Positions 1 through 64,000 of a stretch of 64,000 nt of DNA are shown here, piece after piece. Each line of letters opens with the position of its first letter. Positions within the stretch are counted from its first letter, which is position 1. The stretch covers positions 496,001 through 560,000 of the forward strand of contig NZ_JACCFV010000001.1 of assembly GCF_013410545.1 (NCBI RefSeq), read 5' to 3'. A model generated the notes under the pieces. It was not told where the DNA came from. It ran no database searches and saw nothing but the letters and a program-made list of their open reading frames with translations. This DNA comes from Pseudoclavibacter chungangensis (lineage in GTDB: Bacteria > Actinomycetota > Actinomycetes > Actinomycetales > Microbacteriaceae). The position numbers and the translations under genes were made by a program.

Positions 1-4
1 TTGC

Positions 5-250
5 TCAACTGTTCCTCCGTGGGACGGGGATCGTGGGGTCGATCCGTTTCGCGTACTTCTTGTGCACCGCCTGGCGGGTGACCCCGAGCGACGCCGCGAT
101 GTCCTGCCAGCTCAGGCCGGCCCGCAGTGCGGCCTCGACCTGTGCGAGCTCGAGTCGCTCGGTGAGCGTGCGCAGTGATGCGATGGCACGAAGGCCCGCT
201 CGTGGATCGCTCGTGTCGGCGGCGACCGTGGTGATCTGCGGCGATTCCAT
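5..250 (-). CDS. small helix-turn-helix DNA-binding protein
   Basis: An 81-residue protein that is mostly one helix-turn-helix. Residues about 47-65 read SWQDIAASLGVTRQAVHKK, a sigma-70 region 4/MarR-like recognition motif followed by a basic tail. No ligand or dimerisation domain is visible. It starts with ATG at 250 and ends with TGA at 5, so the gene is complete. Two CAAC-N4-GTTG palindromes lie directly upstream (256-267 and 284-295), which suggests negative autoregulation. I infer a local transcriptional regulator; the target genes would lie left of the window or be the gene itself. Confidence 0.75.
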   Translation of the reverse strand: MESPQITTVAADTSDPRAGLRAIASLRTLTERLELAQVEAALRAGLSWQDIAASLGVTRQAVHKKYAKRIDPTIPVPRRNS

Positions 251-255
251 GTTGT

Positions 256-295
256 CAACCTAGGTTGCGCACAGCGGATTTGTCAACCGGAGTTG
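256..295. promoter_or_regulatory. paired palindromic operator candidate
   Basis: A perfect 12-bp palindrome CAACCTAGGTTG at 256-267 and a related CAACCGGAGTTG at 284-295 both carry CAAC-N4-GTTG and both are preceded by GT. Their spacing is 28 bp, and they lie 6 and 34 bases from the HTH gene start. This fits autoregulation by that protein; it is inferred from symmetry and position only. Confidence 0.5.
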
Positions 296-792
296 CTTGA
301 GGTGGAGGGGATCCATGGTGTTCGAGCCGCGAATCGTTGCCCCGTGTTTCATGGTGAATGCTCAGAAGCCTGGCCAACGCGGGTCGCGCGATGCAACGAT
401 GGCCGTCACGAACCACGCCCGACGAGGATTCGCCACTCCAGCGACATCGGAGCCGCTCCACCGGCGAAGGAACCCACCACACCGCCCGTTCGAGGAGCCG
501 TTTCGGCTTCGGGGGAACGAATCGAGCGGTCAGGTCACGAAGGACGACGGCGGCGCGGTCACCGCACCGCACATCCGGAAGCGAGCGTGCGCTCGAGCGG
601 CCGGAGTCCGGTGCGCTCGACGACCCGTGCACCACGAGATCACGATGCGCCGTCGGCGTCGGCCGTTCCCGTCCGCGGTGGTGCATCCGTCGTCGACGAA
701 CAGAACGGAGCGGGCGCCACGAGGCGGCGCGCGCACGGTGTTGGGCCGAATCGTGGGCGAGGAGCCGCCTACGGAACCGAAGGGTGGGGGAC
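296..792. other. long stretch without a supportable gene
   Basis: About 500 bases between the HTH gene and the Tad cluster. Reading frames are open on both strands, but their translations are arginine/proline/serine-rich and match nothing I recognise, as expected from GC-rich noncoding DNA. The promoter of the Tad operon presumably lies here; I cannot place it. Confidence 0.5.
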
Positions 793-1479
793 ATGCGGGG
801 TGGCGACAGCGGGGCAACCCGTGCCGAACGAACGCGGGAGGGGCGCGGCGAGACGAGCGGTGGGCGCGGAGCGACGGGGGTCCGAGCGCGGCGACGCCCG
901 ATGCTCATCGCGCTCGGCGTCGCGCTCGCGATCGTCGCGGGACTCGCGTCCTACGTCGTTGCGACGCAGACGAGTCAACTCGTCTCGGTGCTGACGACGA
1001 ACACCGACGTCGCTCGTGGTGAGCACCTGGAGGCGAGCGACTTCTCCGCCATCCTCATCTCGAACGGGCAGGTCACGAACGCCGTCCCCGTCGCAGCGCT
1101 CGACTCGCTGGTCGGGCAGGTCGCGGCGGTGGACCTGCCGGCGGGGTCGCTCGTCACGACCGCCAACGTGGCCGCCGAGGTGACGGTCGAACCAGGCTTG
1201 CACGTCGTCGGGATCCCGGTCGGTCCGACGCAGAAGCCGTCGGCGCCACTCGTCGCGGGCGATACGGTTCTGGCCGTCTTCACGCCGATCGCCCAGGGGG
1301 AGGCGCCGGTCGGTGAGCCGCCGACGATGCCTGCGACGGTCCACGCGGTGAAGTCGGACGTCGAGGGCGGCCTCACGCTCGTCGACGTGGTCGTCCCTGC
1401 CGAGCAGGCCACGACCCTCGCCGCATGGGCGGCCACGGGACGTGTCTCGCTCGTTCTCGATCCGTCGGGAGGTCGATAG
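793..1479 (+). CDS. SAF-domain pilus assembly protein (CpaB/RcpC-like)
   Basis: First gene of the Tad cluster, 228 residues. A basic N-terminal stretch precedes one transmembrane segment (about residues 37-57, starting MLIALGVALAIVAG). A SAF/CpaB-like periplasmic region follows, with the typical DVARGEHLEASDF and DLPAGSLVTTANV phrases. In the family this protein helps the pilus cross the envelope or stabilises the machine. I chose ATG 793 because GGGTGGGGG precedes it; ATG 901 would remove the basic leader. Two bases separate its stop from the next start. Confidence 0.75.
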   Translation: MRGGDSGATRAERTREGRGETSGGRGATGVRARRRPMLIALGVALAIVAGLASYVVATQTSQLVSVLTTNTDVARGEHLEASDFSAILISNGQVTNAVPVAALDSLVGQVAAVDLPAGSLVTTANVAAEVTVEPGLHVVGIPVGPTQKPSAPLVAGDTVLAVFTPIAQGEAPVGEPPTMPATVHAVKSDVEGGLTLVDVVVPAEQATTLAAWAATGRVSLVLDPSGGR

Positions 1480-1481
1480 CG

Positions 1482-2300
1482 ATGTCGGTTGTGGCGTTCG
1501 GGAGTCTCGGGCACAGCCCGGGCACGACCACGAGCGTGCTCGCGCTCGCACTCTCCTGGCCTCGTCCGGCGATCGTGGTCGAGGCCGACCTCTCCTCGAC
1601 GAGCAGCGTGCTCGCGGGTCGCTTCCGGGGGAGCCGCGACCACACCGTCGGGCTCGCCGTGCTCGCGATGGCGGAGCTCGAGGGGCGCCTCGCACCGCAC
1701 ATGCTGTGGGAACAGTCCGTTCCGCTCGGGCCGGAACCCGACGCGCAGCGTGTCGTCCCGGGGTTCACGACGCTCGGGGCCGCGGCGGGTGCTGGTGGCT
1801 TCTGGTCGACCCTCGGGCAGGTGCTCGTGTCGCTCGAGGCCTCCGGCACGGACGCCTTCGTCGACCTCGGCAGGATCACCCTCAACGATCCACGGATGCC
1901 CCTCGTCGAGACGGCGGACGCGGTGGTGCTCACGTGCGGTGCCACGCTGCCGGACGTCGCGGCGGTCGTGGACCGCGTCAACAGTCACAGCTCGGCGCTC
2001 GAATCGGTGCGTTCGCGTCTCGACCTCGTCGGGAAGCCGGATGTGCTCGTCACCCTGCTCATCGAGCGCGCCCGCGAGAACTACTCGGCCACGGAGGTGC
2101 AGCGGGCCACGGGGCCACGGGTGCTCGGAACACTGCCATGGGCGCCCGACGCGGCGGCCGCGTACTCCCTCGGCGCGCCGACGGGACGCGGACGCACCAC
2201 CTTCGAGCGAGCGGTCCCGAGCATCGTCGCGTCGCTCGCCGGGCTGCTCGACGAGCAGCGTGCGCGCCTGCGGGGGCCGGCGGAGGCGAGTCGACGATGA
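1482..2300 (+). CDS. CpaE/TadZ-like MinD-superfamily ATPase
   Basis: A 272-residue protein placed where TadZ/CpaE sits, between the SAF protein and TadA. Residues 1-25 resemble a MinD/ParA nucleotide-binding start (GSLGHSPGTTTSVLALAL), but the P-loop lysine is absent, as in many degenerate TadZ proteins. The mid region has an FVDLGRI strand. In Tad systems this protein localises the pilus apparatus to the pole. ATG 1482 has GGGAGG upstream. The end overlaps tadA by ATGA, indicating translational coupling. Confidence 0.72.
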   Translation: MSVVAFGSLGHSPGTTTSVLALALSWPRPAIVVEADLSSTSSVLAGRFRGSRDHTVGLAVLAMAELEGRLAPHMLWEQSVPLGPEPDAQRVVPGFTTLGAAAGAGGFWSTLGQVLVSLEASGTDAFVDLGRITLNDPRMPLVETADAVVLTCGATLPDVAAVVDRVNSHSSALESVRSRLDLVGKPDVLVTLLIERARENYSATEVQRATGPRVLGTLPWAPDAAAAYSLGAPTGRGRTTFERAVPSIVASLAGLLDEQRARLRGPAEASRR

Positions 2301-3877
2301 GCCGCATCGATCCGGCCGACCTGCCGCCGAGCCTCGCCGACACCCCGCTGTTGGGGCAGCGCGAGGCCGAGCGGGCCGCGCGGGCGAACGGTCCGCCGGA
2401 TCCGGCAGGCTCGTTCCGACAGTTCGTGCACGAGGGGCGGGGAACGGGGCGCGACGAGGCGCGATCGTCGGCACACCGTCCCGAACACCGTGGCGACGCG
2501 CGCGGGCGGGTACCGCAGTCGACGGCCGGCGCGCTCGTGGGCGAGCTTGACTGGGAGGTCGTGGCGCGTCTGCGGCACGCGGTGTCCGACCTGTTGACGC
2601 GACAGATCGAGGCGAAACCGAGTATGTCGGAGCAGGATCGGCGAGCCATGGCGCAGAGCCACATCGCCGAGGTCGTGCGCGAGGAGGCGGCCTCGCAATT
2701 GCGTGGTGGGGGACGGGACGCCACCTGGTCGCAGGAGATGCAGCACCGGGTGTCGAGGGCCGTGTTCGACGCGCTGTTCAAGCTCGGACGCCTGCAGCCG
2801 CTCGTGGACGAGCCCGGCGTCGAGAACATCGACATCTTCGGCCACGACAACGTGTACGTGAGCTACGCCGACGGCAGCAAACGGAAGGCGCCAGCCGTCG
2901 CCGACAGCGACGAGCAGCTCGTCGCCGACATCGCCTTCCTCGCGCAGCGCGGGGGCGAGGAGGGGCGCAGCTTCACGGCCGCGAGCCCCGACCTCGACAT
3001 GGATCTGCCGGGCGGCGCGCGGCTCGCGGCCGTGCATCCGCCGATCTCGCCACGGCCGAAGGTCGTCATCCGCATCCACCGTTTCGTCGACATCTCGCTC
3101 GCCGATCTCATCGGGTACGGCACGCTCACCCCACCTGCCGCGGCGTTCCTGAGCGCAGCGGTGAAGGCGGGGGTCAGCGTCGTCGTGGCGGGCGCGCCGA
3201 GTGCGGGGAAGACCACGTTTGTGCGCGCACTCGCGAACGAGATCGATCCGTTCGAAGAGATCGTGACGATCGAGAAGGAGCGCGAGCTGCACCTCGATCG
3301 CATGGGGGAGCGGCACCGCATCGTCACGGCACTGCAGTATCGGCCGGGGCAGGGGGAGGCGGGCGCGGCGGGGGCCGGTGAGGTCGGGCTCGTGCAGTTG
3401 CTCGAGAAGGCACTGCGGCTCAATGCCGAGCGCATCATCGTGGGCGAGGTGCGTGGCGGCGAGGTGGATGCGATGTTCCAGGCGATGCAGGCCGGCGTCG
3501 GCTCGCTCTCGACCATTCACGCATCGAGCCCGACCGACACGATCGAGCGACTCGCGAGCCTCACCCTCAAGAACCTCGGCACGAGCGACGCGTATGCGTA
3601 TCGGCAGATCACACAACACATCGGTCTCATCGTGCAGATCCGGCGCGTCCGTCGCGGGGGACAGGTGCGGCGTGTGGTCACGCACATCTCGCAGGTGCAG
3701 CCGGGCGAGTCGGCGCCGGACGGCACGACGCGCCCCGTCGCGATGGACGTGTTCGCGATCGACGGCGAGGAGCGACTCGGCGCGCGTCATCTGCCGACGG
3801 GCGCGCTGCTCGGGCGGCTGCGTGAGGTGGGTTTCGACGATCGCGACCTGCGGGGCGATCGAGGAGGATTCGCATGA
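2297..3877 (+). CDS. tadA: Tad pilus secretion ATPase TadA/CpaF
   Basis: A 526-residue secretion ATPase that powers Flp pilus assembly at the cytoplasmic face. Walker A is GAPSAGKTT at residues 299-307. A Walker B-like region ERIIVGEVRGGEVDAM lies near residues 376-391, with the family's STIHASSP shortly after. About 95 N-terminal residues are charged and probably disordered, ahead of an N-terminal helical domain. It overlaps both neighbours by four bases (ATGA), so the five machine genes are translated as a block. Confidence 0.95.
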   Translation: MSRIDPADLPPSLADTPLLGQREAERAARANGPPDPAGSFRQFVHEGRGTGRDEARSSAHRPEHRGDARGRVPQSTAGALVGELDWEVVARLRHAVSDLLTRQIEAKPSMSEQDRRAMAQSHIAEVVREEAASQLRGGGRDATWSQEMQHRVSRAVFDALFKLGRLQPLVDEPGVENIDIFGHDNVYVSYADGSKRKAPAVADSDEQLVADIAFLAQRGGEEGRSFTAASPDLDMDLPGGARLAAVHPPISPRPKVVIRIHRFVDISLADLIGYGTLTPPAAAFLSAAVKAGVSVVVAGAPSAGKTTFVRALANEIDPFEEIVTIEKERELHLDRMGERHRIVTALQYRPGQGEAGAAGAGEVGLVQLLEKALRLNAERIIVGEVRGGEVDAMFQAMQAGVGSLSTIHASSPTDTIERLASLTLKNLGTSDAYAYRQITQHIGLIVQIRRVRRGGQVRRVVTHISQVQPGESAPDGTTRPVAMDVFAIDGEERLGARHLPTGALLGRLREVGFDDRDLRGDRGGFA

Positions 3878-4755
3878 GTGCCCTGATCGGCATGCTCGTG
3901 ACCGTTGCGGTGCTGGGCGTCGTCGTCGCCGTCGTCGGATTCCTGCCCGTGTCCGAGGGACGCGCGGCTCGTCCACCGAGCGGTTTCGCACGGTGGGTGA
4001 ACCATCGGCGCGCGATCCTTACGCGACGCCAGTGGCGATGGGCTGCCGTGGGGCTCGTCCTCGGCGTCGTCGGGTGGATGCTGACCGGTTGGGTCGTGCT
4101 CGTCTTCGCCGCTCCGATCGTCGCGCTCGGCCTGCCCTACGTGCTCTCGAGCGGCGAGAACCGTGTGCAGCTCGACCGACTCGACGCCCTCGAGTCGTGG
4201 ACGCGAAACCTGTCGGGGCTCACGCAGACCGGCGCGAGCCTCGAGCACGTGCTCATCGCGAGTCTCTCGAGCGCTCCGGAGCCGATCCGGCCGGAGGTCA
4301 ACACCCTCGTCGCCCGGCTGAACGCTCGCTGGCGCACGCGGGACGCACTGGAGCAGTTCGCGGCGGATCTTTCCGATCCAACGGCCGATCTCGTCGTCGT
4401 TCATCTGCTGCTCAACGAGTCGCAGCGGGGCCCCGGGCTGACCGCGGCACTCGACGATCTCGCACAGATCATTTTCGAGGAGGTGCGCGTGCGGCGGCAG
4501 GTGGAGACGGATCGTGCGAAGCCGAGACAGAACATGCGGATCATCACGGTCGCGACGTTGGGGCTGCTCGCGTGTCTGCCGCTCCTCTCGACGTTCATGG
4601 CTCCGTACCGGACACCGTTCGGGCAGGTGTTGCTGGCCGCGTGGCTCGTGCTCTATGCACTCATCCTGTTGTGGCTCAAGCGCATGACCGTCACGAAGCC
4701 GAGCCCGAGGCTCCTCGACGGGGCGTGGACGCAGGCGGACGGGAGCACCACATGA
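3874..4755 (+). CDS. tadB: Tad inner-membrane platform protein TadB
   Basis: A 293-residue type II secretion F-like membrane protein. Hydrophobic segments lie at about residues 4-24, 50-90 and 225-270. The cytoplasmic T2SSF-like domain between them contains LESWTRNLSGLTQTGASLE and a conserved DLVVVHLLLNESQRGPGL stretch. It should pair with TadC to form the pilus platform driven by TadA. It starts in an ATGA overlap with tadA and ends in an ATGA overlap with a short reading frame that leads to tadC. Confidence 0.85.
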   Translation: MSALIGMLVTVAVLGVVVAVVGFLPVSEGRAARPPSGFARWVNHRRAILTRRQWRWAAVGLVLGVVGWMLTGWVVLVFAAPIVALGLPYVLSSGENRVQLDRLDALESWTRNLSGLTQTGASLEHVLIASLSSAPEPIRPEVNTLVARLNARWRTRDALEQFAADLSDPTADLVVVHLLLNESQRGPGLTAALDDLAQIIFEEVRVRRQVETDRAKPRQNMRIITVATLGLLACLPLLSTFMAPYRTPFGQVLLAAWLVLYALILLWLKRMTVTKPSPRLLDGAWTQADGSTT

Positions 4756-4862
4756 GGGCGATGCGGCGGGCGAGGGCGATGTGGCGGGTGGCAGGGTGCC
4801 CCGGCGCAGCGGGTCGAGCTCGCGCCGCCGCCGCGCCGGTGCGGACGGGGCGGGGGCGCTGA
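4752..4862 (+). CDS. 36-codon coupling ORF between tadB and tadC
   Basis: An ATG overlaps the tadB stop (ATGA) and opens a 36-codon frame that is very rich in Arg, Ala and Gly and ends in TGATG at the likely tadC start. The peptide resembles no known protein. The double overlap suggests it carries ribosomes from tadB to tadC rather than encoding a functional product. A GTG at 4781 in the tadC frame could instead give tadC a 27-residue N-terminal extension. Confidence 0.35.
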   Translation: MRAMRRARAMWRVAGCPGAAGRARAAAAPVRTGRGR

Positions 4863-5737
4863 TGCTCGCGTTCGTTCCGGGTGCATTCGTCGGCATCGGC
4901 GTGACGCTCATCCTGGTCGGGCTGATTCCCGTCCGGCCGGACCTCCGTGTCGCGCTCGCGAACATCGGCACGTCGACCGTGCCCGAGGCGAGTGCTCCGA
5001 CGTCTCGCCCGCAGCGTGCCGGTGCGTGGCTGCGCACGCACATGCCCGAATGGGCGATCAGGGGCGATCTCGATCGGGACCTGTCGCTCGTCGGTATGAA
5101 CGCCTCGCGCTTCTACTGGGACAAGTTGCTGCTCGCGCTCGTCGGCTTCGTCGGGTGTTCGACGCTCGGGTTCGTCATGCAGACGCTCGGGTACGTGCCC
5201 GCGTACCTCTTCTCGCTCGTGGGCGTCGGCTTCGCGCTGTTGCTCTGGTTCGTGCCCGACCAGGAACTCCGGCGGAAGGCGCGCGAGAGCAGACTGGAGT
5301 TCGCTCGCGCGGTGGCGGTGTATCTGGAGCTCGTCGCCGCCGAACGGCGCCGGGGGTCCTCCGCGACGCATGCGCTCGAGTCCGCGTCGCGGGTCGGCAA
5401 CACGTGGGTGTTCATGCGCATCCGCGAGGAGCTGACGCGGGCACGGCTCGCGGGCACGAGACCGTGGGATGCGCTCAACATGCTCTCTGATCAGATCCGC
5501 GTGCCCGAGCTGAGCGAGATCGCGAAGATCACGCGGCTGAGCGGTGAGGAGGGGGCGTCGGTGTACGAGACCCTTCGCGGTCGCGGGCGAGCGTTGCGTG
5601 TGCAGTTGCTCAACGACGAGCACGCGAAGGCGAATCAGGCGTCGGAGCGGATGTCGGTGCCGCTGACGTTCCTCGCCTTCGTGTTCGTCGGGATCATCCT
5701 CACGCCGCTCGTCCTGAACCTGACGGGGGGATCGTGA
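4862..5737 (+). CDS. tadC: Tad inner-membrane platform protein TadC
   Basis: A 291-residue T2SSF-family membrane protein, the usual partner of TadB. Hydrophobic segments lie at about residues 2-22, 85-105, 110-130 and 265-288. The central cytoplasmic part includes the family-like EFARAVAVYLELVAAERRRG and LSDQIRVPELSEIAKITRLS stretches. I chose ATG 4862 because a membrane segment begins at once and the codon overlaps the preceding TGA. GTG 4781 is the alternative. Confidence 0.82.
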   Translation: MLAFVPGAFVGIGVTLILVGLIPVRPDLRVALANIGTSTVPEASAPTSRPQRAGAWLRTHMPEWAIRGDLDRDLSLVGMNASRFYWDKLLLALVGFVGCSTLGFVMQTLGYVPAYLFSLVGVGFALLLWFVPDQELRRKARESRLEFARAVAVYLELVAAERRRGSSATHALESASRVGNTWVFMRIREELTRARLAGTRPWDALNMLSDQIRVPELSEIAKITRLSGEEGASVYETLRGRGRALRVQLLNDEHAKANQASERMSVPLTFLAFVFVGIILTPLVLNLTGGS

Positions 5738-5866
5738 TGCGCCGCGCCGCTGCCGTCCGATCTCGCGATTCGTTCGGGCCGTTTCTCTGTAGGGGTCGAC
5801 TCCGGCCTGCCGCTCGTCGTCCGTGTCCGTCCCCATCCGTCCCGTTCACATCACCTGGAGGTACTC

Positions 5867-6061
5867 ATGAACCGGATCCTGAATGCAACCGCCGCTCGCG
5901 TCGGAGTGCGCCTGGCTCGTCTGCGCGACGAGGGAGAGGCGGGTGCCGAGACGACGGAGTGGATCTTCATCGTCGTCGGGGCGCTCGTCATCGGTGGCGT
6001 CGTCATCGCCGCGATCACGGCGTTCGTCGACGGGCAGATCGCGCTGCTGCCCGGCGGGTGA
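5867..6061 (+). CDS. Flp-type pilin subunit
   Basis: A 64-residue major pilin candidate. A short basic leader precedes GAETTEWIFIVVGALVIGG; the acidic residue just before the hydrophobic helix (about residues 30-54) is the class III pilin pattern, with processing expected near the Gly/Ala-Glu junction. CTGGAGG lies seven bases upstream of the ATG, a strong ribosome site, and a 129-base gap separates it from tadC. Both fit higher expression than the machine genes. No prepilin peptidase gene is visible in the window. Confidence 0.75.
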   Translation: MNRILNATAARVGVRLARLRDEGEAGAETTEWIFIVVGALVIGGVVIAAITAFVDGQIALLPGG

Positions 6062-6073
6062 ACGGAGACTGCG

Positions 6074-6478
6074 GTGGTGTCCGTTCGGAATCGTGGCGTC
6101 GGGTGCCGGGCACTCGGCGGGGAACGTGGTGCGTCGAGCGTCGAGGCGGCGATCATCCTTCCGGCGTTGCTGTTGGTGTTCTTCGCCATCGTGCACGGGG
6201 CCGCGTTCCTGCACGCCGGGAACATCGCCCAGGCGAGCGCGCAGGCGGCCTATGAGGAGGCGCGTCTGTTCGACGGGACGGCCGCTCAGGGTGTCGCTGC
6301 CGGGCAGGCGGCCGGTGCTGCGTCCGGTGGTGGGCTCGAGAACGTCGCGGTCACCGTCGATCGGGGCACGGAGTCGGTGACGGTGACCGTGACGGGGCAG
6401 GCACCGATGCTCATTCCGGGCCTGCCGCTGGATGTCACGCGGACGATCACGGGGCCCGTGGAGCGGTGGTCGCAGTGA
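6074..6478 (+). CDS. TadE-like minor pilin
   Basis: A 134-residue pseudopilin. After a basic leader comes GASSVEAAIILPALLLVFFA, the TadE signature with Glu at position +5 of the mature helix, followed by a small beta-rich domain. The start is GTG (6074 or 6077) behind CGGAGAC. It would be a minor pilin assembled with Flp. It overlaps the next gene by GTGA. Confidence 0.75.
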   Translation: MVSVRNRGVGCRALGGERGASSVEAAIILPALLLVFFAIVHGAAFLHAGNIAQASAQAAYEEARLFDGTAAQGVAAGQAAGAASGGGLENVAVTVDRGTESVTVTVTGQAPMLIPGLPLDVTRTITGPVERWSQ

Positions 6479-6924
6479 CCGGCAGGTGGCCGTGGCGACA
6501 CGGTGTTTCGGATGATCGGGGTGCGTTGTCGGTCGAGCTCGTCATCGTCGCGCCGGTCCTGATCGCGGTCGTGTTGTTGCTCGTCGCGGCAGGCCGGATC
6601 CAGGTCGCGACGACGGCCATGCAGTCGGCCGCGGGTGCGGCGTCTCGAGCGGCGTCGATCGCGTTGACGAGTGCAGAGGCGGAGATCGAGGCGACCGAGG
6701 TCGCGCGGACGACGCTGAGCGAGTCGGGCTACCTGTGCGCGACGTTGACGGTCGAGGTCGACGACTCGGGGCTCGCGTCGCCCCTCGGCGTCTCCGGCAC
6801 GGTCGCGGTGACCGTCACGTGCGATCTCGCGTTGGCGGACATCGCCCTGCCCGGCCTCGGCGGGACGCGAACGTTCACGGCGACGGCATTGAGCCCGGTC
6901 GACTCGTTCAGGGAGCGGAACTGA
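6475..6924 (+). CDS. TadE/TadF-like minor pilin
   Basis: A 149-residue protein with the pseudopilin N-terminus GALSVELVIVAPVLIAVVLL at about residues 17-36. An alanine/serine-rich helix and a small beta domain with two cysteines follow. I chose GTG 6475, which overlaps the preceding TGA (GTGA) and has GGAG 11 bases upstream; GTG 6466 would add three residues. It is the second of three consecutive minor pilin-like genes and ends in TGATG with the next start. Confidence 0.7.
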   Translation: MTGRWPWRHGVSDDRGALSVELVIVAPVLIAVVLLLVAAGRIQVATTAMQSAAGAASRAASIALTSAEAEIEATEVARTTLSESGYLCATLTVEVDDSGLASPLGVSGTVAVTVTCDLALADIALPGLGGTRTFTATALSPVDSFRERN

Positions 6925-7358
6925 TGCGCGGTTTGATGATGAGAGTCTCGCAGCTCCGGCGACAGCCGGAGCGCGGCAGCGTGCAGTTGTTCCTGATCCT
7001 GACCGTCGTGACGTTGGTCGTGGTCGTGGGGCTCGTGGTCGACGGTGGTGGGAAGGTGCAGCTCGCCACGGATGCGCAGCACGTCGCCTCGTCGGCGGCG
7101 CGAGCGGCGACGAACGCGATCTCGGCCGAGACGGTTGCCGGGCACGCGTTGAGCATCGATGCGCTCCTCGCGACCCAGGTCGCCGAGGACTACATCGAGA
7201 ACGCCGACATGACCGGCACGGTCTCGGTGGACGGTGCCACCATCACCGTCACGACCGAGGCGGTCTACGCGACGAGATTCGTCAGCCTGATCGGCATCAG
7301 CACACTCACCGTCAGCGGAACGGCAACGGCAAGTCTCATCGACGGGCCAACGGGCTAA
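6924..7358 (+). CDS. TadG/Tad-domain-like minor pilin
   Basis: A 144-residue membrane-anchored protein. GSVQLFLILTVVTLVVVVGL lies at about residues 18-37, followed by VVDGGGKVQLATDAQHVASSAARAA, the usual start of a Tad-domain helix. The von Willebrand part of full TadG is absent. ATG 6924 overlaps the previous stop (TGATG) with GGAGCGG upstream. It closes the pilin block; the next gene starts 32 bases later. Confidence 0.68.
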   Translation: MRGLMMRVSQLRRQPERGSVQLFLILTVVTLVVVVGLVVDGGGKVQLATDAQHVASSAARAATNAISAETVAGHALSIDALLATQVAEDYIENADMTGTVSVDGATITVTTEAVYATRFVSLIGISTLTVSGTATASLIDGPTG

Positions 7359-7390
7359 ACCAGTACAGCGGAATGAGTTGGGAAAAGAAA

Positions 7391-8038
7391 ATGCGAACAC
7401 AAAAACTCCGAATTGTCGTCTTGGGTTCGGCTGCGGTGCTTGCGCTAGTGCTTTCGGCATGCGCGTCCGGAGAACCGGACCTGACGCCGCTGCCTTCAAC
7501 CGACGCGTCGACGGTTGCCGAGGAGACCGCGTCGGTTCCGGAGAAACCCGGCGTCGAGGACCTCCCCCTCGTTGCGGAGCCTCCCGCTACGGAGAGCGCG
7601 GCCATCGACTGGGCAGTGCGTGCGACATACGGATACATTGCGGTCGAAGGCGACGTCATGAACAACCACCCCGACGATACGTCCGAGCTCGCCCTCATCG
7701 CTAAGGGGAACGCTTCGGACTTGATTTCCTACTACGCTGGAAGACTCGCTGAGACCGGCAATATCAGGTCGGGGAATGCGTACTATGAGGCGCTTGCGGA
7801 GAGAAGCAGTGTCGCGACCTCCGGTGATGCGAGTGCGACACGGTTCGGGCGAGTCGAAGTGTGGGGATGCTATGGGTCGGGAGACGTTACGCTCACCGAC
7901 GCGGACGGAAAACCCCTGGAACATGCGAATATTCCGCCGGCTCCAATGTGGTTACTTGCCGAGTATGATGCAACCAGCTCGATTTGGTACATTGTCGATA
8001 TCGATCCGCTTCCTCAAGATGCGGCCTTCTCGTGCTGA
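7391..8038 (+). CDS. lipoprotein A of unknown family, Tad-linked
   Basis: A 215-residue lipoprotein with a clear signal: basic start, hydrophobic core and lipobox LSAC with Cys24, then CASGEPD and an acidic/Pro/Thr linker. The folded part carries MNNHPDDTS, YYAGRLAE, FGRVEVW and LTDADG blocks and ends in SC. I do not recognise the family. The same blocks recur in the broken gene at 9004-9720. ATG 7391 gives the best signal peptide; ATG 7373 is possible. Base composition is less GC-rich than the pilus genes. It probably sits on the outer face of the cytoplasmic membrane and may serve the pilus. Confidence 0.75.
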   Translation: MRTQKLRIVVLGSAAVLALVLSACASGEPDLTPLPSTDASTVAEETASVPEKPGVEDLPLVAEPPATESAAIDWAVRATYGYIAVEGDVMNNHPDDTSELALIAKGNASDLISYYAGRLAETGNIRSGNAYYEALAERSSVATSGDASATRFGRVEVWGCYGSGDVTLTDADGKPLEHANIPPAPMWLLAEYDATSSIWYIVDIDPLPQDAAFSC

Positions 8039-8898
8039 TTTCTCCCACTTTATGTTCAAGAATCCTTCTTCTCTCAATTGTTGGACTGCTTTGCGTGGGT
8101 ATTGTTTTGCCTGTGGGTGACGTCGCGTTTGCGGAGGAACAATCATCGTATGAGTCTCGCGGTAGGGGGCCACTGCCTGATGGGTCCTATCCGGGCGGCA
8201 ACTGCGAAGTACTCAGTTGTGGGACTTGTGATTCCTCGGTCAGTTCGGACAACCGTTGTGACGGTCAACCACCCGGTTCCACGGAGCGTCCGCCCACTGA
8301 TCCTGACGATGGCCTAGATGATGGGCCCGACGGTGGTTCGGGCGGCGGAGCCGATGGTAGCGATGGTGGTGCGCCGGCGCCCGCACCTCCGCCTCCGATC
8401 CCGGCCGGTGAGGCGGCGTTGGCGCTTTCCGCGGCTTTTGCTCCGTCGCCGATCGAGATCGGGATGGCGCCGAAGGTGAATCCGGATTGGGGGCATCGGC
8501 GGTCGTATGTTGGTTTGCCGATTTGGATGTGGGTTGCGAATCCGTCGGCGTCGTCGTGGGGGCCGACGTCGTGGTCCGGGTCGACTGGTGGACAGACGAT
8601 CGATTTCGTGGCGCAGGTGAGCACGGTGCACTGGGATATGGGCGATGGGGCGATGGTGACGTGTGCGCAGGGCACGCCGTATTCGACGGCGTACGGGAAT
8701 CGGATGTCGCCGTCGTGTGGGCACAAGTACACGCACGTGAGTGCGGGGCAGCCGGGCGGCATGTATGCGGTGACGGCGACGACGAACTGGACGATTGCGT
8801 GGACGAGTCGGACGACTGGGGAGACCGGGACGCTCACAGCCTCGGCGGTGTCCTCGACCGAAGTCGAGATCCTGCAACTGCAATCCGTCAACACCTGA
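8032..8898 (+). CDS. secreted PKD-like domain protein
   Basis: A 288-residue exported protein. The signal peptide covers about residues 1-34 (LLLSIVGLLCVGIVLPVG, cleavage near AFA). A cysteine-containing segment, a Gly/Asp-rich then Ala/Pro-rich linker (residues about 75-125), and a C-terminal PKD-like domain with VHWDMGDGAMVTC and CGHKYTH follow. GTG 8032 overlaps the stop of lipoprotein A; a TTG upstream would only lengthen the overlap. It lies between two paralogous lipoproteins at the end of the pilus operon, so a role in adhesion or envelope anchoring is an inference. Confidence 0.72.
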   Translation: MLISPTLCSRILLLSIVGLLCVGIVLPVGDVAFAEEQSSYESRGRGPLPDGSYPGGNCEVLSCGTCDSSVSSDNRCDGQPPGSTERPPTDPDDGLDDGPDGGSGGGADGSDGGAPAPAPPPPIPAGEAALALSAAFAPSPIEIGMAPKVNPDWGHRRSYVGLPIWMWVANPSASSWGPTSWSGSTGGQTIDFVAQVSTVHWDMGDGAMVTCAQGTPYSTAYGNRMSPSCGHKYTHVSAGQPGGMYAVTATTNWTIAWTSRTTGETGTLTASAVSSTEVEILQLQSVNT

Positions 8899-9003
8899 TC
8901 GCGACGTTGCGCCAGGGGCGGCGCTGCGACGCGGCCGAAATCTGGGACGTCGCGTGGTCGCGTCGTGATCACGTTGATGAGTACTCCGAATTTGAGGGGC
9001 AAA

Positions 9004-9720
9004 ATGCCTGCTGGACTTCGCAGATCGGTCGCTGTCTTGGTGACGCTGACGTCACCGACGCTGCTGGGAGGGTGAGCCGCCGGCGAGTCGGATGGCGCGC
9101 AATCGGCCGCCGAAACGACGACCCAACCCAGTGATCCGTTGCCGACGATGGGGGAGACGCCCGCCGTCACCGACGTGCTACTCGTCGCCGAGGCCGCGAC
9201 GTTCGAGGAGGAGGCGATCTGGTGGGCCGTCCACGCCGCCAATGCGTTCAACGTCGTCCAGTCCGAAGTGATGAACAACCACCCGGACGACACGAGCATG
9301 CTCAACTCGATCGCGAAGGGAGACCCAATCGTCATCGTCGAGTACTACGCCGGGAGGCTCGCGACGAGCGGCCTCGTCATGCCCGGGCTGGCCGAGCAGT
9401 GGGTCATCCCGCAAGAAAGCGTCGTATCGCCCGACCGCGAGAACCGGGAGTCGAGCTTCGGTCGCGTCGAGGTCTGGCTGTGTTCGGGAACCGGTGGTAT
9501 TTCGCTGACGGACGCCGACGGAAACGACGTCCCTCACCAGTACATCCCGCCGGGCCCGCAGTGGATGCTCGCGGAGTACGAGGTCGAGGAATCAGCGTGG
9601 TTCATCACCGCGATTACGGTCTGGCCGGAGGCCGACTACAGTGCTGAAGGCGGGGTGCGCGCACCGAAGCCGAATACCGGGCGCAGATGCGACGAGGCGT
9701 CGCCGTGCGCCGGCCTCTGA
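9004..9720 (+). pseudogene. lipoprotein B, paralogue of lipoprotein A, interrupted
   Basis: A strong ribosome site (GAGGGG, 8993-8998) and ATG 9004 open a signal peptide that reads MPAGLRRSV...TLLGG and then hits TGA at 9073-9075. The same frame continues AAGESD and then the whole domain shared with lipoprotein A (MNNHPDDTS, YYAGRLA, FGRVEVW, LTDADG). The stop is codon 24, exactly where lipoprotein A has its lipobox Cys24. A second lesion, loss of one base near 9638-9641, skips the ancestral TGC-TGA end and adds about 24 foreign residues. Internal ATG 9139 could start a cytoplasmic fragment of 193 residues. Confidence 0.8.
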
Positions 9721-9725
9721 CCTCA

Positions 9726-10604
9726 TCAGGCGAGCAGGTCGAGCGCCTCTCGCGCGATGAGCTCAGGCTCGGTCACGGGGATCAGGTGCGCGGAGCGTTC
9801 GGCAGGCACGAACCGGGCGCCCGGGTGTGCGGCGACCGTCTCGTGGTGTGCCCGCACGAGGCCCGCCCGCAGCGCGCGGTCGAATCGGCCTGGCCGCTGC
9901 CCCGACAACACGCGCATCGGCATGTCGGCGAGCGCGAGCGGGTGCTCGGCCAGCGTCGTGATCTCGGGCGGGACCACACGGTGCTCCGCCGCGATCGCGT
10001 GTGCGGCATCGACCGTCGTCGACGCGGCGACCGTCGCATCGAGGATCGGCTCGGGCAGCCCCCGCAGGGGCACGCGCGAGAGCCTGCCCAGAAGTCCCGT
10101 TTGGGCGAGGGGCACCATGATCGCGCCCTGCGCCTCGCCCGACCAGCGCGCGAGCCGGGAGGTGTAGAGCTCTGCCGCGTGCTCGTCGCTCTGGTCGACG
10201 AGCACGAGCCCCGCAGGTGCACTGCCCTCGGCGAGCAGACGCGCGGCGAGTGTCCGCACGATCGGGCCGCCCCAACTGTGCCCGACGAGCACGAGTCGCC
10301 GGTGCGGGAACGCGTCGACGACGGTCCGGAGGTCGCGCGCGAGGTGGCGAAGGTCGCGCGGCGCATCGCGCACCGGCGAACTGCCGCCGTAGCCGGCGCG
10401 CTCGTAGGCGACGACGCGCGCGTGCCGGGCGAGCCGCGCGTGCACCGGCCCCCAGTACAGGCCGCTCGTGCCGAGCCCCGCCTCGAGGACGACGAGATCG
10501 TCACCCTCGCCCGCCGACATGGTGCGTAGACGCCGACCGTCCCACGCGTCGACGAACCCGTCCTCGCCGAGTAACCCCGCCCCTGGAACCGTGTCCGTGC
10601 GCAT
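9726..10604 (-). CDS. alpha/beta hydrolase
   Basis: A 292-residue cytoplasmic alpha/beta hydrolase. The nucleophile elbow is GHSWGG (Ser at about residue 109), the oxyanion region is VLEAGLGTSG, and a likely catalytic His lies in ERSAHLIPVTEP near the C-terminus. The substrate cannot be read from the sequence; family members are esterases, lipases or peptidases. It is convergent with the pilus cluster and transcribed alone. Confidence 0.85.
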   Translation of the reverse strand: MRTDTVPGAGLLGEDGFVDAWDGRRLRTMSAGEGDDLVVLEAGLGTSGLYWGPVHARLARHARVVAYERAGYGGSSPVRDAPRDLRHLARDLRTVVDAFPHRRLVLVGHSWGGPIVRTLAARLLAEGSAPAGLVLVDQSDEHAAELYTSRLARWSGEAQGAIMVPLAQTGLLGRLSRVPLRGLPEPILDATVAASTTVDAAHAIAAEHRVVPPEITTLAEHPLALADMPMRVLSGQRPGRFDRALRAGLVRAHHETVAAHPGARFVPAERSAHLIPVTEPELIAREALDLLA

Positions 10605-10713
10605 GTGTCGAGCGTACCGAGTCGACGTGGACGCAGCTGTCCCGGCGAGGAGCCGGTCTCAAGCGATCACGGCCCCGCGCGGACCGCGGGCCGCGCCGAC
10701 GACCGCGAAGAGG

Positions 10714-11631
10714 TCAGACGCAGCGCTCGTACACGTGGTCACCGTCGCCGCTCGCGACGAGGTCTCGATCACGCAGGATCGTGAGCGGTGCGCGGTCCGG
10801 CGACGCGCACACGCGCGCGAAGTCCGTCCCACCCTCGGCGAGCGAATCCGGGTACTCGATCTGCAGCACGTGGGGGCCATACACCGACGTGAAGCGCTCG
10901 CATTCCTCGTAGGCGCCGCACTCCTCGACGACCGCGAAATCGAAGCCGAGATCGTCGTGCGCGATCTCGGTCACCTCGGCCGCGTTCTTCTGCGCGATCG
11001 CGAGGCCGTTCGCGTGGGCACGGTCGACGTAGGCGCGTGCGAGCTCGAGCGCGCCGACGCGGTCGATGCGATCGAATCGCGTCCAGGTGTCCAGGTTGTC
11101 GATCTCGACCGCCGCGTACCCCGCTCGCGCACACGAGTCGATGACGGGCCCGATCACAGCCAGGATGCCCTCGCGCTGCGACGCGGTCGACGGGTCGAGC
11201 ACGTCCTCGTCCGGCCAGGCCGGATCGTGCACGGGCACGCCGTCGGCATCGGTCAACAGCAGGTGTGCGCGATCGGCCCGCCACGCCGACGCCTCGTCGG
11301 GCTGCGTCTGGAATCCGTTCACGTAACACACGCTGTAGGCGCCAGGTAGGGCCGGCGCCGAGGCGTCCCGCACGACCACATCCGGCCGCAGCTCGCCGTT
11401 CCCGGTCGCGACGATGTCGGACGGTCCGCCCAGTTGATAGTCGAAGACGCCCTCTGTCGGTGGCAGCTCGAACGCGGACCCGGACGACGAACGAGGCGCG
11501 TCGGAGGTCGCGTTGTCGGACGTGGCATCACCGGGTACGGCATCCGCCGGCCAGCTGCAGCCGACGAGCACCATCGCAGCGGCACACGCCGCGATCACCC
11601 GCGCGATCCGCCTCGAACTCCTGAGCGTCAC
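10714..11631 (-). CDS. GH114-type endo-polygalactosaminidase-like lipoprotein
   Basis: A 305-residue lipoprotein with signal VTLRSSRRIARVIAAC and lipobox LVGC. The rest matches the TIM-barrel glycoside hydrolase 114 pattern: FDYQLGG, CYVNGFQTQPDE, AVEIDNLDTW, AIAQKN and VVEECGAYEEC. The acidic residues in the EIDN and VVEEC strands are the probable catalytic pair. Family members cleave alpha-1,4-galactosamine polymers of extracellular polysaccharide. GTG 11631 has AGGAAGGA upstream and sets the short basic start of the signal; ATG 11697 would add 22 residues. Confidence 0.78.
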   Translation of the reverse strand: MTLRSSRRIARVIAACAAAMVLVGCSWPADAVPGDATSDNATSDAPRSSSGSAFELPPTEGVFDYQLGGPSDIVATGNGELRPDVVVRDASAPALPGAYSVCYVNGFQTQPDEASAWRADRAHLLLTDADGVPVHDPAWPDEDVLDPSTASQREGILAVIGPVIDSCARAGYAAVEIDNLDTWTRFDRIDRVGALELARAYVDRAHANGLAIAQKNAAEVTEIAHDDLGFDFAVVEECGAYEECERFTSVYGPHVLQIEYPDSLAEGGTDFARVCASPDRAPLTILRDRDLVASGDGDHVYERCV

Positions 11632-11777
11632 CGGCACGCGTCCTTCCTGAGGGCCTGGGGCGAGGACGGACGGCCGCCGTCTCGCCGGGTCGATCATGGC
11701 ACCACGTGGTTGCCGATCACCTCAATGGGGCGGCCGCACCTCCGGGCGTGACGACGAGCACCTGCGCCGAGCGCTCG

Positions 11778-12356
11778 TCACCGAGTCCGGCGCGCATATT
11801 CCGCGAGTATCACGCCCGACTCGAAGGCGAGCGTGCCCGTGCGCACCCAGCCAACCGGCTCGTAGGGCCGCTCACCGAAGAGCCGCACCCCACTGCCGAA
11901 CGTCACCGGATTGATCTTGAGCGCGAGCCGGTCGATCTCCCCGCGCAGCTGCGCCGCGAGGGCGCCACCGCCGCACAACCAGATCCCGCGCCCCGGCTCG
12001 CGCTTGAGTCGTCGAACGGTCTCGACCGGATCCGCATCCGTCAGCTCGACGCCGTCGCTCCCGTCCGGCGCTTCGTGTGCATGCGAGAAGACGATCTGCC
12101 GCAGGTGACGATACGGCGAGGGCAGGGCGGGGAGGCCGACCGCGTAGGTGTTCCACCCCATGAGGACCGTGTCGAACGGCCCACCCTCGACGGTAAGCCC
12201 GGCCGCATCGGCGAGCTGCGTCGGTGCGGTGCCCGTATAGCGGGCCCAGATGGGCGCGGCGTGGTCGCCCTCGACCAGGAAGGTATCGAACTCGTGGTCC
12301 GGCCCGGCGATGAAGCCGTCCAGGCCGACGGCCACGAAATAGGTGAGTTCTCGCAT
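11778..12356 (-). CDS. RibD C-terminal/DHFR-like reductase
   Basis: A 192-residue protein of the dihydrofolate reductase-like RibD_C family. It begins RELTYFVAVGLDGFIAGPDH, has the NADPH-binding MGWNTYAVGLP and ends with IWLCGGGALAAQL and ALKINPVTFGSG. The substrate is unknown; most such stand-alone proteins are uncharacterised NADPH-dependent reductases. ATG 12356 has GGAG upstream. It is divergent from a TetR regulator that probably controls it. Confidence 0.82.
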   Translation of the reverse strand: MRELTYFVAVGLDGFIAGPDHEFDTFLVEGDHAAPIWARYTGTAPTQLADAAGLTVEGGPFDTVLMGWNTYAVGLPALPSPYRHLRQIVFSHAHEAPDGSDGVELTDADPVETVRRLKREPGRGIWLCGGGALAAQLRGEIDRLALKINPVTFGSGVRLFGERPYEPVGWVRTGTLAFESGVILAEYARRTR

Positions 12357-12369
12357 GATGACTCCGTTC

Positions 12370-12408
12370 ACGACAGGTGCAGCGGTTGGGAGAGTACGAC
12401 AGATGCAG
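12370..12408. promoter_or_regulatory. direct repeat between reductase and TetR genes
   Basis: A 13-bp sequence ACGACAGGTGCAG (12370-12382) recurs with one change as ACGACAGATGCAG (12396-12408) in the 73-base gap between the divergent genes. The repeats are 26 bp apart. They are candidate binding sites of the adjacent TetR regulator; this is inferred from position. Confidence 0.4.
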
Positions 12409-12429
12409 TGATTGCGCTAGTCTCGGTGC

Positions 12430-12999
12430 GTGGCGAAGAACGAGGCGCGGCGAAACGCGCTCGCGGATGCGGGCATCGTCGTCCTCGCGCGCGAGGGATC
12501 GCGGGGGCTGACGCACCGGGCGATCGACCAGGAGGCGGGCGTGCCGGTCGGCACCGCGTCGAACTACTTCCGCAGCCGCGACGCGCTCGTGAGCGGCCTC
12601 GCCGACCGCATCGGTGCGCGCCTCGCGCCGACGCCCGACGACCTCCAACGCCGCGGCGAACGCGCGCCGGGCCGAGCGCTCTTCGCCGACTACCTGCGCG
12701 ACATCGTCCGGCGGCTCATGGCCGAGCCCGACGTGACGCGCGCGCTGTTCGAACTGCGACTCGAATCGGGGCGCCGCCCCGAGCTCGAGGCCGTGTTCGG
12801 GCCCTGGCTCAGGGCAGGATTCGAGGCGGACCTCGCGTTCAACGTCGCGGCCGGGCTCCCGGGTGGCAGGAGAGAGATCGCGCTGTTCCGCTACGCGATC
12901 GACGGGTTCCTGCTCGATCGGCTCACGACACCCGTCGACCCGGACACGAGCTCCGACGTGGTGATCGACGCGCTCGTCGCCGGGCTCCTGCCCGACTGA
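12430..12999 (+). CDS. TetR family regulator
   Basis: A 189-residue regulator. The N-terminal HTH spans about residues 20-45 (GLTHRAIDQEAGVPVGTASN, then YFRSRDAL), with a helical ligand-binding C-terminal domain. The start is GTG 12430. It is divergent from the RibD/DHFR-like reductase gene, the usual layout for a TetR repressor of its neighbour. The ligand is unknown. Confidence 0.88.
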   Translation: MAKNEARRNALADAGIVVLAREGSRGLTHRAIDQEAGVPVGTASNYFRSRDALVSGLADRIGARLAPTPDDLQRRGERAPGRALFADYLRDIVRRLMAEPDVTRALFELRLESGRRPELEAVFGPWLRAGFEADLAFNVAAGLPGGRREIALFRYAIDGFLLDRLTTPVDPDTSSDVVIDALVAGLLPD

Positions 13000-13168
13000 T
13001 CGCGGGCGGCCGGGCGGACGGGCAGACGGCCGGCGGGCTCGACGGCGAGAATCGACCGTGGTGGCGCACGACGGTCGTTCGCCGGATGGCCGCGTGCATG
13101 AGGGCCGTGTGGCGACGGTAACGCGCGGCTCGCGCCCGAGAGCCCCACGTCGAGGCGTACCGTGAAGC

Positions 13169-13549
13169 ATGACCACGCGCGATGCCACGGGACGAACCCT
13201 CGACGAGTCGGAGGACCTGTTGCTCGACGCCATGCGTCGGAGCGATGTCGAGCAGCTTCGTTCGCTGCTCGCCGACGATCTGGTCTTCACCCTGCCCGAC
13301 GGCACGGTCGTCGGGCGTGAGGCCGACCTGGCCGCCCACCGTTCCGGCTCGACGCGGTTCCAGTCCCTCGCCGAGATCGACCGATCGACGGACGAGCAGG
13401 ACGGCCGCGGCCGCACCCGCACGCGCGTCGACGTCGTGGTGATCGACCGCGGCGACCGGATCGTCGCGATGCTCGACTACGAGCGGTCCTGGTCGATTCG
13501 TGGTGGCGTGTGGCAGGTCGTGTCGGGGAGTGCGACCCCGGTGCTGTGA
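13169..13549 (+). CDS. NTF2/SnoaL-like protein (DUF4440 type)
   Basis: A 126-residue cone-shaped NTF2-like protein: an N-terminal helix with LLLDAMRRSDVEQLRSLLAD, then VFTLPDGTVVGREA and a C-terminal sheet ending GGVWQVVSGSATPVL. Such proteins bind small molecules or act as simple enzymes; the ligand is unknown. ATG 13169 opens the frame. No operon partner is evident. Confidence 0.7.
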   Translation: MTTRDATGRTLDESEDLLLDAMRRSDVEQLRSLLADDLVFTLPDGTVVGREADLAAHRSGSTRFQSLAEIDRSTDEQDGRGRTRTRVDVVVIDRGDRIVAMLDYERSWSIRGGVWQVVSGSATPVL

Positions 13550-13650
13550 CCCGGACGGTCGCGCCACGGCGGCACGACCCTCACGGCTCTCCGCCGCTCG
13601 GTGTCGCGCCGCCGCGGCCGCTCTGTCTCCTTCGGGCCGACGGCGCTCGG

Positions 13651-13721
13651 GCTCAGCCCGCTCGCGCTCAGCCCGCTCGGCTCAGCCCGCTCGGCTCAGC
13701 CCGCTCGGCTCAGCCCGCTCG
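13651..13721. repeat. five 14-bp tandem repeats
   Basis: Five copies of GCTCAGCCCGCTCG (13651-13664, 13666-13679, 13680-13693, 13694-13707, 13708-13721), perfect apart from one extra C between the first two. The last copy holds the stop codon and final residues of the MerR-GyrI gene on the minus strand, so copy number changes could alter that gene's 3' end. Confidence 0.9.
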
Positions 13722-14546
13722 GCCGAGCGGCACGCACACCTCGGTCACGAGATCGGCCTCGTCGACCTGATCGGGCGTCGTCACGTAGAGGTTGAAGGCG
13801 CGGCCGGCCGGCGAGACGTCGTCGCGCACCGCGATCCCCTCGGTCGTGAGGTGGGCGGCGATGAGGTCGTGGGCCTCGCTGATCCGGTCGTACGGACCGA
13901 CGACGCGCGCGACGAGACAGTCGCGGGCCGGCAGCTCGAGCACGTCCACGGGCGGTTCGACGCTCGTTCCGGGTACGACGGGCACGAAGATCGACAGATC
14001 GACGTCGTGTTCGGTGTATTCGTCGTCGTGCTCGATCACGCCACACGGCCCGATCGGGGTGATCGAACGGGCGGCGAGCAGGGGCATGAGCTGCCCCCAC
14101 AGCCGTCCCTCGTCGGAATAGCTCGCGACGGTGCCGCGAAGTGTCGCGACGGTCATAGCGGGGACGGTGGTGCGGTTCAGGGTGATGGGCATGAGATGTG
14201 CTCCGTGATCGAGAAGTCGGGTGATGAGTGACACCCGTCCCGTGGCCGCGCGCTGTTCCGCCACGAGACTCTCGCGCTGCACACACAGCGCTTGCGTCCA
14301 TGCGGGGGTGCCGCGGGCGGCGAGGAGGATGCCGATGGCGGAGACGCCGAACCCGACATCGCGCAGATTGCGGATGTCGGCCGCATCGGCGAGCTGGTGC
14401 GGCGCGTAGCGTCGGTAGCCGCTCGACGGATCGATGTCGGCGGGAACGAGCACGCCCTGCGCGTCGTAGTGGCGCAGCATCCGCACCGACAGCCGGCTCA
14501 GCGAACTGAACCGACCGATCGTCATGAGCGTCGTGATCTCGGCCAT
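13710..14546 (-). CDS. MerR regulator with GyrI-like effector domain
   Basis: A 278-residue regulator of the BmrR/GyrI architecture. A MerR HTH at residues about 7-75 (TIGRFSSLSRLSVRMLRHYD, then SGYRRYAPHQL) is followed by a coiled coil and a GyrI-like domain from about residue 130. That domain contains GVIEHDDEYTEHDVDLSIFV and DCLVARVVGPYDRI. GyrI domains bind drugs or hydrophobic cations. The stop codon lies in a tandem repeat. No efflux gene is adjacent. Confidence 0.86.
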   Translation of the reverse strand: MAEITTLMTIGRFSSLSRLSVRMLRHYDAQGVLVPADIDPSSGYRRYAPHQLADAADIRNLRDVGFGVSAIGILLAARGTPAWTQALCVQRESLVAEQRAATGRVSLITRLLDHGAHLMPITLNRTTVPAMTVATLRGTVASYSDEGRLWGQLMPLLAARSITPIGPCGVIEHDDEYTEHDVDLSIFVPVVPGTSVEPPVDVLELPARDCLVARVVGPYDRISEAHDLIAAHLTTEGIAVRDDVSPAGRAFNLYVTTPDQVDEADLVTEVCVPLGRAG

Positions 14547-14625
14547 GCCTCCATCGTGACGGCTGACACGGTGTGAGGGTCAAGAGTCGTCGCGCGAACG
14601 GCGACCGTGCCCCGAGCGAGGGCCA

Positions 14626-15165
14626 TCACGTGCGACGCAGGATCAGCAGCCCGTCCCAGCCCTTGACGCCGACCGTCTGCACCGCGGTCGCCTCGAGCGA
14701 CGGATCGGCGGCGATGTCCGCCACGAGTTGCCGGACGCCACGGACGCGTACGTCGTCGCTGTGCTCGTCGACGACGGCACCGTCGTGCACGACGTCGTCG
14801 ACGATGATCACGGCGCCGGGGCGGGTCAGTCGGAGGGCGACCGCGAGGTAGGCGGGATTGCTGGGTTTGTCGGCGTCGATGAACACGAGGTCGAACGGTT
14901 CGGTGTGGGTGTCCGCGAGGCACTGTGCAGACTGGGCCGCAGGCCCGCCGACGACGTCGACGCGGTCGGCGACGCCCGCCCGCTCGAGGTTCTCACGGGC
15001 GATCGCGGCAATCGTCTCCTCGAGCTCGAGCGTCAGCACCCGGCCCTCGTCACCCACCGCGCGAGCGAGCCAGATCGTCGAGTAGCCCGCGAGCGTGCCG
15101 AACTCGCCGGAGTCGACCCCGGCCAGATGGTTCCAGTCCGGTACCGGCCGGAGATCTTCGACCAC
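14626..15165 (-). CDS. O-methyltransferase (family 3), short N-terminus
   Basis: A 179-residue SAM-dependent methyltransferase of the catechol/caffeoyl-CoA OMT family. Motif I is EFGTLAGYSTIWLARAV, then VLTLELEE, DLVFIDADKP and GAVIIVDDVVHDG, the usual order of metal and SAM sites. Family members are about 215-225 residues; the roughly 40 residues normally before motif I are missing. The frame upstream of GTG 15165 stays open but does not resemble the family. It may be an N-terminally truncated gene or use a different start. Confidence 0.7.
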   Translation of the reverse strand: MVEDLRPVPDWNHLAGVDSGEFGTLAGYSTIWLARAVGDEGRVLTLELEETIAAIARENLERAGVADRVDVVGGPAAQSAQCLADTHTEPFDLVFIDADKPSNPAYLAVALRLTRPGAVIIVDDVVHDGAVVDEHSDDVRVRGVRQLVADIAADPSLEATAVQTVGVKGWDGLLILRRT

Positions 15166-15331
15166 TACGTCGCACTCGCCCGCGATGTCGGTGAGGACGA
15201 GGCGCGGGAGCTCGCCGCACGCATCGCGGGCGGTGGGAACGCGTGAACCGTGTGCCCGACCACCGAACGGTGGCCGGGCGACGGCGTCGAGCGCGGCGGC
15301 TGCGGCTGCGGCTGCGTCGCGGCCGCACGGT
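15166..15331. other. spacer with short GC-rich hexamer repeats
   Basis: No gene is apparent between the O-methyltransferase and the oleate hydratase gene. It includes about four copies of a CGGCTG hexamer near 15296-15322, at the 3' end of the hydratase gene. Confidence 0.4.
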
Positions 15332-17117
15332 TCACAGCAGCCCGGACTCCTTCAGCAGTTCCTCGGTCCATGTGCCGTGGAGTTTCTTGACGAGCTGCTT
15401 CTCGACGAGCCCGGCGAACGGGAACTTCGCGGGCAACGGCTCCTCCTCGATGCTCTTCCGGTCGCGCAGGTAGTAGGCCGCCTTGAGGAGCTGCCGGATG
15501 TCGTACACCGACCCGAACACCTCGGGGATGCCGCGCTCGACGCCGAGGAGGGTGTAGACCGCCTCCATCGCCGTGCGCACCGAGTACTCGGTCGTGAACA
15601 CCGTGTCGCGCGTCGGCGATTCGGCGAAGTTGCCGATGAACGCGAGGTTCTTCGAGCCGTTCGGCACGACGGCGGGCCGGTCGCCCGGTCGCCGGGGCAT
15701 GAAGTACGACGTGATGAACGGCATGTAGACCGGGTTCGTGTTGATCGAGCCCTGGGCGGCGAGCTCGGCGATGCGGTCGGTCGGGACGCCGAGGTGGTAC
15801 AGCCACTCCTGCGTGATCTCCTCGCCGCTGCACTCGGTGATCCGCTTGTGGACGTAGTCGCCCTCCGTGTCGGAGTAGAGGCCGTAGATCCACACCGTCG
15901 TCTCGTTGGGCTTCTGCTCCTTGAAGTGGGGTTGGCGGTGGACCGCGAAGCTCATGAGCCAGCTCGAGTCGGTGATCGTGATGATGCCGCCCGTATTGAC
16001 CTTGTGATCGTGCAGATCGCGCTTCGTGAGTCGTTCGATGTACGGATCGACCTCGGTGTTCTCGATCGTGGCGGTCGCCGACACGAACCAGCTCCGCTCC
16101 GGGAGTCCCGTCGAGAACACGTCCGGGCGTCCGAAGTCGGGGGAGCGCTCGGCGAGGCGCTGCCACAGCGTCCACGATCCGCCGGGCTCGTCGGTGACGG
16201 GCGCGGGCGTGGTGGTCGCCGTAGGTGGTCGACTCGGTGATCGACCCGTTCGTGACGAACACGAGGTCGTCCTCGCCGAGCGCGATCGACTCGTCCTCGC
16301 CGTCGACGGTGACGAGCAGGTGGGTCGCGGTCTTCGTGTCGCCCGTGACGTCGACCTCGACGTCACGCACCGTGGTCCCGTACCGGAAGTCGACGCCGTG
16401 GTCGTTCAGGTAGGCGAGCAGTGGCTTCACCATCGACTCGTACTGGTTGTAGCGGTTGAACTTGAGTGCCGAGAAGTCGGGCAGCCCGTTGATGTGATGG
16501 ATGAAGCGCATGAGGTAGCGGCGCATCTCGACGAGGGAATGCCACTCCTCGAACGCGAACATCGTCGACCAGTAGACCCAGAAGTTGCTCTTGAAGAAGT
16601 CGGCCGAGAAGTGGTCGGCGATCGTCTTGTCGCCGAGGCTCTGTTCCGAGGCGAGGATGAGCTTCACGATCTCCTGCTGTGCCTCGTTCGAGAGGGTGAA
16701 GTCGCCGTCGGTGGGAACGCGCTCGCCCTGCTCGTGGATCAGGCGGCAGTTCGAGGAGTTCGGGTCGTCCTTGTCGAGCCAGTAGTACTCGTCGAGGTAC
16801 GAGGCGCCCTCGATCTCGAGCGAGGGGATCGACCGGTACATGTCCCAGAGGCACTCGAAGTGGTCCTCCATCTCGCGTCCGCCGCGCGTGATGAAGCCGA
16901 TGTCGGGCCGGTCGATTCCGTCGAGCGAGCCGCCCGCGAGGGGGAGCTCCTCGAAGATGTGGATGCGTTCGCCGGGTACGTGGCCGTCCCGGATGAGGAA
17001 CACCGCGGCGGAGAGGCCGGCGAGACCGGCCCCGACGATCCACGCCGACGCCGTCTCGGCGCGCTCCGGCGTGCGGGGCCGCGCGAATGCTTCGTAGTTT
17101 CCGTTCGAGTGGTACAC
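15332..17117 (-). pseudogene. oleate hydratase, frameshifted
   Basis: FAD-dependent fatty acid double-bond hydratase of the MCRA/OhyA family, which makes 10-hydroxy acids. The N-terminal half has the FAD site [17 protein letters not shown] and [14 protein letters not shown]; the C-terminal half has [25 protein letters not shown] and [20 protein letters not shown]. The halves lie in different frames and join near 16210-16216, where the expected GDHHTPAPVT needs two more bases in a CAC repeat. Restoring them gives about 595 residues, the normal family length. GTG 17117 follows AAAGAGG. It is either a real -2 frameshift or a sequencing error. Confidence 0.85.
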
Positions 17118-17448
17118 GATCTCCTCTTTCGTTCGACGGAGACTCCGGGTGCTGCGCACACGGCTCCGGAGCGTCGATCGAAAGGGCCGGTGGTCCTCGC
17201 GGCGTGCGATCGACCGATCGGCGGGCCACTGCGTGGGCGGCGGGTCCGGTGTGGTCGTCATCCTGCCGGTGCTCACGGTCGGGCACCGCACCTCGGGCTC
17301 CGGGGCCGCGGTGTGACCATTGTCATCCTCCCGTCTGGGCGGCAGCCGTGGACGCCACCAGGGGCGGCGTGCGCGTCGCCCGACGCAGTGAGCCCGTGAC
17401 CTCGGAACGGAACGATCGGGTCACGGGCTCGCTGCAGCGATCGATCGA
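17118..17448. other. intergenic region between NCS1 permease and oleate hydratase
   Basis: No gene is recognised in these 331 bases. The left end holds a strong terminator hairpin of the permease gene (17390-17430); the right end carries the ribosome site of the hydratase gene. Confidence 0.6.
17390..17430 (-). terminator. hairpin downstream of NCS1 permease gene
   Basis: Perfect 12-bp inverted repeat GAGCCCGTGACC / GGTCACGGGCTC with a 17-base loop, starting 19 bases before the permease stop codon on the coordinate scale and so just 3' of the gene on the minus strand. It lacks a long U-run, as is common in GC-rich actinobacteria. Confidence 0.6.
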
Positions 17449-18867
17449 TCAGTCCGGCCGGGCGGAGGGAGCGTCTGCGACGGGCGAGGGCGCCTCGGCG
17501 GGGCCGGCGTCGGCGAGATGGATCGCGGGACGGTTCTCGTTGCCTCCCCGCTCGCGCCACATGAGCGCCAGGTAGAGCACGGCGGAGATCACGAACGCGG
17601 GCACCGTCGCGCCGATCGGGCTCGGCCACACGTAGGTGAACAGGGCGGAAGTGATCGCGCCTACCACCCACACGCCGATCGCGATCCAGTTGACGCCGCC
17701 GTGATACCAGTAGCGGCCCGCGCGCGGCAGCAGCAGATCGCGGGTGTACGTTCCGCGTTTGACGACGTAGTGGTCGACGATCATGATCGCGAAGACCGGA
17801 ACGAAGAAGGCGCCGATCACCGTCAGGAACGTCGTGAACTTATCGAGCAGTGCGAGCCAGGTCGAACCGGCGATCGACACGATGCCGATGACGAGGGCGA
17901 CGGGCAGGAAGCGAATGCGGCTACCGCTGCGAGCGTTCACGACGGAGGTGGTCATGCCGTAGACGACCATCGTGTTCGTCGCCATGACCGACACGAAGAT
18001 GACGATCGCGATGGGTGCCCCGAACGCGTCCACGAGCACGCCGGGGTCGAACGCGACGGCGTCGCTGCCCCGCAGGATCGCGTACCCGATCGCGGTCGCC
18101 CCGAGCGACATCGACACGACGGTCGACAGCGTGTAGCCGAGTCCGGAACCGAGCACGCCGGCTCGTTGGGAGCGTGCCAGCCGATTGAAGTCCGCCGACA
18201 GGACGGTCCAGGAGATGGCCGTCGCGAAGACGATGTCGAAGGCGACGACGGGGGTCATGCCGGCCTCCGCGTCGATGGGGATCGCCTGGAAGTCGCTCGG
18301 CGCGAAGGTGCTGAACACGGAGACGAACACCCACGCGATGATCGCGAGCATGAGCACCGCGAGCCACGGCTCCACCTTCGCGATGCCGGTGTGGCCGAGG
18401 ATGGCGAGGACGACGACGGCCGCCTCGCACAGCACTGAGAACAGGATCGGGTTCGAGAATCCCGTGAGGCCGGCCACGAAGTGGTTCACGGTGACGCCCG
18501 CGAGCATCGCCTGCACCCAGCTCCAGCCCATGAGCACCAGCAGGTTCGCCGCGACCGGGACGAAGCTGCCCCGTGTCCCGAAGGCGCCGCGCGTGAGTGC
18601 CATGGTCGGCAGTCCGGTGCGAGTGCCGATGTTGCCGATCGTCGTGAGCACGATCGCGCCCCCGAGCGTGCCGAGCAGGATCATCCAGAGCGTCGTCCCG
18701 TAGTCCAGGCCGGGAACGAACAGCGTGCCGGTGAGCAGCGTCGTGACCACGAGGTTCGCGGCGAGCCAGATCATGGCCATGCGTCCGGTACCGAGATGAC
18801 CGCGAACGGGTCCACCGTCCTCGGCGTTCGCTTCCAGGTTCGCTTCCAGGCGGCGATAGAGGTTCAC
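17449..18867 (-). CDS. NCS1 family nucleobase/allantoin:cation symporter
   Basis: A 472-residue integral membrane protein with about 12 hydrophobic segments. NCS1-type features include [20 protein letters not shown] after segment 2, [19 protein letters not shown], the [19 protein letters not shown] loop and [12 protein letters not shown] near segment 10. The family imports cytosine, purines, hydantoins or thiamine precursors with Na+ or H+. GTG 18867 overlaps the preceding stop (GTGA), so it is coupled to the ureohydrolase gene. Substrate unknown; a nitrogen-rich compound fits the operon. Confidence 0.85.
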
Positions 18868-19292
18868 GAGACGGCCTCCGTCGGCTGCTGCTCGGGCATA
18901 GTCGAGAGGTGCTCGTGCACCGCGACGAGTCGGTCGCCCTCGACGCGGAAGATGATGGACTCGCGTTCCGTGTATGCAGCCGTCGTGCCGTCGCCGTTGT
19001 CCACTCGGGTGCGCACGGTGTGGCTGAACACGGCCAGTCCTGGCGACGCCTGCACGAGTTGCTCGCGCGAGCTGCACTCGAGCACTCGCCAGCCGGTGTC
19101 GATCCAGCCCGCCCAGAGGGTTCGGTACTCGTCGAGCGTGTCGAGTCGGGTGGGTTCGGGGTGGAACACGAAACTCGCGTCGGGGGCGAACGCCGCGAAG
19201 TAGCGGTCGCCGTCGTTGGCCCGGAAGGCGTCGACGATGGCGTCGGCGGCGTCGCGGACCTCCTCCGGGTTCGGAGTGCGGGTCGACGTCAT
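18864..19292 (-). CDS. internal NTF2/SnoaL-like ORF (alternative start)
   Basis: A 142-residue NTF2-like protein that can be translated alone from ATG 19292, preceded by GAGGAAG. It begins [11 protein letters not shown] and contains [19 protein letters not shown] and [11 protein letters not shown]. It has the length and start of a stand-alone member of the family, for example a ring-opening or hydratase helper. The upstream ureohydrolase frame simply fails to stop before it. It overlaps the permease start by GTGA. Confidence 0.6.
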
Positions 19293-20489
19293 GTGGCTTC
19301 CTCTGGTCGAGTTCGGCACCGCTGAGGTGACCGGACAAGAAATCTTCGGGGGCTTCGGCTCGATGATGCGCGGGGCGCTGCGGAGGCTCGGCTCATCGGC
19401 CTGATTCGTGTGGTCGACGTCCTCGTCGGCCGGTTCGCTCACCCGCCGGGCAGGCGATGGGGTGATGGACGTCCTTGTCCGGGTTCTCGGGCGGGGCGAC
19501 GGCGCACTCGCGTCGTCGCCCCGGCGAGTTCGGGGGCGCGGGGAGAGCGCGCTCACGAGTTCGTACACGACGTGCGACGCGGCGACCGCCGTGAGCTGGG
19601 CGTGATCGTAGGGCGGAGAGACCTCGACGACGTCGGCGCCGACGATGTTCAGCTCGGCGAGGGAGCGGATGATCTTCAGCAGTTCGCGGCTGGTGAGTCC
19701 TCCTGCCTCCGGTGTTCCTGTTCCGGGTGCGTGTGCCGGGTCGAGCACGTCGATGTCGATTGAGATGTAGAGGGGCGCGTCGCCGATGCGGTTGCGGATG
19801 CGTTCGATGGCGGTGTCCACGCCGTCGTCCTCGATGTCCTCCGTGCGGACGATGGCGAAGCCGAGTCGTTCGTCGTCGCGCAGGTCCTCGACCCCGTAGA
19901 GCGGTCCGCGGGTGCCGACGTGCATGCTCGCCGTGGTGTCGATGAGACCTTCTTCGGAGGCGCGTCGGAACGGCGTGCCGTGGGTGACCGGTGCGCCGAA
20001 GTAGGTGTCCCACGTGTCGAGGTGCGCGTCGAAGTGGAGGACGGCGACGGGGCCGTGCTCCGTCGTGACGGCGCGCAGCATGGGGAGGGCGATCGTGTGG
20101 TCGCCGCCGATGACGATGGCCCGTTCGGCGTGCGCCCGCAATTCGAGGGCCTGCCGTTCGATGTCGGCGACCGCTTCCTCGATGTCGAAGGGGTTGACGG
20201 TGAAGTCGCCTGCGTCGACGACCTGCTGGGTCGCGAAGGGGGACACGTCCTGCGCCGGATTGTAGGGGCGGAGCAGGCGTGAGGCCTCGCGCACGTGTGA
20301 GGGGCCGAAACGTGCGCCGGGGCGGTAGCTCACACCGCTGTCGAACGGGATCCCGACGACGGCGATGTCGGCGTGGTCGACCTCGTCGAGTCGGGGGAGG
20401 CGGGCGAAGGTGGCGATGCCGGCGAACCTGGGGACGAGGCTCGCGTCGACAGGGCCGAGGAAGCCGTTCTCATTGACACGTGGTTGCAT
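18864..20489 (-). CDS. agmatinase-family ureohydrolase fused in frame to an NTF2-like domain
   Basis: One uninterrupted 541-residue frame. Residues about 1-320 are a Mn2+ ureohydrolase: [43 protein letters not shown] and [19 protein letters not shown] supply the metal ligands. It would hydrolyse agmatine or a related guanidino compound to urea and an amine. An 80-residue Arg/Pro/Ser-rich linker follows without a stop, then an NTF2/SnoaL-like domain of about 142 residues starting at an internal ATG (19292). That ATG has its own GAGGAAG site, so two proteins may be made. ATG 20489 is the likely start. Confidence 0.75.
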
Positions 20490-20505
20490 GTGGGACAACT
20501 CTCGA

Positions 20506-20514
20506 TACTTAGTA
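20506..20514. promoter_or_regulatory. AT-rich palindrome in divergent promoter
   Basis: TACTTAGTA, a 4-1-4 palindrome in an unusually AT-rich 30-base patch between the ureohydrolase operon and the divergent XRE-cupin gene. It is a plausible operator or part of a -10 region. Short, so tentative. Confidence 0.3.
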
Positions 20515-20564
20515 GTAAACCTTCTGCGAGACTAGGTCCGTGCGCGGAGGCTGTCAACGACAGA

Positions 20565-21158
20565 ATGGATCGCATGCGTCCCGTGCAAGCTGACCCCAAC
20601 GACCGGCCCGTGGCGATCGGTGCGCGTTTGCGGAATGCACGAACGGCGCTCGGGCTCACGCTCGCGCAGGTGGCCGAGGCGAGCGGGGTCACCAAGGGGT
20701 TCCTCAGCCGGGTCGAACGCGACGAGACCTCGCCGAGCGTCGCGACGCTCGTCGGGCTCTGCCAGGTGCTGTCGGTGCCGATGGGGGCGCTGTTCGTGGA
20801 GCCCGAGATCCAGGTCGTGCGCGCCGGTACCGCCCCGCGCATCAACCTGGGCGGGCGGGGCGTGACGGAGCACCTCGTCTCGGCGCGCTCGGAGTCGGAG
20901 CTGCAGATCGTGCGATCGACCATGGCGGCGGACGCCACCGGTGGTGACGAGCTCTACACCATCTCGAGCACGGTCGAGGTGCTGCTCGTGCTCTCGGGTG
21001 AGATCGTGGTCCGGTTCATCGATCGCGAGATCGAGTTGTCCGCGGGTGATTCGATCACCTTCCCCGGCCGTGAACCCCACAGCTGGCGGACCGGCGCGGA
21101 GCAGGGCGCCGAGGTCGTCTGGTGTCTGTCGCCCGCCGCGTGGCGGGGCACCGTGTAG
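20565..21158 (+). CDS. XRE-family regulator with cupin domain
   Basis: A 197-residue regulator: a HTH_3 domain at residues about 18-75 (GLTLAQVAEASGVTKGFLSR, SPSVATLVGLCQVL) and a cupin_2 domain at about 115-190 with EVLLVLSGEIVVRF and GDSITFPGREPHSW. This PuuR-like architecture senses small metabolites, often polyamines or amino acids. It is divergent from the ureohydrolase/NCS1 operon and probably controls it. ATG 20565 or 20574 could start; GGAGG lies 14 bases before the former. Confidence 0.87.
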   Translation: MDRMRPVQADPNDRPVAIGARLRNARTALGLTLAQVAEASGVTKGFLSRVERDETSPSVATLVGLCQVLSVPMGALFVEPEIQVVRAGTAPRINLGGRGVTEHLVSARSESELQIVRSTMAADATGGDELYTISSTVEVLLVLSGEIVVRFIDREIELSAGDSITFPGREPHSWRTGAEQGAEVVWCLSPAAWRGTV

Positions 21159-21282
21159 CTCGCACTCGATCCGTCACCCCGGGGCTGCCGGGCGGTCTGC
21201 GGGACGCCCGCGCAATGAGGCGGCGTGCGCTGCGCGCCGGGTGGGGTGCCACCGAGCGAGGGGCGGTTGTCGAGCATCTTGA

Positions 21283-21295
21283 CGTTGACGTAACG
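21283..21295. promoter_or_regulatory. MerR operator/promoter candidate
   Basis: CGTT-GACGT-AACG, a short inverted repeat next to a TTGACG -35-like element at 21280-21285, about 25 bases upstream of the MerR gene. MerR proteins bind such elements in elongated promoter spacers; autoregulation is inferred. Confidence 0.35.
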
Positions 21296-21316
21296 AGAAG
21301 CTCTACCGTTTCTCGC

Positions 21317-22102
21317 ATGGAGTGGTCGATCCAGCACGCGGCCCGCCTGGCGGGCACCACGAGCCGAGCCCTGCGGCACTACGACGAGCTCGGCGTGGTG
21401 CCGCCGAGTCGAGTCGGACGCAACGGGTACCGCTACTACGACGAGCGTGCACTCGTGCGGCTCCAACGCGTGCTGCTGCTGCGCGGACTCGGGCTGGGGC
21501 TCGCGCAGATCGCCGGTGTCCTGGCGGACGAGGACGACGAGGTGTCGGCGCTGACCACCCATCTGTCACTCCTCCGGGAGGAGCAGGACAGGCTCGCCAG
21601 GCAGATCGCCGCGGTCGAGCACACCATCACCGCATTGACGGGAGAGGAAGAACTCATGGCAGAGACCATGTTCGACGGCTTCGAGCACACCGAGTACAGG
21701 GACGAGGTCGAGCAACGCTGGGGGAGCGACGCCTACGCACGCTCGGACCAGTGGTGGCGGGGCCTGAGCGACCGGCAGCGCGGCGACTGGAAGGCTCGGG
21801 CGCACCAGCTCGGCCGGGACTGGATCGCCGTCGCCGACTCCGCCGAGCTCACGCCCGACTCGCCCGAGGCCCAGGAACTCGCGCGCCGGCACGTCGACTG
21901 GCTCCGCAGCGTTCCCGGCACGCCGGCCGCCGATCCGGACGGCGACCTCGCGGGCTACGTGCGCGGGCTGGCGGAGATGTACGTGTGCGATGCGCGATTC
22001 GCGGCGAACTACGGCGGCGCCGAGGGAGCAGTCTTCGTGCGCGATGCGCTGCTGGCCCACATCGATCGGATCGAGGGGACGGGCGACCCCAGCGGGGTCT
22101 GA
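21317..22102 (+). CDS. TipA-type MerR regulator with TipAS domain
   Basis: A 261-residue protein. The MerR HTH occupies residues 1-70 (SIQHAARLAGTTSRALRHYD, RVGRNGYRYYDERAL), a coiled coil follows, and a TipAS antibiotic-binding-like domain from about 115 contains MFDGFEHTEYRDEVEQRWG, YARSDQWWRGLS and MYVCDARFAANYGG. Such proteins sense thiopeptides or other drugs. ATG 21317. Confidence 0.88.
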   Translation: MEWSIQHAARLAGTTSRALRHYDELGVVPPSRVGRNGYRYYDERALVRLQRVLLLRGLGLGLAQIAGVLADEDDEVSALTTHLSLLREEQDRLARQIAAVEHTITALTGEEELMAETMFDGFEHTEYRDEVEQRWGSDAYARSDQWWRGLSDRQRGDWKARAHQLGRDWIAVADSAELTPDSPEAQELARRHVDWLRSVPGTPAADPDGDLAGYVRGLAEMYVCDARFAANYGGAEGAVFVRDALLAHIDRIEGTGDPSGV

Positions 22103-22648
22103 ATCCACGTCGACGGACGCTGCACGCCCGTCCGCCGGCCCGGGCCGGTCGGGGCATGTGCCCGGCGCGGGCGCTCGCCCGTCGTCCAGTCGACGATCAC
22201 AGCCACGGCCGCCGGTTCCACGAGCCGACGGTCTTCGCCCGGCGCCGTCACTCCGGTCAGCGTGCTCGGCACGTCGCGGTCATCGAGCGCGTCGCGCGCC
22301 GCCCCACTCTGCGATGAGGTCGGCCCGCAGCGTCGAGGCCACGATCCATCGAATGCTGATGACGTGTCCGATGGTGCCGCCGTCGGTCGCGCGGCAAGGA
22401 CGAGACCGAGCGCGCAGTTGCGCGTGATTCTTGATGCCGGGCAATGCGATCTGCACGCCGGACGGCCCGGCCGTCTTGCGCTGTCGTCCGTGCCCGGGAG
22501 GGACGATCCCGTGGACGCAACGAAGCGTTGCGGGAACAGGCGACCACGGGTCGAGAGGCTCGTTTCCGCGTGGAATCAAGGCATCCGCGAGGATGCCGAG
22601 TCCGAGTGCGAGGCCGACGACCCTCTGATCGGCGCGTCAGCCGAACCA
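22103..22648. other. gene-poor left edge of accessory region
   Basis: No intact gene. The frame leading into the HTH remnant is open from about 22262 but its first 100 residues do not resemble a recombinase that I recognise, so this may be decayed sequence. It marks the transition from chromosomal genes to the lower-GC island. Confidence 0.45.
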
Positions 22649-22792
22649 AAGAAACGACCTCGAACACGCCTCACCGACGAGGAAGTGGACGCTATGCGAA
22701 CAGCCCGCGCGCAGGGCGTCAGCGTGATCGTGCTCGCACGCCGGTTCGGTGTGCATCGGGGCACGGTGTGGGCGAAGACACGCAAGGGCTGA
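22649..22792 (+). pseudogene. C-terminal HTH remnant of a resolvase-type recombinase
   Basis: The last 47 codons of an open frame encode KKRPRTRLTDEEVDAM and VLARRFGVHRGTVWAKT, the Hin/resolvase-type helix-turn-helix that ends many site-specific recombinases. No catalytic domain precedes it. A decayed copy of the same segment lies at 24996-25115, on the far side of the OLD gene. Confidence 0.55.
22676..22779 (+). repeat. flanking HTH repeat, left copy
   Basis: A 104-bp segment coding the resolvase-type HTH. It aligns over its full length, at roughly 70 percent identity by eye, with 24996-25099 in the same orientation. The two copies bracket the OLD-family gene. Confidence 0.6.
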
Positions 22793-22918
22793 CGAGGGAG
22801 GCAACCCGTGAACTCATCTCATAGACGCGCGCGCTGCCACCCCGCCTGTGTCGCTCCTCACCGATACCCTTGAAACTCCCAGGGCGATGCCGAGCCCGCA
22901 CACAAGGGAGGTGTCACG

Positions 22919-24940
22919 ATGCGCGTTGAGTCCGCCACGGTCAGCAACTTTCGTTGCGTGATCGACAGCAGTCAGTTCGAGGTGGAGCCCGACAAGACAA
23001 TTCTCGTAGGCATCAACGAGGCGGGTAAGACCGCTCTGCTGAAGGCGTTACAGCACGCCAGCCCCACCGATGACACCGCCTCGATCGACTGGCTCTTCGA
23101 CGCGCCCGCGGCCATGGTTGACGACATCCGCCGGAAGAACCTTGACCCGGCAACGCTGGCTGTGGCCCGCGTCGTGATGCGACCGGAGCCGAAAGACCTA
23201 GCCGGTCTGAGCCTGCCAGAAGGCTCCGATGACATCCGGCTCGTCATGACCGCCTGGATGAACAAGAAGCGGACCTATTCGGTGACAGGGCTTCCCTCGG
23301 CGCCAACCATGGGTGATGCCGAGAAGGCGATCCTCCGCCTCGCGGGCGCGATGAACAAGCAATCCGACGAAGATGCGAAGCAAGTCGCCAAGGCGATATC
23401 GGATTGGAAAGACGCACAAGCCTCAGATGCCGCGATCAGTGGCGAGGTAGCCGCTGGACTGAAGACGCACCTTGATGCAGCATTGCCGTTGTTCGCAGAG
23501 GGGTCTGCCGCCGAGACCCATTGGGATGCGCTGAGCGGAGTGCTCAAGAGTGCTCTTGCGCGCGACAAGATCGGCAAGCACCTAGCGGATCGCATGCCTC
23601 CTTTCGTCTACTACTCCTCGTACTTCGCGGTCCGCCCGCGCATTCACCTCAATCGGTTGGCCGAGCGCGAAGCGTCTGGAGAAATCGACCTGGACTACGA
23701 CTTCGGGAACTTGCAACTGCTAAAGTTCCTGGGATTCACCGCCAAGGAACTCTCCGACATGGCATCCGAAGCGCCCGAGAAGGGGCACAACTACGACAAT
23801 GATGTCAACGTCCAGAATCAGTACAAGCAGGAGTTGGCCGCCCACGAACGCCGCGTCACTGAGCGAAAGAGGGCGCTCCAGACGGCGGGAGCGCGGCTCA
23901 CTGAGGAGATTCGGAGAGTCTGGAACGACGATAGGCTGACCATTCGTTTGGATGTAGATGGCCAGTACCTCCAGACCTTGGTCGAGGACGAGCTCGGCAT
24001 TCCCGTCGAGTTGGATCAGCGGAGCGAGGGTTTTCGCTGGCTCGTCTCGTTCTTTGTCGTCTTCCATGCCCAGGCCAAGGACGATCTGAAGGACGCGATC
24101 CTCCTTCTGGACGAGCCCGGCCTGAGTCTCCACGCCCTGAAGCAGCAGGAGTTCCGCAAGACGGTCTCGCGGCTCGCCGAGGGAAACCAGATTCTCTACA
24201 CGACCCACTCGCCCTTTATGGTCGGCTCGGACGAACTCGATCTAGTTCGCATAGTCGAAATGACCGATCGGAAGACGGGCACGAAGGTCCACACCCGTCT
24301 CGCAGTCGATGATCCGAAGTCGATCTACCCCCTCCAGGCGGCTTTGGGCTACGACCTCGCGCAGAGCATGTTCACACACCAGAAGAATCTGGTGGTCGAA
24401 GGCGTGACAGACCTGCTCTACGTCGAAGCCCTGAACTCGGCATTCGCCGCGCAAGGCGGTGCCACGCTAGACGACGGAATAGCGCTCGTGCCGGCGGGTA
24501 GCGCCAGCAAGGTCGTCTACTACAGCACGATTCTCACCAGCCAAGATTTGAAAGTTGCCGCGTTGCTGGACTCGGACGCCGCCGGGGACAAAGCCGCGGA
24601 ACAGGAAGCCCTCTGGCAGCTCCTTACCAACAAGCGCATCCTCCGAACCGGCGATCACATCACCGGGGTTCAGCGAGCCGAGATTGAGGACCTGCTTCGT
24701 GTCAGCCTCGGCCTCGTTGCGCGAGACGAGTGCGGATGGGACAGTGTCGCTACGATCGCAGCACAATCGCAGCGGCCGATCATGGAGATTCTGGCCGACG
24801 AACACACCGGAGTATCGAAGTGGAAGCTTGCTCGCGCTTTCGTCCGATGGCTCGCTACCAATGGCGCTGACGCTTTGACCGGCGATGAGCAGAGGTCCTG
24901 GGCGTCGCTCGTCGCAGCCGCGAACAGGTCGCTCGCATAG
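22919..24940 (+). CDS. OLD-family ATP-dependent nuclease (ATPase + TOPRIM)
   Basis: A 673-residue protein of the class 1 OLD type. An SMC/ABC-like ATPase has P-loop GINEAGKTALL (about residues 35-45), a signature-like QRSEGFRWLVSF, Walker B ILLLDEPGLSLHA and the switch TTHSPF. A TOPRIM domain follows, with VVEGVTDLLYVEAL and the metal motif ALLDSDAAG. OLD proteins cleave DNA and act in phage defence (P2 OLD, GajA). The start ATG has GGGAGGTG upstream. No gajB-like helicase is adjacent, so it probably works alone or with an unknown partner. GC content is lower than in the chromosome. Confidence 0.9.
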   Translation: MRVESATVSNFRCVIDSSQFEVEPDKTILVGINEAGKTALLKALQHASPTDDTASIDWLFDAPAAMVDDIRRKNLDPATLAVARVVMRPEPKDLAGLSLPEGSDDIRLVMTAWMNKKRTYSVTGLPSAPTMGDAEKAILRLAGAMNKQSDEDAKQVAKAISDWKDAQASDAAISGEVAAGLKTHLDAALPLFAEGSAAETHWDALSGVLKSALARDKIGKHLADRMPPFVYYSSYFAVRPRIHLNRLAEREASGEIDLDYDFGNLQLLKFLGFTAKELSDMASEAPEKGHNYDNDVNVQNQYKQELAAHERRVTERKRALQTAGARLTEEIRRVWNDDRLTIRLDVDGQYLQTLVEDELGIPVELDQRSEGFRWLVSFFVVFHAQAKDDLKDAILLLDEPGLSLHALKQQEFRKTVSRLAEGNQILYTTHSPFMVGSDELDLVRIVEMTDRKTGTKVHTRLAVDDPKSIYPLQAALGYDLAQSMFTHQKNLVVEGVTDLLYVEALNSAFAAQGGATLDDGIALVPAGSASKVVYYSTILTSQDLKVAALLDSDAAGDKAAEQEALWQLLTNKRILRTGDHITGVQRAEIEDLLRVSLGLVARDECGWDSVATIAAQSQRPIMEILADEHTGVSKWKLARAFVRWLATNGADALTGDEQRSWASLVAAANRSLA

Positions 24941-24995
24941 GCGAGTGACTGACTCTTGCAACGACAGACGCTCACTCAATAGCTTAGCTCGATCT

Positions 24996-25115
24996 GACAA
25001 GGAAGCGGGCGCCGTACGTACGGTCCCGCAAGTGCGGCATCAGCGTCACCACTTTGACGAGCAGTTCGGCGTTCACCGTGGCACCGCCTGGACGAAGACT
25101 GGTGTTAGCTGTTGA
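24996..25115 (+). pseudogene. decayed second copy of resolvase-type HTH
   Basis: The segment aligns with 22676-22779 but carries one extra base near 25026 and one missing base near 25056. In a patched reading it gives DKEAGAVRTV, GISVTTL and FGVHRGTAWTKT. It overlaps the 3' end of the minus-strand gene at 25105-26028. It shows that the OLD gene sits between two related recombinase tails. Confidence 0.55.
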
Positions 25116-26028
25116 GGCGAGGCGCGTACTCATGATCCTGATGGCTGACAAAGCGCTGAGGGTCGTTGCTCGCGATCTCCGCGACTGCGTTGCCAAACTT
25201 GTTTACACGGTCCGCCAGGTAGGTGGAGAGCGACCCGGCAGACACGACGTCGATGTTGAACTGTCCATCGACCTTTGCCGACTTGATCTCGCGGGTCACG
25301 GCAGCCCATGGGACCTCAACGGCTTCAACATTCTCGCTCATGACGTCAACCGCGAATACTGGTGCAGAGGTGACGACTACGGGGTAATAGAAGTCGATGC
25401 TTGCCCATTCCTGATCTGGCCGGTGCATGACGTAGGAGGTCCTATTCGCCTGCGAACGAAAGTACGTCAACGCCTTTGCCAGCGGGTAGACCAATGACGT
25501 GAAGATCCCCCGGTTGTCCGCGAGCCAGGTCTGCTTACGGTCCAGGCGGGTCAGCTGAGTCCCGAGGAAACCGCCCTCCCACGGATTGCCTGGCAGCTTG
25601 TCGATCCCGAGATACTCACGAGCACGCGTGCAGTGAAGCTGCGCTCGACCGTCCCCAAGTTCCGTCCGCCCAGTCTCGACTGTCGGGAACCGGAAGTGTT
25701 GTTCCTTTCGGTCCCGCTCCAACTCGTAGCGGCTCGCGGGGCCGCCTACCACTACGTAAGGCATCGAACTCTGCTTGCACTCGGCAAGAACCCGAAGGCC
25801 GACGCTGAACGATAGTTCATCGTCGCGATAGAGCTGTCGATAGCCATGAACGTCTATCTCGCGTGATACGGTCGCGTCGTCTGGATCAGGAAACGCCTTA
25901 CCCTGCATCACGTGGAATCCACCGGCGCCCAAAGCGCGAGCAGTGTCCTGCTCCAAGAGCCAACCAGCGTCGCGCAGGGCGGCCACAACTTCACCCGAAG
26001 TGGGCAAGGTCATCCGACGATCAACCAT
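25105..26028 (-). CDS. unassigned protein with PD-(D/E)XK-like motif, RM-linked
   Basis: A 307-residue protein I do not recognise. The N-terminal third looks like a restriction-endonuclease fold: REIDVHGYRQL, then LRVLAECKQSSMPYVVVGG, with the E-x-D ... ECK spacing of PD-(D/E)XK nucleases at about residues 55-90. The rest is mixed alpha/beta with no known motif, including SLVYPLAKALTYFRSQ. ATG 26028 has GGAG upstream. It lies 40 bases behind the endonuclease gene on the same strand and is probably its operon partner. A nuclease or restriction accessory role is inferred. Confidence 0.65.
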   Translation of the reverse strand: MVDRRMTLPTSGEVVAALRDAGWLLEQDTARALGAGGFHVMQGKAFPDPDDATVSREIDVHGYRQLYRDDELSFSVGLRVLAECKQSSMPYVVVGGPASRYELERDRKEQHFRFPTVETGRTELGDGRAQLHCTRAREYLGIDKLPGNPWEGGFLGTQLTRLDRKQTWLADNRGIFTSLVYPLAKALTYFRSQANRTSYVMHRPDQEWASIDFYYPVVVTSAPVFAVDVMSENVEAVEVPWAAVTREIKSAKVDGQFNIDVVSAGSLSTYLADRVNKFGNAVAEIASNDPQRFVSHQDHEYAPRLNS

Positions 26029-26068
26029 GGCTGCTCCGGTTCGATCCCTAGTTTGACGGCCAACTGAC

Positions 26069-27028
26069 TCATTCGTATGGCCCGAGGAAGCGTTCGCCGT
26101 TGTAGTGGATCATGTGCGTGGGGTGGTCGGCGCACCAGACTTCGGATTCCCAGGCGATCTTGTCGACGTACTTGCGAAACTCTGCCCGGTTGGGGAAGCA
26201 GGAGACGTAGACGAGGCCTGCCGTTGACTGTGCGAACAGGCCGGCGAGTTCGGCTTGGCGTTTCGAGTCGACCGGGCCGTGTGAGCTTGCTGCTTCCAGG
26301 AGCACGAGCCAGTTGCGGTCGGGGAGGTAGATGACGAGGTCGGGCATCTTGCCGTGCTCATCGACCTCGACGTTGAGTGAGGACAGGGTCTCTCGTTCGA
26401 AGAGTGCCCACTTGTCGCCCGCGTCGCCGATGTAGAGCACTTGCCCACCGGGTGTGAAGCGAGGGCAGAAGTCTTCGACCATCGCTTTGAGGAGCACGTT
26501 CTGCCCGCCGGGCGAAAGGGTGAAGATCGAGCCGTCCGGGAGGGTCAGCGGGATGCGATCCATCTCGCGCGCAGCCGCGTAGCGTGCTTTGAGTCCGGGA
26601 AGGTCAGCAAGGTATCGGTCGGTTGCGGATTGCCAGGCGTCGGTGCCGTAGGCGCGCAGAACGTCCAGTGCCTCGGCGGTGACCTGGTAGTTCCACTTGG
26701 GTGAGTTCACAGGGCGTTGCGGCTCGTCAGGGTTCTGGACAACGAGTCGTGCTTCCACGAACTGGTGGAGTGTGAACCGTCGGACGGTCTCGCGAGTGTT
26801 CGGCGCGTAGTCCTTGCCGTACTCGTCGCGGATGAAGTCCATGATCGCCCGTGTTCCGAGCATCGGGTTGGCTGCCTCTGCCCATGACTCAGCGGGTGTG
26901 AGCCGTAGGAGGGCCAGGAGCACGAGCGCGGAACGTTCGTTGCTGCGCTCTGCATCCATGCCGAGCGTCTCCAGGGCGATGCGGGCATCTTCGACTCGTT
27001 CGTAGGCGTCGTTGCTCAGCTCGCTCAT
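26069..27028 (-). CDS. BsuBI/PstI-type type II restriction endonuclease
   Basis: A 319-residue restriction endonuclease. The N-terminal half resembles the BsuBI/PstI helical domain (GTRAIMDFIRDEYGKDYAPN, RRFTLHQFVEA). The catalytic PD-(D/E)XK core is KMPDLVIYLPDRNWLVLLEA, followed by SSHGPVDSKRQAEL. Family members cut CTGCAG. ATG 27028 overlaps the methyltransferase stop (ATGA), so the enzyme is made after its protective methylase. I infer specificity from the family only. Confidence 0.9.
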   Translation of the reverse strand: MSELSNDAYERVEDARIALETLGMDAERSNERSALVLLALLRLTPAESWAEAANPMLGTRAIMDFIRDEYGKDYAPNTRETVRRFTLHQFVEARLVVQNPDEPQRPVNSPKWNYQVTAEALDVLRAYGTDAWQSATDRYLADLPGLKARYAAAREMDRIPLTLPDGSIFTLSPGGQNVLLKAMVEDFCPRFTPGGQVLYIGDAGDKWALFERETLSSLNVEVDEHGKMPDLVIYLPDRNWLVLLEAASSHGPVDSKRQAELAGLFAQSTAGLVYVSCFPNRAEFRKYVDKIAWESEVWCADHPTHMIHYNGERFLGPYE

Positions 27029-28506
27029 GCGGCAATCAACTCCATGACAAGAGAGTCGACCTCGACCTGCGACACGACGGCGTTCCGCCCGAGGCAACGC
27101 AGGGTCTCCATGCTTGGGAACCGCAGGGTGCGGAGATCGGTGGCGTTGACTTGAGTGTGGCCCGAGAAGGTGCGGAAGAACTTGTCGATTACCGACGAGT
27201 TGAGCCAGACCGAGATGCCTCTAGCGAGGTCTTCGTCCAGCCCGCGACCTCCGATGTGGAACACGTTGAGGTGGTTCTCGAAGGCCACTTCACCAGGGTT
27301 GTCGTTAGGCGACCAGACTGATGCCACGATCCGTCGGCGCTCTTCCTTCGCACTGAACCGTTTGACGACGGTGTACCAGCCCTCCGGGAGGATCATCGCC
27401 CGGTGTTTGTCGTCGATCGGTTGGAACCATTGAGGCTTGCGGATTGCCCGAGGCCAGAGCACTCCACCGTCCCGGAGATTGCCCGGATAGATCAGCGGTA
27501 CCGCCTCCGGCAGTTCGACGCCGCTAAGCGCATGGCGTGAACGGAAGTCCACCACCCGCCCGGTCGACACCTGTACGCCAAGATCGGTCAGTGCGCAAGG
27601 CTGGGACAGCACCAGCTCGGCAACCCTGGTGTCCTCGACATCGGTTGCCAGTCGGATGAATCGGTTGGGGTCATCTGGGAAGACGACATCGTCGTAGGGT
27701 ACGAGGCGCGACGCGATGTCGTCGGTGTGGTCGCGGCTGACCGAAAGCTCAACGACATCGGGACTAGCTCCCCGAGTTCCAGAGAAGATGACGTTCTCCT
27801 GAAGCACGCCCGTGTCGGCGAACACAGTCGAGCGGGAGTCGAAGACGTGTACCCGGTCAAGCGCGATGGAGTCGAGCAAGTGGGAGCGAAAACCGCCGAA
27901 GTACGGGCCGTTGAAGAATGATCGGGGTGTGATCGCAACAACCTGCCCACCAGGACGCAGCGCTGCGACAGACAGGGCAAGGAACGCAGCGTAGAGGTTC
28001 GGAGTATCGACTCCGGCGGCACGCATGGCGGTTCGGTGTGTGCTTGACGCCGCGAGCTTGCCGTAAGGCGGATTCTCGATTACTAGATCGAACTGTGCAT
28101 CCAGACTGAGTGAGGCATCTAAGCCCGTGGAATCGAGAATGAAATCGGCCACGACGGCCTCCGCCACCACTCGACCTTCCCCAGCGCGCTCGCACTCGGC
28201 GAGGGTTGCCTGAAGGTGTGGCAGCATGGCAGGGTCTCGTTCGACTGCGACGATCTCTACCGACAACTCCGGCCGCTCTGTCAACACGCGGCTCACTAAA
28301 GCTGCGGTGAGCACGCCTGAGCCGGCTCCAGGATCGAGCACGCGCAGTGTGCCGGTCGATGGCAGGCTCGGCAGGGAGGCAATCAGCTGAGCGGCGGCGG
28401 CGGGGGTGAAGAACTGCCCCAGGTCGCTCTGCGTACGCGCGTCGAGGCCGCCGAGGGCGGCGACTCGCTCGACCTCGGCGATGCCTAAGAGGTCTGTCGC
28501 CAACAC
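27025..28506 (-). CDS. N6-adenine DNA methyltransferase of the RM system
   Basis: A 493-residue class I methyltransferase of the Eco57I/PstI type. The SAM motif is LDPGAGSGVLTAAL, the catalytic motif is NPPYGKL, and QSDLGQFFTPAAAAQLI is the usual N-terminal phrase. The C-terminal half is a target-recognition region. GTG 28506 starts it. It protects the site cut by the downstream BsuBI/PstI-like enzyme by methylating adenine. Confidence 0.93.
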   Translation of the reverse strand: MLATDLLGIAEVERVAALGGLDARTQSDLGQFFTPAAAAQLIASLPSLPSTGTLRVLDPGAGSGVLTAALVSRVLTERPELSVEIVAVERDPAMLPHLQATLAECERAGEGRVVAEAVVADFILDSTGLDASLSLDAQFDLVIENPPYGKLAASSTHRTAMRAAGVDTPNLYAAFLALSVAALRPGGQVVAITPRSFFNGPYFGGFRSHLLDSIALDRVHVFDSRSTVFADTGVLQENVIFSGTRGASPDVVELSVSRDHTDDIASRLVPYDDVVFPDDPNRFIRLATDVEDTRVAELVLSQPCALTDLGVQVSTGRVVDFRSRHALSGVELPEAVPLIYPGNLRDGGVLWPRAIRKPQWFQPIDDKHRAMILPEGWYTVVKRFSAKEERRRIVASVWSPNDNPGEVAFENHLNVFHIGGRGLDEDLARGISVWLNSSVIDKFFRTFSGHTQVNATDLRTLRFPSMETLRCLGRNAVVSQVEVDSLVMELIAA

Positions 28507-28557
28507 TCTCTCATCGTATCTGGGACCACCGACAGCGACCGGGGAGCACGCCGCGTG

Positions 28558-29370
28558 CTACTGGTCAATCGCTCCCATCGACGGATGCCGCCGGGTCATG
28601 AGCTGCATGTTGCGCCTGTGCTTGTTCCTCGGTGTCGACTCGTCGGGCGCGGCAGGGCGACGGTCATCGGCTGCTGCACGCTTCACGAGCGCCTCGTAGA
28701 GGACTTCGACGTTGTTGTAGAGATCCCAGAACCTTGGCTGGTCGGGGTTGAGTGCTTCGTAGTTCTCGTCGGCGACGTTGTCGATGAGCACCCACATGGC
28801 CTGGACGAGAGCATCGTTGTCGTAGAGCACAGCATCGATGCAGTCGCTCCTCGGATGAGGTACCTCGATGCGGCGCTCCCGCACCTCGGTGACGAGTCTC
28901 TCAACGATCTGCACCTTGACCGCGCCATCGCGGTGGGCGCGGCGGTCTTCGTAGGCGGCCTTGCGGCAGGCGGGCGAGCAGTACAGGCGCGGCCTGCCCG
29001 TGGACTTCACTTCCTTGAGCTTGGTGCCGCATCTGGCGCAGGTGGCGGGTAGCTCGACTCGGCGCTCGACACGCACGGTCCGGTCGCGGCGACGCTGCTC
29101 CGCTTGCTTCCGTTCACGGAGGCGTGCGGCCTGGTTGGCGTTGATCTCGCTGAGCAGCACGATCACGCGCTTCTGCTCCGCCCGCACCGTCGAGTCTGGT
29201 TCGTCCCGATCAACCGCGGCGAGCTTCTTGAGCACGCGCCTGTTGAGCGTCGGGAGTGCCATGGTGGCTTCGAGTAGCTCGGCTTCGGTGCCGGATTCGA
29301 GGGCGGCTACCCAGCGGGCGTAGCGGCCGTCGAAGTCGGTCGCTGTGGGGTCGTAGCGTTTGGTGGCCAT
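28558..29370 (-). CDS. zinc-finger, coiled-coil protein of unknown function
   Basis: A 270-residue protein that I do not recognise by function. Residues about 60-95 form a basic coiled coil. A zinc-binding knuckle CARCGTKLKEV...YCSPACRKAAY sits at about residues 111-142, a treble-clef-like C-x2-C...C-x3-C arrangement. Beyond it are charged helical regions and a very basic C-terminus. It is first in the minus-strand RM operon, 51 bases ahead of the methyltransferase gene, and has a 9-bp inverted repeat just before its start. It could regulate the operon or load onto DNA. Confidence 0.7.
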   Translation of the reverse strand: MATKRYDPTATDFDGRYARWVAALESGTEAELLEATMALPTLNRRVLKKLAAVDRDEPDSTVRAEQKRVIVLLSEINANQAARLRERKQAEQRRRDRTVRVERRVELPATCARCGTKLKEVKSTGRPRLYCSPACRKAAYEDRRAHRDGAVKVQIVERLVTEVRERRIEVPHPRSDCIDAVLYDNDALVQAMWVLIDNVADENYEALNPDQPRFWDLYNNVEVLYEALVKRAAADDRRPAAPDESTPRNKHRRNMQLMTRRHPSMGAIDQ

Positions 29371-29379
29371 GTTCTACGG

Positions 29380-29403
29380 TACGTCGGTTTCGTCACCGAC
29401 GTA
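29380..29403. promoter_or_regulatory. inverted repeat before zinc-finger gene
   Basis: TACGTCGGT-N6-ACCGACGTA, a perfect 9-bp inverted repeat ending ten bases before the ATG of the zinc-finger gene. It could be an operator or a leader hairpin controlling expression of the RM operon. No typical ribosome site lies between it and the start. Confidence 0.5.
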
Positions 29404-29515
29404 AGTGGCGATTCCTCGATCTGCAAGATGCGTGTCGTCTCAAACAGGGTCTGATTGATGGGCAGTAATCCGGCGTGGTGATCCGCGTTTGGGAGGTGCT
29501 GCGCACCTACTTGTC

Positions 29516-29767
29516 ATGAGGACTGAGGATCGACGCCTGTGGCTACGTGTGACGCGGCGTGATGAGCCTGATCGTGCCAAGCTCATCGAGTGGGTGCTCG
29601 GAATCGCCGAGGCTCGGCACCGCGCATGGATCAACGGCGAGCCCGACCCCTACGGGCTCCCGCTGCCCGTCGGCATCGAACCCTTGACCTTGGGCGGCGC
29701 AGTCGGTGCCGGAAAATTTCCGGAACCGTCAGTCTCCCCGAAGCGCCGAGCGGTTCGGGGATCATGA
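29516..29767 (+). CDS. small basic ORF upstream of the recombinase
   Basis: An 83-codon frame beginning RTEDRRLWLRVTRRDEPDRA and containing KLIEWVLGIAEARHRAWING. It is plausible as a small island protein, but the last 25 residues run through palindromic DNA and look noncoding. ATG 29516 or TTG 29489 may start it. Function unknown. Confidence 0.35.
   Translation: MRTEDRRLWLRVTRRDEPDRAKLIEWVLGIAEARHRAWINGEPDPYGLPLPVGIEPLTLGGAVGAGKFPEPSVSPKRRAVRGS
29709..29760. repeat. palindrome and hairpin ahead of the serine recombinase
   Basis: CCGGAAAATTTCCGG (29709-29723) is a perfect 7-1-7 palindrome. Next to it CCCCGAA (29736-29742) pairs with TTCGGGG (29754-29760) across 11 bases. They sit 54-105 bases before the recombinase start. 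Large serine integrases often have their attachment site directly upstream, so this may be att-related; a terminator is the alternative. Confidence 0.4.
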
Positions 29768-29813
29768 TCTCCACTACTCGAAGCGACCGACTCCGCCACG
29801 AAGGAGGCCCATC

Positions 29814-31499
29814 ATGACCACCACGCTCACCACTGACGCCAGCACCGAGGAGGAAGCCCCGGTGCTGCTTGCGGTGTCCTACCTGCGTGTCTCGACAAGG
29901 GAACAGGCGGAGCGCGGCGGCACGGAGGAGGGGTTCTCGATCCCCGCCCAGCGCGAGGCCAACCAGCGCAAGGCCGAGGAACTCGGGGCGCGGGTCGTGC
30001 GGGAGTTCGTGGACGCGGGCGAGTCCGCCCGCTCGGCCGATCGCGACGGCTTGCAGGACATGCTCGCGTTCATCACCGCGACGCGGGTGCAGTTCTGCAT
30101 CGTGCACAAGCTCGACCGGCTTGCCCGCAACCGGGCCGATGACGTGAAGATTCACGAAGCCCTCATCAACGCCGGAGTCACACTCGTCTCGGCGACAGAG
30201 TCCATCGACCAGACGCCCTCGGGGATGCTTGTCCACGGCATCATGTCGTCGATTGCCGAGTTCTACTCACGGAACCTCGCCACCGAGGTCACCAAGGGGC
30301 TGACGCAGAAGCTCGCACAGGGTGGCACCCCGATGCGTGCCCCGGTCGGATACCTCAACGTCCGCCGCACCGACGACCAAGGCCGAGAGGTTCGGACGGT
30401 CGAGGTCGATCCCGAGCGTGCGCCGTTGATCAGGTGGGCGTTCGAGACCTACGCCCAGGGCGAGAGCTCCGTGAGCGGGCTGTTGCGCGACCTGACGGCG
30501 CGGGGTCTGACGACCGTGCCGTCGCCGAAGCGGCCGTCGAAGCCGCTGGGGAAGAACACGCTCTACAAGCTGCTGACCAACCCCTACTACGCCGGAGTCA
30601 TCCGCTACAAGGGCGCTCTGCATCCCGGAGCGCACGAACCGTTGATCGAGCCAACTCTGTTCTATGAGGTGCAATCGCTCCTGAAGGCCCGCAATGCGCA
30701 GGCGACCCGGCACGTGCAGCACGCCCACCACCTGAAAGGTCTGTTGCACTGCGGAAGTTGCGGGTCGCGGATGCTGCTGGACTTCGCCACCAATCCGCGC
30801 GGCACGACCTACGCCTACTTCGTCTGCTCCGGTCGAGCGGCGAAGAAGACCGCCTGCACCCGACGTGCGGTTCCTGTGCAGGTCGCGGAACGACTGGTCG
30901 AGGACTCCTACGCCAGCATCACGATCAGCGAAGACGACTACCAACACCTTGCCGCCGAGGTCGACGCGGCGTTCGACAAGCGTGGTGCCGGGCGGGATCA
31001 GGAGTTCACCGACCTCACCGCGAACCGGGCACGCCTAGAATCTGAGAGCGACAAGCTGGTCGCAGCGCACTTCGCCGACGCGATCGACCTCCCGACACTC
31101 AAGCGGCACCAAGACCGCATCCGCGCTGGGCTGGCCGACATCGAGCACCGCCTCGCCCAGCACGACAAACAACACACCGGCGGTCGGGCCTTCCTCCACG
31201 ACAGCCTGCGGCTCCTCACCGACGCGCACCACGCCTACGCCCACTCCGACGACGGGAGCAGGAGACTGGCGAACCAAGCGTTCTACACGCGGTTGGAGAT
31301 CACTGAAGACGAGCAGCTGCGCCCACGCCTCGCGGAACCGTTCGCCACCATCGTGACCGAGGCAGCCAGAGGCAAGGAAGCCAAACGGGAACACACCACA
31401 TCTCTCGATGTCGCGTGTTCCCGTAAGACACTTTGGGTGGGCCCGGTGGGGCTCGAACCCACGACCCGCGGATTAAAAGTCCGATGCTCTGCCAACTGA
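29814..31499 (+). CDS. large serine recombinase (integrase)
   Basis: A 561-residue large serine recombinase. The resolvase catalytic domain starts SYLRVSTREQ, whose serine is the nucleophile, and has KLDRLARN and the helix EFYSRNLATEV. Then come the recombinase domain (GYLNVRRTD, LYKLLTNPYYAG), a zinc ribbon (LHCGSCGSRM, ACTRR) and a coiled coil. AAGGAGG precedes ATG 29814. The last 25 or so residues (VGLEPTTRGLKVRCSAN) are the antisense of tRNA-Lys, so the native C-terminus was probably changed when the element joined the tRNA locus. Confidence 0.92.
   Translation: MTTTLTTDASTEEEAPVLLAVSYLRVSTREQAERGGTEEGFSIPAQREANQRKAEELGARVVREFVDAGESARSADRDGLQDMLAFITATRVQFCIVHKLDRLARNRADDVKIHEALINAGVTLVSATESIDQTPSGMLVHGIMSSIAEFYSRNLATEVTKGLTQKLAQGGTPMRAPVGYLNVRRTDDQGREVRTVEVDPERAPLIRWAFETYAQGESSVSGLLRDLTARGLTTVPSPKRPSKPLGKNTLYKLLTNPYYAGVIRYKGALHPGAHEPLIEPTLFYEVQSLLKARNAQATRHVQHAHHLKGLLHCGSCGSRMLLDFATNPRGTTYAYFVCSGRAAKKTACTRRAVPVQVAERLVEDSYASITISEDDYQHLAAEVDAAFDKRGAGRDQEFTDLTANRARLESESDKLVAAHFADAIDLPTLKRHQDRIRAGLADIEHRLAQHDKQHTGGRAFLHDSLRLLTDAHHAYAHSDDGSRRLANQAFYTRLEITEDEQLRPRLAEPFATIVTEAARGKEAKREHTTSLDVACSRKTLWVGPVGLEPTTRGLKVRCSAN
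31386..31423 (-). terminator. terminator hairpin behind tRNA-Lys
   Basis: CGGGAACAC pairs with GTGTTCCCG, with an inner ACATC/GATGT stem, and on the minus strand it is followed by TTT. It lies 15 bases past the tRNA 3' end. It overlaps the 3' end of the recombinase frame on the other strand. Confidence 0.6.
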
Positions 31500-31510
31500 G
31501 CTACAGGCCC
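31438..31510 (-). tRNA. tRNA-Lys (anticodon TTT)
   Basis: A 73-base cloverleaf: acceptor GGGCCTG/CGGGCCC, D stem GCTC/GAGC, anticodon loop CTTTTAA (anticodon TTT), T arm GTGGG-TTCGAGC-CCCAC, discriminator A. CCA is not encoded. The 3' end is the likely integration target of the island. Confidence 0.95.
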
Positions 31511-31708
31511 ACGTCACGCGGAGCGTGACTCGACAAGCGTACCGTGGCTCGCCACCCGCATCGCACCGGGTGGCGCAAGCTGCACAACGCGCCGCGAGAG
31601 CCGCCGAACCGGTCGTGACATTCGTCACGGGCAACCCGTGTGTGGCCAAGACGAAGCGGTGAGCGGCGACACGGGCGCCGACGCTCGGCGTTCGGCAAGC
31701 TCGTAGAC

Positions 31709-32701
31709 ATGAACACCGGACCCAGCATCCACACCGAAGTGTCGGCGGACCCGGTCCGCACGGCCTACCACCGGACCATCGCCGAGACACGACCACGGGC
31801 ATGGCGGGGCATCGTCGCCCTCCTGCTCCTCCTCGCCGGCCTCGTCGGCTTCGGGCTGATCCTCACCCCGATCGGCATGCTCGTCGACTCGCTCGCGGGA
31901 CGGTCCGCGATCGTCGACGGCACCTTCGTCCTCTCGCCCGTCGTCTTCGCGAGCAACATGCTCGCCCTCGCGCTCCTCACGCCGTGGAGCATGCTTCTCC
32001 AGCGATGGCTCTTCAAACTCCCGGCAGGTTCGCTCTCGTCGCTCGCCGACCGATTCCGCTTCGACCGCTTCGGGCGGGCCGTTGCGATCCTTGTTCCCGT
32101 CTGGGCCGTGTACATCTGCCTGACGGCCTTCCTGTTCCCCATCCAAGCGACCGCCTGGACGACGGTGGACCTCGTCGCGATGCTCCTCGTCGTCCTCGTC
32201 GTCACGCCACTCCAGTCGATGGGGGAGGAGTACGGATTCCGAGGCCTCATCTTCCAGATCGCATCGAGCTGGGGACGCGGCCCACGTTCCGGCCTCGTCA
32301 TCGGGGTCCTCGTGAGCAGCGTTCTGTTCATGTGCGCGCACCTCGCGCTCGACCCGTGGCTGAACCTCTACTACCTCGTGTTCGGCGCGACCCTCGCGCT
32401 CATCTCGTGGCGAACCGGCGGGATCGAGATCGCCGTCGCACTCCACGCCGTCAACAACACCATCGCGATCCTCCTCCAGATCGTGCTGCACGCGGACCTC
32501 GCGGCCGGGTTCGACCGCTCCGCCGGCGTCGGGAACCCCTCGGTGCTGCTCCTGTGCGCGATGGTCGCCGGCACCGGCGTCGTCGTCTGGATCGCGACAC
32601 GACGCGTCGGGACCGTCACATGCCCCGCACGCCCCGGCGTCCCGCCGATGCCGACGCCGATCGGACACGACAGCGAGACGGCTGCGACCCGGGCCCGGTG
32701 A
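31709..32701 (+). CDS. CPBP family intramembrane protease homologue
   Basis: A 330-residue membrane protein with about eight hydrophobic segments. The Abi/CPBP signature is present: EEYGFRG near residue 173, FMCAHLAL about 40 residues later and LHAVNNTIAI after that, giving the Glu-Glu and His residues of the proposed site. Roles in the family range from prenylated-protein processing to bacteriocin immunity. ATG 31709 has only a weak ribosome site. It lies ahead of a two-component system, 96 bases apart. Confidence 0.83.
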   Translation: MNTGPSIHTEVSADPVRTAYHRTIAETRPRAWRGIVALLLLLAGLVGFGLILTPIGMLVDSLAGRSAIVDGTFVLSPVVFASNMLALALLTPWSMLLQRWLFKLPAGSLSSLADRFRFDRFGRAVAILVPVWAVYICLTAFLFPIQATAWTTVDLVAMLLVVLVVTPLQSMGEEYGFRGLIFQIASSWGRGPRSGLVIGVLVSSVLFMCAHLALDPWLNLYYLVFGATLALISWRTGGIEIAVALHAVNNTIAILLQIVLHADLAAGFDRSAGVGNPSVLLLCAMVAGTGVVVWIATRRVGTVTCPARPGVPPMPTPIGHDSETAATRAR

Positions 32702-32797
32702 CCGCGGGCGCCCCGCGCCGCGTCGAATCCGGCGCGCCGCGGGGCGTCGACGAAGCCGCTCGACCACGCCACCCCCGATCGACAGGAGAATAGACCC

Positions 32798-34000
32798 ATG
32801 GACCGGTTCGGGATGACCTCGGCACGGCGATTCGAAGGCTACGTCCGATGGTCGCTGTACATCCTTCTCGCGCTCCCCCTCGCCCCGCTCATGCCGTTCG
32901 CGGCCATCGCCTCCTTCCGCCTGCGCCAAGGGGACATGGTCGGCGGGACGATCGCGGTGTCACTGCTCCTGGGCGTGTCGGCGCTCGCGCTCGTCGGGTG
33001 CAACATCGTCGTCGCCCGGGCCGGATTCCAGCGTCTCTCCGAGGAGGACTCGCCGCTGCCGGCGTGGCTCCTCGCCGCCTGGGCGGCGGCCGCCGTCATC
33101 CATCTGACGTGCGCTGCGTTCCTCGCCTCCGTCGACCTCGAGGTCTACGGGCGCGGACTCACCGTCGCGGCGGTGTGTGCGATCGGGACGATCGTGTCCG
33201 CACTCACTCCCCAACTCTCGAGCAGGCAACTGCTTGTCGTGTGCGCGGTGCTCACGGTGCCGATCATCGGCTACGGCGTGTTCGTCTCGGCCGGTGACGC
33301 GATCCTGGTCGCACTGTTCGTGTGGTTCCTCTCGTGGATGGCCTGGCTCACCGTCTGGATGCTCCGCGTGATGTACGAACTCCAGGACGCGCACGAAGTG
33401 CGCGCCGATCTCGCGCTCGCCGAGGAGCGCCTGCGCATCTCGCGCGACCTGCACGACGTGTTCGGACGAACGCTCGCGACGATCGCCGTCAAGAGCGAAC
33501 TCGCGAGCGAACTGAGTCGCCGCGGCAAACAGGAGCGTGCGGGCGTCGAGATGGCCGAGGTGCGCAGACTCGCCGAGACCGCGGGGACGGAGGTGCGACG
33601 CGTCGTCCGCGGCGAACTCCGCCCGAGCTGGGCCGAGGAACTCGAAGGGGCGCGCGCGCTCCTCGACTCGGCGGGCATCCGCTGCATCGTGAGCGGCGAC
33701 GACGTCCCACCCGTGGTGGCGGAGACGCTCGCCTGGGTCGTACGCGAGGGCGTCACCAACATCCTGCGGCACTCGGAGGCCTCGACCGTCACGATCGCGA
33801 CCGCCGCGGAGGCGCACGAGATCGTCCTCACGCTCGCCAACGACGGCGCAGGGGCGCGCGAGGGCGGCGAGGGCGGGTCCGGCATCGACGCGATGTCCGA
33901 ACGACTGCGCGCGATGGGCGGCGCGCTCGAGGTCCGCCGCGACGGCGACTGGTTCCTCCTCGAGGCGACCGCGCCCACCCACACGGAGGTGTCCCGATGA
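32798..34000 (+). CDS. NarL/DesK-type sensor histidine kinase
   Basis: A 400-residue membrane sensor. About six hydrophobic segments fill residues 15-190. The HisKA_3 box RISRDLHDVFGRTLATIAVK has the phospho-acceptor His219, and a degenerate HATPase domain has WVVREGVTNILRHS and LANDGAG...GSGIDAMSERL. GACAGGAGAA precedes the ATG. It overlaps its response regulator by ATGA. The signal is unknown; such pairs often sense envelope stress. Confidence 0.92.
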   Translation: MDRFGMTSARRFEGYVRWSLYILLALPLAPLMPFAAIASFRLRQGDMVGGTIAVSLLLGVSALALVGCNIVVARAGFQRLSEEDSPLPAWLLAAWAAAAVIHLTCAAFLASVDLEVYGRGLTVAAVCAIGTIVSALTPQLSSRQLLVVCAVLTVPIIGYGVFVSAGDAILVALFVWFLSWMAWLTVWMLRVMYELQDAHEVRADLALAEERLRISRDLHDVFGRTLATIAVKSELASELSRRGKQERAGVEMAEVRRLAETAGTEVRRVVRGELRPSWAEELEGARALLDSAGIRCIVSGDDVPPVVAETLAWVVREGVTNILRHSEASTVTIATAAEAHEIVLTLANDGAGAREGGEGGSGIDAMSERLRAMGGALEVRRDGDWFLLEATAPTHTEVSR

Positions 34001-34602
34001 TCCGCATCCTGCTCGCCGACGACGAACAGCTCATCCGCGACGCGATCGCCGGTCTGCTCGAACTCGAGGACGACTTCGAGGTCGTCGCACGCGCCGCATC
34101 GGGGAGCGAAGCGCTCTCGGCCGCCCGCTCCCTGCACCCCGACATCGCGCTCCTCGACCTGCAGATGCCGGCGCCCGACGGCATCGAGGTCGCCCGCACC
34201 CTCGCGAGCGAAAAACCCGACTGTCGCTGCATCATCGTCACGTCGCACGGTCGCCCCGGCTACCTCAAGTCGGCGCTCGCGGCCGGTGTCCGGGGATTCG
34301 TACCCAAGACCGTGCCCGCCGCCGTCCTCGCACAGGTCGTGCGAACCGTCGCGGCGGGCGGCCGTCACGTCGACCCGCAGTTGGCGGCCGAAGCGATCTC
34401 GGCGGGCGACTCACCGCTCACACCACGCGAGGCCGATGTCCTCGCCCTCGCTCGCGACGGCGCGTCGGTCGACGAGATCGCGGGTCGCGTCTCGCTCTCA
34501 CGAGGCACCGTGCGCAACTACCTCTCGGCGGCGGCCACCAAACTCGGTGCCGTCAACCGCCACGAGGCCGCGCGCATCGCGTCCGAGCACGGGTGGATCT
34601 GA
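33997..34602 (+). CDS. LuxR/NarL-type response regulator
   Basis: A 201-residue response regulator. The receiver domain has acidic pocket Asp8-Asp9, phospho-acceptor Asp54 in LLDLQMP and the switch Lys in GFVPKT. The LuxR HTH is LTPREADVLALARDGASVDE then RGTVRNYLSAAATKLGA. It is partnered with the kinase whose stop overlaps its start. Confidence 0.95.
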   Translation: MIRILLADDEQLIRDAIAGLLELEDDFEVVARAASGSEALSAARSLHPDIALLDLQMPAPDGIEVARTLASEKPDCRCIIVTSHGRPGYLKSALAAGVRGFVPKTVPAAVLAQVVRTVAAGGRHVDPQLAAEAISAGDSPLTPREADVLALARDGASVDEIAGRVSLSRGTVRNYLSAAATKLGAVNRHEAARIASEHGWI

Positions 34603-34639
34603 CGAGCTCTCCCCGGCAGCGCGGCGCCGCGCGGCGGGG

Positions 34640-35425
34640 TCAGCGGGCGTCCCGCCGCCGATCCTCGGCATCGTCGTCCGAGAGGACCTCCTGACGGCGA
34701 CGCGTGCGCTCAACGACCTCCGAGATGTCGATCGTCGACGTGTCGATCGGCATGTCCTCGGCGGCGTCGTTCTGCTCGATGTCGGCGAACAGGGCCTCGG
34801 GGTCGAGCTCCTCACGCGTATCGGGCTTCTCGGGCCCGAAGCCGAGCCACCGACGCTTCGGGAAGTGGACGCGTTCCGTCGACCACCACACGGCACAGAG
34901 CGTGCACAGCACGATCGTCGTGAGCAGGACGATCCCCGGGCCGGCGAGAACGGGGAATTCACCGTTCGCCGCGTCGATGCGCAGGAACCCGAACAGGAAC
35001 ATCCAGCCGGCCCCGAGCGCCGAGAGCAACGACCAGAGGAACAGCGAGTTCGCGGGGATCATCGCGAAGTTCGCGATCCGGAGGATGATCTGGACGACCA
35101 GCAGCAGAACCGGCACCACCGGAACGAGCCCGAAGAGGATGTTGCCGATGACGGAGTACCCCGTCGCGGCAGCGAGGTTGCCCAGGCCGAACCCGAGCCA
35201 CAGCAACTGCCACGCGTTCAACCAGTCGGCCACGCGGTCGAGCGGGATCTCGGAACGCCACCACGGCACGAACAGGGTCACGACGAGCACGACCGCGACG
35301 AGCGTGAGCGCGACCTGCTTGCCGCGGTACGCCGGGTACGAGGAGAGCGGGAAGTCGCTGTGGACGAGCGAACCGCCGTCCTGCCCCGCGCCCTCGGACG
35401 CGGGCGGAGTCGAGGAGGTGGCCAT
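34640..35425 (-). CDS. multi-pass membrane protein of unknown function
   Basis: A 261-residue protein with five to six hydrophobic segments between residues about 35 and 190 (TLVAVVLVVTLFVPWW, FGLVPVVPVLLLVVQIIL) and a highly charged cytoplasmic tail rich in Asp, Glu and Arg. I do not recognise the family. It is convergent with the response regulator gene; the 37-base gap holds a GC-rich dyad. ATG 35425. Confidence 0.75.
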   Translation of the reverse strand: MATSSTPPASEGAGQDGGSLVHSDFPLSSYPAYRGKQVALTLVAVVLVVTLFVPWWRSEIPLDRVADWLNAWQLLWLGFGLGNLAAATGYSVIGNILFGLVPVVPVLLLVVQIILRIANFAMIPANSLFLWSLLSALGAGWMFLFGFLRIDAANGEFPVLAGPGIVLLTTIVLCTLCAVWWSTERVHFPKRRWLGFGPEKPDTREELDPEALFADIEQNDAAEDMPIDTSTIDISEVVERTRRRQEVLSDDDAEDRRRDAR

Positions 35426-35650
35426 GAACTCGAGCCTATCGGGCGTCCCGGAGAACGACCGGAAGGCGGGCCGGGCGCCGGCAGTGTGTGCCGGGGTGGT
35501 TCGCCGATGGGTGATCCGCTCGCAATCGTCGGGAGCGGGGCGCACAATGGATGACGGTCGCGAACCGACGGACCTCCGTCGGACGGACGTGGCCCCGATG
35601 CGCCAACACGCCTCGGTCGACGCGTCGAAGGACGCAGGAGAGGCAGCTCT

Positions 35651-36280
35651 GTGACGGATCGGTTCCACAGGCCCGTGCGGGTCCCGCTCGAGGCGTTCGA
35701 GGCGCTGCTCGGCGGGCACGATCCCGCCGATGTGACGCGCGTCGCCCACGACACCGCGTCGGCACTGTTGAACCGTGCGCGCGGTGAGCGCGACGCCGAG
35801 GTGCTCGACCGCATGATCGCCTTCACCGACGAGCACGGCATCGACGACATCGCCGAGGTGTGGGCGCCGGCGAGCGCGGAGTCGCTCCCGGGCTCGCTGT
35901 GGCGGCTCTACCTCGTCCGCGAGTCGGTGAAACGCGATCCCGAGGACGCGAGCTACGTGTTCCGCCGCGGGCTCGAGGTCGACCGGGGAATCGGTCACGT
36001 CGTCGCCGGTGCCGTCACGCCGACGGGGCCGGACGAGATCGTGGCCCTCACCGACGAGATCCTGCGGGGCGCGTTCACGGGCGACTTCTCGATCGCGCTC
36101 GAGCGTGCCGCCGCATTCTGCGCCGTCATGTCGCAGGGAGCCGCTGCGCTCGCGGGCGACGCGGAGCGCACGGAGCCGGACCGAGCCCACACCGACACGC
36201 TCCGATCGGCACGCTTCCTGTTGTTCGCGCAGGAACTGCACGCGAGCGCACTTCTGGCGCGCGACGACGCACTGGACTGA
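35651..36280 (+). CDS. conserved actinobacterial protein, function unknown
   Basis: A 209-residue, largely helical acidic protein starting TDRFHRPVRVPLEAFEALLGG. The pattern FRRGLEVDRGIGHVVAGAVTPTGPDEI resembles a family often labelled, without good grounds, as an RNA polymerase beta-like protein in actinobacteria. I see no polymerase motif. GTG 35651 follows AGGAGAGGCA. It is followed by a tandem-repeat region. Function unassigned. Confidence 0.7.
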   Translation: MTDRFHRPVRVPLEAFEALLGGHDPADVTRVAHDTASALLNRARGERDAEVLDRMIAFTDEHGIDDIAEVWAPASAESLPGSLWRLYLVRESVKRDPEDASYVFRRGLEVDRGIGHVVAGAVTPTGPDEIVALTDEILRGAFTGDFSIALERAAAFCAVMSQGAAALAGDAERTEPDRAHTDTLRSARFLLFAQELHASALLARDDALD

Positions 36281-36308
36281 CGCGTCGCGACAACGCGCTC
36301 CGGGGCGG

Positions 36309-36468
36309 TGCACCCTGAACGTGGTGCGCGCTGCACGTGGCGCGCGCTGCACGTGGCGCGCGCTGCACGTGGCGCGCGCTGCACGTGGCGCGCGCTGCAC
36401 GTGGCGCGCACTGCAGGCGAATCGCCCTGAACGCGGTGCACCCTGAACGCGGATCGCCCTGAACGCGG
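36309..36468. repeat. array of ten 16-bp tandem repeats
   Basis: Ten contiguous 16-bp units. Units 2-6 are CGCGCGCTGCACGTGG or one or two bases different; units 1, 8, 9 and 10 follow the related form TGCACCCTGAACGCGG or ATCGCCCTGAACGCGG; unit 7 is intermediate. There are no spacers, so it is not CRISPR. It lies between a conserved gene and the pst operon. Confidence 0.9.
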
Positions 36469-36663
36469 ATCGCGATGCCGCGGCCGACACACCCGGCACG
36501 GGCTGTTCGCGCCTCGCGAAGCACCGCCACCACGGGGCGACACGCACCGCGGGGCCGCGTACACTCGATGACTGCCGGGCCGCAGTAACCCCGGGCTCCA
36601 ATATTCGCCGCTTCGAGCGGCCTTCCGCCGAGAGGCGTTCTGCGGTCCGGCCCCACACATCAG

Positions 36664-36691
36664 ATGCCCCGGTCCGAACGGACCGGGGCAT
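36664..36691. terminator. 12-bp hairpin with GAAC loop
   Basis: ATGCCCCGGTCC / GGACCGGGGCAT, perfect, with a four-base loop. It may terminate transcription from the left (the 35651 gene) or be part of a small RNA. No U-run is evident. Confidence 0.5.
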
Positions 36692-36724
36692 CGTGTCGTC
36701 CGCAGCACGTTCCCCGCACGAACA

Positions 36725-36775
36725 AAGCCGGGTTGTTGCTACCGGGCCTGCGGCCCGGTAGCAACAACCCGGCTT
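36725..36775 (-). terminator. 24-bp perfect hairpin downstream of pstB
   Basis: The left arm 36725-36748 (starting AAGCCGGGTTG) pairs perfectly with 36752-36775, with a three-base loop. On the minus strand it lies 90 bases past the pstB stop and is followed by TTTGTT, so it is the probable pst operon terminator and is likely bidirectional. Confidence 0.75.
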
Positions 36776-36865
36776 CGTTTCGGTCTCTTTCCCGCGATGC
36801 TGTCGTGGCCCCGTGTGTGACCGGGTGAGGCCGCGACAGCGCGCGAGGCGAGGGGAAGGGACGGA

Positions 36866-37645
<780 letters not shown>

Positions 37646-37691
37646 AGGGGTTCCTTACTGACTCGCTGCCCGAACGGGCGAAGAAGAATGA

Positions 37692-38810
37692 CTAACGGCC
37701 CTTGGGGGCGAAGAAGTGGGCTATGAGCCGGGCGACGAGGTTGAGCACCATGACGATGAGCAACAGCACGAGCGCGCCGGTCCAGGCCAGGTTGAGCATG
37801 TTCTCCGCGCCCGCGCCGACCTGCTGCGTGTAGGAGCGGTAGACGAACACGGGGAGGCTCATCATCGGCCCCTGGAACAGGTTGTAGTTCATGAACGTGT
37901 TGAAGCCCGCGGCGATGAGCAGCGGCGCCGACTCGCCGATGACGCGCGAGATGGCGAGCATGACACCCGTCGTGATGCCGGCGATCGCGGTGGGCAGGAC
38001 GACCTTCGAGATCGTCAGCCACTTCGGCACACCGAGCGCGTAGCTCGCCTCACGGAGCTCATTGGGGACGAGGCGGATCATCTCCTCGCTCGAACGCACG
38101 ACCGTGGGGATCATGAGCACCGTGAGCGAGAGGGCGCCGGCGAAGCCGTTGCGCACGTTGGTGAGCGGCAGACCGAGCGTGTTCAGGATGAGCATGAACA
38201 GCGTGTACGCGAACAGACCGGCGACGATAGACGGGACGCCCGTCATGACGTCGACGAAGAAGTTGATCGCCCGGGCGAGCCAGCCCTTGCCGTACTCGAC
38301 GAGGTAGATGGCCGTGAACAGGCCGATCGGCACCGAGATGATCGTCGCGGTGAGCGTGATGAGCAGCGTGCCGATGATGGCGTGGATGCCACCGCCGCCC
38401 TCGAACACGACACCGACCATCGACGAGCTGAAGAACGTGCCGTCGAAGCGGGCGATGCCCTTCGAGATGAGCGTCCAAAGGAGTGACAGGAGTGGGATGA
38501 GCGCCAGCACGAACGCCGTCGAGACGAGCGCGGTGACGAAGCGGTTCGCGGCCTGGCGCCCGCCCTCGACGGCCCGCGAGACGACCCACGTGGCGATGAG
38601 GTTGAGCAGACCGCCGACGACGATCGCGCCGGTCCAGTTCGTCGACTGGCCGCTCGCGGCCGCCACGAGGAAGAAGAGGATGAGTGACACCGCGAGCGAG
38701 CCCGCGAGGATGACCCAGGGCGTCCGCGTGTGCAGGCGACCCGACGCGAGTGCGTTCTTCATCGGCGTGCCGGGCGTCGCCGGCGCGGGGGAGTTGGTGG
38801 TGGTCGTCAT
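37692..38810 (-). CDS. pstA: phosphate ABC transporter permease PstA
   Basis: A 372-residue permease with six core transmembrane segments plus extra N-terminal hydrophobic segments at about residues 32-80. The permease EAA loop is EASYALGVPKWLTISKVVLP. ATG 38810 overlaps the pstC stop (TGATG). With PstC it forms the membrane channel of the high-affinity phosphate importer. Confidence 0.96.
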   Translation of the reverse strand: MTTTTNSPAPATPGTPMKNALASGRLHTRTPWVILAGSLAVSLILFFLVAAASGQSTNWTGAIVVGGLLNLIATWVVSRAVEGGRQAANRFVTALVSTAFVLALIPLLSLLWTLISKGIARFDGTFFSSSMVGVVFEGGGGIHAIIGTLLITLTATIISVPIGLFTAIYLVEYGKGWLARAINFFVDVMTGVPSIVAGLFAYTLFMLILNTLGLPLTNVRNGFAGALSLTVLMIPTVVRSSEEMIRLVPNELREASYALGVPKWLTISKVVLPTAIAGITTGVMLAISRVIGESAPLLIAAGFNTFMNYNLFQGPMMSLPVFVYRSYTQQVGAGAENMLNLAWTGALVLLLIVMVLNLVARLIAHFFAPKGR

Positions 38811-39838
38811 CAGTTCGCTCCGGAGAATTGGCTGCGGCGGCTCACGATCCAGCGCGCGATCGAGTTGACGATCAGCGTGATCGCGAACAGCACGAGACCC
38901 GAGGCGATGAGCACGTTGATGTCGAGGCCGGAGGCCTCGGGGAACGAGAGCGCGATGTTCGCGGCGATCGTGGACGGGTTGGTGCTCGACGTGAGCTGGA
39001 AGGTGATGACGCCCGAGGCGGAGAGCACCATGGCCACGGCCATCGTCTCGCCGAGCGCACGCCCGAGGCCGAGCATGACGGAGGAGACCATGCCGGAGCG
39101 GGCGAACGGCAGCACGGACATCTTCACCATCTCCCAGCGCGTCGCGCCGAGGGCCAGTGCGGCTTCCTCGTGCAGGCGAGGCGTCTGGAGGAAGACCTCA
39201 CGCGTGAGCGAGGTGATGATCGGCAGGATCATGACGGCGAGCACGATGGCCGCCGTGAGGATCGTGCGGCCCGTCGACGAGACGTCGCCCGAGAAGAGCG
39301 GCAGCCATCCCACGTTGGAGTTCAGCCACGCGTAGAACGGTGCGACGAACGGGCCGAGCACCGTCGCACCCCAGAGGCCGAAGACGACCGAGGGGACCGC
39401 GGCGAGCAGGTCGATGACGTAGCCGAGGGTCGCGGCGAGCTTCCGGGGCGCGTAGTGCGTGATGAACAGTGCGACGAGGATCGCGATCGGCACCGAGATG
39501 ATGAGCGCGAGCAGCGAGGCCCAGAGCGTGCCGAAGACGAGCGGCAGCACGTACCAGAAGAAGTTGCCCTCGCCGTCGGGGTTCGCGATGTTGGTCGACT
39601 TCTCGATGAACTCGCTGTTGTGTGCGGCATCCGGAAGGAAGGCGGGGAACCCCTGCACGAGCAGGAAGAAGAAGACGGCGGCGAGGATCGCGAGGATGAG
39701 CGATCCGGAGAACGTGGAAAGGAACTCGAAGACGAGGTCGGCGGGACGCTTGGGAGCCTTGCCGCTCGGCGGTGTCGGGGAATCCTGCGGAGGCGGTGGG
39801 GCCGTGTCCTCGGCCTTCTTGATGGTGTCGGCAGTCAT
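38810..39838 (-). CDS. pstC: phosphate ABC transporter permease PstC
   Basis: A 342-residue permease with six transmembrane segments. The EAA loop is EAALALGATRWEMVKMSVLP. A proline-rich N-terminal 35 residues precede the first segment. ATG 39838. It is separated from pstS by a strong hairpin, which should lower its expression relative to pstS. Confidence 0.96.
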   Translation of the reverse strand: MTADTIKKAEDTAPPPPQDSPTPPSGKAPKRPADLVFEFLSTFSGSLILAILAAVFFFLLVQGFPAFLPDAAHNSEFIEKSTNIANPDGEGNFFWYVLPLVFGTLWASLLALIISVPIAILVALFITHYAPRKLAATLGYVIDLLAAVPSVVFGLWGATVLGPFVAPFYAWLNSNVGWLPLFSGDVSSTGRTILTAAIVLAVMILPIITSLTREVFLQTPRLHEEAALALGATRWEMVKMSVLPFARSGMVSSVMLGLGRALGETMAVAMVLSASGVITFQLTSSTNPSTIAANIALSFPEASGLDINVLIASGLVLFAITLIVNSIARWIVSRRSQFSGAN

Positions 39839-39902
39839 CTGCGGGACGTGTTCCTTGCTCGGAGGGTCAGTCGGTGGGTGCGGACACCCGTGAATGGTGC
39901 GA

Positions 39903-39945
39903 CGGTGCCCGGTGACGAGCGTTCAACGCTCGTCACCGGGCACCG
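39903..39945 (-). terminator. attenuating hairpin between pstS and pstC
   Basis: A perfect 19-bp stem (left arm begins CGGTGCCCGGTGACGAGCG) with a five-base loop, 16 bases past the pstS stop. It should stop or slow part of the transcription, giving more pstS than pstCAB message. It may also protect pstS mRNA. Confidence 0.75.
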
Positions 39946-39960
39946 TTGCCGAGGGAATCG

Positions 39961-41052
39961 CTACTTGATGGCTCCGGCGGCCTCGGCGGCCTTCTTCTGG
40001 AGGTCGGCCGAGAGCGGCGCGGAGTGCGCGGTCTCGGCGGCGGCGTTCTGACCGTCCGCGCTCACGACGTACTCGAAGTACGCCTTGACGTTCGCACCGA
40101 CGGCCGGGTCGGCGTACTCGGCGCAGCCGATGAGGTACGAGACGAGCACGACGGGGTAGACGCCCTCCTCGGTGCGGTTGAGGTCGTAGACGAGGTCGGT
40201 CGGCGCGCGACCCTCTTCGATCGTCGACGCGTCGACGACGGCCGAGGCTGCGTCGGGCGACAGCTCGACGACCTTGTCGCCGACCTTGAGGCTCGCGATG
40301 GTGAAGTCACCGGCGGCCGAGTTGTCGAGGTAACCGATCGTGCCGTTCCCCGTCTTGATGGCGTTCTGCACGCCGGGGGTCTCCTGGGCGGCCTCGCCAC
40401 CCTGGATCGGCCACTCCTCGACGGAGCCGTAGGTCCACACGTCGGGGGCCGCGGCGTCGAGGTACTCGGTGAAGTTGCCGGTCGTACCCGACTTGTCCGA
40501 GCGGTGCACGGGGTTGATCGCGAGGTCGGGGAGCGTGACGCCCTCGTTCGTCGCGGCGATCGCCGGGTCGTTCCAGGTCGTGATCGTGCCGGCGAAGATG
40601 CCCGCGAGCGTGGCGGGGTCGAGCGTGAGCTTGTCGACGCCCTCCACGTTGAACGCGATCGCGATGGGCGAGATGTAGGCGGGGATCTCGACGAGGTCCG
40701 AGCCATCGGCACAGCCCGAGAAGCCGCCGGCCTCGATCTCGTCCTTCTTGAAGGCGCGGTCCGAGCCGATGAACTGGCTCGTGCCGTTCTGGAAGTCGGT
40801 GCGACCGGCACCCGAGCCACCACCGGCGTAGTTGATCTGGATGCCGGGCTGGAGGGCCTGGAAACCGGCGATCCAGGTGGTCTGCGCGGTGCCCTGCGAC
40901 GAGGCGCCCGAACCGGCGAGCGTGCCGGTGAGGTCGCCGGCCGTCTGGCCCTCGCCACCCGTCGCAGGCGTCTCGTTGGTCGCGCAGGCCGCGAGCGTGA
41001 GCGCTGCGACGGCAGTCATGGCGAGCGTGGCGCCGATGCGCGTGAGCTTCAT
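39961..41052 (-). CDS. pstS: phosphate-binding lipoprotein PstS
   Basis: A 363-residue solute-binding lipoprotein. Signal KLTRIGATLAMTAVAALTLA with lipobox LAAC. Phosphate-binding phrases are GSGASSQGTAQTTWIAGF, FIGSDRAFK and HRSDKSGTTGNFTEYL, where the TGT/SGT region coordinates phosphate. ATG 41052 has AGGGAAA upstream; ATG 41067 would add five residues. A PHO box lies about 95 bases upstream. Confidence 0.97.
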   Translation of the reverse strand: MKLTRIGATLAMTAVAALTLAACATNETPATGGEGQTAGDLTGTLAGSGASSQGTAQTTWIAGFQALQPGIQINYAGGGSGAGRTDFQNGTSQFIGSDRAFKKDEIEAGGFSGCADGSDLVEIPAYISPIAIAFNVEGVDKLTLDPATLAGIFAGTITTWNDPAIAATNEGVTLPDLAINPVHRSDKSGTTGNFTEYLDAAAPDVWTYGSVEEWPIQGGEAAQETPGVQNAIKTGNGTIGYLDNSAAGDFTIASLKVGDKVVELSPDAASAVVDASTIEEGRAPTDLVYDLNRTEEGVYPVVLVSYLIGCAEYADPAVGANVKAYFEYVVSADGQNAAAETAHSAPLSADLQKKAAEAAGAIK

Positions 41053-41146
41053 TGAGTTTCCCTTCAAGGGTGAATCAGGTGTCTGGGGGCCGTTCCCGGC
41101 TCCGAGGGAAAGCTAGGTGCCGGACATGACGCGCCGTCCCTCCTGA

Positions 41147-41164
41147 GGTGAACGCCAGGTGAAC
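41147..41164 (-). promoter_or_regulatory. PHO box upstream of pstS
   Basis: On the minus strand GTTCACCTGGCGTTCACC: two GTTCACC units 11 bp apart, the actinobacterial PhoP-binding direct repeat. Position about 95 bases upstream of pstS fits phosphate-starvation control. PhoP itself is not in the window. Confidence 0.85.
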
Positions 41165-41209
41165 GCGCCGGGAATCGGCTGCGGATCCGCTGATCACCGC
41201 TCGGGAAAC

Positions 41210-41245
41210 GGATCGGGCGGGCGACCTCGGTCGCCCGCCCGATCC
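41210..41245 (-). terminator. terminator of the glnR-mshD-ppk-Nudix cluster
   Basis: A perfect 16-bp stem (left arm GGATCGGGCGGGCGAC) with loop CTCG, 43 bases past the Nudix gene stop. It separates that cluster from the pstS promoter. Confidence 0.8.
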
Positions 41246-41287
41246 AGTCGTTCGGTGGGATTCCCAGGGGCCACCCGGGTGCCCCGG

Positions 41288-42253
41288 TCATACGAGGGGG
41301 CCGTGCTCCTCGATCGCGACGATGCCGCCGTCGGGGTGCTCCGTCGAGAGGTGCACGAGCACGCACTCGGCCGTCGAGAGCATGGCGTGGCGGGATGCCG
41401 CGCCGGCCGGGCTCCCGGCCGCGAGCGCGATCTCGCGGGCGATCTCGGGGATCACGGGGGAGTGGCTGCACAGGACGGTCGTCCGACCCGACGCGACGAC
41501 GTCCCGCACGACCTCGGGGATACCGTCCCCGCCGTCGTCGTACGCGTTCTGCGAGATGGCCGGGACGGTCCGCGGCTCGATGCCCATGGCCTCGGCGAGC
41601 GGTCGCACCGTCGACGTGCACCGCACGGCGTCGGACGAGAGGATCACCTGCGGCGAGAACGCCCGGAGGATCGGAACGACGAGTTCCGCCTGCTCGACAC
41701 CGCGAGCGGTGAGCGGGCGGGACGCGTCGTCGCCGGGCCAACCGAGCGGCGGCACGGCCTTCGCGTGTCGGAGCGCGATCACGGCGAAGGTGCGCAGCGT
41801 TCCCGCGTCGACGCGCTCCTGGAAGCGGTCGAGCACATCGCGATCGAGCTCGTAACTGACGAGCTTGCGAGCCTTGCGAACCGACAGCCACTCGACGCGG
41901 TCGACCTCGTCGTTCGGCGTGAACGGGTGCTCCCGGAACATCTCCTCGGTCACCTCGGCGGTCCAGTAGTGGACCTCCTTCCGGCGTCCGGAGGGCAGGT
42001 CGTACTCGACGGAACCGAGCGGTGCGCCGAGCGTCGCGGGATAGCCCGTCTCCTCGAGCACCTCCCGCGCCGCCGTCTCGGGCAGCGTCTCGCCGGGATC
42101 GACCTTGCCCTTCGCGAGGGAATGGTCGCGGTGCCGGTCACGGTGGATCACGAGGACCCGGATCTTGTCGCCCTCCTGCCGCCACAGGACGGCTCCTGCG
42201 GCGTACACGGAGGTGAGCTCGGTCGGCTCGTCGGTCGTGGAGACGGTGGTCAT
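41288..42253 (-). CDS. Nudix hydrolase fused to SixA-like histidine phosphatase
   Basis: A 321-residue two-domain protein. The N-terminal Nudix box is GKVDPGETLPETAAREVLEE followed by TGYP (residues about 48-71). The C-terminal phosphatase domain starts ALRHAKAVPP, with the catalytic RH, and has LCSHSP near its second His. This matches mycobacterial MutT1-like proteins, which hydrolyse 8-oxo-dGTP or dinucleoside polyphosphates. ATG 42253. It lies 50 bases after the polyphosphate kinase gene. Confidence 0.88.
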   Translation of the reverse strand: MTTVSTTDEPTELTSVYAAGAVLWRQEGDKIRVLVIHRDRHRDHSLAKGKVDPGETLPETAAREVLEETGYPATLGAPLGSVEYDLPSGRRKEVHYWTAEVTEEMFREHPFTPNDEVDRVEWLSVRKARKLVSYELDRDVLDRFQERVDAGTLRTFAVIALRHAKAVPPLGWPGDDASRPLTARGVEQAELVVPILRAFSPQVILSSDAVRCTSTVRPLAEAMGIEPRTVPAISQNAYDDGGDGIPEVVRDVVASGRTTVLCSHSPVIPEIAREIALAAGSPAGAASRHAMLSTAECVLVHLSTEHPDGGIVAIEEHGPLV

Positions 42254-42303
42254 CGGTTCCGATCTCTCTTCATCGCCCTGGGGCGGCGGCGGTCGATCCG
42301 ATC

Positions 42304-44457
42304 CTACGAGCGGCGCAGGCTCGGGCGCGGACGACGTGCGACCCGGCGCATCATCTCGTCGTGCAGATCGACGAGCGGGCCGCCCTCGGCATCGGTCGAG
42401 TGGCGCGTCCACTCCGCGTCGGGGCCGAGGTGCCAGGTCGCCGTCCCGTCGGACATGGCGAGGTCGAACATGGCCGCGATCTCCTCGAGGTGCTGCTCGT
42501 CCTTGAGGCGCACGAGCGCTTCGACGCGGCGGTCGAGGTTGCGGTGCATCATGTCGGCCGAGCCGAGGTACACGCGCGTTCGTCCGCCGTTCACGAACGA
42601 GAACAGGCGCGAGTGCTCGAGGTAGCGGCCCACGACTGAGCGGACCCGGATCGACTCGCTCATGCCCTCGACGCCCGGCCGGAGCCCGCAGATACCGCGC
42701 ACCCAGATGTCGATCGGGACGCCCGCGCGGCTCGCCGCGTAGAGCGCGTCGATGATGACTTCGTCGACCATCGAGTTGACCTTGATGCGGATGCCCGACT
42801 CGCGGCCCTCGAGCGCCGCCTGACGCTCGCCGTCGATGAGTCGGAGCAGGCCGTTGCGCAGGTGCAGCGGGGCGACGAGCAGGCGCGTGAACTTCTTCTC
42901 GATCGCGTAGCCCGAGAGCTGGTTGAACAGGCGCGTGATGTCGCGCGACACGTCCTCGTCCCTCGTGAACAGGCCGAGGTCCTCGTAGATGCGCGACGTC
43001 TTCGGGTTGTAGTTGCCCGTGCCGATGTGGTTGTAGGTCGCGAGCCGACCGTCCTCCTGGCGGATCACCTGCAGGAGCTTGCAGTGCGTCTTGAGCCCGA
43101 CGAGCCCGTAGACGACGTGCACGCCGGCCTTCTCGAGCTTGCGGCCCCACTCGATGTTGTTCTGCTCGTCGAAGCGCGCCTTGATCTCGACGAGCGCGAG
43201 CACCTGCTTGCCCTGCTCGGCCGCCTTGATGAGCGCCTGCACGATGGGGCTGTCGCCCGATGTGCGGTACAGGGTCTGCTTGATCGCGAGGACGTGCGGG
43301 TCCTTCGCGGCCTGCTCGATGAACGCCTGCACGCTCGTCGAGAACGACTCGTAGGGGTGGTGGACGAGCACGTCGCGCTGTGCGATCGCGCCGAAGATGT
43401 CGGGCTGCTCGCCCGCGTCGGTCGGCCGGAACGCGGCCGCGGTGACGGGCACGTGCGTCGCGTAGCGCAGGTCGGGACGCTTGACCTTGCCGAGGCCGAA
43501 GAGCCCCGCGAGATCGAGGGGCCCGGGCAGCACGGTGAGCTCGCTCTGGGTGATGTCGAGCTCGGTCATGAGCAGTTCGAGCGTCTCGGCGTCCATGTCC
43601 TCGGACACCTCGAGCCGGATCGGCGGGCCGAAGCGGCGACGCAGCAGCTCTTGCTCGAGCGCCTGCAGCAGGTTCTCGGTCTCGTCCTCCTCGATCACGA
43701 CGTCCTCGTTGCGCGTCACGCGGAACACGTGGTGATCGAGGATCGTCATGCCGGGGAACAGGTGGTCGAGGTGGTGCGTGATGAGGTCCTCGAGCAGGAT
43801 GAACCGGGTCGCGCCCGACTCGCTCGGCAGCGGGTAGAAGCGCTGCAGGCCCGTCGGCACCTTGAGGCGCGCGAACTCCTTCTTGTCGGACAGCGGGTTG
43901 TAGACCCGGATCGACAGGTTGAGGCTGAGGCCGGAGATGTACGGGAACGGGTGTGCCGGATCGACCGCGAGTGGCATGAGGACGGGGAAGATGAGCTCCG
44001 AGAACACCTCGTGGAGGTGCTCGCGCTCGCCCTCGGACAGCTCGTCCCACGACACGATGTGGACACCCTCGTCGGCGAGAGCGGGGCGGACGAGCTCGTT
44101 GAACGCGTTCGCGTGGCGCACCTGCAGTTCGCGCGCGCGGTGCTGGATCGCGGCGAGCGAGTCCTCCGCGGGAACGCCCGCGGGCGTGGGGACGGCGAGG
44201 CCCGTCATGATGCGCCGCTTGAGCCCGGCCACGCGCACCATGAAGAACTCGTCGAGGTTCGAGGCAAAGATCGCGAGGAAGTTCGCGCGTTCGAGGAGCG
44301 GCACGCTCGGGTCCTCGCCCAGTTCGAGCACGCGCTGGTTGAACGCGAGCCAGCTCAGCTCACGGTCGATGAATCGGCTGAGCGGCAGCGAGTCGTCGAG
44401 TGCGCCCTCGACCTCCTCGAACTCCTCGGTCTCGATGTCCTGCATCTCCTGGGTCAT
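42304..44457 (-). CDS. ppk1: polyphosphate kinase PPK1
   Basis: A 717-residue polyphosphate kinase. It begins with [15 protein letters not shown] and has the [20 protein letters not shown] domain. The catalytic region contains [17 protein letters not shown] and [10 protein letters not shown], whose His is the phosphorylated residue, plus STDAEG-like C-terminal elements. It polymerises ATP gamma-phosphate into polyphosphate. Location in a pst/PHO region fits phosphate storage. Confidence 0.97.
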
Positions 44458-44508
44458 GTGTGCACTTTCTCATCGGCCGGTGAACGGAAGCAATCGTCGG
44501 CGTACCGG

Positions 44509-45378
44509 TCAGGCGCGGTACTGCACGTCGACGAGATCGTCGAGGTAGCCGAGGGAGCGGTAGAGCCGCAGTGCGCGCTCGTTGTCGCCCTCGACGTACA
44601 GGCTCGTGCGCGTCATCCCGGCCGCGTGCATGCGAGCGAGGCCGGCTGCCATGAGGGCACGGCCGATGCCGCGCCCGGCCGCGTCGTCGTCGACCCCGAT
44701 GACGTACACCTCGCCGTCACCGTCCTCGAGCTTGAGCCAGTTGTAGCCCAGCAGGCGCCCGTCGCTCGAATCCCGCGCGAGCAGGAAGTCCTCGTCCGCG
44801 TACCAGGACTCGTTGCGTCTCGCGTCGAGGCCGGGACGGTCGAGGGCGCCCTGCTCGGGGTGGTCGCGGAAGACCCGCGCGTTGAGGGCGAGGAACGCGT
44901 CGGTGTCGCGCTCCTCGTCGAAGCGTTCGAGCGCGACCCCCTCGGGTACCTCGGCGGGGCCGTCGCCGTCGGCCTCGGTGAGGGGGCGGGCCAGCCGGAG
45001 CAGCGTGCGCACCGGCGTCAGGCCGTGCTCCGTCGCGAAATCGGTCGCGGACGAAAGCCTGCCGTGCGACCACACCGTCACGGGACCGGTCGCCATGCGG
45101 CGGAGTGCCGTGACGAGTTGCCCGCCGATGCCCTGCCCGCGCAGCGCGGGGTGCACGACGAGTTCCGCGTCGAGGCCACCGTCGTCGGTCCGGCGCGCGA
45201 GCGCGGCGGCCACGAGTGCATCCGCCCGCCACGCGGCCACGAGCTCCCGCTCCTCCAGGCGGAGGCGCGTGTCGTCGTTGAACGGCGCGACGCCGTCGTG
45301 CGCCGTCGCGACCCGCGCGAGTTCGGCGATCGCCTCCGCGCTGCCGTCCGCTCGCTCGTCCACCCACAGATCCGTCAT
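44509..45378 (-). CDS. mshD: mycothiol synthase MshD
   Basis: A 289-residue tandem GNAT acetyltransferase that completes mycothiol synthesis by acetylating Cys-GlcN-Ins. The N-terminal GNAT has LVVHPALRGQGIGGQLVTAL. The C-terminal active GNAT has GEVYVIGVDDDAAGRGIGRA and SLYVEGDNERALRLYRSLGY. ATG 45378 follows GGGGAGGGCGAC. It is 19 bases behind glnR, the arrangement seen in mycobacteria. Confidence 0.94.
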   Translation of the reverse strand: MTDLWVDERADGSAEAIAELARVATAHDGVAPFNDDTRLRLEERELVAAWRADALVAAALARRTDDGGLDAELVVHPALRGQGIGGQLVTALRRMATGPVTVWSHGRLSSATDFATEHGLTPVRTLLRLARPLTEADGDGPAEVPEGVALERFDEERDTDAFLALNARVFRDHPEQGALDRPGLDARRNESWYADEDFLLARDSSDGRLLGYNWLKLEDGDGEVYVIGVDDDAAGRGIGRALMAAGLARMHAAGMTRTSLYVEGDNERALRLYRSLGYLDDLVDVQYRA

Positions 45379-45397
45379 GTCGCCCTCCCCGATCCGA

Positions 45398-46090
45398 TCA
45401 GTCCTCGGTGTCGTCGTCGTCGTGCGACTGTTCACCGCCGCGCAGGAGCCGGTAGCCCACGTTCCGAACCGTACCGATGACCGATTCGTGATCGCCCAGC
45501 TTCGCGCGAAGTCGGCGCACGTGGACGTCGACCGTCCGCGTGCCGCCGTAGTAGTCGTAGCCCCACACCTCGCTCAGCAGACGCTGCCGCGTGAAGACGT
45601 GGTCGGCGTTCGCGGCGAGATAGCGCAGCAGCTCGAATTCCTTGAACGTGAGGTCGAGCGTGCGACCGCGGTACTTCGCGGTGTAGCTCTGCTCGTCGAT
45701 CGTGAGATGGCCGACGACGATCGCGCCCTCGTCCGTCTCCTCGGCCTCGGCGTGCGGACGGAGCAACCGGATCCGCGCATCGACCTCCGCCGGGCCCGCG
45801 GTCTGCAGGACGACGTCGTCCATGCCCCAGGCGGGTGCGACGGCGGGCAGGCCGCCCTCGGTCACGACGAGGAGGAGTGCGCGGTCGGGCGAGATGGTAC
45901 GGGCGACGCCGCACAGCGAACGGGCCGCAGAGAGATCGAGTGTCCCGTCCACGACGACCGCGTCGGGGCCGTCGGCCGAGGCGAGCGCCGACGAGGTCGG
46001 GGGCAGGACGCGCACCCGATGGGCGAGCAGGCCGAGCGCGGGGAGCACGTCGTCGACACCACGTCTGCTGAGAAGGAGGATGTCGGCCAC
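45398..46090 (-). CDS. glnR: GlnR-type winged-helix regulator
   Basis: A 230-residue OmpR-family regulator. The receiver-like half lacks the acidic pocket (ILLLSRRG instead of two aspartates), though an Asp sits in VVVDGT; this is typical of phosphorylation-independent GlnR. The winged helix has [20 protein letters not shown] and [16 protein letters not shown], ending [11 protein letters not shown]. GlnR controls nitrogen and often carbon and phosphate genes. The glnR-mshD-pst neighbourhood matches mycobacteria. Confidence 0.88.
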
Positions 46091-46189
46091 GCATCCTCCT
46101 TGTGCTCGTCCTGCCGAGTGCGTGATCCGATTCTACGGGCACGCGGGCCCGGCGGCGGATCGGACGGCCCGGTGCGGCACAATGGGCGC

Positions 46190-46477
46190 ATGACCAAGGA
46201 ACGGGTGAGCGTCGCCGTCGTCTGGGTCGTGGCCTTCATCGGCGTGCTCACGATCCCGCTGCTCGCGACCCCGGAGCGTCACGTGACGTGGGCCTCCGTG
46301 CTCCTGCTCGTGCTCGTGTGCATGACGTGCGTCATCCAGCTCGGCATGCAGGAGTCTCGCGGATTCGTGCGACGCATGAGCCTCAGTCTCGTCGGGGCGT
46401 TCGTGATCCTCTCCATCGCCTCCCTCATCTACTTCCTCATGGGTGGCGGCGCGGGAGTGCTCGACGGGCACGGGTAG
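46190..46477 (+). CDS. small three-helix membrane protein
   Basis: A 95-residue protein with three hydrophobic segments (about residues 6-25, 35-50, 66-86). Function unknown. It is divergent from glnR with a 99-base gap and is the first of two small membrane ORFs. Confidence 0.65.
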   Translation: MTKERVSVAVVWVVAFIGVLTIPLLATPERHVTWASVLLLVLVCMTCVIQLGMQESRGFVRRMSLSLVGAFVILSIASLIYFLMGGGAGVLDGHG

Positions 46478-46486
46478 ACTGGCGGC

Positions 46487-46603
46487 ATGGATCCGCTGCT
46501 CGCCATCGAAATCACGTTCACCGGCCTGCTCGTCGTCGCGCTCGCGGTGATCGGCTGGCTCTCCGTCGTCGTGCTCGTGCGCCTCTTCAAGGGCCAGAGC
46601 TAG
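46487..46603 (+). CDS. 38-residue single-span membrane protein
   Basis: A very short gene: MDPLLAIEITFTGLLVVALA then a continuing hydrophobic run and the basic end VRLFKGQS. It starts nine bases after the previous stop and ends ten bases before the next gene, so it fits a tight operon. Placement and a clean transmembrane helix support it; function unknown. Confidence 0.55.
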   Translation: MDPLLAIEITFTGLLVVALAVIGWLSVVVLVRLFKGQS

Positions 46604-46613
46604 GTCGATCGAC

Positions 46614-47225
46614 ATGATGGACATCCCCACGGGGCTTCCTCCGGAGATCGTTCCCCTCTCGTGGCTCCTCGGGGTCTGGGAGGGTGACGGCGTCATCGAG
46701 TACGACGTCGACGGCGACACGCGTCGTCACGACTTCCGGCAGCACGTGAGCTTCAGCCACGACGGTCTCGGTTACCTCAACTACTCGGCGCGCCTCGAGC
46801 TCGTCGAGGGCACGGGCGACGAGCCGGACACCGTGCCCCTGACGGCGGAATCGGGCTTCTGGCGACTCGCCCGCCCGCGCGACGAGGGCGATGTCGGTCC
46901 CGGCTACCTCCCGCCGTCGGCACCCCCGAGCTTCCCCGACGCCGACGCGGTCGAGACACTCCGCAACGCGGAGGGTGGCTTCGACGTCGAGGCCGCGATC
47001 GTGCACCCCACGGGGCTCAGCGAGCTCTACCTCGGGACGGTGCGCGGTCCGCGCATCGACCTCGCGACCGACGCGGTCGTCACGTCCCCCGGCGCGAAGC
47101 CCTTCACGGCGGCGACGCGCATGTACGGTCTCGTCGGCGGCGAGCTGCTGTGGGCGTGGGACATCGCGGCACTGGGGGGAGAGCTCGCGACGCACGCCTC
47201 GGCGAAGCTGGCCAAGCGTGACTGA
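46614..47225 (+). CDS. nitrobindin/FABP-like heme-binding beta-barrel protein
   Basis: A 203-residue beta-barrel of the DUF1794/nitrobindin type. LLGVWEGDGVIEYD carries the GxWxGxG motif, followed by DFRQHVSFSHDGLGYLNYS and the closing MYGLVGGELLWAWDIAA. Family members bind ferric heme and handle peroxynitrite or nitric oxide. ATG 46614 (or the next ATG at 46617). It overlaps the ygfZ-like gene by eight bases. Confidence 0.82.
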   Translation: MMDIPTGLPPEIVPLSWLLGVWEGDGVIEYDVDGDTRRHDFRQHVSFSHDGLGYLNYSARLELVEGTGDEPDTVPLTAESGFWRLARPRDEGDVGPGYLPPSAPPSFPDADAVETLRNAEGGFDVEAAIVHPTGLSELYLGTVRGPRIDLATDAVVTSPGAKPFTAATRMYGLVGGELLWAWDIAALGGELATHASAKLAKRD

Positions 47226-48351
47226 CGCGACGCGCGTCTCGCCGTTCCTCGGTCTGCCCGGCGCGGTCGAGGGGGAGGGGCCGAACGCCGGTGCGCCCGC
47301 ACACTACGGTGCGCTCGTCGCCGAGCAGCGCCCGCTCGAGCGCGGCGGCGCGGTCGTCGATCTCGGCAACCTCGGCGTCATCCGGCTCCGCGGCGCCGAC
47401 CGGTTGACCTGGCTCGATTCGCTCACGAGCGGCCTCGTTCGCTCGCTCGCGCCGGGCGAGAGCGGCGAGACGCTGCTTCTCGACGTGCAGGGGCGCATCG
47501 AGCACGCCGCCGCGGTCCTCGACGACGGGGAGTCCACCTGGCTCGTCACGGAGGGTACGCGGGCCGACGAGTTCGCGAGCTGGCTCGACCGCATGCGGTT
47601 CCTCCTCGACGTGCGCGTCGAACGGGCCGACGAGATCGTCGCGGCCGTCGGCGTGTTCGGCGACCGCGAGCTCGGGGCCGCCGCGCCGAACGGCGTGCCG
47701 CTCGTGTGGCACGACGAGTGGGCGAGCACACGCGTGGGTGGTGTGAGCTACGCGACGACCGATGCGCACCCGGGTCGCGACTGGGACCTCCACGTCCACC
47801 TGCTCGAGCGCCCGGCGCTCGAGGCGCTCGCAGAACGTGTCCGCGTCGGCGACGTGTCGGCGGCGGGGATCGACGCGCTCGAGGCGTTGCGCATCGCGGC
47901 CTGGCGCCCGCGCCTCGCCCGCGACGTCGACTCGCGCGCGATCCCGCACGAACTCGACTGGACGCGCAGCGCCGTCCACCTCGAGAAGGGCTGCTATCGC
48001 GGACAGGAGACGGTCGCGAAGGTCCACAACCTCGGCCGTCCGCCGCGTCGACTCGTGCACCTCGACCTCGACGGCTCGCTCGGTGCGCTGCCCGCCGCGG
48101 GAGCGGTCCTCCACGTCGCGGGCGATCCCGACCGCGCCGTCGTCGGCCAGATCACGAGCATCGGTGTCCACCACGAGAACGGTCCGATCGCGCTCGCGCT
48201 CGTCAAGCGACGGCTCGACCCCGAGGCCGTGCTCGCCGCGGACCTCGACGGCGAGGGGATCACGGCCGCACAGACCGCGATCGTCTCGCCCGAGGCGGGA
48301 CACGCCGCCGACGTCCCCCGTCTGCCACGCCTCGGTCGCCGGAGCGGCTGA
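47218..48351 (+). CDS. ygfZ: YgfZ/GcvT folate-binding Fe-S biogenesis protein
   Basis: A 377-residue member of the GcvT-like folate-binding family. The YgfZ signature KGCYRGQETVAKVHNLG includes the conserved Cys, at about residues 259-275. RLRGADRLTWLDSLTSG resembles the aminomethyltransferase start. It supports iron-sulfur cluster assembly with tetrahydrofolate. GTG 47218 lies in the end of the nitrobindin gene. Confidence 0.9.
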   Translation: MTDATRVSPFLGLPGAVEGEGPNAGAPAHYGALVAEQRPLERGGAVVDLGNLGVIRLRGADRLTWLDSLTSGLVRSLAPGESGETLLLDVQGRIEHAAAVLDDGESTWLVTEGTRADEFASWLDRMRFLLDVRVERADEIVAAVGVFGDRELGAAAPNGVPLVWHDEWASTRVGGVSYATTDAHPGRDWDLHVHLLERPALEALAERVRVGDVSAAGIDALEALRIAAWRPRLARDVDSRAIPHELDWTRSAVHLEKGCYRGQETVAKVHNLGRPPRRLVHLDLDGSLGALPAAGAVLHVAGDPDRAVVGQITSIGVHHENGPIALALVKRRLDPEAVLAADLDGEGITAAQTAIVSPEAGHAADVPRLPRLGRRSG

Positions 48352-48352
48352 G

Positions 48353-49432
48353 GTGGCAGGGCTCGCCCGTTTCGACCTCGGCGAGTCGATCCGGCGCGTG
48401 GCCGACTCGAGCCCCGCGATCCTCCAGATCGCGATCGCGTCGCTCGCCGCGTACTCGATCGCCCACTACCCGCTCGGGCACCCGACCCCGTTTCTCGCGG
48501 TCACGGTCTGCATCACGGCGCTCGGTTTCGCGCGCGACGCGCGGCCGCGTCGCGTCGTCGAGTCGGCGCTCGGCATCGTGTTCGGCGTCGTGCTCGCGAA
48601 CGCGGCGCTCGTCGTCATCGGGCGTGGCGTGTGGCAGCTCGCGATCGTCCTCGTGCTGTCGATGGTGATCGCGCGCTTCATCCATCCCGGCACCGGTTTC
48701 GCGGCGGCGGCCACCGTCCAGGCCGCACTCGTCTCCCTCATCCCGCTCGCCCCCGGCGTGCCGGAGTACTCGCGCATCATCGACGCGTTCATCGGCGGCG
48801 CGGTCGCGATCCTGTCGACGGCACTCGTGCCGAGGGACGCGCGACGCATGGTCCTCGTCGAGACGCGCGCGCTCCTCGAATCCGTCGAGCGTGCGCTGAC
48901 CGATCTCGTCGACGGCCTGCGCCTCGGTGACGACGAGCCCGCGCGCCTCGCCCTGCGTGAACTGCGGGGAACCCAGACCATCCTGGATCGCTGGCACTCG
49001 GCACTCGAGTCGGCGACCGCGATCGCGCGGATCTCACCGTTCCTTCGGGGCCAGCGGGCGTCACTCGCCGACAACGCCGACCTGCACGCCATGCTCGACC
49101 TCTCGGTGCGCAATCTCCGTGTTCTCGCTCGGCGCTCCTGGTCGCTCGCGGCGGACGGTGTCGAACGCCCGCACCTCGCCGATCTGCTCGCCGACATCGA
49201 GTCGGGTGTGCGCGAGCTCGCCCTCGGTCTCGATCGACCCGGCATGCGCGCCCGCGCCCGGCAGACGTTCGTGCTCGCCGCGGTGCGCTGCTCACCGTCG
49301 GCGCTCCCGGCAGACGCGGCCGTCGGCGAGGTCATGATCGTCATGCAGTGCCGGCCGCTCCTCGTCGACCTGCTGCGTGCGGCCGGCGCCGACGAGGCGG
49401 ACGCGAGGGCGTGTCTTCCGGCGGTCGCCTGA
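48353..49432 (+). CDS. FUSC-type membrane protein
   Basis: A 359-residue protein with five to six hydrophobic segments in residues 20-155 (IAIASLAAYSIAHY, VVESALGIVFGVVLANAALV) and a long helical cytoplasmic part. The GHPTPFLAVTVCITAL and STALVPRDARRM phrases suit the aromatic acid exporter/FUSC superfamily. GTG 48353 sits two bases after the ygfZ stop. Substrate unknown. Confidence 0.75.
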   Translation: MAGLARFDLGESIRRVADSSPAILQIAIASLAAYSIAHYPLGHPTPFLAVTVCITALGFARDARPRRVVESALGIVFGVVLANAALVVIGRGVWQLAIVLVLSMVIARFIHPGTGFAAAATVQAALVSLIPLAPGVPEYSRIIDAFIGGAVAILSTALVPRDARRMVLVETRALLESVERALTDLVDGLRLGDDEPARLALRELRGTQTILDRWHSALESATAIARISPFLRGQRASLADNADLHAMLDLSVRNLRVLARRSWSLAADGVERPHLADLLADIESGVRELALGLDRPGMRARARQTFVLAAVRCSPSALPADAAVGEVMIVMQCRPLLVDLLRAAGADEADARACLPAVA

Positions 49433-49468
49433 CGGGAGCGTCGCCGCGCACCGCGACGCGCCCGTCAG
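49429..49468. terminator. bidirectional terminator between convergent genes
   Basis: CTGACGGGAGCGTCGC pairs with GCGACGCGCCCGTCAG, one mismatch in 16, around an eight-base loop. Both flanking stop codons lie inside the arms. Confidence 0.75.
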
Positions 49469-50277
49469 TGGGGCAGGACCGCCTCGGCGCGGACGGTCAG
49501 CTCACCGAGGCGCCACCGACGGGGTCCGTCGACGAGCGGCCAGCCGGCGTCCCGGACCCGCTCGGCGGCGGCCACGAAGCGCTGCCGAGCTCCGAAGGTG
49601 CCCCGCGGCGCCTCACGCCGCCACGCATCGTCGAGCGCGCGGAGGTAGTCGTGGATCGGCTCGCCCGGCACGTTGTGGTGGATGAGCGTCTTCGGGAGGC
49701 GCTCGGCGACGACGAGCGGGGAGTCGAGGCTGCCGAGGTGCAGCGAGATCGTGAAGGTGCGCGGGCCGGGCGCCTCGACGTCGAACCAGCTCGCGACGCG
49801 ACCGACCTCGTTGCACGTCCCCTCGACGAGCACACCCCCGGGCGCGAGACGACCGAGCATGGTCTCCCAGGCGTCGTGCACCTCGGACTCGTCGTACTGC
49901 CGCAGCACGTTGAACGCGCGGACGACGGCCGGCCGTTCACCGCGGGGGAGCGGCATCTCGAAGCCGCCCACGTCGAAGCGCACGCGCTCGCGCACCGCGG
50001 CGGGCTCGCGCTCGAGCTGCGCGCGGGCGACGCGCACCCGCTCGGGCTCGATCTCGAACCCGTGCACGCGCACGTCCGGGCGGACGCGTGCGAGGCGTGC
50101 GCGCAGTTCGAGCGCCGTCGTCGCGCTCGCGCCGTAGCCGAGGTCGACGACGAGCGGGTCGTCGGCCGTGCGAAGCGCGGGGAGCGCGGCGATCCAGCGG
50201 TCGACCCGGCGGAGGCGGTTCGTGCCCGTGGTGCCGCGCGTGACGTGACCGATCGGCATGCTCCGAGCGTCCCACAT
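49465..50277 (-). CDS. class I SAM-dependent methyltransferase-like protein
   Basis: A 270-residue Rossmann protein. [20 protein letters not shown] is motif [12 protein letters not shown] is the acidic loop, and [15 protein letters not shown] is where the NPP-like motif would lie. Substrate unknown. ATG 50277 follows GGGAG; GTG 50286 or ATG 50259 are alternatives. It is convergent with the FUSC gene. Confidence 0.75.
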
Positions 50278-50327
50278 CCGCAGCACTCCCGAGGCCGCGC
50301 GACACCCGCGCTCGGTACGCTGAGCGC

Positions 50328-51077
50328 ATGACAGAACCGCGCACGCTCATCCTGGTCCGCCACGGCCAGAGCGAATGGAACGAGAAGAACCTCTTCACGG
50401 GGTGGGTCGACGTCGAGCTGACCGAGCAGGGGCGCGCGGAGGGCGTGCGCGCGGGTGAACTCATCCGCGAGGCCGGCCTCACGCCCGACATCCTGTTCAC
50501 GTCGCTCCTCACGCGAGCGATCGACACGGCGAACCTCGCACTGAAGGCCGCGGGGCGCGGTTGGATCGACGCGCGCCGCGACTGGCGGCTCAACGAGCGC
50601 CACTACGGCGACCTGCAGGGCAAGGACAAGGCCCAGGTGCGCGACCAGTACGGCGAGGAACAGTTCATGACCTGGCGTCGCTCCTACGACACGCCGCCGC
50701 CCCCCATCGCCGACGACTCCGAGTGGTCGCAGGCGGGCGACCCCCGCTACGCGGGCATCGACGTGCCGAAGACGGAGTGCCTCAAGGACGTGCTCGAGCG
50801 CTTCCTGCCCTACTGGGAGTCGGACATCTCGCCCGAGCTCCGGGCGGGCCGCACGGTCATCGTCGCGGCGCACGGCAACTCGCTGCGCGCGCTCGTGAAG
50901 CACCTCGACGGAATCTCCGACGACGAGATTTCGGAGCTCAACATCCCGACCGGCATCCCGCTCGTCTACCACCTCGACCCCGAGACGCTCCGGCCCGTCG
51001 AGCCCGGTGCCTATCTCGACCCCGAGGCGGCGGCGGCCGGTGCCGCGGCGGTCGCCAATCAGGGCGCGAAGCACTAG
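50328..51077 (+). CDS. gpmA: 2,3-bisphosphoglycerate-dependent phosphoglycerate mutase
   Basis: A 249-residue glycolytic mutase interconverting 3- and 2-phosphoglycerate. It has [20 protein letters not shown] with the phospho-His (about residue 11), the [12 protein letters not shown] region ([15 protein letters not shown]) and [16 protein letters not shown] with the second His. Length is normal. The terminator directly downstream is duplicated around an IS element. Confidence 0.97.
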
Positions 51078-51128
51078 TCGCCATCGCGAACGGGCGGTGC
51101 CCGGCACGGACGGATCCGGGCCGGGCAC
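51076..51128 (+). repeat. 53-bp direct repeat, left copy (gpmA terminator)
   Basis: The sequence starting AGTCGCCATCGCGAACGG ends at the IS left end and recurs at 52544-52596 with one mismatch. It contains the hairpin GTGCCCGGC/GCCGGGCAC (51097-51128). It begins in the gpmA stop codon. Confidence 0.95.
51097..51128 (+). terminator. gpmA terminator hairpin
   Basis: A 9-bp perfect stem GTGCCCGGC/GCCGGGCAC, 20 bases after the gpmA stop. A second copy lies at 52565-52596. Confidence 0.65.
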
Positions 51129-52513
51129 GGGTCTGTCCGGTAATCGGTGTGTGGGGTCCGGCGGTTTTCATTAGTGGGTGGTTCTCTCGAACCGTCCGGC
51201 GAAGGTGATCGCGAACGCGTTAGGCGCGGGCTTCCACCTCATCACCCAGCGTGCCCGGCCTCCGCCGGTCGGGTCAAGGGACCGCGTTACGAGGTAGAGG
51301 CACTTGAGCGCAGCCTGCTCGTTCGGGAAGTGCCCGCGTGCCCTGACCGCCCGCCGGTTGCGGGCGTTGATCGACTCGATCGCGTTCGTGGTGCAGATCA
51401 CCCGCCGGATCTCGACGTCGTACTCCAGGAACGGCACGAACTCCGCCCAGGAGTTGCGCCAGAGCTGCACGATTGCCGGATAGCGTGCTCCCCATTCGGC
51501 AGCGAACTTTTCGAACCGGTCCTTCGCCGCCTGCTCGGACGGCGCCGTATAGACCGGCTTGAGCGCTTTCACGATCGCATCGCGATGCTGCCGACCTGCG
51601 TAACGGAACGAGTTCCGGATGAGGTGAACGATGCACTGCTGCACGACCGTCTGCTCCCACGTGGTGTTGATCGCCTCCGGGAGACCTTTCAGCCCGTCGC
51701 AGACGGCGATCAGCACGTCCTCGACGCCGCGGTTCTTCAGCTCGGTGAACACCTGCAGCCAGAACCTCGCGCCCTCACCACCGTCGCCGGCCCAGATGCC
51801 GAGGATGTCGCGTTCCCCGGCCGTGGTGACGCCCATCACAACATAGAACGGGGTATTCCGGACCTGCCCGTCACGGACCTTCACCACGATCGCGTCGACG
51901 AAGATCACCGGATACAAAGCATCCAACGGACGAGAAGACCACTCGGCGAGTTCGCCGGTGACTTTCTCGGTGATCCGACTGATCGTGTCCTTGGAGACCT
52001 TCGCCCCATAGACCTCATCGAAATGCGCGGCGATCTCGTCGGTCGTGAGGCCGCGAGCGGTCAGCGACAACATGATCTGATCGACCCCATCCAGACGGCG
52101 TTTCCGTTTGGGGACGATGACGGGCTCGAACGAGCCGTCACGATCGCGGGGGACCTCGATCTCGACCGGACCGATCTCCGTCAGCACGGTCTTCACCCGG
52201 GTCCCGTTGCGCATGTTCTCCGCGATCGGGGTCCCGCCGTGTTCATGACCGAGATGCTCGGTCAACTCCGCCTCCAGCGCCGTCTCGAGCACGCTCTTCG
52301 TGAGCTGACTGAGCAGGCCACCCGGCCCGGTCAAGCTCACGCCCTGCTCCTTCGCTTGCGCGAGCAACCGCTGCGCGAGCTCCTTCTGATCGATGAACTC
52401 CCCGGTCACGGGATCAATCATCTCGTCGTCAACAACAACATCGGTCGTGTACGCCACGGCCATCTCCTCTCGGATCGGGCCGAACCCTCACACACCGTTA
52501 ATCAGACAGTCCC
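51129..52513. mobile_element. IS256-family insertion sequence
   Basis: About 1385 bp bounded by imperfect inverted repeats: GGGTCTGTCCGGTAATCGG on the left and the matching GGGACTGTCTGATTAACGG read inward from the right, both followed by TGTGTG. It carries one transposase gene on the minus strand. No short target duplication abuts the tips; instead a 53-bp repeat brackets the element at a distance. Confidence 0.85.
51171..52463 (-). CDS. IS256-family transposase
   Basis: A 430-residue mutator-type transposase with a DDE core: Asp in VIFVDAIVVKVRDG, Asp in LIAVCDGLKGLPEAI and Glu in TNAIESINARNRR. It also has the family phrases KSVLETALEAELTEHLG and the CxxH-like VVQQCIVHLIRNS. It appears intact, so the element may be active. 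Confidence 0.95.
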   Translation of the reverse strand: MAVAYTTDVVVDDEMIDPVTGEFIDQKELAQRLLAQAKEQGVSLTGPGGLLSQLTKSVLETALEAELTEHLGHEHGGTPIAENMRNGTRVKTVLTEIGPVEIEVPRDRDGSFEPVIVPKRKRRLDGVDQIMLSLTARGLTTDEIAAHFDEVYGAKVSKDTISRITEKVTGELAEWSSRPLDALYPVIFVDAIVVKVRDGQVRNTPFYVVMGVTTAGERDILGIWAGDGGEGARFWLQVFTELKNRGVEDVLIAVCDGLKGLPEAINTTWEQTVVQQCIVHLIRNSFRYAGRQHRDAIVKALKPVYTAPSEQAAKDRFEKFAAEWGARYPAIVQLWRNSWAEFVPFLEYDVEIRRVICTTNAIESINARNRRAVRARGHFPNEQAALKCLYLVTRSLDPTGGGRARWVMRWKPAPNAFAITFAGRFERTTH

Positions 52514-52543
52514 GCTGTCGGCAGTAATCTGTCCCCGACATCG

Positions 52544-52596
52544 AGTCGCCATCGCGAACGGGCGGTGCCCGGCATGGACGGATCCGGGCCGGGCAC
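52544..52596 (+). repeat. 53-bp direct repeat, right copy
   Basis: Matches 51076-51128 with one change (GGCATGG for GGCACGG). It lies 30 bases beyond the IS right tip and includes the second copy of the GTGCCCGGC/GCCGGGCAC hairpin (52565-52596). Confidence 0.95.
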
Positions 52597-52710
52597 CGTC
52601 GTTCGCGAGTCGTGTCGGTCGCTCGCGGTGTCGCGTGACGGTCGTGGTGGTGTTCGGTGTCCCGCGGACCTGCGCGTGATCGGGCCCCAGGAGCGTCGGC
52701 GACCCGCGGA

Positions 52711-53514
52711 TCAGGCGCGGGCGGGCACGAGGTGGCCGAGCCGCCTCGAGAGCTCATCGGCGAACCGGCGCAGCACCTCGGCGCGTGCCGGGAACTCGTC
52801 CGGGGTGAGGCGGAAGGCGGGGGCCGTCGTGCTGAGCGCGCCGATGACACTGCCGTCGGTCGCACGGACCGGCACGGCGATCGCGTTCGTGTGCTCGTGC
52901 CACTCCGCGACGGCGCTGCCCCAGCCGCGCTCCCGCACGAGCTGCAGCTCGTCCCGCAGTGCCGCGGGGTCGACGATGGTCGTGTCGGAGAACCGACGCA
53001 GGTGGCGCGACGTCTCGTCGAACACCGCGTCGCCCGCGGCCGCGAGGAGCACCTTGCCGGACGAGGTCGCGTGCAGCGGGGTGCGCTGGCCCACGTACTG
53101 GTCGCGCACCGACACGCTGCTCGTGCCGGTCGACTGGGCGATGTTCACCGCGGCGCCCTCGACGAGGATCGCCACGTTCGAGGTCTCCCCGAGCTCGGCG
53201 GTGACCTCGTCGCACACCTCCTGTGATTCGCGGGCGAAGTCGATCCGCAGCGACACCGAACCGGCGATGCGCAGGGCACCCGAACCGAGGGTGTAGGTGC
53301 CGCGGTGCTCCTTCTGCACGACGAAGCGCCGGTGCTCGAGGGTCGCGAGCAGGCGGAAGGCCGTCGAGCGGTGGACGCCGAGCTCGCGCGCGATCGCGCT
53401 CACGCCCATCGGGCCGTTGTCGGCGAGGAACTCGAGGATCTGCAGGGCGCGATCGGCGGCCTGCACCGTCGGCGTCTCGTCCGCCGGTCCGGGCGTCGTG
53501 GGATCCTCGTGCAC
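52711..53514 (-). CDS. IclR family regulator
   Basis: A 267-residue regulator. The winged HTH has ILEFLADNGPMGVSAIAREL and GVHRSTAFRLLATLEH. The effector domain ends with GSVIGALSTTAPAFRL. GTG 53514 starts it; upstream frame extension is arginine-rich and unlikely. It follows the dimethylglycine oxidase gene on the same strand and is the probable regulator of the C1 genes. Confidence 0.92.
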   Translation of the reverse strand: MHEDPTTPGPADETPTVQAADRALQILEFLADNGPMGVSAIARELGVHRSTAFRLLATLEHRRFVVQKEHRGTYTLGSGALRIAGSVSLRIDFARESQEVCDEVTAELGETSNVAILVEGAAVNIAQSTGTSSVSVRDQYVGQRTPLHATSSGKVLLAAAGDAVFDETSRHLRRFSDTTIVDPAALRDELQLVRERGWGSAVAEWHEHTNAIAVPVRATDGSVIGALSTTAPAFRLTPDEFPARAEVLRRFADELSRRLGHLVPARA

Positions 53515-53583
53515 GCGTTCAGTGTAGGGGCGACCGGACGGACGTCGACGCCGACGCACCCCGTCGGGGCACACGGACGACGT

Positions 53584-53635
53584 CGCGTGACCGGCCGGTC
53601 GGAGGCATCGATTCCTCCGACCGGCCGGTCACGCG
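53584..53635 (-). terminator. 22-bp perfect inverted repeat behind dimethylglycine oxidase gene
   Basis: Arms of 22 bases (left begins CGCGTGACCGGCCGGTC) are separated by CATCGATT. It lies 27 bases past the oxidase stop on the minus strand and ahead of the IclR gene. It is a strong terminator candidate that may also act as an operator because of its internal CCGGCCGG palindromes. Confidence 0.7.
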
Positions 53636-53661
53636 GCGCGCGCGACGTACGGCCGAACCCG

Positions 53662-56235
<2,574 letters not shown>

Positions 56236-57126
56236 TCATTGGAAGACGATGGTGCGGTGCCCACTGATGAGCACGCGGTGCTCGCAGTGCCAGAGCACTG
56301 CGCGCGAGAGTGCCGTCGCCTCGACGTCCTGGCCGAGGGTGGCGAGATTGCGCGGACTCGCCGCGTGGGTGACGCGGAGCACCTCCTGTTCGATGATCGG
56401 CCCCTCGTCGAGGTCCGCGGTGACGTAGTGCGCCGTTGCACCGATGAGCTTGACCCCGCGGTCGTAGGCCTGGTGGTAGGGACGCCCGCCCTTGAAGCCG
56501 GGCAGGAAGGAGTGGTGGATGTTGATCGCCCGGCCCTCGAGGTCGCGCGTGAGCTCGTCTGAGAGCACCTGCATGTAGCGCGCGAGGACGACGAGGTCCG
56601 CGTCGACCTCCTCGACGAGGGCGCGAAGCGCGTCCTCGGCCTGTGGCTTCGTCTCGGCGGTCACCGGGATGACGTGGTACGGCAGGCCGGCGGCCTCGGC
56701 CATCGGTCGCAGGTCCTCGTGGTTCGAGACGACCGCCACGATCTCACCGCCGAGCGTGCCCGCCCGCCAGCGGAAGAGGAGGTCGTTCAGGCAGTGGCCC
56801 GACTTCGACACCATGACGAGGATCCGCTGCCGTTCGCGGGGGTGGAACGTGAAGTGCATGTCGAAGCGTGCGGCGATGTCGGCGAAGTCACGTTCGAGCG
56901 CCGCGATGTCGACGTCGTCGGGGCCGACGAACGAGGTGCGGAGGTGGAAGACGTCGAGGTGGCGGTCGTCGAACTGGTGGTGTTCGTCGATGTCGAACCC
57001 ACGCTCGTAGAGGAACTGGGTGACGGCCTGCACGATGCCCGGCGCCTGGGGGCAGCTGAGGGTGAGGACCGGGTTCGGCAGCGCGAGCGCGTCGGGCACC
57101 GTGCGGAGTGCGGTGGGCTGGGTCAT
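56236..57126 (-). CDS. purU: formyltetrahydrofolate deformylase PurU
   Basis: A 296-residue protein. The N-terminal ACT domain has PGIVQAVTQFLYERGFDIDE. The C-terminal formyltransferase-like domain has INIHHSFLPGFKGGRPYHQA and GATAHYVTADLDEGPIIEQ, with the Asn-His-Asp triad. It releases formate and tetrahydrofolate from 10-formyl-THF, which balances C1 units made by the oxidases. ATG 57126 follows TTTGGAG. A separate promoter region lies upstream. Confidence 0.95.
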   Translation of the reverse strand: MTQPTALRTVPDALALPNPVLTLSCPQAPGIVQAVTQFLYERGFDIDEHHQFDDRHLDVFHLRTSFVGPDDVDIAALERDFADIAARFDMHFTFHPRERQRILVMVSKSGHCLNDLLFRWRAGTLGGEIVAVVSNHEDLRPMAEAAGLPYHVIPVTAETKPQAEDALRALVEEVDADLVVLARYMQVLSDELTRDLEGRAINIHHSFLPGFKGGRPYHQAYDRGVKLIGATAHYVTADLDEGPIIEQEVLRVTHAASPRNLATLGQDVEATALSRAVLWHCEHRVLISGHRTIVFQ

Positions 57127-57145
57127 GTGAGCTCCAAATGATTGT

Positions 57146-57197
57146 GTTGCGTATGGTGCACAACGTGCGCGGTGTGCAACCAGTATGGATGTGTTGC
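57146..57197 (-). promoter_or_regulatory. alternating GTTG/CAAC repeats upstream of purU
   Basis: GTTG at 57146 and CAAC at 57161 form one inverted repeat around CGTATGGTGCA; GCAAC at 57176 and GTTGC at 57193 form another with 12 bases between. They sit 20-70 bases upstream of purU. They resemble IclR-type operators and could be bound by the IclR regulator of the cluster. Confidence 0.4.
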
Positions 57198-57335
57198 GGT
57201 CGGGACGCAAGAGTGCGTCACGACCGTTCGGGGAGTCGACGAACGAAAGCGGAACAGGAGGTGCGTCGGTGCGCGCGAGGGCGCACGGAATCGACGCGGA
57301 GCGGGGTGGGAACACCCCGCCGCAACGGGCGAGGC

Positions 57336-58115
57336 TCAGGAGGCGGACTGGTCGGCCACGAGGGCGCCGAGACCGTCGAACGCGTTGAAGCTGTACACGT
57401 GGAATCCGGCGAACGCGGTCGTGCCGAGCGTGGCGAGCGCGTCCGCGCGCAGCGCCGACGGATCGTAGGCGCCGAGCAGCCGCCGATTCGCGCCGCGTTT
57501 CGCGAACGCGAGCGAGCGTCCGACGCCGATGCGCATGGCGATGCCGGCGAGCTTCCGCACGCCGACGCGCCCCGGCACGCCGAACCACAGGGGGAGCGGC
57601 ACGCCCGCTGTCGCGAGTTCGGTCGCATAGCGTCCCAGCCGGGCGCCGTCGAAGCACATCTGCGTCACGGCGTGGTCGGCGAGCGGTGCCTTCCGGCGGA
57701 GCACCTCGATGCCGCGCGACGTGTCGAAGGCGGGATGCCCCTCCGGGTACGCCGCGACGCCGATCCGGAACCGATCGTCCGTCGTCTCACGGATGCGTTC
57801 GAGTAGGACGAGGCCGTCGGGAACGGCGTGCTGTGGCGTCACACCGTCGCCGCCGACGGCGAAGACCGTGCGGATCGGCGAGTCGGCGAGACGGTCCATG
57901 ATCGCGTCGAACGTTCCGAGGTGGGGGATCTGGGCGGCCGCGAGGTGCGGCACGGCGTCGAAGCCGTGACGGGCGAGTTCGAGACTCGCGGCGACCGTCG
58001 GTTCGATGCCATGTGCGGGCAGCGCCGTGACGGTGACGGTCGTGCCGACGGGGAGCCGCCTGCGGACCTCGTCGACGACGCCGGCGACGGGGACGATCTC
58101 GATGCGCTCGGCCAT
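57336..58115 (-). CDS. methylenetetrahydrofolate reductase-like protein
   Basis: A 259-residue TIM-barrel protein of the MTHFR family. It has TVTVTALPAHGIEPTVAASL, VPHLAAAQI, FAVGGDGVTP and RIGVAAYPEGHP, equivalent to the FAD and folate positions of MetF. It would reduce 5,10-methylene-THF, or oxidise methyl-THF, in C1 metabolism. ATG overlaps the sdaA stop (TGATG). Short for MetF (about 290), so a divergent subfamily is likely. Confidence 0.8.
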   Translation of the reverse strand: MAERIEIVPVAGVVDEVRRRLPVGTTVTVTALPAHGIEPTVAASLELARHGFDAVPHLAAAQIPHLGTFDAIMDRLADSPIRTVFAVGGDGVTPQHAVPDGLVLLERIRETTDDRFRIGVAAYPEGHPAFDTSRGIEVLRRKAPLADHAVTQMCFDGARLGRYATELATAGVPLPLWFGVPGRVGVRKLAGIAMRIGVGRSLAFAKRGANRRLLGAYDPSALRADALATLGTTAFAGFHVYSFNAFDGLGALVADQSAS

Positions 58116-59500
58116 CAGCACTCGACCATGCTCACGTTGAGTGCGAGGCCGCCCTCGGCGGTCTCCTTGTACTTGTGGCTCATGTCGACCCCCGTCTCCC
58201 GCATCGTCTTGATCGCCGTGTCGAGCGACACGAGATGCTCGCCGTCGCTCCGGACGGCCATGCGCGCCGCCGTGATGGCCTTGACCGAGGCGATCGCGTT
58301 GCGTTCGATGCAGGGGATCTGCACGAGGCCGCCGACAGGATCGCACGTCAGGCCGAGGTTGTGCTCGATGCCGATCTCCGCGGCGTACTCGATCTGTTCC
58401 GGCGTTCCGCCGAGCACCTCGGCGAGGCCGGCGGCGGCCATGGAGCACGCCGATCCGACCTCGCCCTGGCAGCCGACCTCGGCGCCCGAGATCGAGGCAT
58501 TGCGCTTGAAGAGGGCGCCGATCGCACTCGCGGTGAGGAAGAACCGGACGACGCCCTCGGCGGAGGCGCCGGGGACGAAGCGCGTGTAGTAGTCCACGAC
58601 GGCAGGGATGATGCCCGCCGCACCGTTCGTGGGCGCGGTGACGACCCGCCCGCCGGCCGCGTTCTCCTCGTTCACGGCGAGTGCCGCGAGCGTCACCCAC
58701 TCCATCGCGTGGAGCGGATCGTCGGTGTGACCCGCGGCCTCGAGCTGTTCGCGCTGGGCCGCGGCCCGGCGGCGCACGCCGAGCCCGCCCGGCAAGATCC
58801 CGCGGGCGCCCGTCCCGTTCGCGATGCACTCGCTCATGACCGACCAGATGTGTGCGATGCCGTCGCGGACCTCGCGCTCGTCGCGGAGCACGAGCTCGTT
58901 CGCGAGCATGATGTCGCTGATCCGCAGCTCCGTGCGGCCGGCGATGGCCAAGAGCTCCTCGCCCGAGGCGAACGGGTACGGCACCTCGGTCTCGTCCTCC
59001 GCGGCGGCGGCCTCGGGGTCGCGCGCCTCGTCCTCGTCGAGGACGAAGCCGCCACCGATCGAGAAGTACTCGCGCCGGTCGAGCACCGAGCCGTCCTCCG
59101 CGAGCGCCTCGAAGCGCATGCCGTTCGTGTGGAAGTCGAGCCGTTCCCGAAGGTGCAGGACGACATCTCGCTTCAGCTCGAACGGAACCTCCCGGACGCC
59201 ACCGAGCAGCAGGCGGCCCTCGTCCTTCGAGCGCTCGTAGCGCGCCTCCGCCTCGATCGGGTCGACGAGGTCGGGGCGTTCGCCCTGCAGGCCGAGGACG
59301 ACGGCCTTGACGGTGCCGTGGCCGTGGCCGGTGAGACCGAGCGAGCCGAACAGGTGCGTCCGGACGCCGGCCACCACGTCGAGCGTCCCCGCGTCGCGGA
59401 GGCGCTCGACGTAGGTGACCGCGGCGCGCATCGGGCCGACCGTGTGCGAGCTGGACGGCCCGATGCCGACCTTGAACAGATCGAACACGCTCAGCGTCAC
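58115..59500 (-). CDS. sdaA: L-serine ammonia-lyase (dehydratase)
   Basis: A 461-residue single-chain Fe-S serine dehydratase. The N-terminal beta domain starts [20 protein letters not shown]. The C-terminal alpha domain has cysteines for the 4Fe-4S cluster in [18 protein letters not shown] and IPCIERNA. It converts serine to pyruvate and ammonia, draining serine made from glycine. GTG 59500 is three bases after the soxG stop. Confidence 0.95.
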
Positions 59501-59503
59501 GGG

Positions 59504-60109
59504 TCAGTCCCCGTGGTCCGCTGGGTACGCGAGCGGGTCGCGCAGCGCGTCGAGCAGCCAGTCCGCGAGCGAGCGGGCGAACGACCAGCGCACGACGAGT
59601 TCGGTGCGGGACGCGTCGGCCGAGCGCGCGATGACGACGACGATCGCCTGCCCGAGCAGCGTCTGCGTAGCCGACCCCTCGGGGAACCGCTCGGGCCGGA
59701 GGTCGAGGCTCGTCCCCTTCGCGAGGAGCCCGACCGTGTCACCCGTCACGACGATCGAGACGCGCTGACCGGACTGGTCGACGACGACTCCGGCACCGGC
59801 GACCGCGGTGCGCAGCCCGTCGGCGAGGTCGGGCGAGCGGGTCGGGTCGATCACGAGCCACTCGTCGGGACCGAGCCACACGACCGTGCGGCCCACCGGG
59901 GTGGTCGCGGCGTGCATGACCCCAGGCAGGTCGACACCGAGCGCACGCTCGACCTCGACCCGCTGCGGGCTCGACGGGTCGAGGCGCACGGCGAGGTGCT
60001 GGGCGAGCGGCGCCGAGGCGAGCCCGACGGGGCCGTCGAGTGCGGCGAACCGCTCCTCGTAGGGGGCGAGGATGCTGCGGGCGGTGAGCGGGGCGGTCGC
60101 GTCAGCCAT
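59504..60109 (-). CDS. soxG: sarcosine oxidase gamma subunit
   Basis: A 201-residue small subunit of heterotetrameric sarcosine oxidase. VWLGPDEWLVID and VVDQSGQRVSIVVTGD are characteristic. Its start overlaps soxA by eight bases. It stabilises the enzyme next to the folate-binding site of SoxA. Confidence 0.9.
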   Translation of the reverse strand: MADATAPLTARSILAPYEERFAALDGPVGLASAPLAQHLAVRLDPSSPQRVEVERALGVDLPGVMHAATTPVGRTVVWLGPDEWLVIDPTRSPDLADGLRTAVAGAGVVVDQSGQRVSIVVTGDTVGLLAKGTSLDLRPERFPEGSATQTLLGQAIVVVIARSADASRTELVVRWSFARSLADWLLDALRDPLAYPADHGD

Positions 60110-62966
60110 CTCGGCGCGCTCCTTCCGGGTCGAAGAGGACGTGGCTCGTGATGGTGGCCGGGACGGGCAGGCCGTCGACGACGGCGTTGATCTTCTCGCC
60201 GATCCGGCCGTGGCCGCCGTCGACGAGGGCGAGTGCGAACGTGGATCCGAGCGCGCGGCTGTCGTACGACGACGTGACGAACCCGTGCATGGGCACGCGT
60301 CCCGGGCGGTCGAGGTCGGTCACGGTGACGAGCTGTGATCCTTCGGGGATGAAGACGGTCGGGTCGTCCGGCAGGAGCCCGACGAACTGTCGTCGGTTCG
60401 GGTCCTGGTTCGCCGTCCGGGCGAACGAGCGTTTGCCGACGAAGTCGAGCTTCTTCTTCGACACGACCCAGTTCATGCCGAGGTCCTGCGGGGTGACCGT
60501 GCCGTCGGTGTCCTGCCCGACGATCGGGTACCCCTTCTCGGCGCGCAGCACGTGCATGGTCTCGGTGCCGTACGGCGTGATGCCGTACGGCTCGCCCGTC
60601 GTGATGAGTCGCTCCCACAGGTCGAGGCCGTACCAGCTCACGGTGCTGACCTCGTAGGCGAGTTCGCCCGAGAAGCTGACGCGTGCGAGCCGGACGGGGA
60701 CACCGCCGAGCGTCGTCTCCCGCCAGGTCATGAACGGGAACGCCTCGTTCGAGACGTCGACCTCGGGGAACAGCTCGCCGACGACGGCGCGCGATCGTGG
60801 GCCGACGACGGGGAAGGTGACCTCGTGTTCCGTGAGCGACGTGAGGTGCACGCGCAGCTCGGGCCACTCGGTCTGCAGCCACTCCTCGAGCCAATCGAGG
60901 ATGTGGGCGGCACCACCCGTCGTCGTGTAGACGAGGTAGCGGTCCTCGGCGAGGCGCAGCACGGTGCCGTCGTCGATGACCATGCCGTCGACGCCGCACA
61001 TGACGCCGTAGCGCACCGAACCGATCTTGAGGGAGCTCATGAGGTTCGTGTAGATGCGGTCGAGGAACTCCGGGGCGTCGGGGCCCTGCACGTCGATCTT
61101 GCCGAGGGTCGAACCGTCGAGGATGCCGACGGCGCCCCGCGCCGCGACGGTCTCGCGGGCGACGGCCGCATGGATGTCCTCGCCGGGCTGCGGGTAGTAC
61201 CAGGGACGCTTCCACTGTCCGACGTCCTCGAACTCGGCCCCGTGGGCGACGTGCCAGTCGTGGACGGCCGTGATGCGGACGGGGTCGTAGAGCGCACCGC
61301 GCGAGCGACCGGCGAGCGCCGCGAACGGGACGGGCGTGTACGGCGGACGGTGCGTCGTCGTGCCGACGGCGCCGATGGGTGTGCCCGTGAGCACGGCCGT
61401 GACGCCCGCGGCGACGACCCCGGAGGTCTTGCCCTGGTCGTGTGCGGTGCCGATAGTCGTGTAGCGCTTGATGTGCTCGATCGAGCGCAGGCCGGCACCG
61501 ATCGCGGTCGCGATGTCGGCGACCGTCGCGTCGCGCTGCGCGTCGACGAAGTGGGTCGAGAGCGTCACCGGGTCGCCCGTGGGGACGAACCACAGCACGT
61601 CACCCGGTTCGTGGTCGTCGTCGGCGGCGAGGTCGACGTGGGGGCCGTCCGCCGGCACGAGGCCGAGGTCGGCGACCGCGACGTCCGCGGCGCGTCGGGC
61701 GTCGTCGACCACATCGGCCGAGTCGAATCGACCGGCCGCGGAGCCCGCGACGCTCACGCCCTCGGCGGGCCCGTCGGGAACGAACGCCCCGAGGCGCTCG
61801 TCGAACCGGAGGCGGCCACCGGCCTGACTGTAGAGGTGCGCGGCCGGGTTCCACCCGCCGCTCACGAGGAGCGTGTCGGCGTCGAACGAGCGGGTCGCAC
61901 CGATCGTCGCACCGTCGAACGGTGCGGCGAAGACCTGACGTACGCGGCCGCCCTCGTCCGCATCGGTTCCGACGACGACGTGTCCAGTGAGCACGGGGAT
62001 CCCGCGTCGCGCCGCCTCACGCGCCGGGCCACCCAGCCCGCCGCCCCGCGAGTCGACGACGGCGAGGATCTCGACACCGGCGTCCGCGAGGTCGAACGCG
62101 GCACCGTAGGCGCTGTCGTTCGTCGTGAAGACAACCGCGCGGTCGCCGACACGCACGCCGAAGCGGTGCAGGAACGCGCGGGCCGACGTCGCGAGCAGGA
62201 TGCCGGGGCGGTCGTTGTCCGCGAACACGACGGGACGCTCGTGCGCCCCGGTCGCGACGATCGTGCGCCCGGCGCGGATGCGCCACACGCGCTGCCGGAG
62301 CGCGTCCGCGGGTGCCGTGTCACCGAGGTGGTCGCTGCGACGCTCGACGGCGAGCGCGAGGCCGTCGTCGTACAGGCCGAACACGGTCGTGCGTCGGAGC
62401 ACGACGCCCCCGGCGGCCTCGAGCTCGTCGGCCGTGTATGCCGCCCAGCGGACGCCGTCGACACCCTCGATCGTGCGCGGCACCGCGTGCAGCGAGCCAC
62501 CCACCTCGGGGTGCTCGTCGACGAGCGCGACGCGGGCGCCGGCCCGGGCGGCGTGGGTCGCCGCGACGAGCCCCGCGGGGCCCGCACCGACGACGAGCAC
62601 GTCGACGTGCAGGTGCGCCGTGTCGTAGCGCGCCGGGTCGGGTTCGGTCGGCAGGACGCCCTGGCCGGGCACACCGTGTGCCGCGATGCCGGGGGCGAGC
62701 TCGACGGTCGTGGCGAGCTGCATGGGGTCGGGGAACGGGGCCGTGATCTGCAGGAGGCCGTTCGGGTCCTCGGCCCACGCGGCGGCGATGCCGCGGGGAC
62801 GACCGAACGTGATGCTCGTCGTGATCTCGTGGATGCCGTTCGCGAGGAGCGCGGAGGCGAGCGTGTCGCCCGGGTGCCCCGTCACGGTGCGGCCCTCGAA
62901 ATCGAAGTCGATCGTGTGCGTGCGGTCGATGCGGCCGCCGGTCGGTGTGCGGTGAGTCTGGGTCAT
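60102..62966 (-). CDS. soxA: sarcosine oxidase alpha subunit
   Basis: A 954-residue protein. An N-terminal 2Fe-2S-like ferredoxin fold lacks its cysteines, as is normal. An NAD-binding domain has VVGAGPAGLVAATHAARAG and the second nucleotide site in FTTNDSAYGAAFD. A C-terminal aminomethyltransferase domain has SFSGELAYEVS and RAEKGYPIVGQDTDG, which transfers the methyl of sarcosine to tetrahydrofolate. ATG 62966 overlaps the soxD stop (ATGA). Confidence 0.97.
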   Translation of the reverse strand: MTQTHRTPTGGRIDRTHTIDFDFEGRTVTGHPGDTLASALLANGIHEITTSITFGRPRGIAAAWAEDPNGLLQITAPFPDPMQLATTVELAPGIAAHGVPGQGVLPTEPDPARYDTAHLHVDVLVVGAGPAGLVAATHAARAGARVALVDEHPEVGGSLHAVPRTIEGVDGVRWAAYTADELEAAGGVVLRRTTVFGLYDDGLALAVERRSDHLGDTAPADALRQRVWRIRAGRTIVATGAHERPVVFADNDRPGILLATSARAFLHRFGVRVGDRAVVFTTNDSAYGAAFDLADAGVEILAVVDSRGGGLGGPAREAARRGIPVLTGHVVVGTDADEGGRVRQVFAAPFDGATIGATRSFDADTLLVSGGWNPAAHLYSQAGGRLRFDERLGAFVPDGPAEGVSVAGSAAGRFDSADVVDDARRAADVAVADLGLVPADGPHVDLAADDDHEPGDVLWFVPTGDPVTLSTHFVDAQRDATVADIATAIGAGLRSIEHIKRYTTIGTAHDQGKTSGVVAAGVTAVLTGTPIGAVGTTTHRPPYTPVPFAALAGRSRGALYDPVRITAVHDWHVAHGAEFEDVGQWKRPWYYPQPGEDIHAAVARETVAARGAVGILDGSTLGKIDVQGPDAPEFLDRIYTNLMSSLKIGSVRYGVMCGVDGMVIDDGTVLRLAEDRYLVYTTTGGAAHILDWLEEWLQTEWPELRVHLTSLTEHEVTFPVVGPRSRAVVGELFPEVDVSNEAFPFMTWRETTLGGVPVRLARVSFSGELAYEVSTVSWYGLDLWERLITTGEPYGITPYGTETMHVLRAEKGYPIVGQDTDGTVTPQDLGMNWVVSKKKLDFVGKRSFARTANQDPNRRQFVGLLPDDPTVFIPEGSQLVTVTDLDRPGRVPMHGFVTSSYDSRALGSTFALALVDGGHGRIGEKINAVVDGLPVPATITSHVLFDPEGARRDG

Positions 62967-63331
62967 CGTGCGTCCGTTGGTTCGAGAGCGGCGACGGCGT
63001 GGGCGTCGTGGTCCGGCGATGCGGCGGCGGGAGCGCTCGCGCGGGGCGCGAGCACGGGGACGTCGGGGCGAGGAGCACCGATCGGGTAGACGGCAAGGAA
63101 CCGGTAGGTCACGGTGTCGCGCACGGCGTTGAACCACCGGCGGCAGCCGACCGTGTGCACCCAGCGTTCGGCGAACGCACCCTGGGGGTTGTCGCGGAAG
63201 AACACGTAGTGCGCCCACTCGGTGTCGTCGAGCTCCGCGGGGTTCTCGGGGTAGGCGATGTGTGCCTCGCCGCCGTAGCCGAACTCGTTCTCCTCGCGGG
63301 GTCCGCACCAGGGGCAGTCGATGAGTTGCAT
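62963..63331 (-). CDS. soxD: sarcosine oxidase delta subunit
   Basis: A 122-residue zinc-binding subunit: LIDCPWCGPREENEF, EAHIAYP and VHTVGCRRWF supply the Cys-x2-Cys, His and Cys ligands. Family members are about 90-105 residues; here an Ala/Asp-rich tail of 25 residues extends it. ATG 63331 lies 22 bases after soxB. Confidence 0.93.
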   Translation of the reverse strand: MQLIDCPWCGPREENEFGYGGEAHIAYPENPAELDDTEWAHYVFFRDNPQGAFAERWVHTVGCRRWFNAVRDTVTYRFLAVYPIGAPRPDVPVLAPRASAPAAASPDHDAHAVAALEPTDAR

Positions 63332-63353
63332 GTGGATTCCGTTCTGCTCGGAG

Positions 63354-64000
63354 CTAGTGGGCGACCGCGGCGGCGCCGTGTTCGTCGACGAGTCGGCCCG
63401 AGACGAAGCGGTCGAGCGCGAAGGGGGCGACGAGCGGGTGGGGCGTGCCCGTCGCGACGGTGTGCGCGAACGTGTCGCCGATGCCCGGTGTCGCCTTGAA
63501 GCCGCCGGTTCCCCAGCCGCAGTTGAGGAAGAGGTTCTCGTACGGTGTGAGCCCGACGATGGGCGAGGCGTCGGGCGTGACGTCGACGACCCCGCCCCAC
63601 GTGCGCAGCAGGTGCGCCCGCGCGAACACGGGGAACAGTTCGACGGCGGCCGCCATCTGGCGTTCGATGATGTGGAACGGGCCACGCTGGCCGAAGCCGT
63701 TGAACGCGTCGACACCGGCACCCATGACGAGTTCGCCCTTGTGCGCCTGCGAGACGTACACGTGCACGGCGTTCGACATGACGACCGTCGGATGCACGGG
63801 CTCGAGCAGCTCCGAGACGAGTGCCTGCAGCGGGTGGCTCTGGATGGGGATGCGGATGCCGAGCTCGTCGGTGAGGGTCGCCGTCCGTCCGGCGGCGGCG
63901 AGCGCGACACGTCCCGCGCCGATGTCGCCGCGGCTCGTGCGCACGCCCGTGACGCGGTCGCCCTCCGTGAGGAAGCCCGTCACCTGGGTGTCCTGGATGA
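63354..64000 (-). CDS. soxB: sarcosine oxidase beta subunit (partial at window edge)
   Basis: The C-terminal 214 or so residues of the flavin-bearing beta subunit; its start is beyond base 64000. The visible part has [42 protein letters not shown] and [14 protein letters not shown], the FAD-binding end of the DAO fold. It oxidises sarcosine to glycine with release of a C1 unit. First known gene of the soxBDAG order. Confidence 0.95.

Follow-up and report, generated by a model that had tools for sequence, protein, structure and literature searches.

The window, meaning the whole stretch of 64,000 nucleotides that was analyzed, contains an intact lipoprotein gene and a second, damaged copy of it, referred to here as copy A and copy B. 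Copy B lies behind both a Tad-type pilus gene cluster and copy A, and the genes and features concerned are as follows.

3874 to 7358, plus strand: Tad-type pilus genes upstream of copy A, with two T2SSF, two TadE and one Tad match to Pfam
7391 to 8038, plus strand: copy A, the intact paralogue, a 215-residue lipoprotein with a lipobox Cys24 and a C-terminal Cys
8032 to 8898, plus strand: gene for a secreted-looking protein, with a GTG start that overlaps the end of copy A
9004 to 9720, plus strand: copy B of the lipoprotein gene, very probably a pseudogene, assigned from its frame, its homology and two lesions
9004 to 9072, plus strand: remaining signal-peptide part of copy B, 23 codons, with 15 of 23 residues the same as in the relative P0002 (counted by eye)
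9073 to 9075, plus strand: first lesion, a TGA at the position of the lipobox Cys (codon 24), where P0002 and the other intact relatives have Cys
9076 to 9639, plus strand: mature domain of copy B, open over 188 codons, with a GC3 of 0.87
9640 to 9720, plus strand: second lesion, a run-on of 26 codons and a stop, the frame being off by one base from about 9640

Read from the ATG at 9004, copy B gives 23 codons ending in TLLGG, followed by TGA and then AAGESD, and the frame closes at 9718–9720. The sequence-only reading had described the TGA as codon 24 of this frame and had pointed to a paralogue at 7391 with Cys24; both are correct, the TGA being at 9073–9075 and copy A reading LSAC and then ASGEPD. 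The same reading took the mature domain to be open. This is true in that no stop occurs before 9718–9720, but the ending that is typical of the family is not followed beyond 9639.

The part of copy B that follows the stop is clearly homologous to the mature domain of copy A (E 5.8e-42, 43% identity), which is its only other match in the genome. In the reverse search, with copy A as query, copy B is matched over residues 19–209 of copy A with one TGA inside the match. A search of approximately 5.8 billion proteins with the post-stop part of copy B found two proteins. One of these, P0001, is the 190-residue product of the window itself, with a predicted start at 9148. The other, P0002, is 214 residues long, comes from a contig of 2314 bases, and matches with an E value of 7.1e-83 and 73% identity. 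The first 23 residues of P0002 align with copy B without gaps, and its residue 24 is Cys (LLGGC).

A Cys at the lipobox is what defines a bacterial lipoprotein, and it is here that copy B has TGA while its relatives carry Cys. The expectation that homologues would have a Cys in the aligned column was borne out in 8 of 8 intact relatives seen as full proteins, including P0002; these are copy A, P0003, P0002, the L005 protein, P0004 (the same as the L007 protein), P0005 (the same as the L006 protein), P0006 and P0007. P0003 is copy A with one residue changed, as judged by eye. P0003 and P0004 to P0007 have both the lipobox Cys and a Cys as the last residue, and the members at L005, L006 and L007, which belong to three further genomes of this genus, also end in Cys. 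Copy A as query additionally finds L008 (40% identity over 45 residues, E 7.6e-4). Since copy B itself gave just one match in 59 other genomes, and that a weak one (G003, E 2.7e-9), it is not a widely kept gene. A profile search of genome contigs with copy B returned 20 stretches by pattern and no relative among them, and a plasmid search gave only one short match of 70.6%, in Streptomyces, which is of no use. Neither Pfam nor NCBIfam gave a named family over the cut-off for the lipoproteins searched; a named DUF for lipoproteins linked to Tad clusters would have been expected, and the searches of the two collections did not find one.

The 3′ end of copy B holds a second lesion. Near 9640 the frame is one base out of step with the ending of the family, which is a Cys followed directly by the stop, so that the terminal Cys and the native stop are lost. 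In the family arrangement the Cys codon and the stop sit at 9642–9647, in a neighboring frame. Copy B reads ADYS and then AEGG, where P0002 ends in ADYEC and copy A in AFSC. Of the three cysteines present in all five intact members aligned (lipobox, middle and terminal), copy B thus lacks the first and the last. A coding model (a Viterbi model of codon usage, trained with 460 kb of sequence from the same genome) places the segment of copy B at approximately 9144–9640 (1-based), ending at the frame slip. The codon-usage score per codon is −0.22 for the 26-codon run-on versus +0.23 for 9076–9639. It is, however, also negative for the signal part of copy B (−0.44), for copy A (−0.16) and for the gene after copy A (−0.26), and the score alone is therefore no proof that the run-on is non-coding.

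The surroundings of the two copies are partly conserved. The end of copy A and the start of the next gene overlap by 7 bases, GTGCTGA (8032–8038), and the same pair of genes, in the same order and with the same 7-base overlap, is found at L005, L006 and L007, which suggests that the two genes may be translationally coupled. Inspection by eye shows Tad-like genes immediately upstream in L006 and a single one, on the opposite strand, in L007; none was seen in the stretch of L005 that was examined. The protein encoded at 8032–8898 has no match in Pfam at 0.001 (read from 7984) and none in NCBIfam. A contig profile search with its alignment found it at 11 named actinobacterial loci, and among 299 genomes of the family 7 were matched, 3 of them weakly (E 1.5e-4 to 3.5e-4).

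We examined 14 loci that carry the gene for the secreted-looking protein, three of which are the same places as L005, L006 and L007. An open frame that ends at the start of this gene and has a lipobox-like Cys is present at 10 of the 14; the exceptions are L045, L061, L062 and L064, which have no such frame, have it cut by the end of the locus, or give no pattern match. The last residue of that frame is Cys at 10 of 14 loci (L061 included), and at L046 and L062 a Cys stands one or two residues from the end. At L056, in the frame ending at 2889, the intact gene, with the ending IDINTPADGKTEC, is immediately preceded by a short stretch IDLNTPADGRTEC and a stop. This short stretch resembles the end of a further copy that has been lost, suggesting that copies of the lipoprotein gene arise and decay. 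Around copy B itself (8850–9760), scanning found no promoter-like site, and one terminator-like site, on the minus strand, versus 0.4 expected.

In this assembly, then, copy B carries two inactivating lesions relative to P0002, copy A and the other intact relatives. We conclude with considerable confidence that it is a pseudogene: a duplicated copy of the Tad-linked lipoprotein gene that has lost its function through both lesions. The sequence-only reading had a surface lipoprotein switched off by a single stop. That it is switched off remains the best reading, given the TGA at codon 24 and the frame slip at the end; what had been missed is the slip. The events would have been a duplication of the lipoprotein gene, leaving copy B beside the intact copy A behind the Tad-type pilus cluster; a mutation of the lipobox cysteine codon of copy B to a stop; and a one-base frame slip just before its conserved terminal Cys and stop. 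The lipid-attachment residue would thereby have disappeared. Translation from 9004 would be expected to release a 23-residue hydrophobic peptide, and a restart past the TGA would give a domain with neither export signal nor anchor. On these two predicted outcomes copy B would be dead, and copy A presumably carries the function.

The coincidence of the stop with the anchor residue calls for no special mechanism. Up to 9642, copy B comprises 213 codons, in which 58 codons at risk still offer 72 single-base routes to a stop; copy A has 76 such routes in 61 codons, including one at its lipobox Cys. At equal rates a single nonsense change thus falls on the Cys codon of copy B in about 1 of 73 cases, a coincidence that is picked out after the event, and no directed mechanism is needed.

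The loss is probably recent. The codon bias and most of the conserved residues remain. The 188 codons that stay open past the TGA, with their GC3 of 0.87, count against the pseudogene reading. Over 188 compared sites, copy B has 12 changes that are unique relative to copy A and P0002 has 8 (p 0.50), and no long decay is therefore visible. Where copy A, L005 and the other copy agree, 6 of 36 sites are different in copy B and 1 of 31 in P0002 (Fisher p 0.11); this leans toward relaxed constraint on copy B but is not significant.

We considered whether the gene is in reality intact and one or both lesions are artifacts of sequencing or assembly. This was approached with a scan for broken genes over the window and 20 further stretches (460,000 bases, 401 coding segments). 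The scan detects a break only where more than 150 bases of typical coding signal flank it on each side, and it is blind to atypical genes such as copy A; its count is a coarse lower bound, and lesions like either of those in copy B would escape it. It gave no stop-split gene, 8 same-frame junctions, which by eye look like ordinary neighboring genes, and one frameshift-like break, near 16216 in the window. Two genes are relevant here.

14626 to 15165, minus strand: O-methyltransferase gene, seemingly without its N-terminal part (Pfam match from position 50 of 204)
15332 to 17162, minus strand: oleate hydratase-like (MCRA) gene whose two parts lie in different frames, with the break near 16216

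Positions 3–282 of the Pfam MCRA model are matched on one side of the break and 284–495 in another frame. The truncated-looking O-methyltransferase gene adjoins this broken MCRA gene. Because the only frameshift-like break in the sample lies about 6.5 kb from copy B, a locally weak assembly is conceivable. Against this, the coarse scan covered 396 kb outside the window without finding a frameshift-like break, though it would miss lesions of the type seen in copy B; the N-terminal loss from the O-methyltransferase gene looks like real decay; and errors would have to supply both a substitution and a frame slip within 717 bases. In addition, the 190-residue product, which lacks the signal region, stands for 4 sequences on 3 contigs, although these may be copies of one assembly. 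We consider the error explanation unlikely.

A further possibility is that copy B still yields something useful, either the 23-residue membrane peptide or a cytosolic domain restarted near 9139 or 9148. The frame is open with a strong coding signal up to the slip, and the protein database holds the 190-residue prediction from 9148. However, the prediction of a gene caller is no proof of translation, the export signal, the anchor and the conserved terminal Cys have all gone together, and none of the 8 intact relatives has such a form. A short peptide with a function found no support. Residual function is therefore highly improbable, and it is at least as doubtful that the stop is tolerated because an unanchored or truncated copy still acts, for example as an unexported restart domain near 9148 kept by selection. 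Production of the domain, if it took place, would make copy B an odd instance of a lipoprotein that has become cytosolic.

Reading of the UGA as selenocysteine or another residue, with the lipoprotein made, has next to no chance of being correct. There is a single in-frame UGA exactly at the Cys site, and replacement between Cys and Sec is the usual pattern for an in-frame UGA at such a site, but selA has no match in the genome, and selB (5 matches) and tRNA-Sec (11 matches) have none over the cut-off. The best selB match covers positions 1–260, scores 192.4 bits where 242.25 are required, and appears to be the type of signal given by an elongation-factor-like GTPase; the 8 best tRNA-Sec matches are, according to ARAGORN, tRNAs for Ser, Gly, Trp, Arg, Ser, Gly, Arg and Thr. 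In fold statistics, the RNA that follows the TGA has a GC-rich stem but folds no better than shuffled sequence (z −0.11, with 81 of 200 shuffles folding at least as well), and the second lesion would persist in any case. With selA, SelB and tRNA-Sec absent or below the cut-off, selenocysteine at this TGA is very unlikely; the sequence-only reading, too, had judged recoding unlikely.

Copy B is thus most likely an ordinary pseudogene with two lesions, and the stop at the Cys is real. It illustrates neatly how a duplicated gene for a surface lipoprotein can die, in part through a stop in the codon for its anchor residue, and it shows that a predicted gene (here 190 residues from 9148) may conceal such a pseudogene. 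Among the papers listed by literature searches, nothing was seen on this lipoprotein family.

Among known systems, the Rcas_1661 family thioredoxin-like (seleno)lipoprotein (NCBIfam NF041057) has a name that allows selenocysteine. Only P0005 and the protein of L063 match it, weakly and far below the cut-off (14.2 and 16 of 190 bits); no match is listed for copy B, copy A or P0002, and the genome has no selenocysteine machinery over the cut-off. Another comparison is with the lipoprotein genes of Pseudoclavibacter sp. AY1H1 (L055), a Pseudoclavibacter MAG (L056), Cryobacterium (L057–L059) and Microbacterium (L060 and L063), which lie directly before the conserved gene for the secreted protein. 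Unlike copy B, these genes are intact, with a lipobox-like Cys, a Cys as the last residue, and a reading frame that stops where the next gene starts. The L055 and L056 proteins, the two of these that were aligned (as L006 and L007), also have the middle Cys and are 20% and 21% identical to copy A. The closest counterparts are copy A (215 residues) and P0002 (214 residues), which share with copy B a signal peptide and a homologous mature domain (43% and 73% identity, respectively); both retain what copy B has lost, the Cys24 of the lipobox and the final Cys with its stop.
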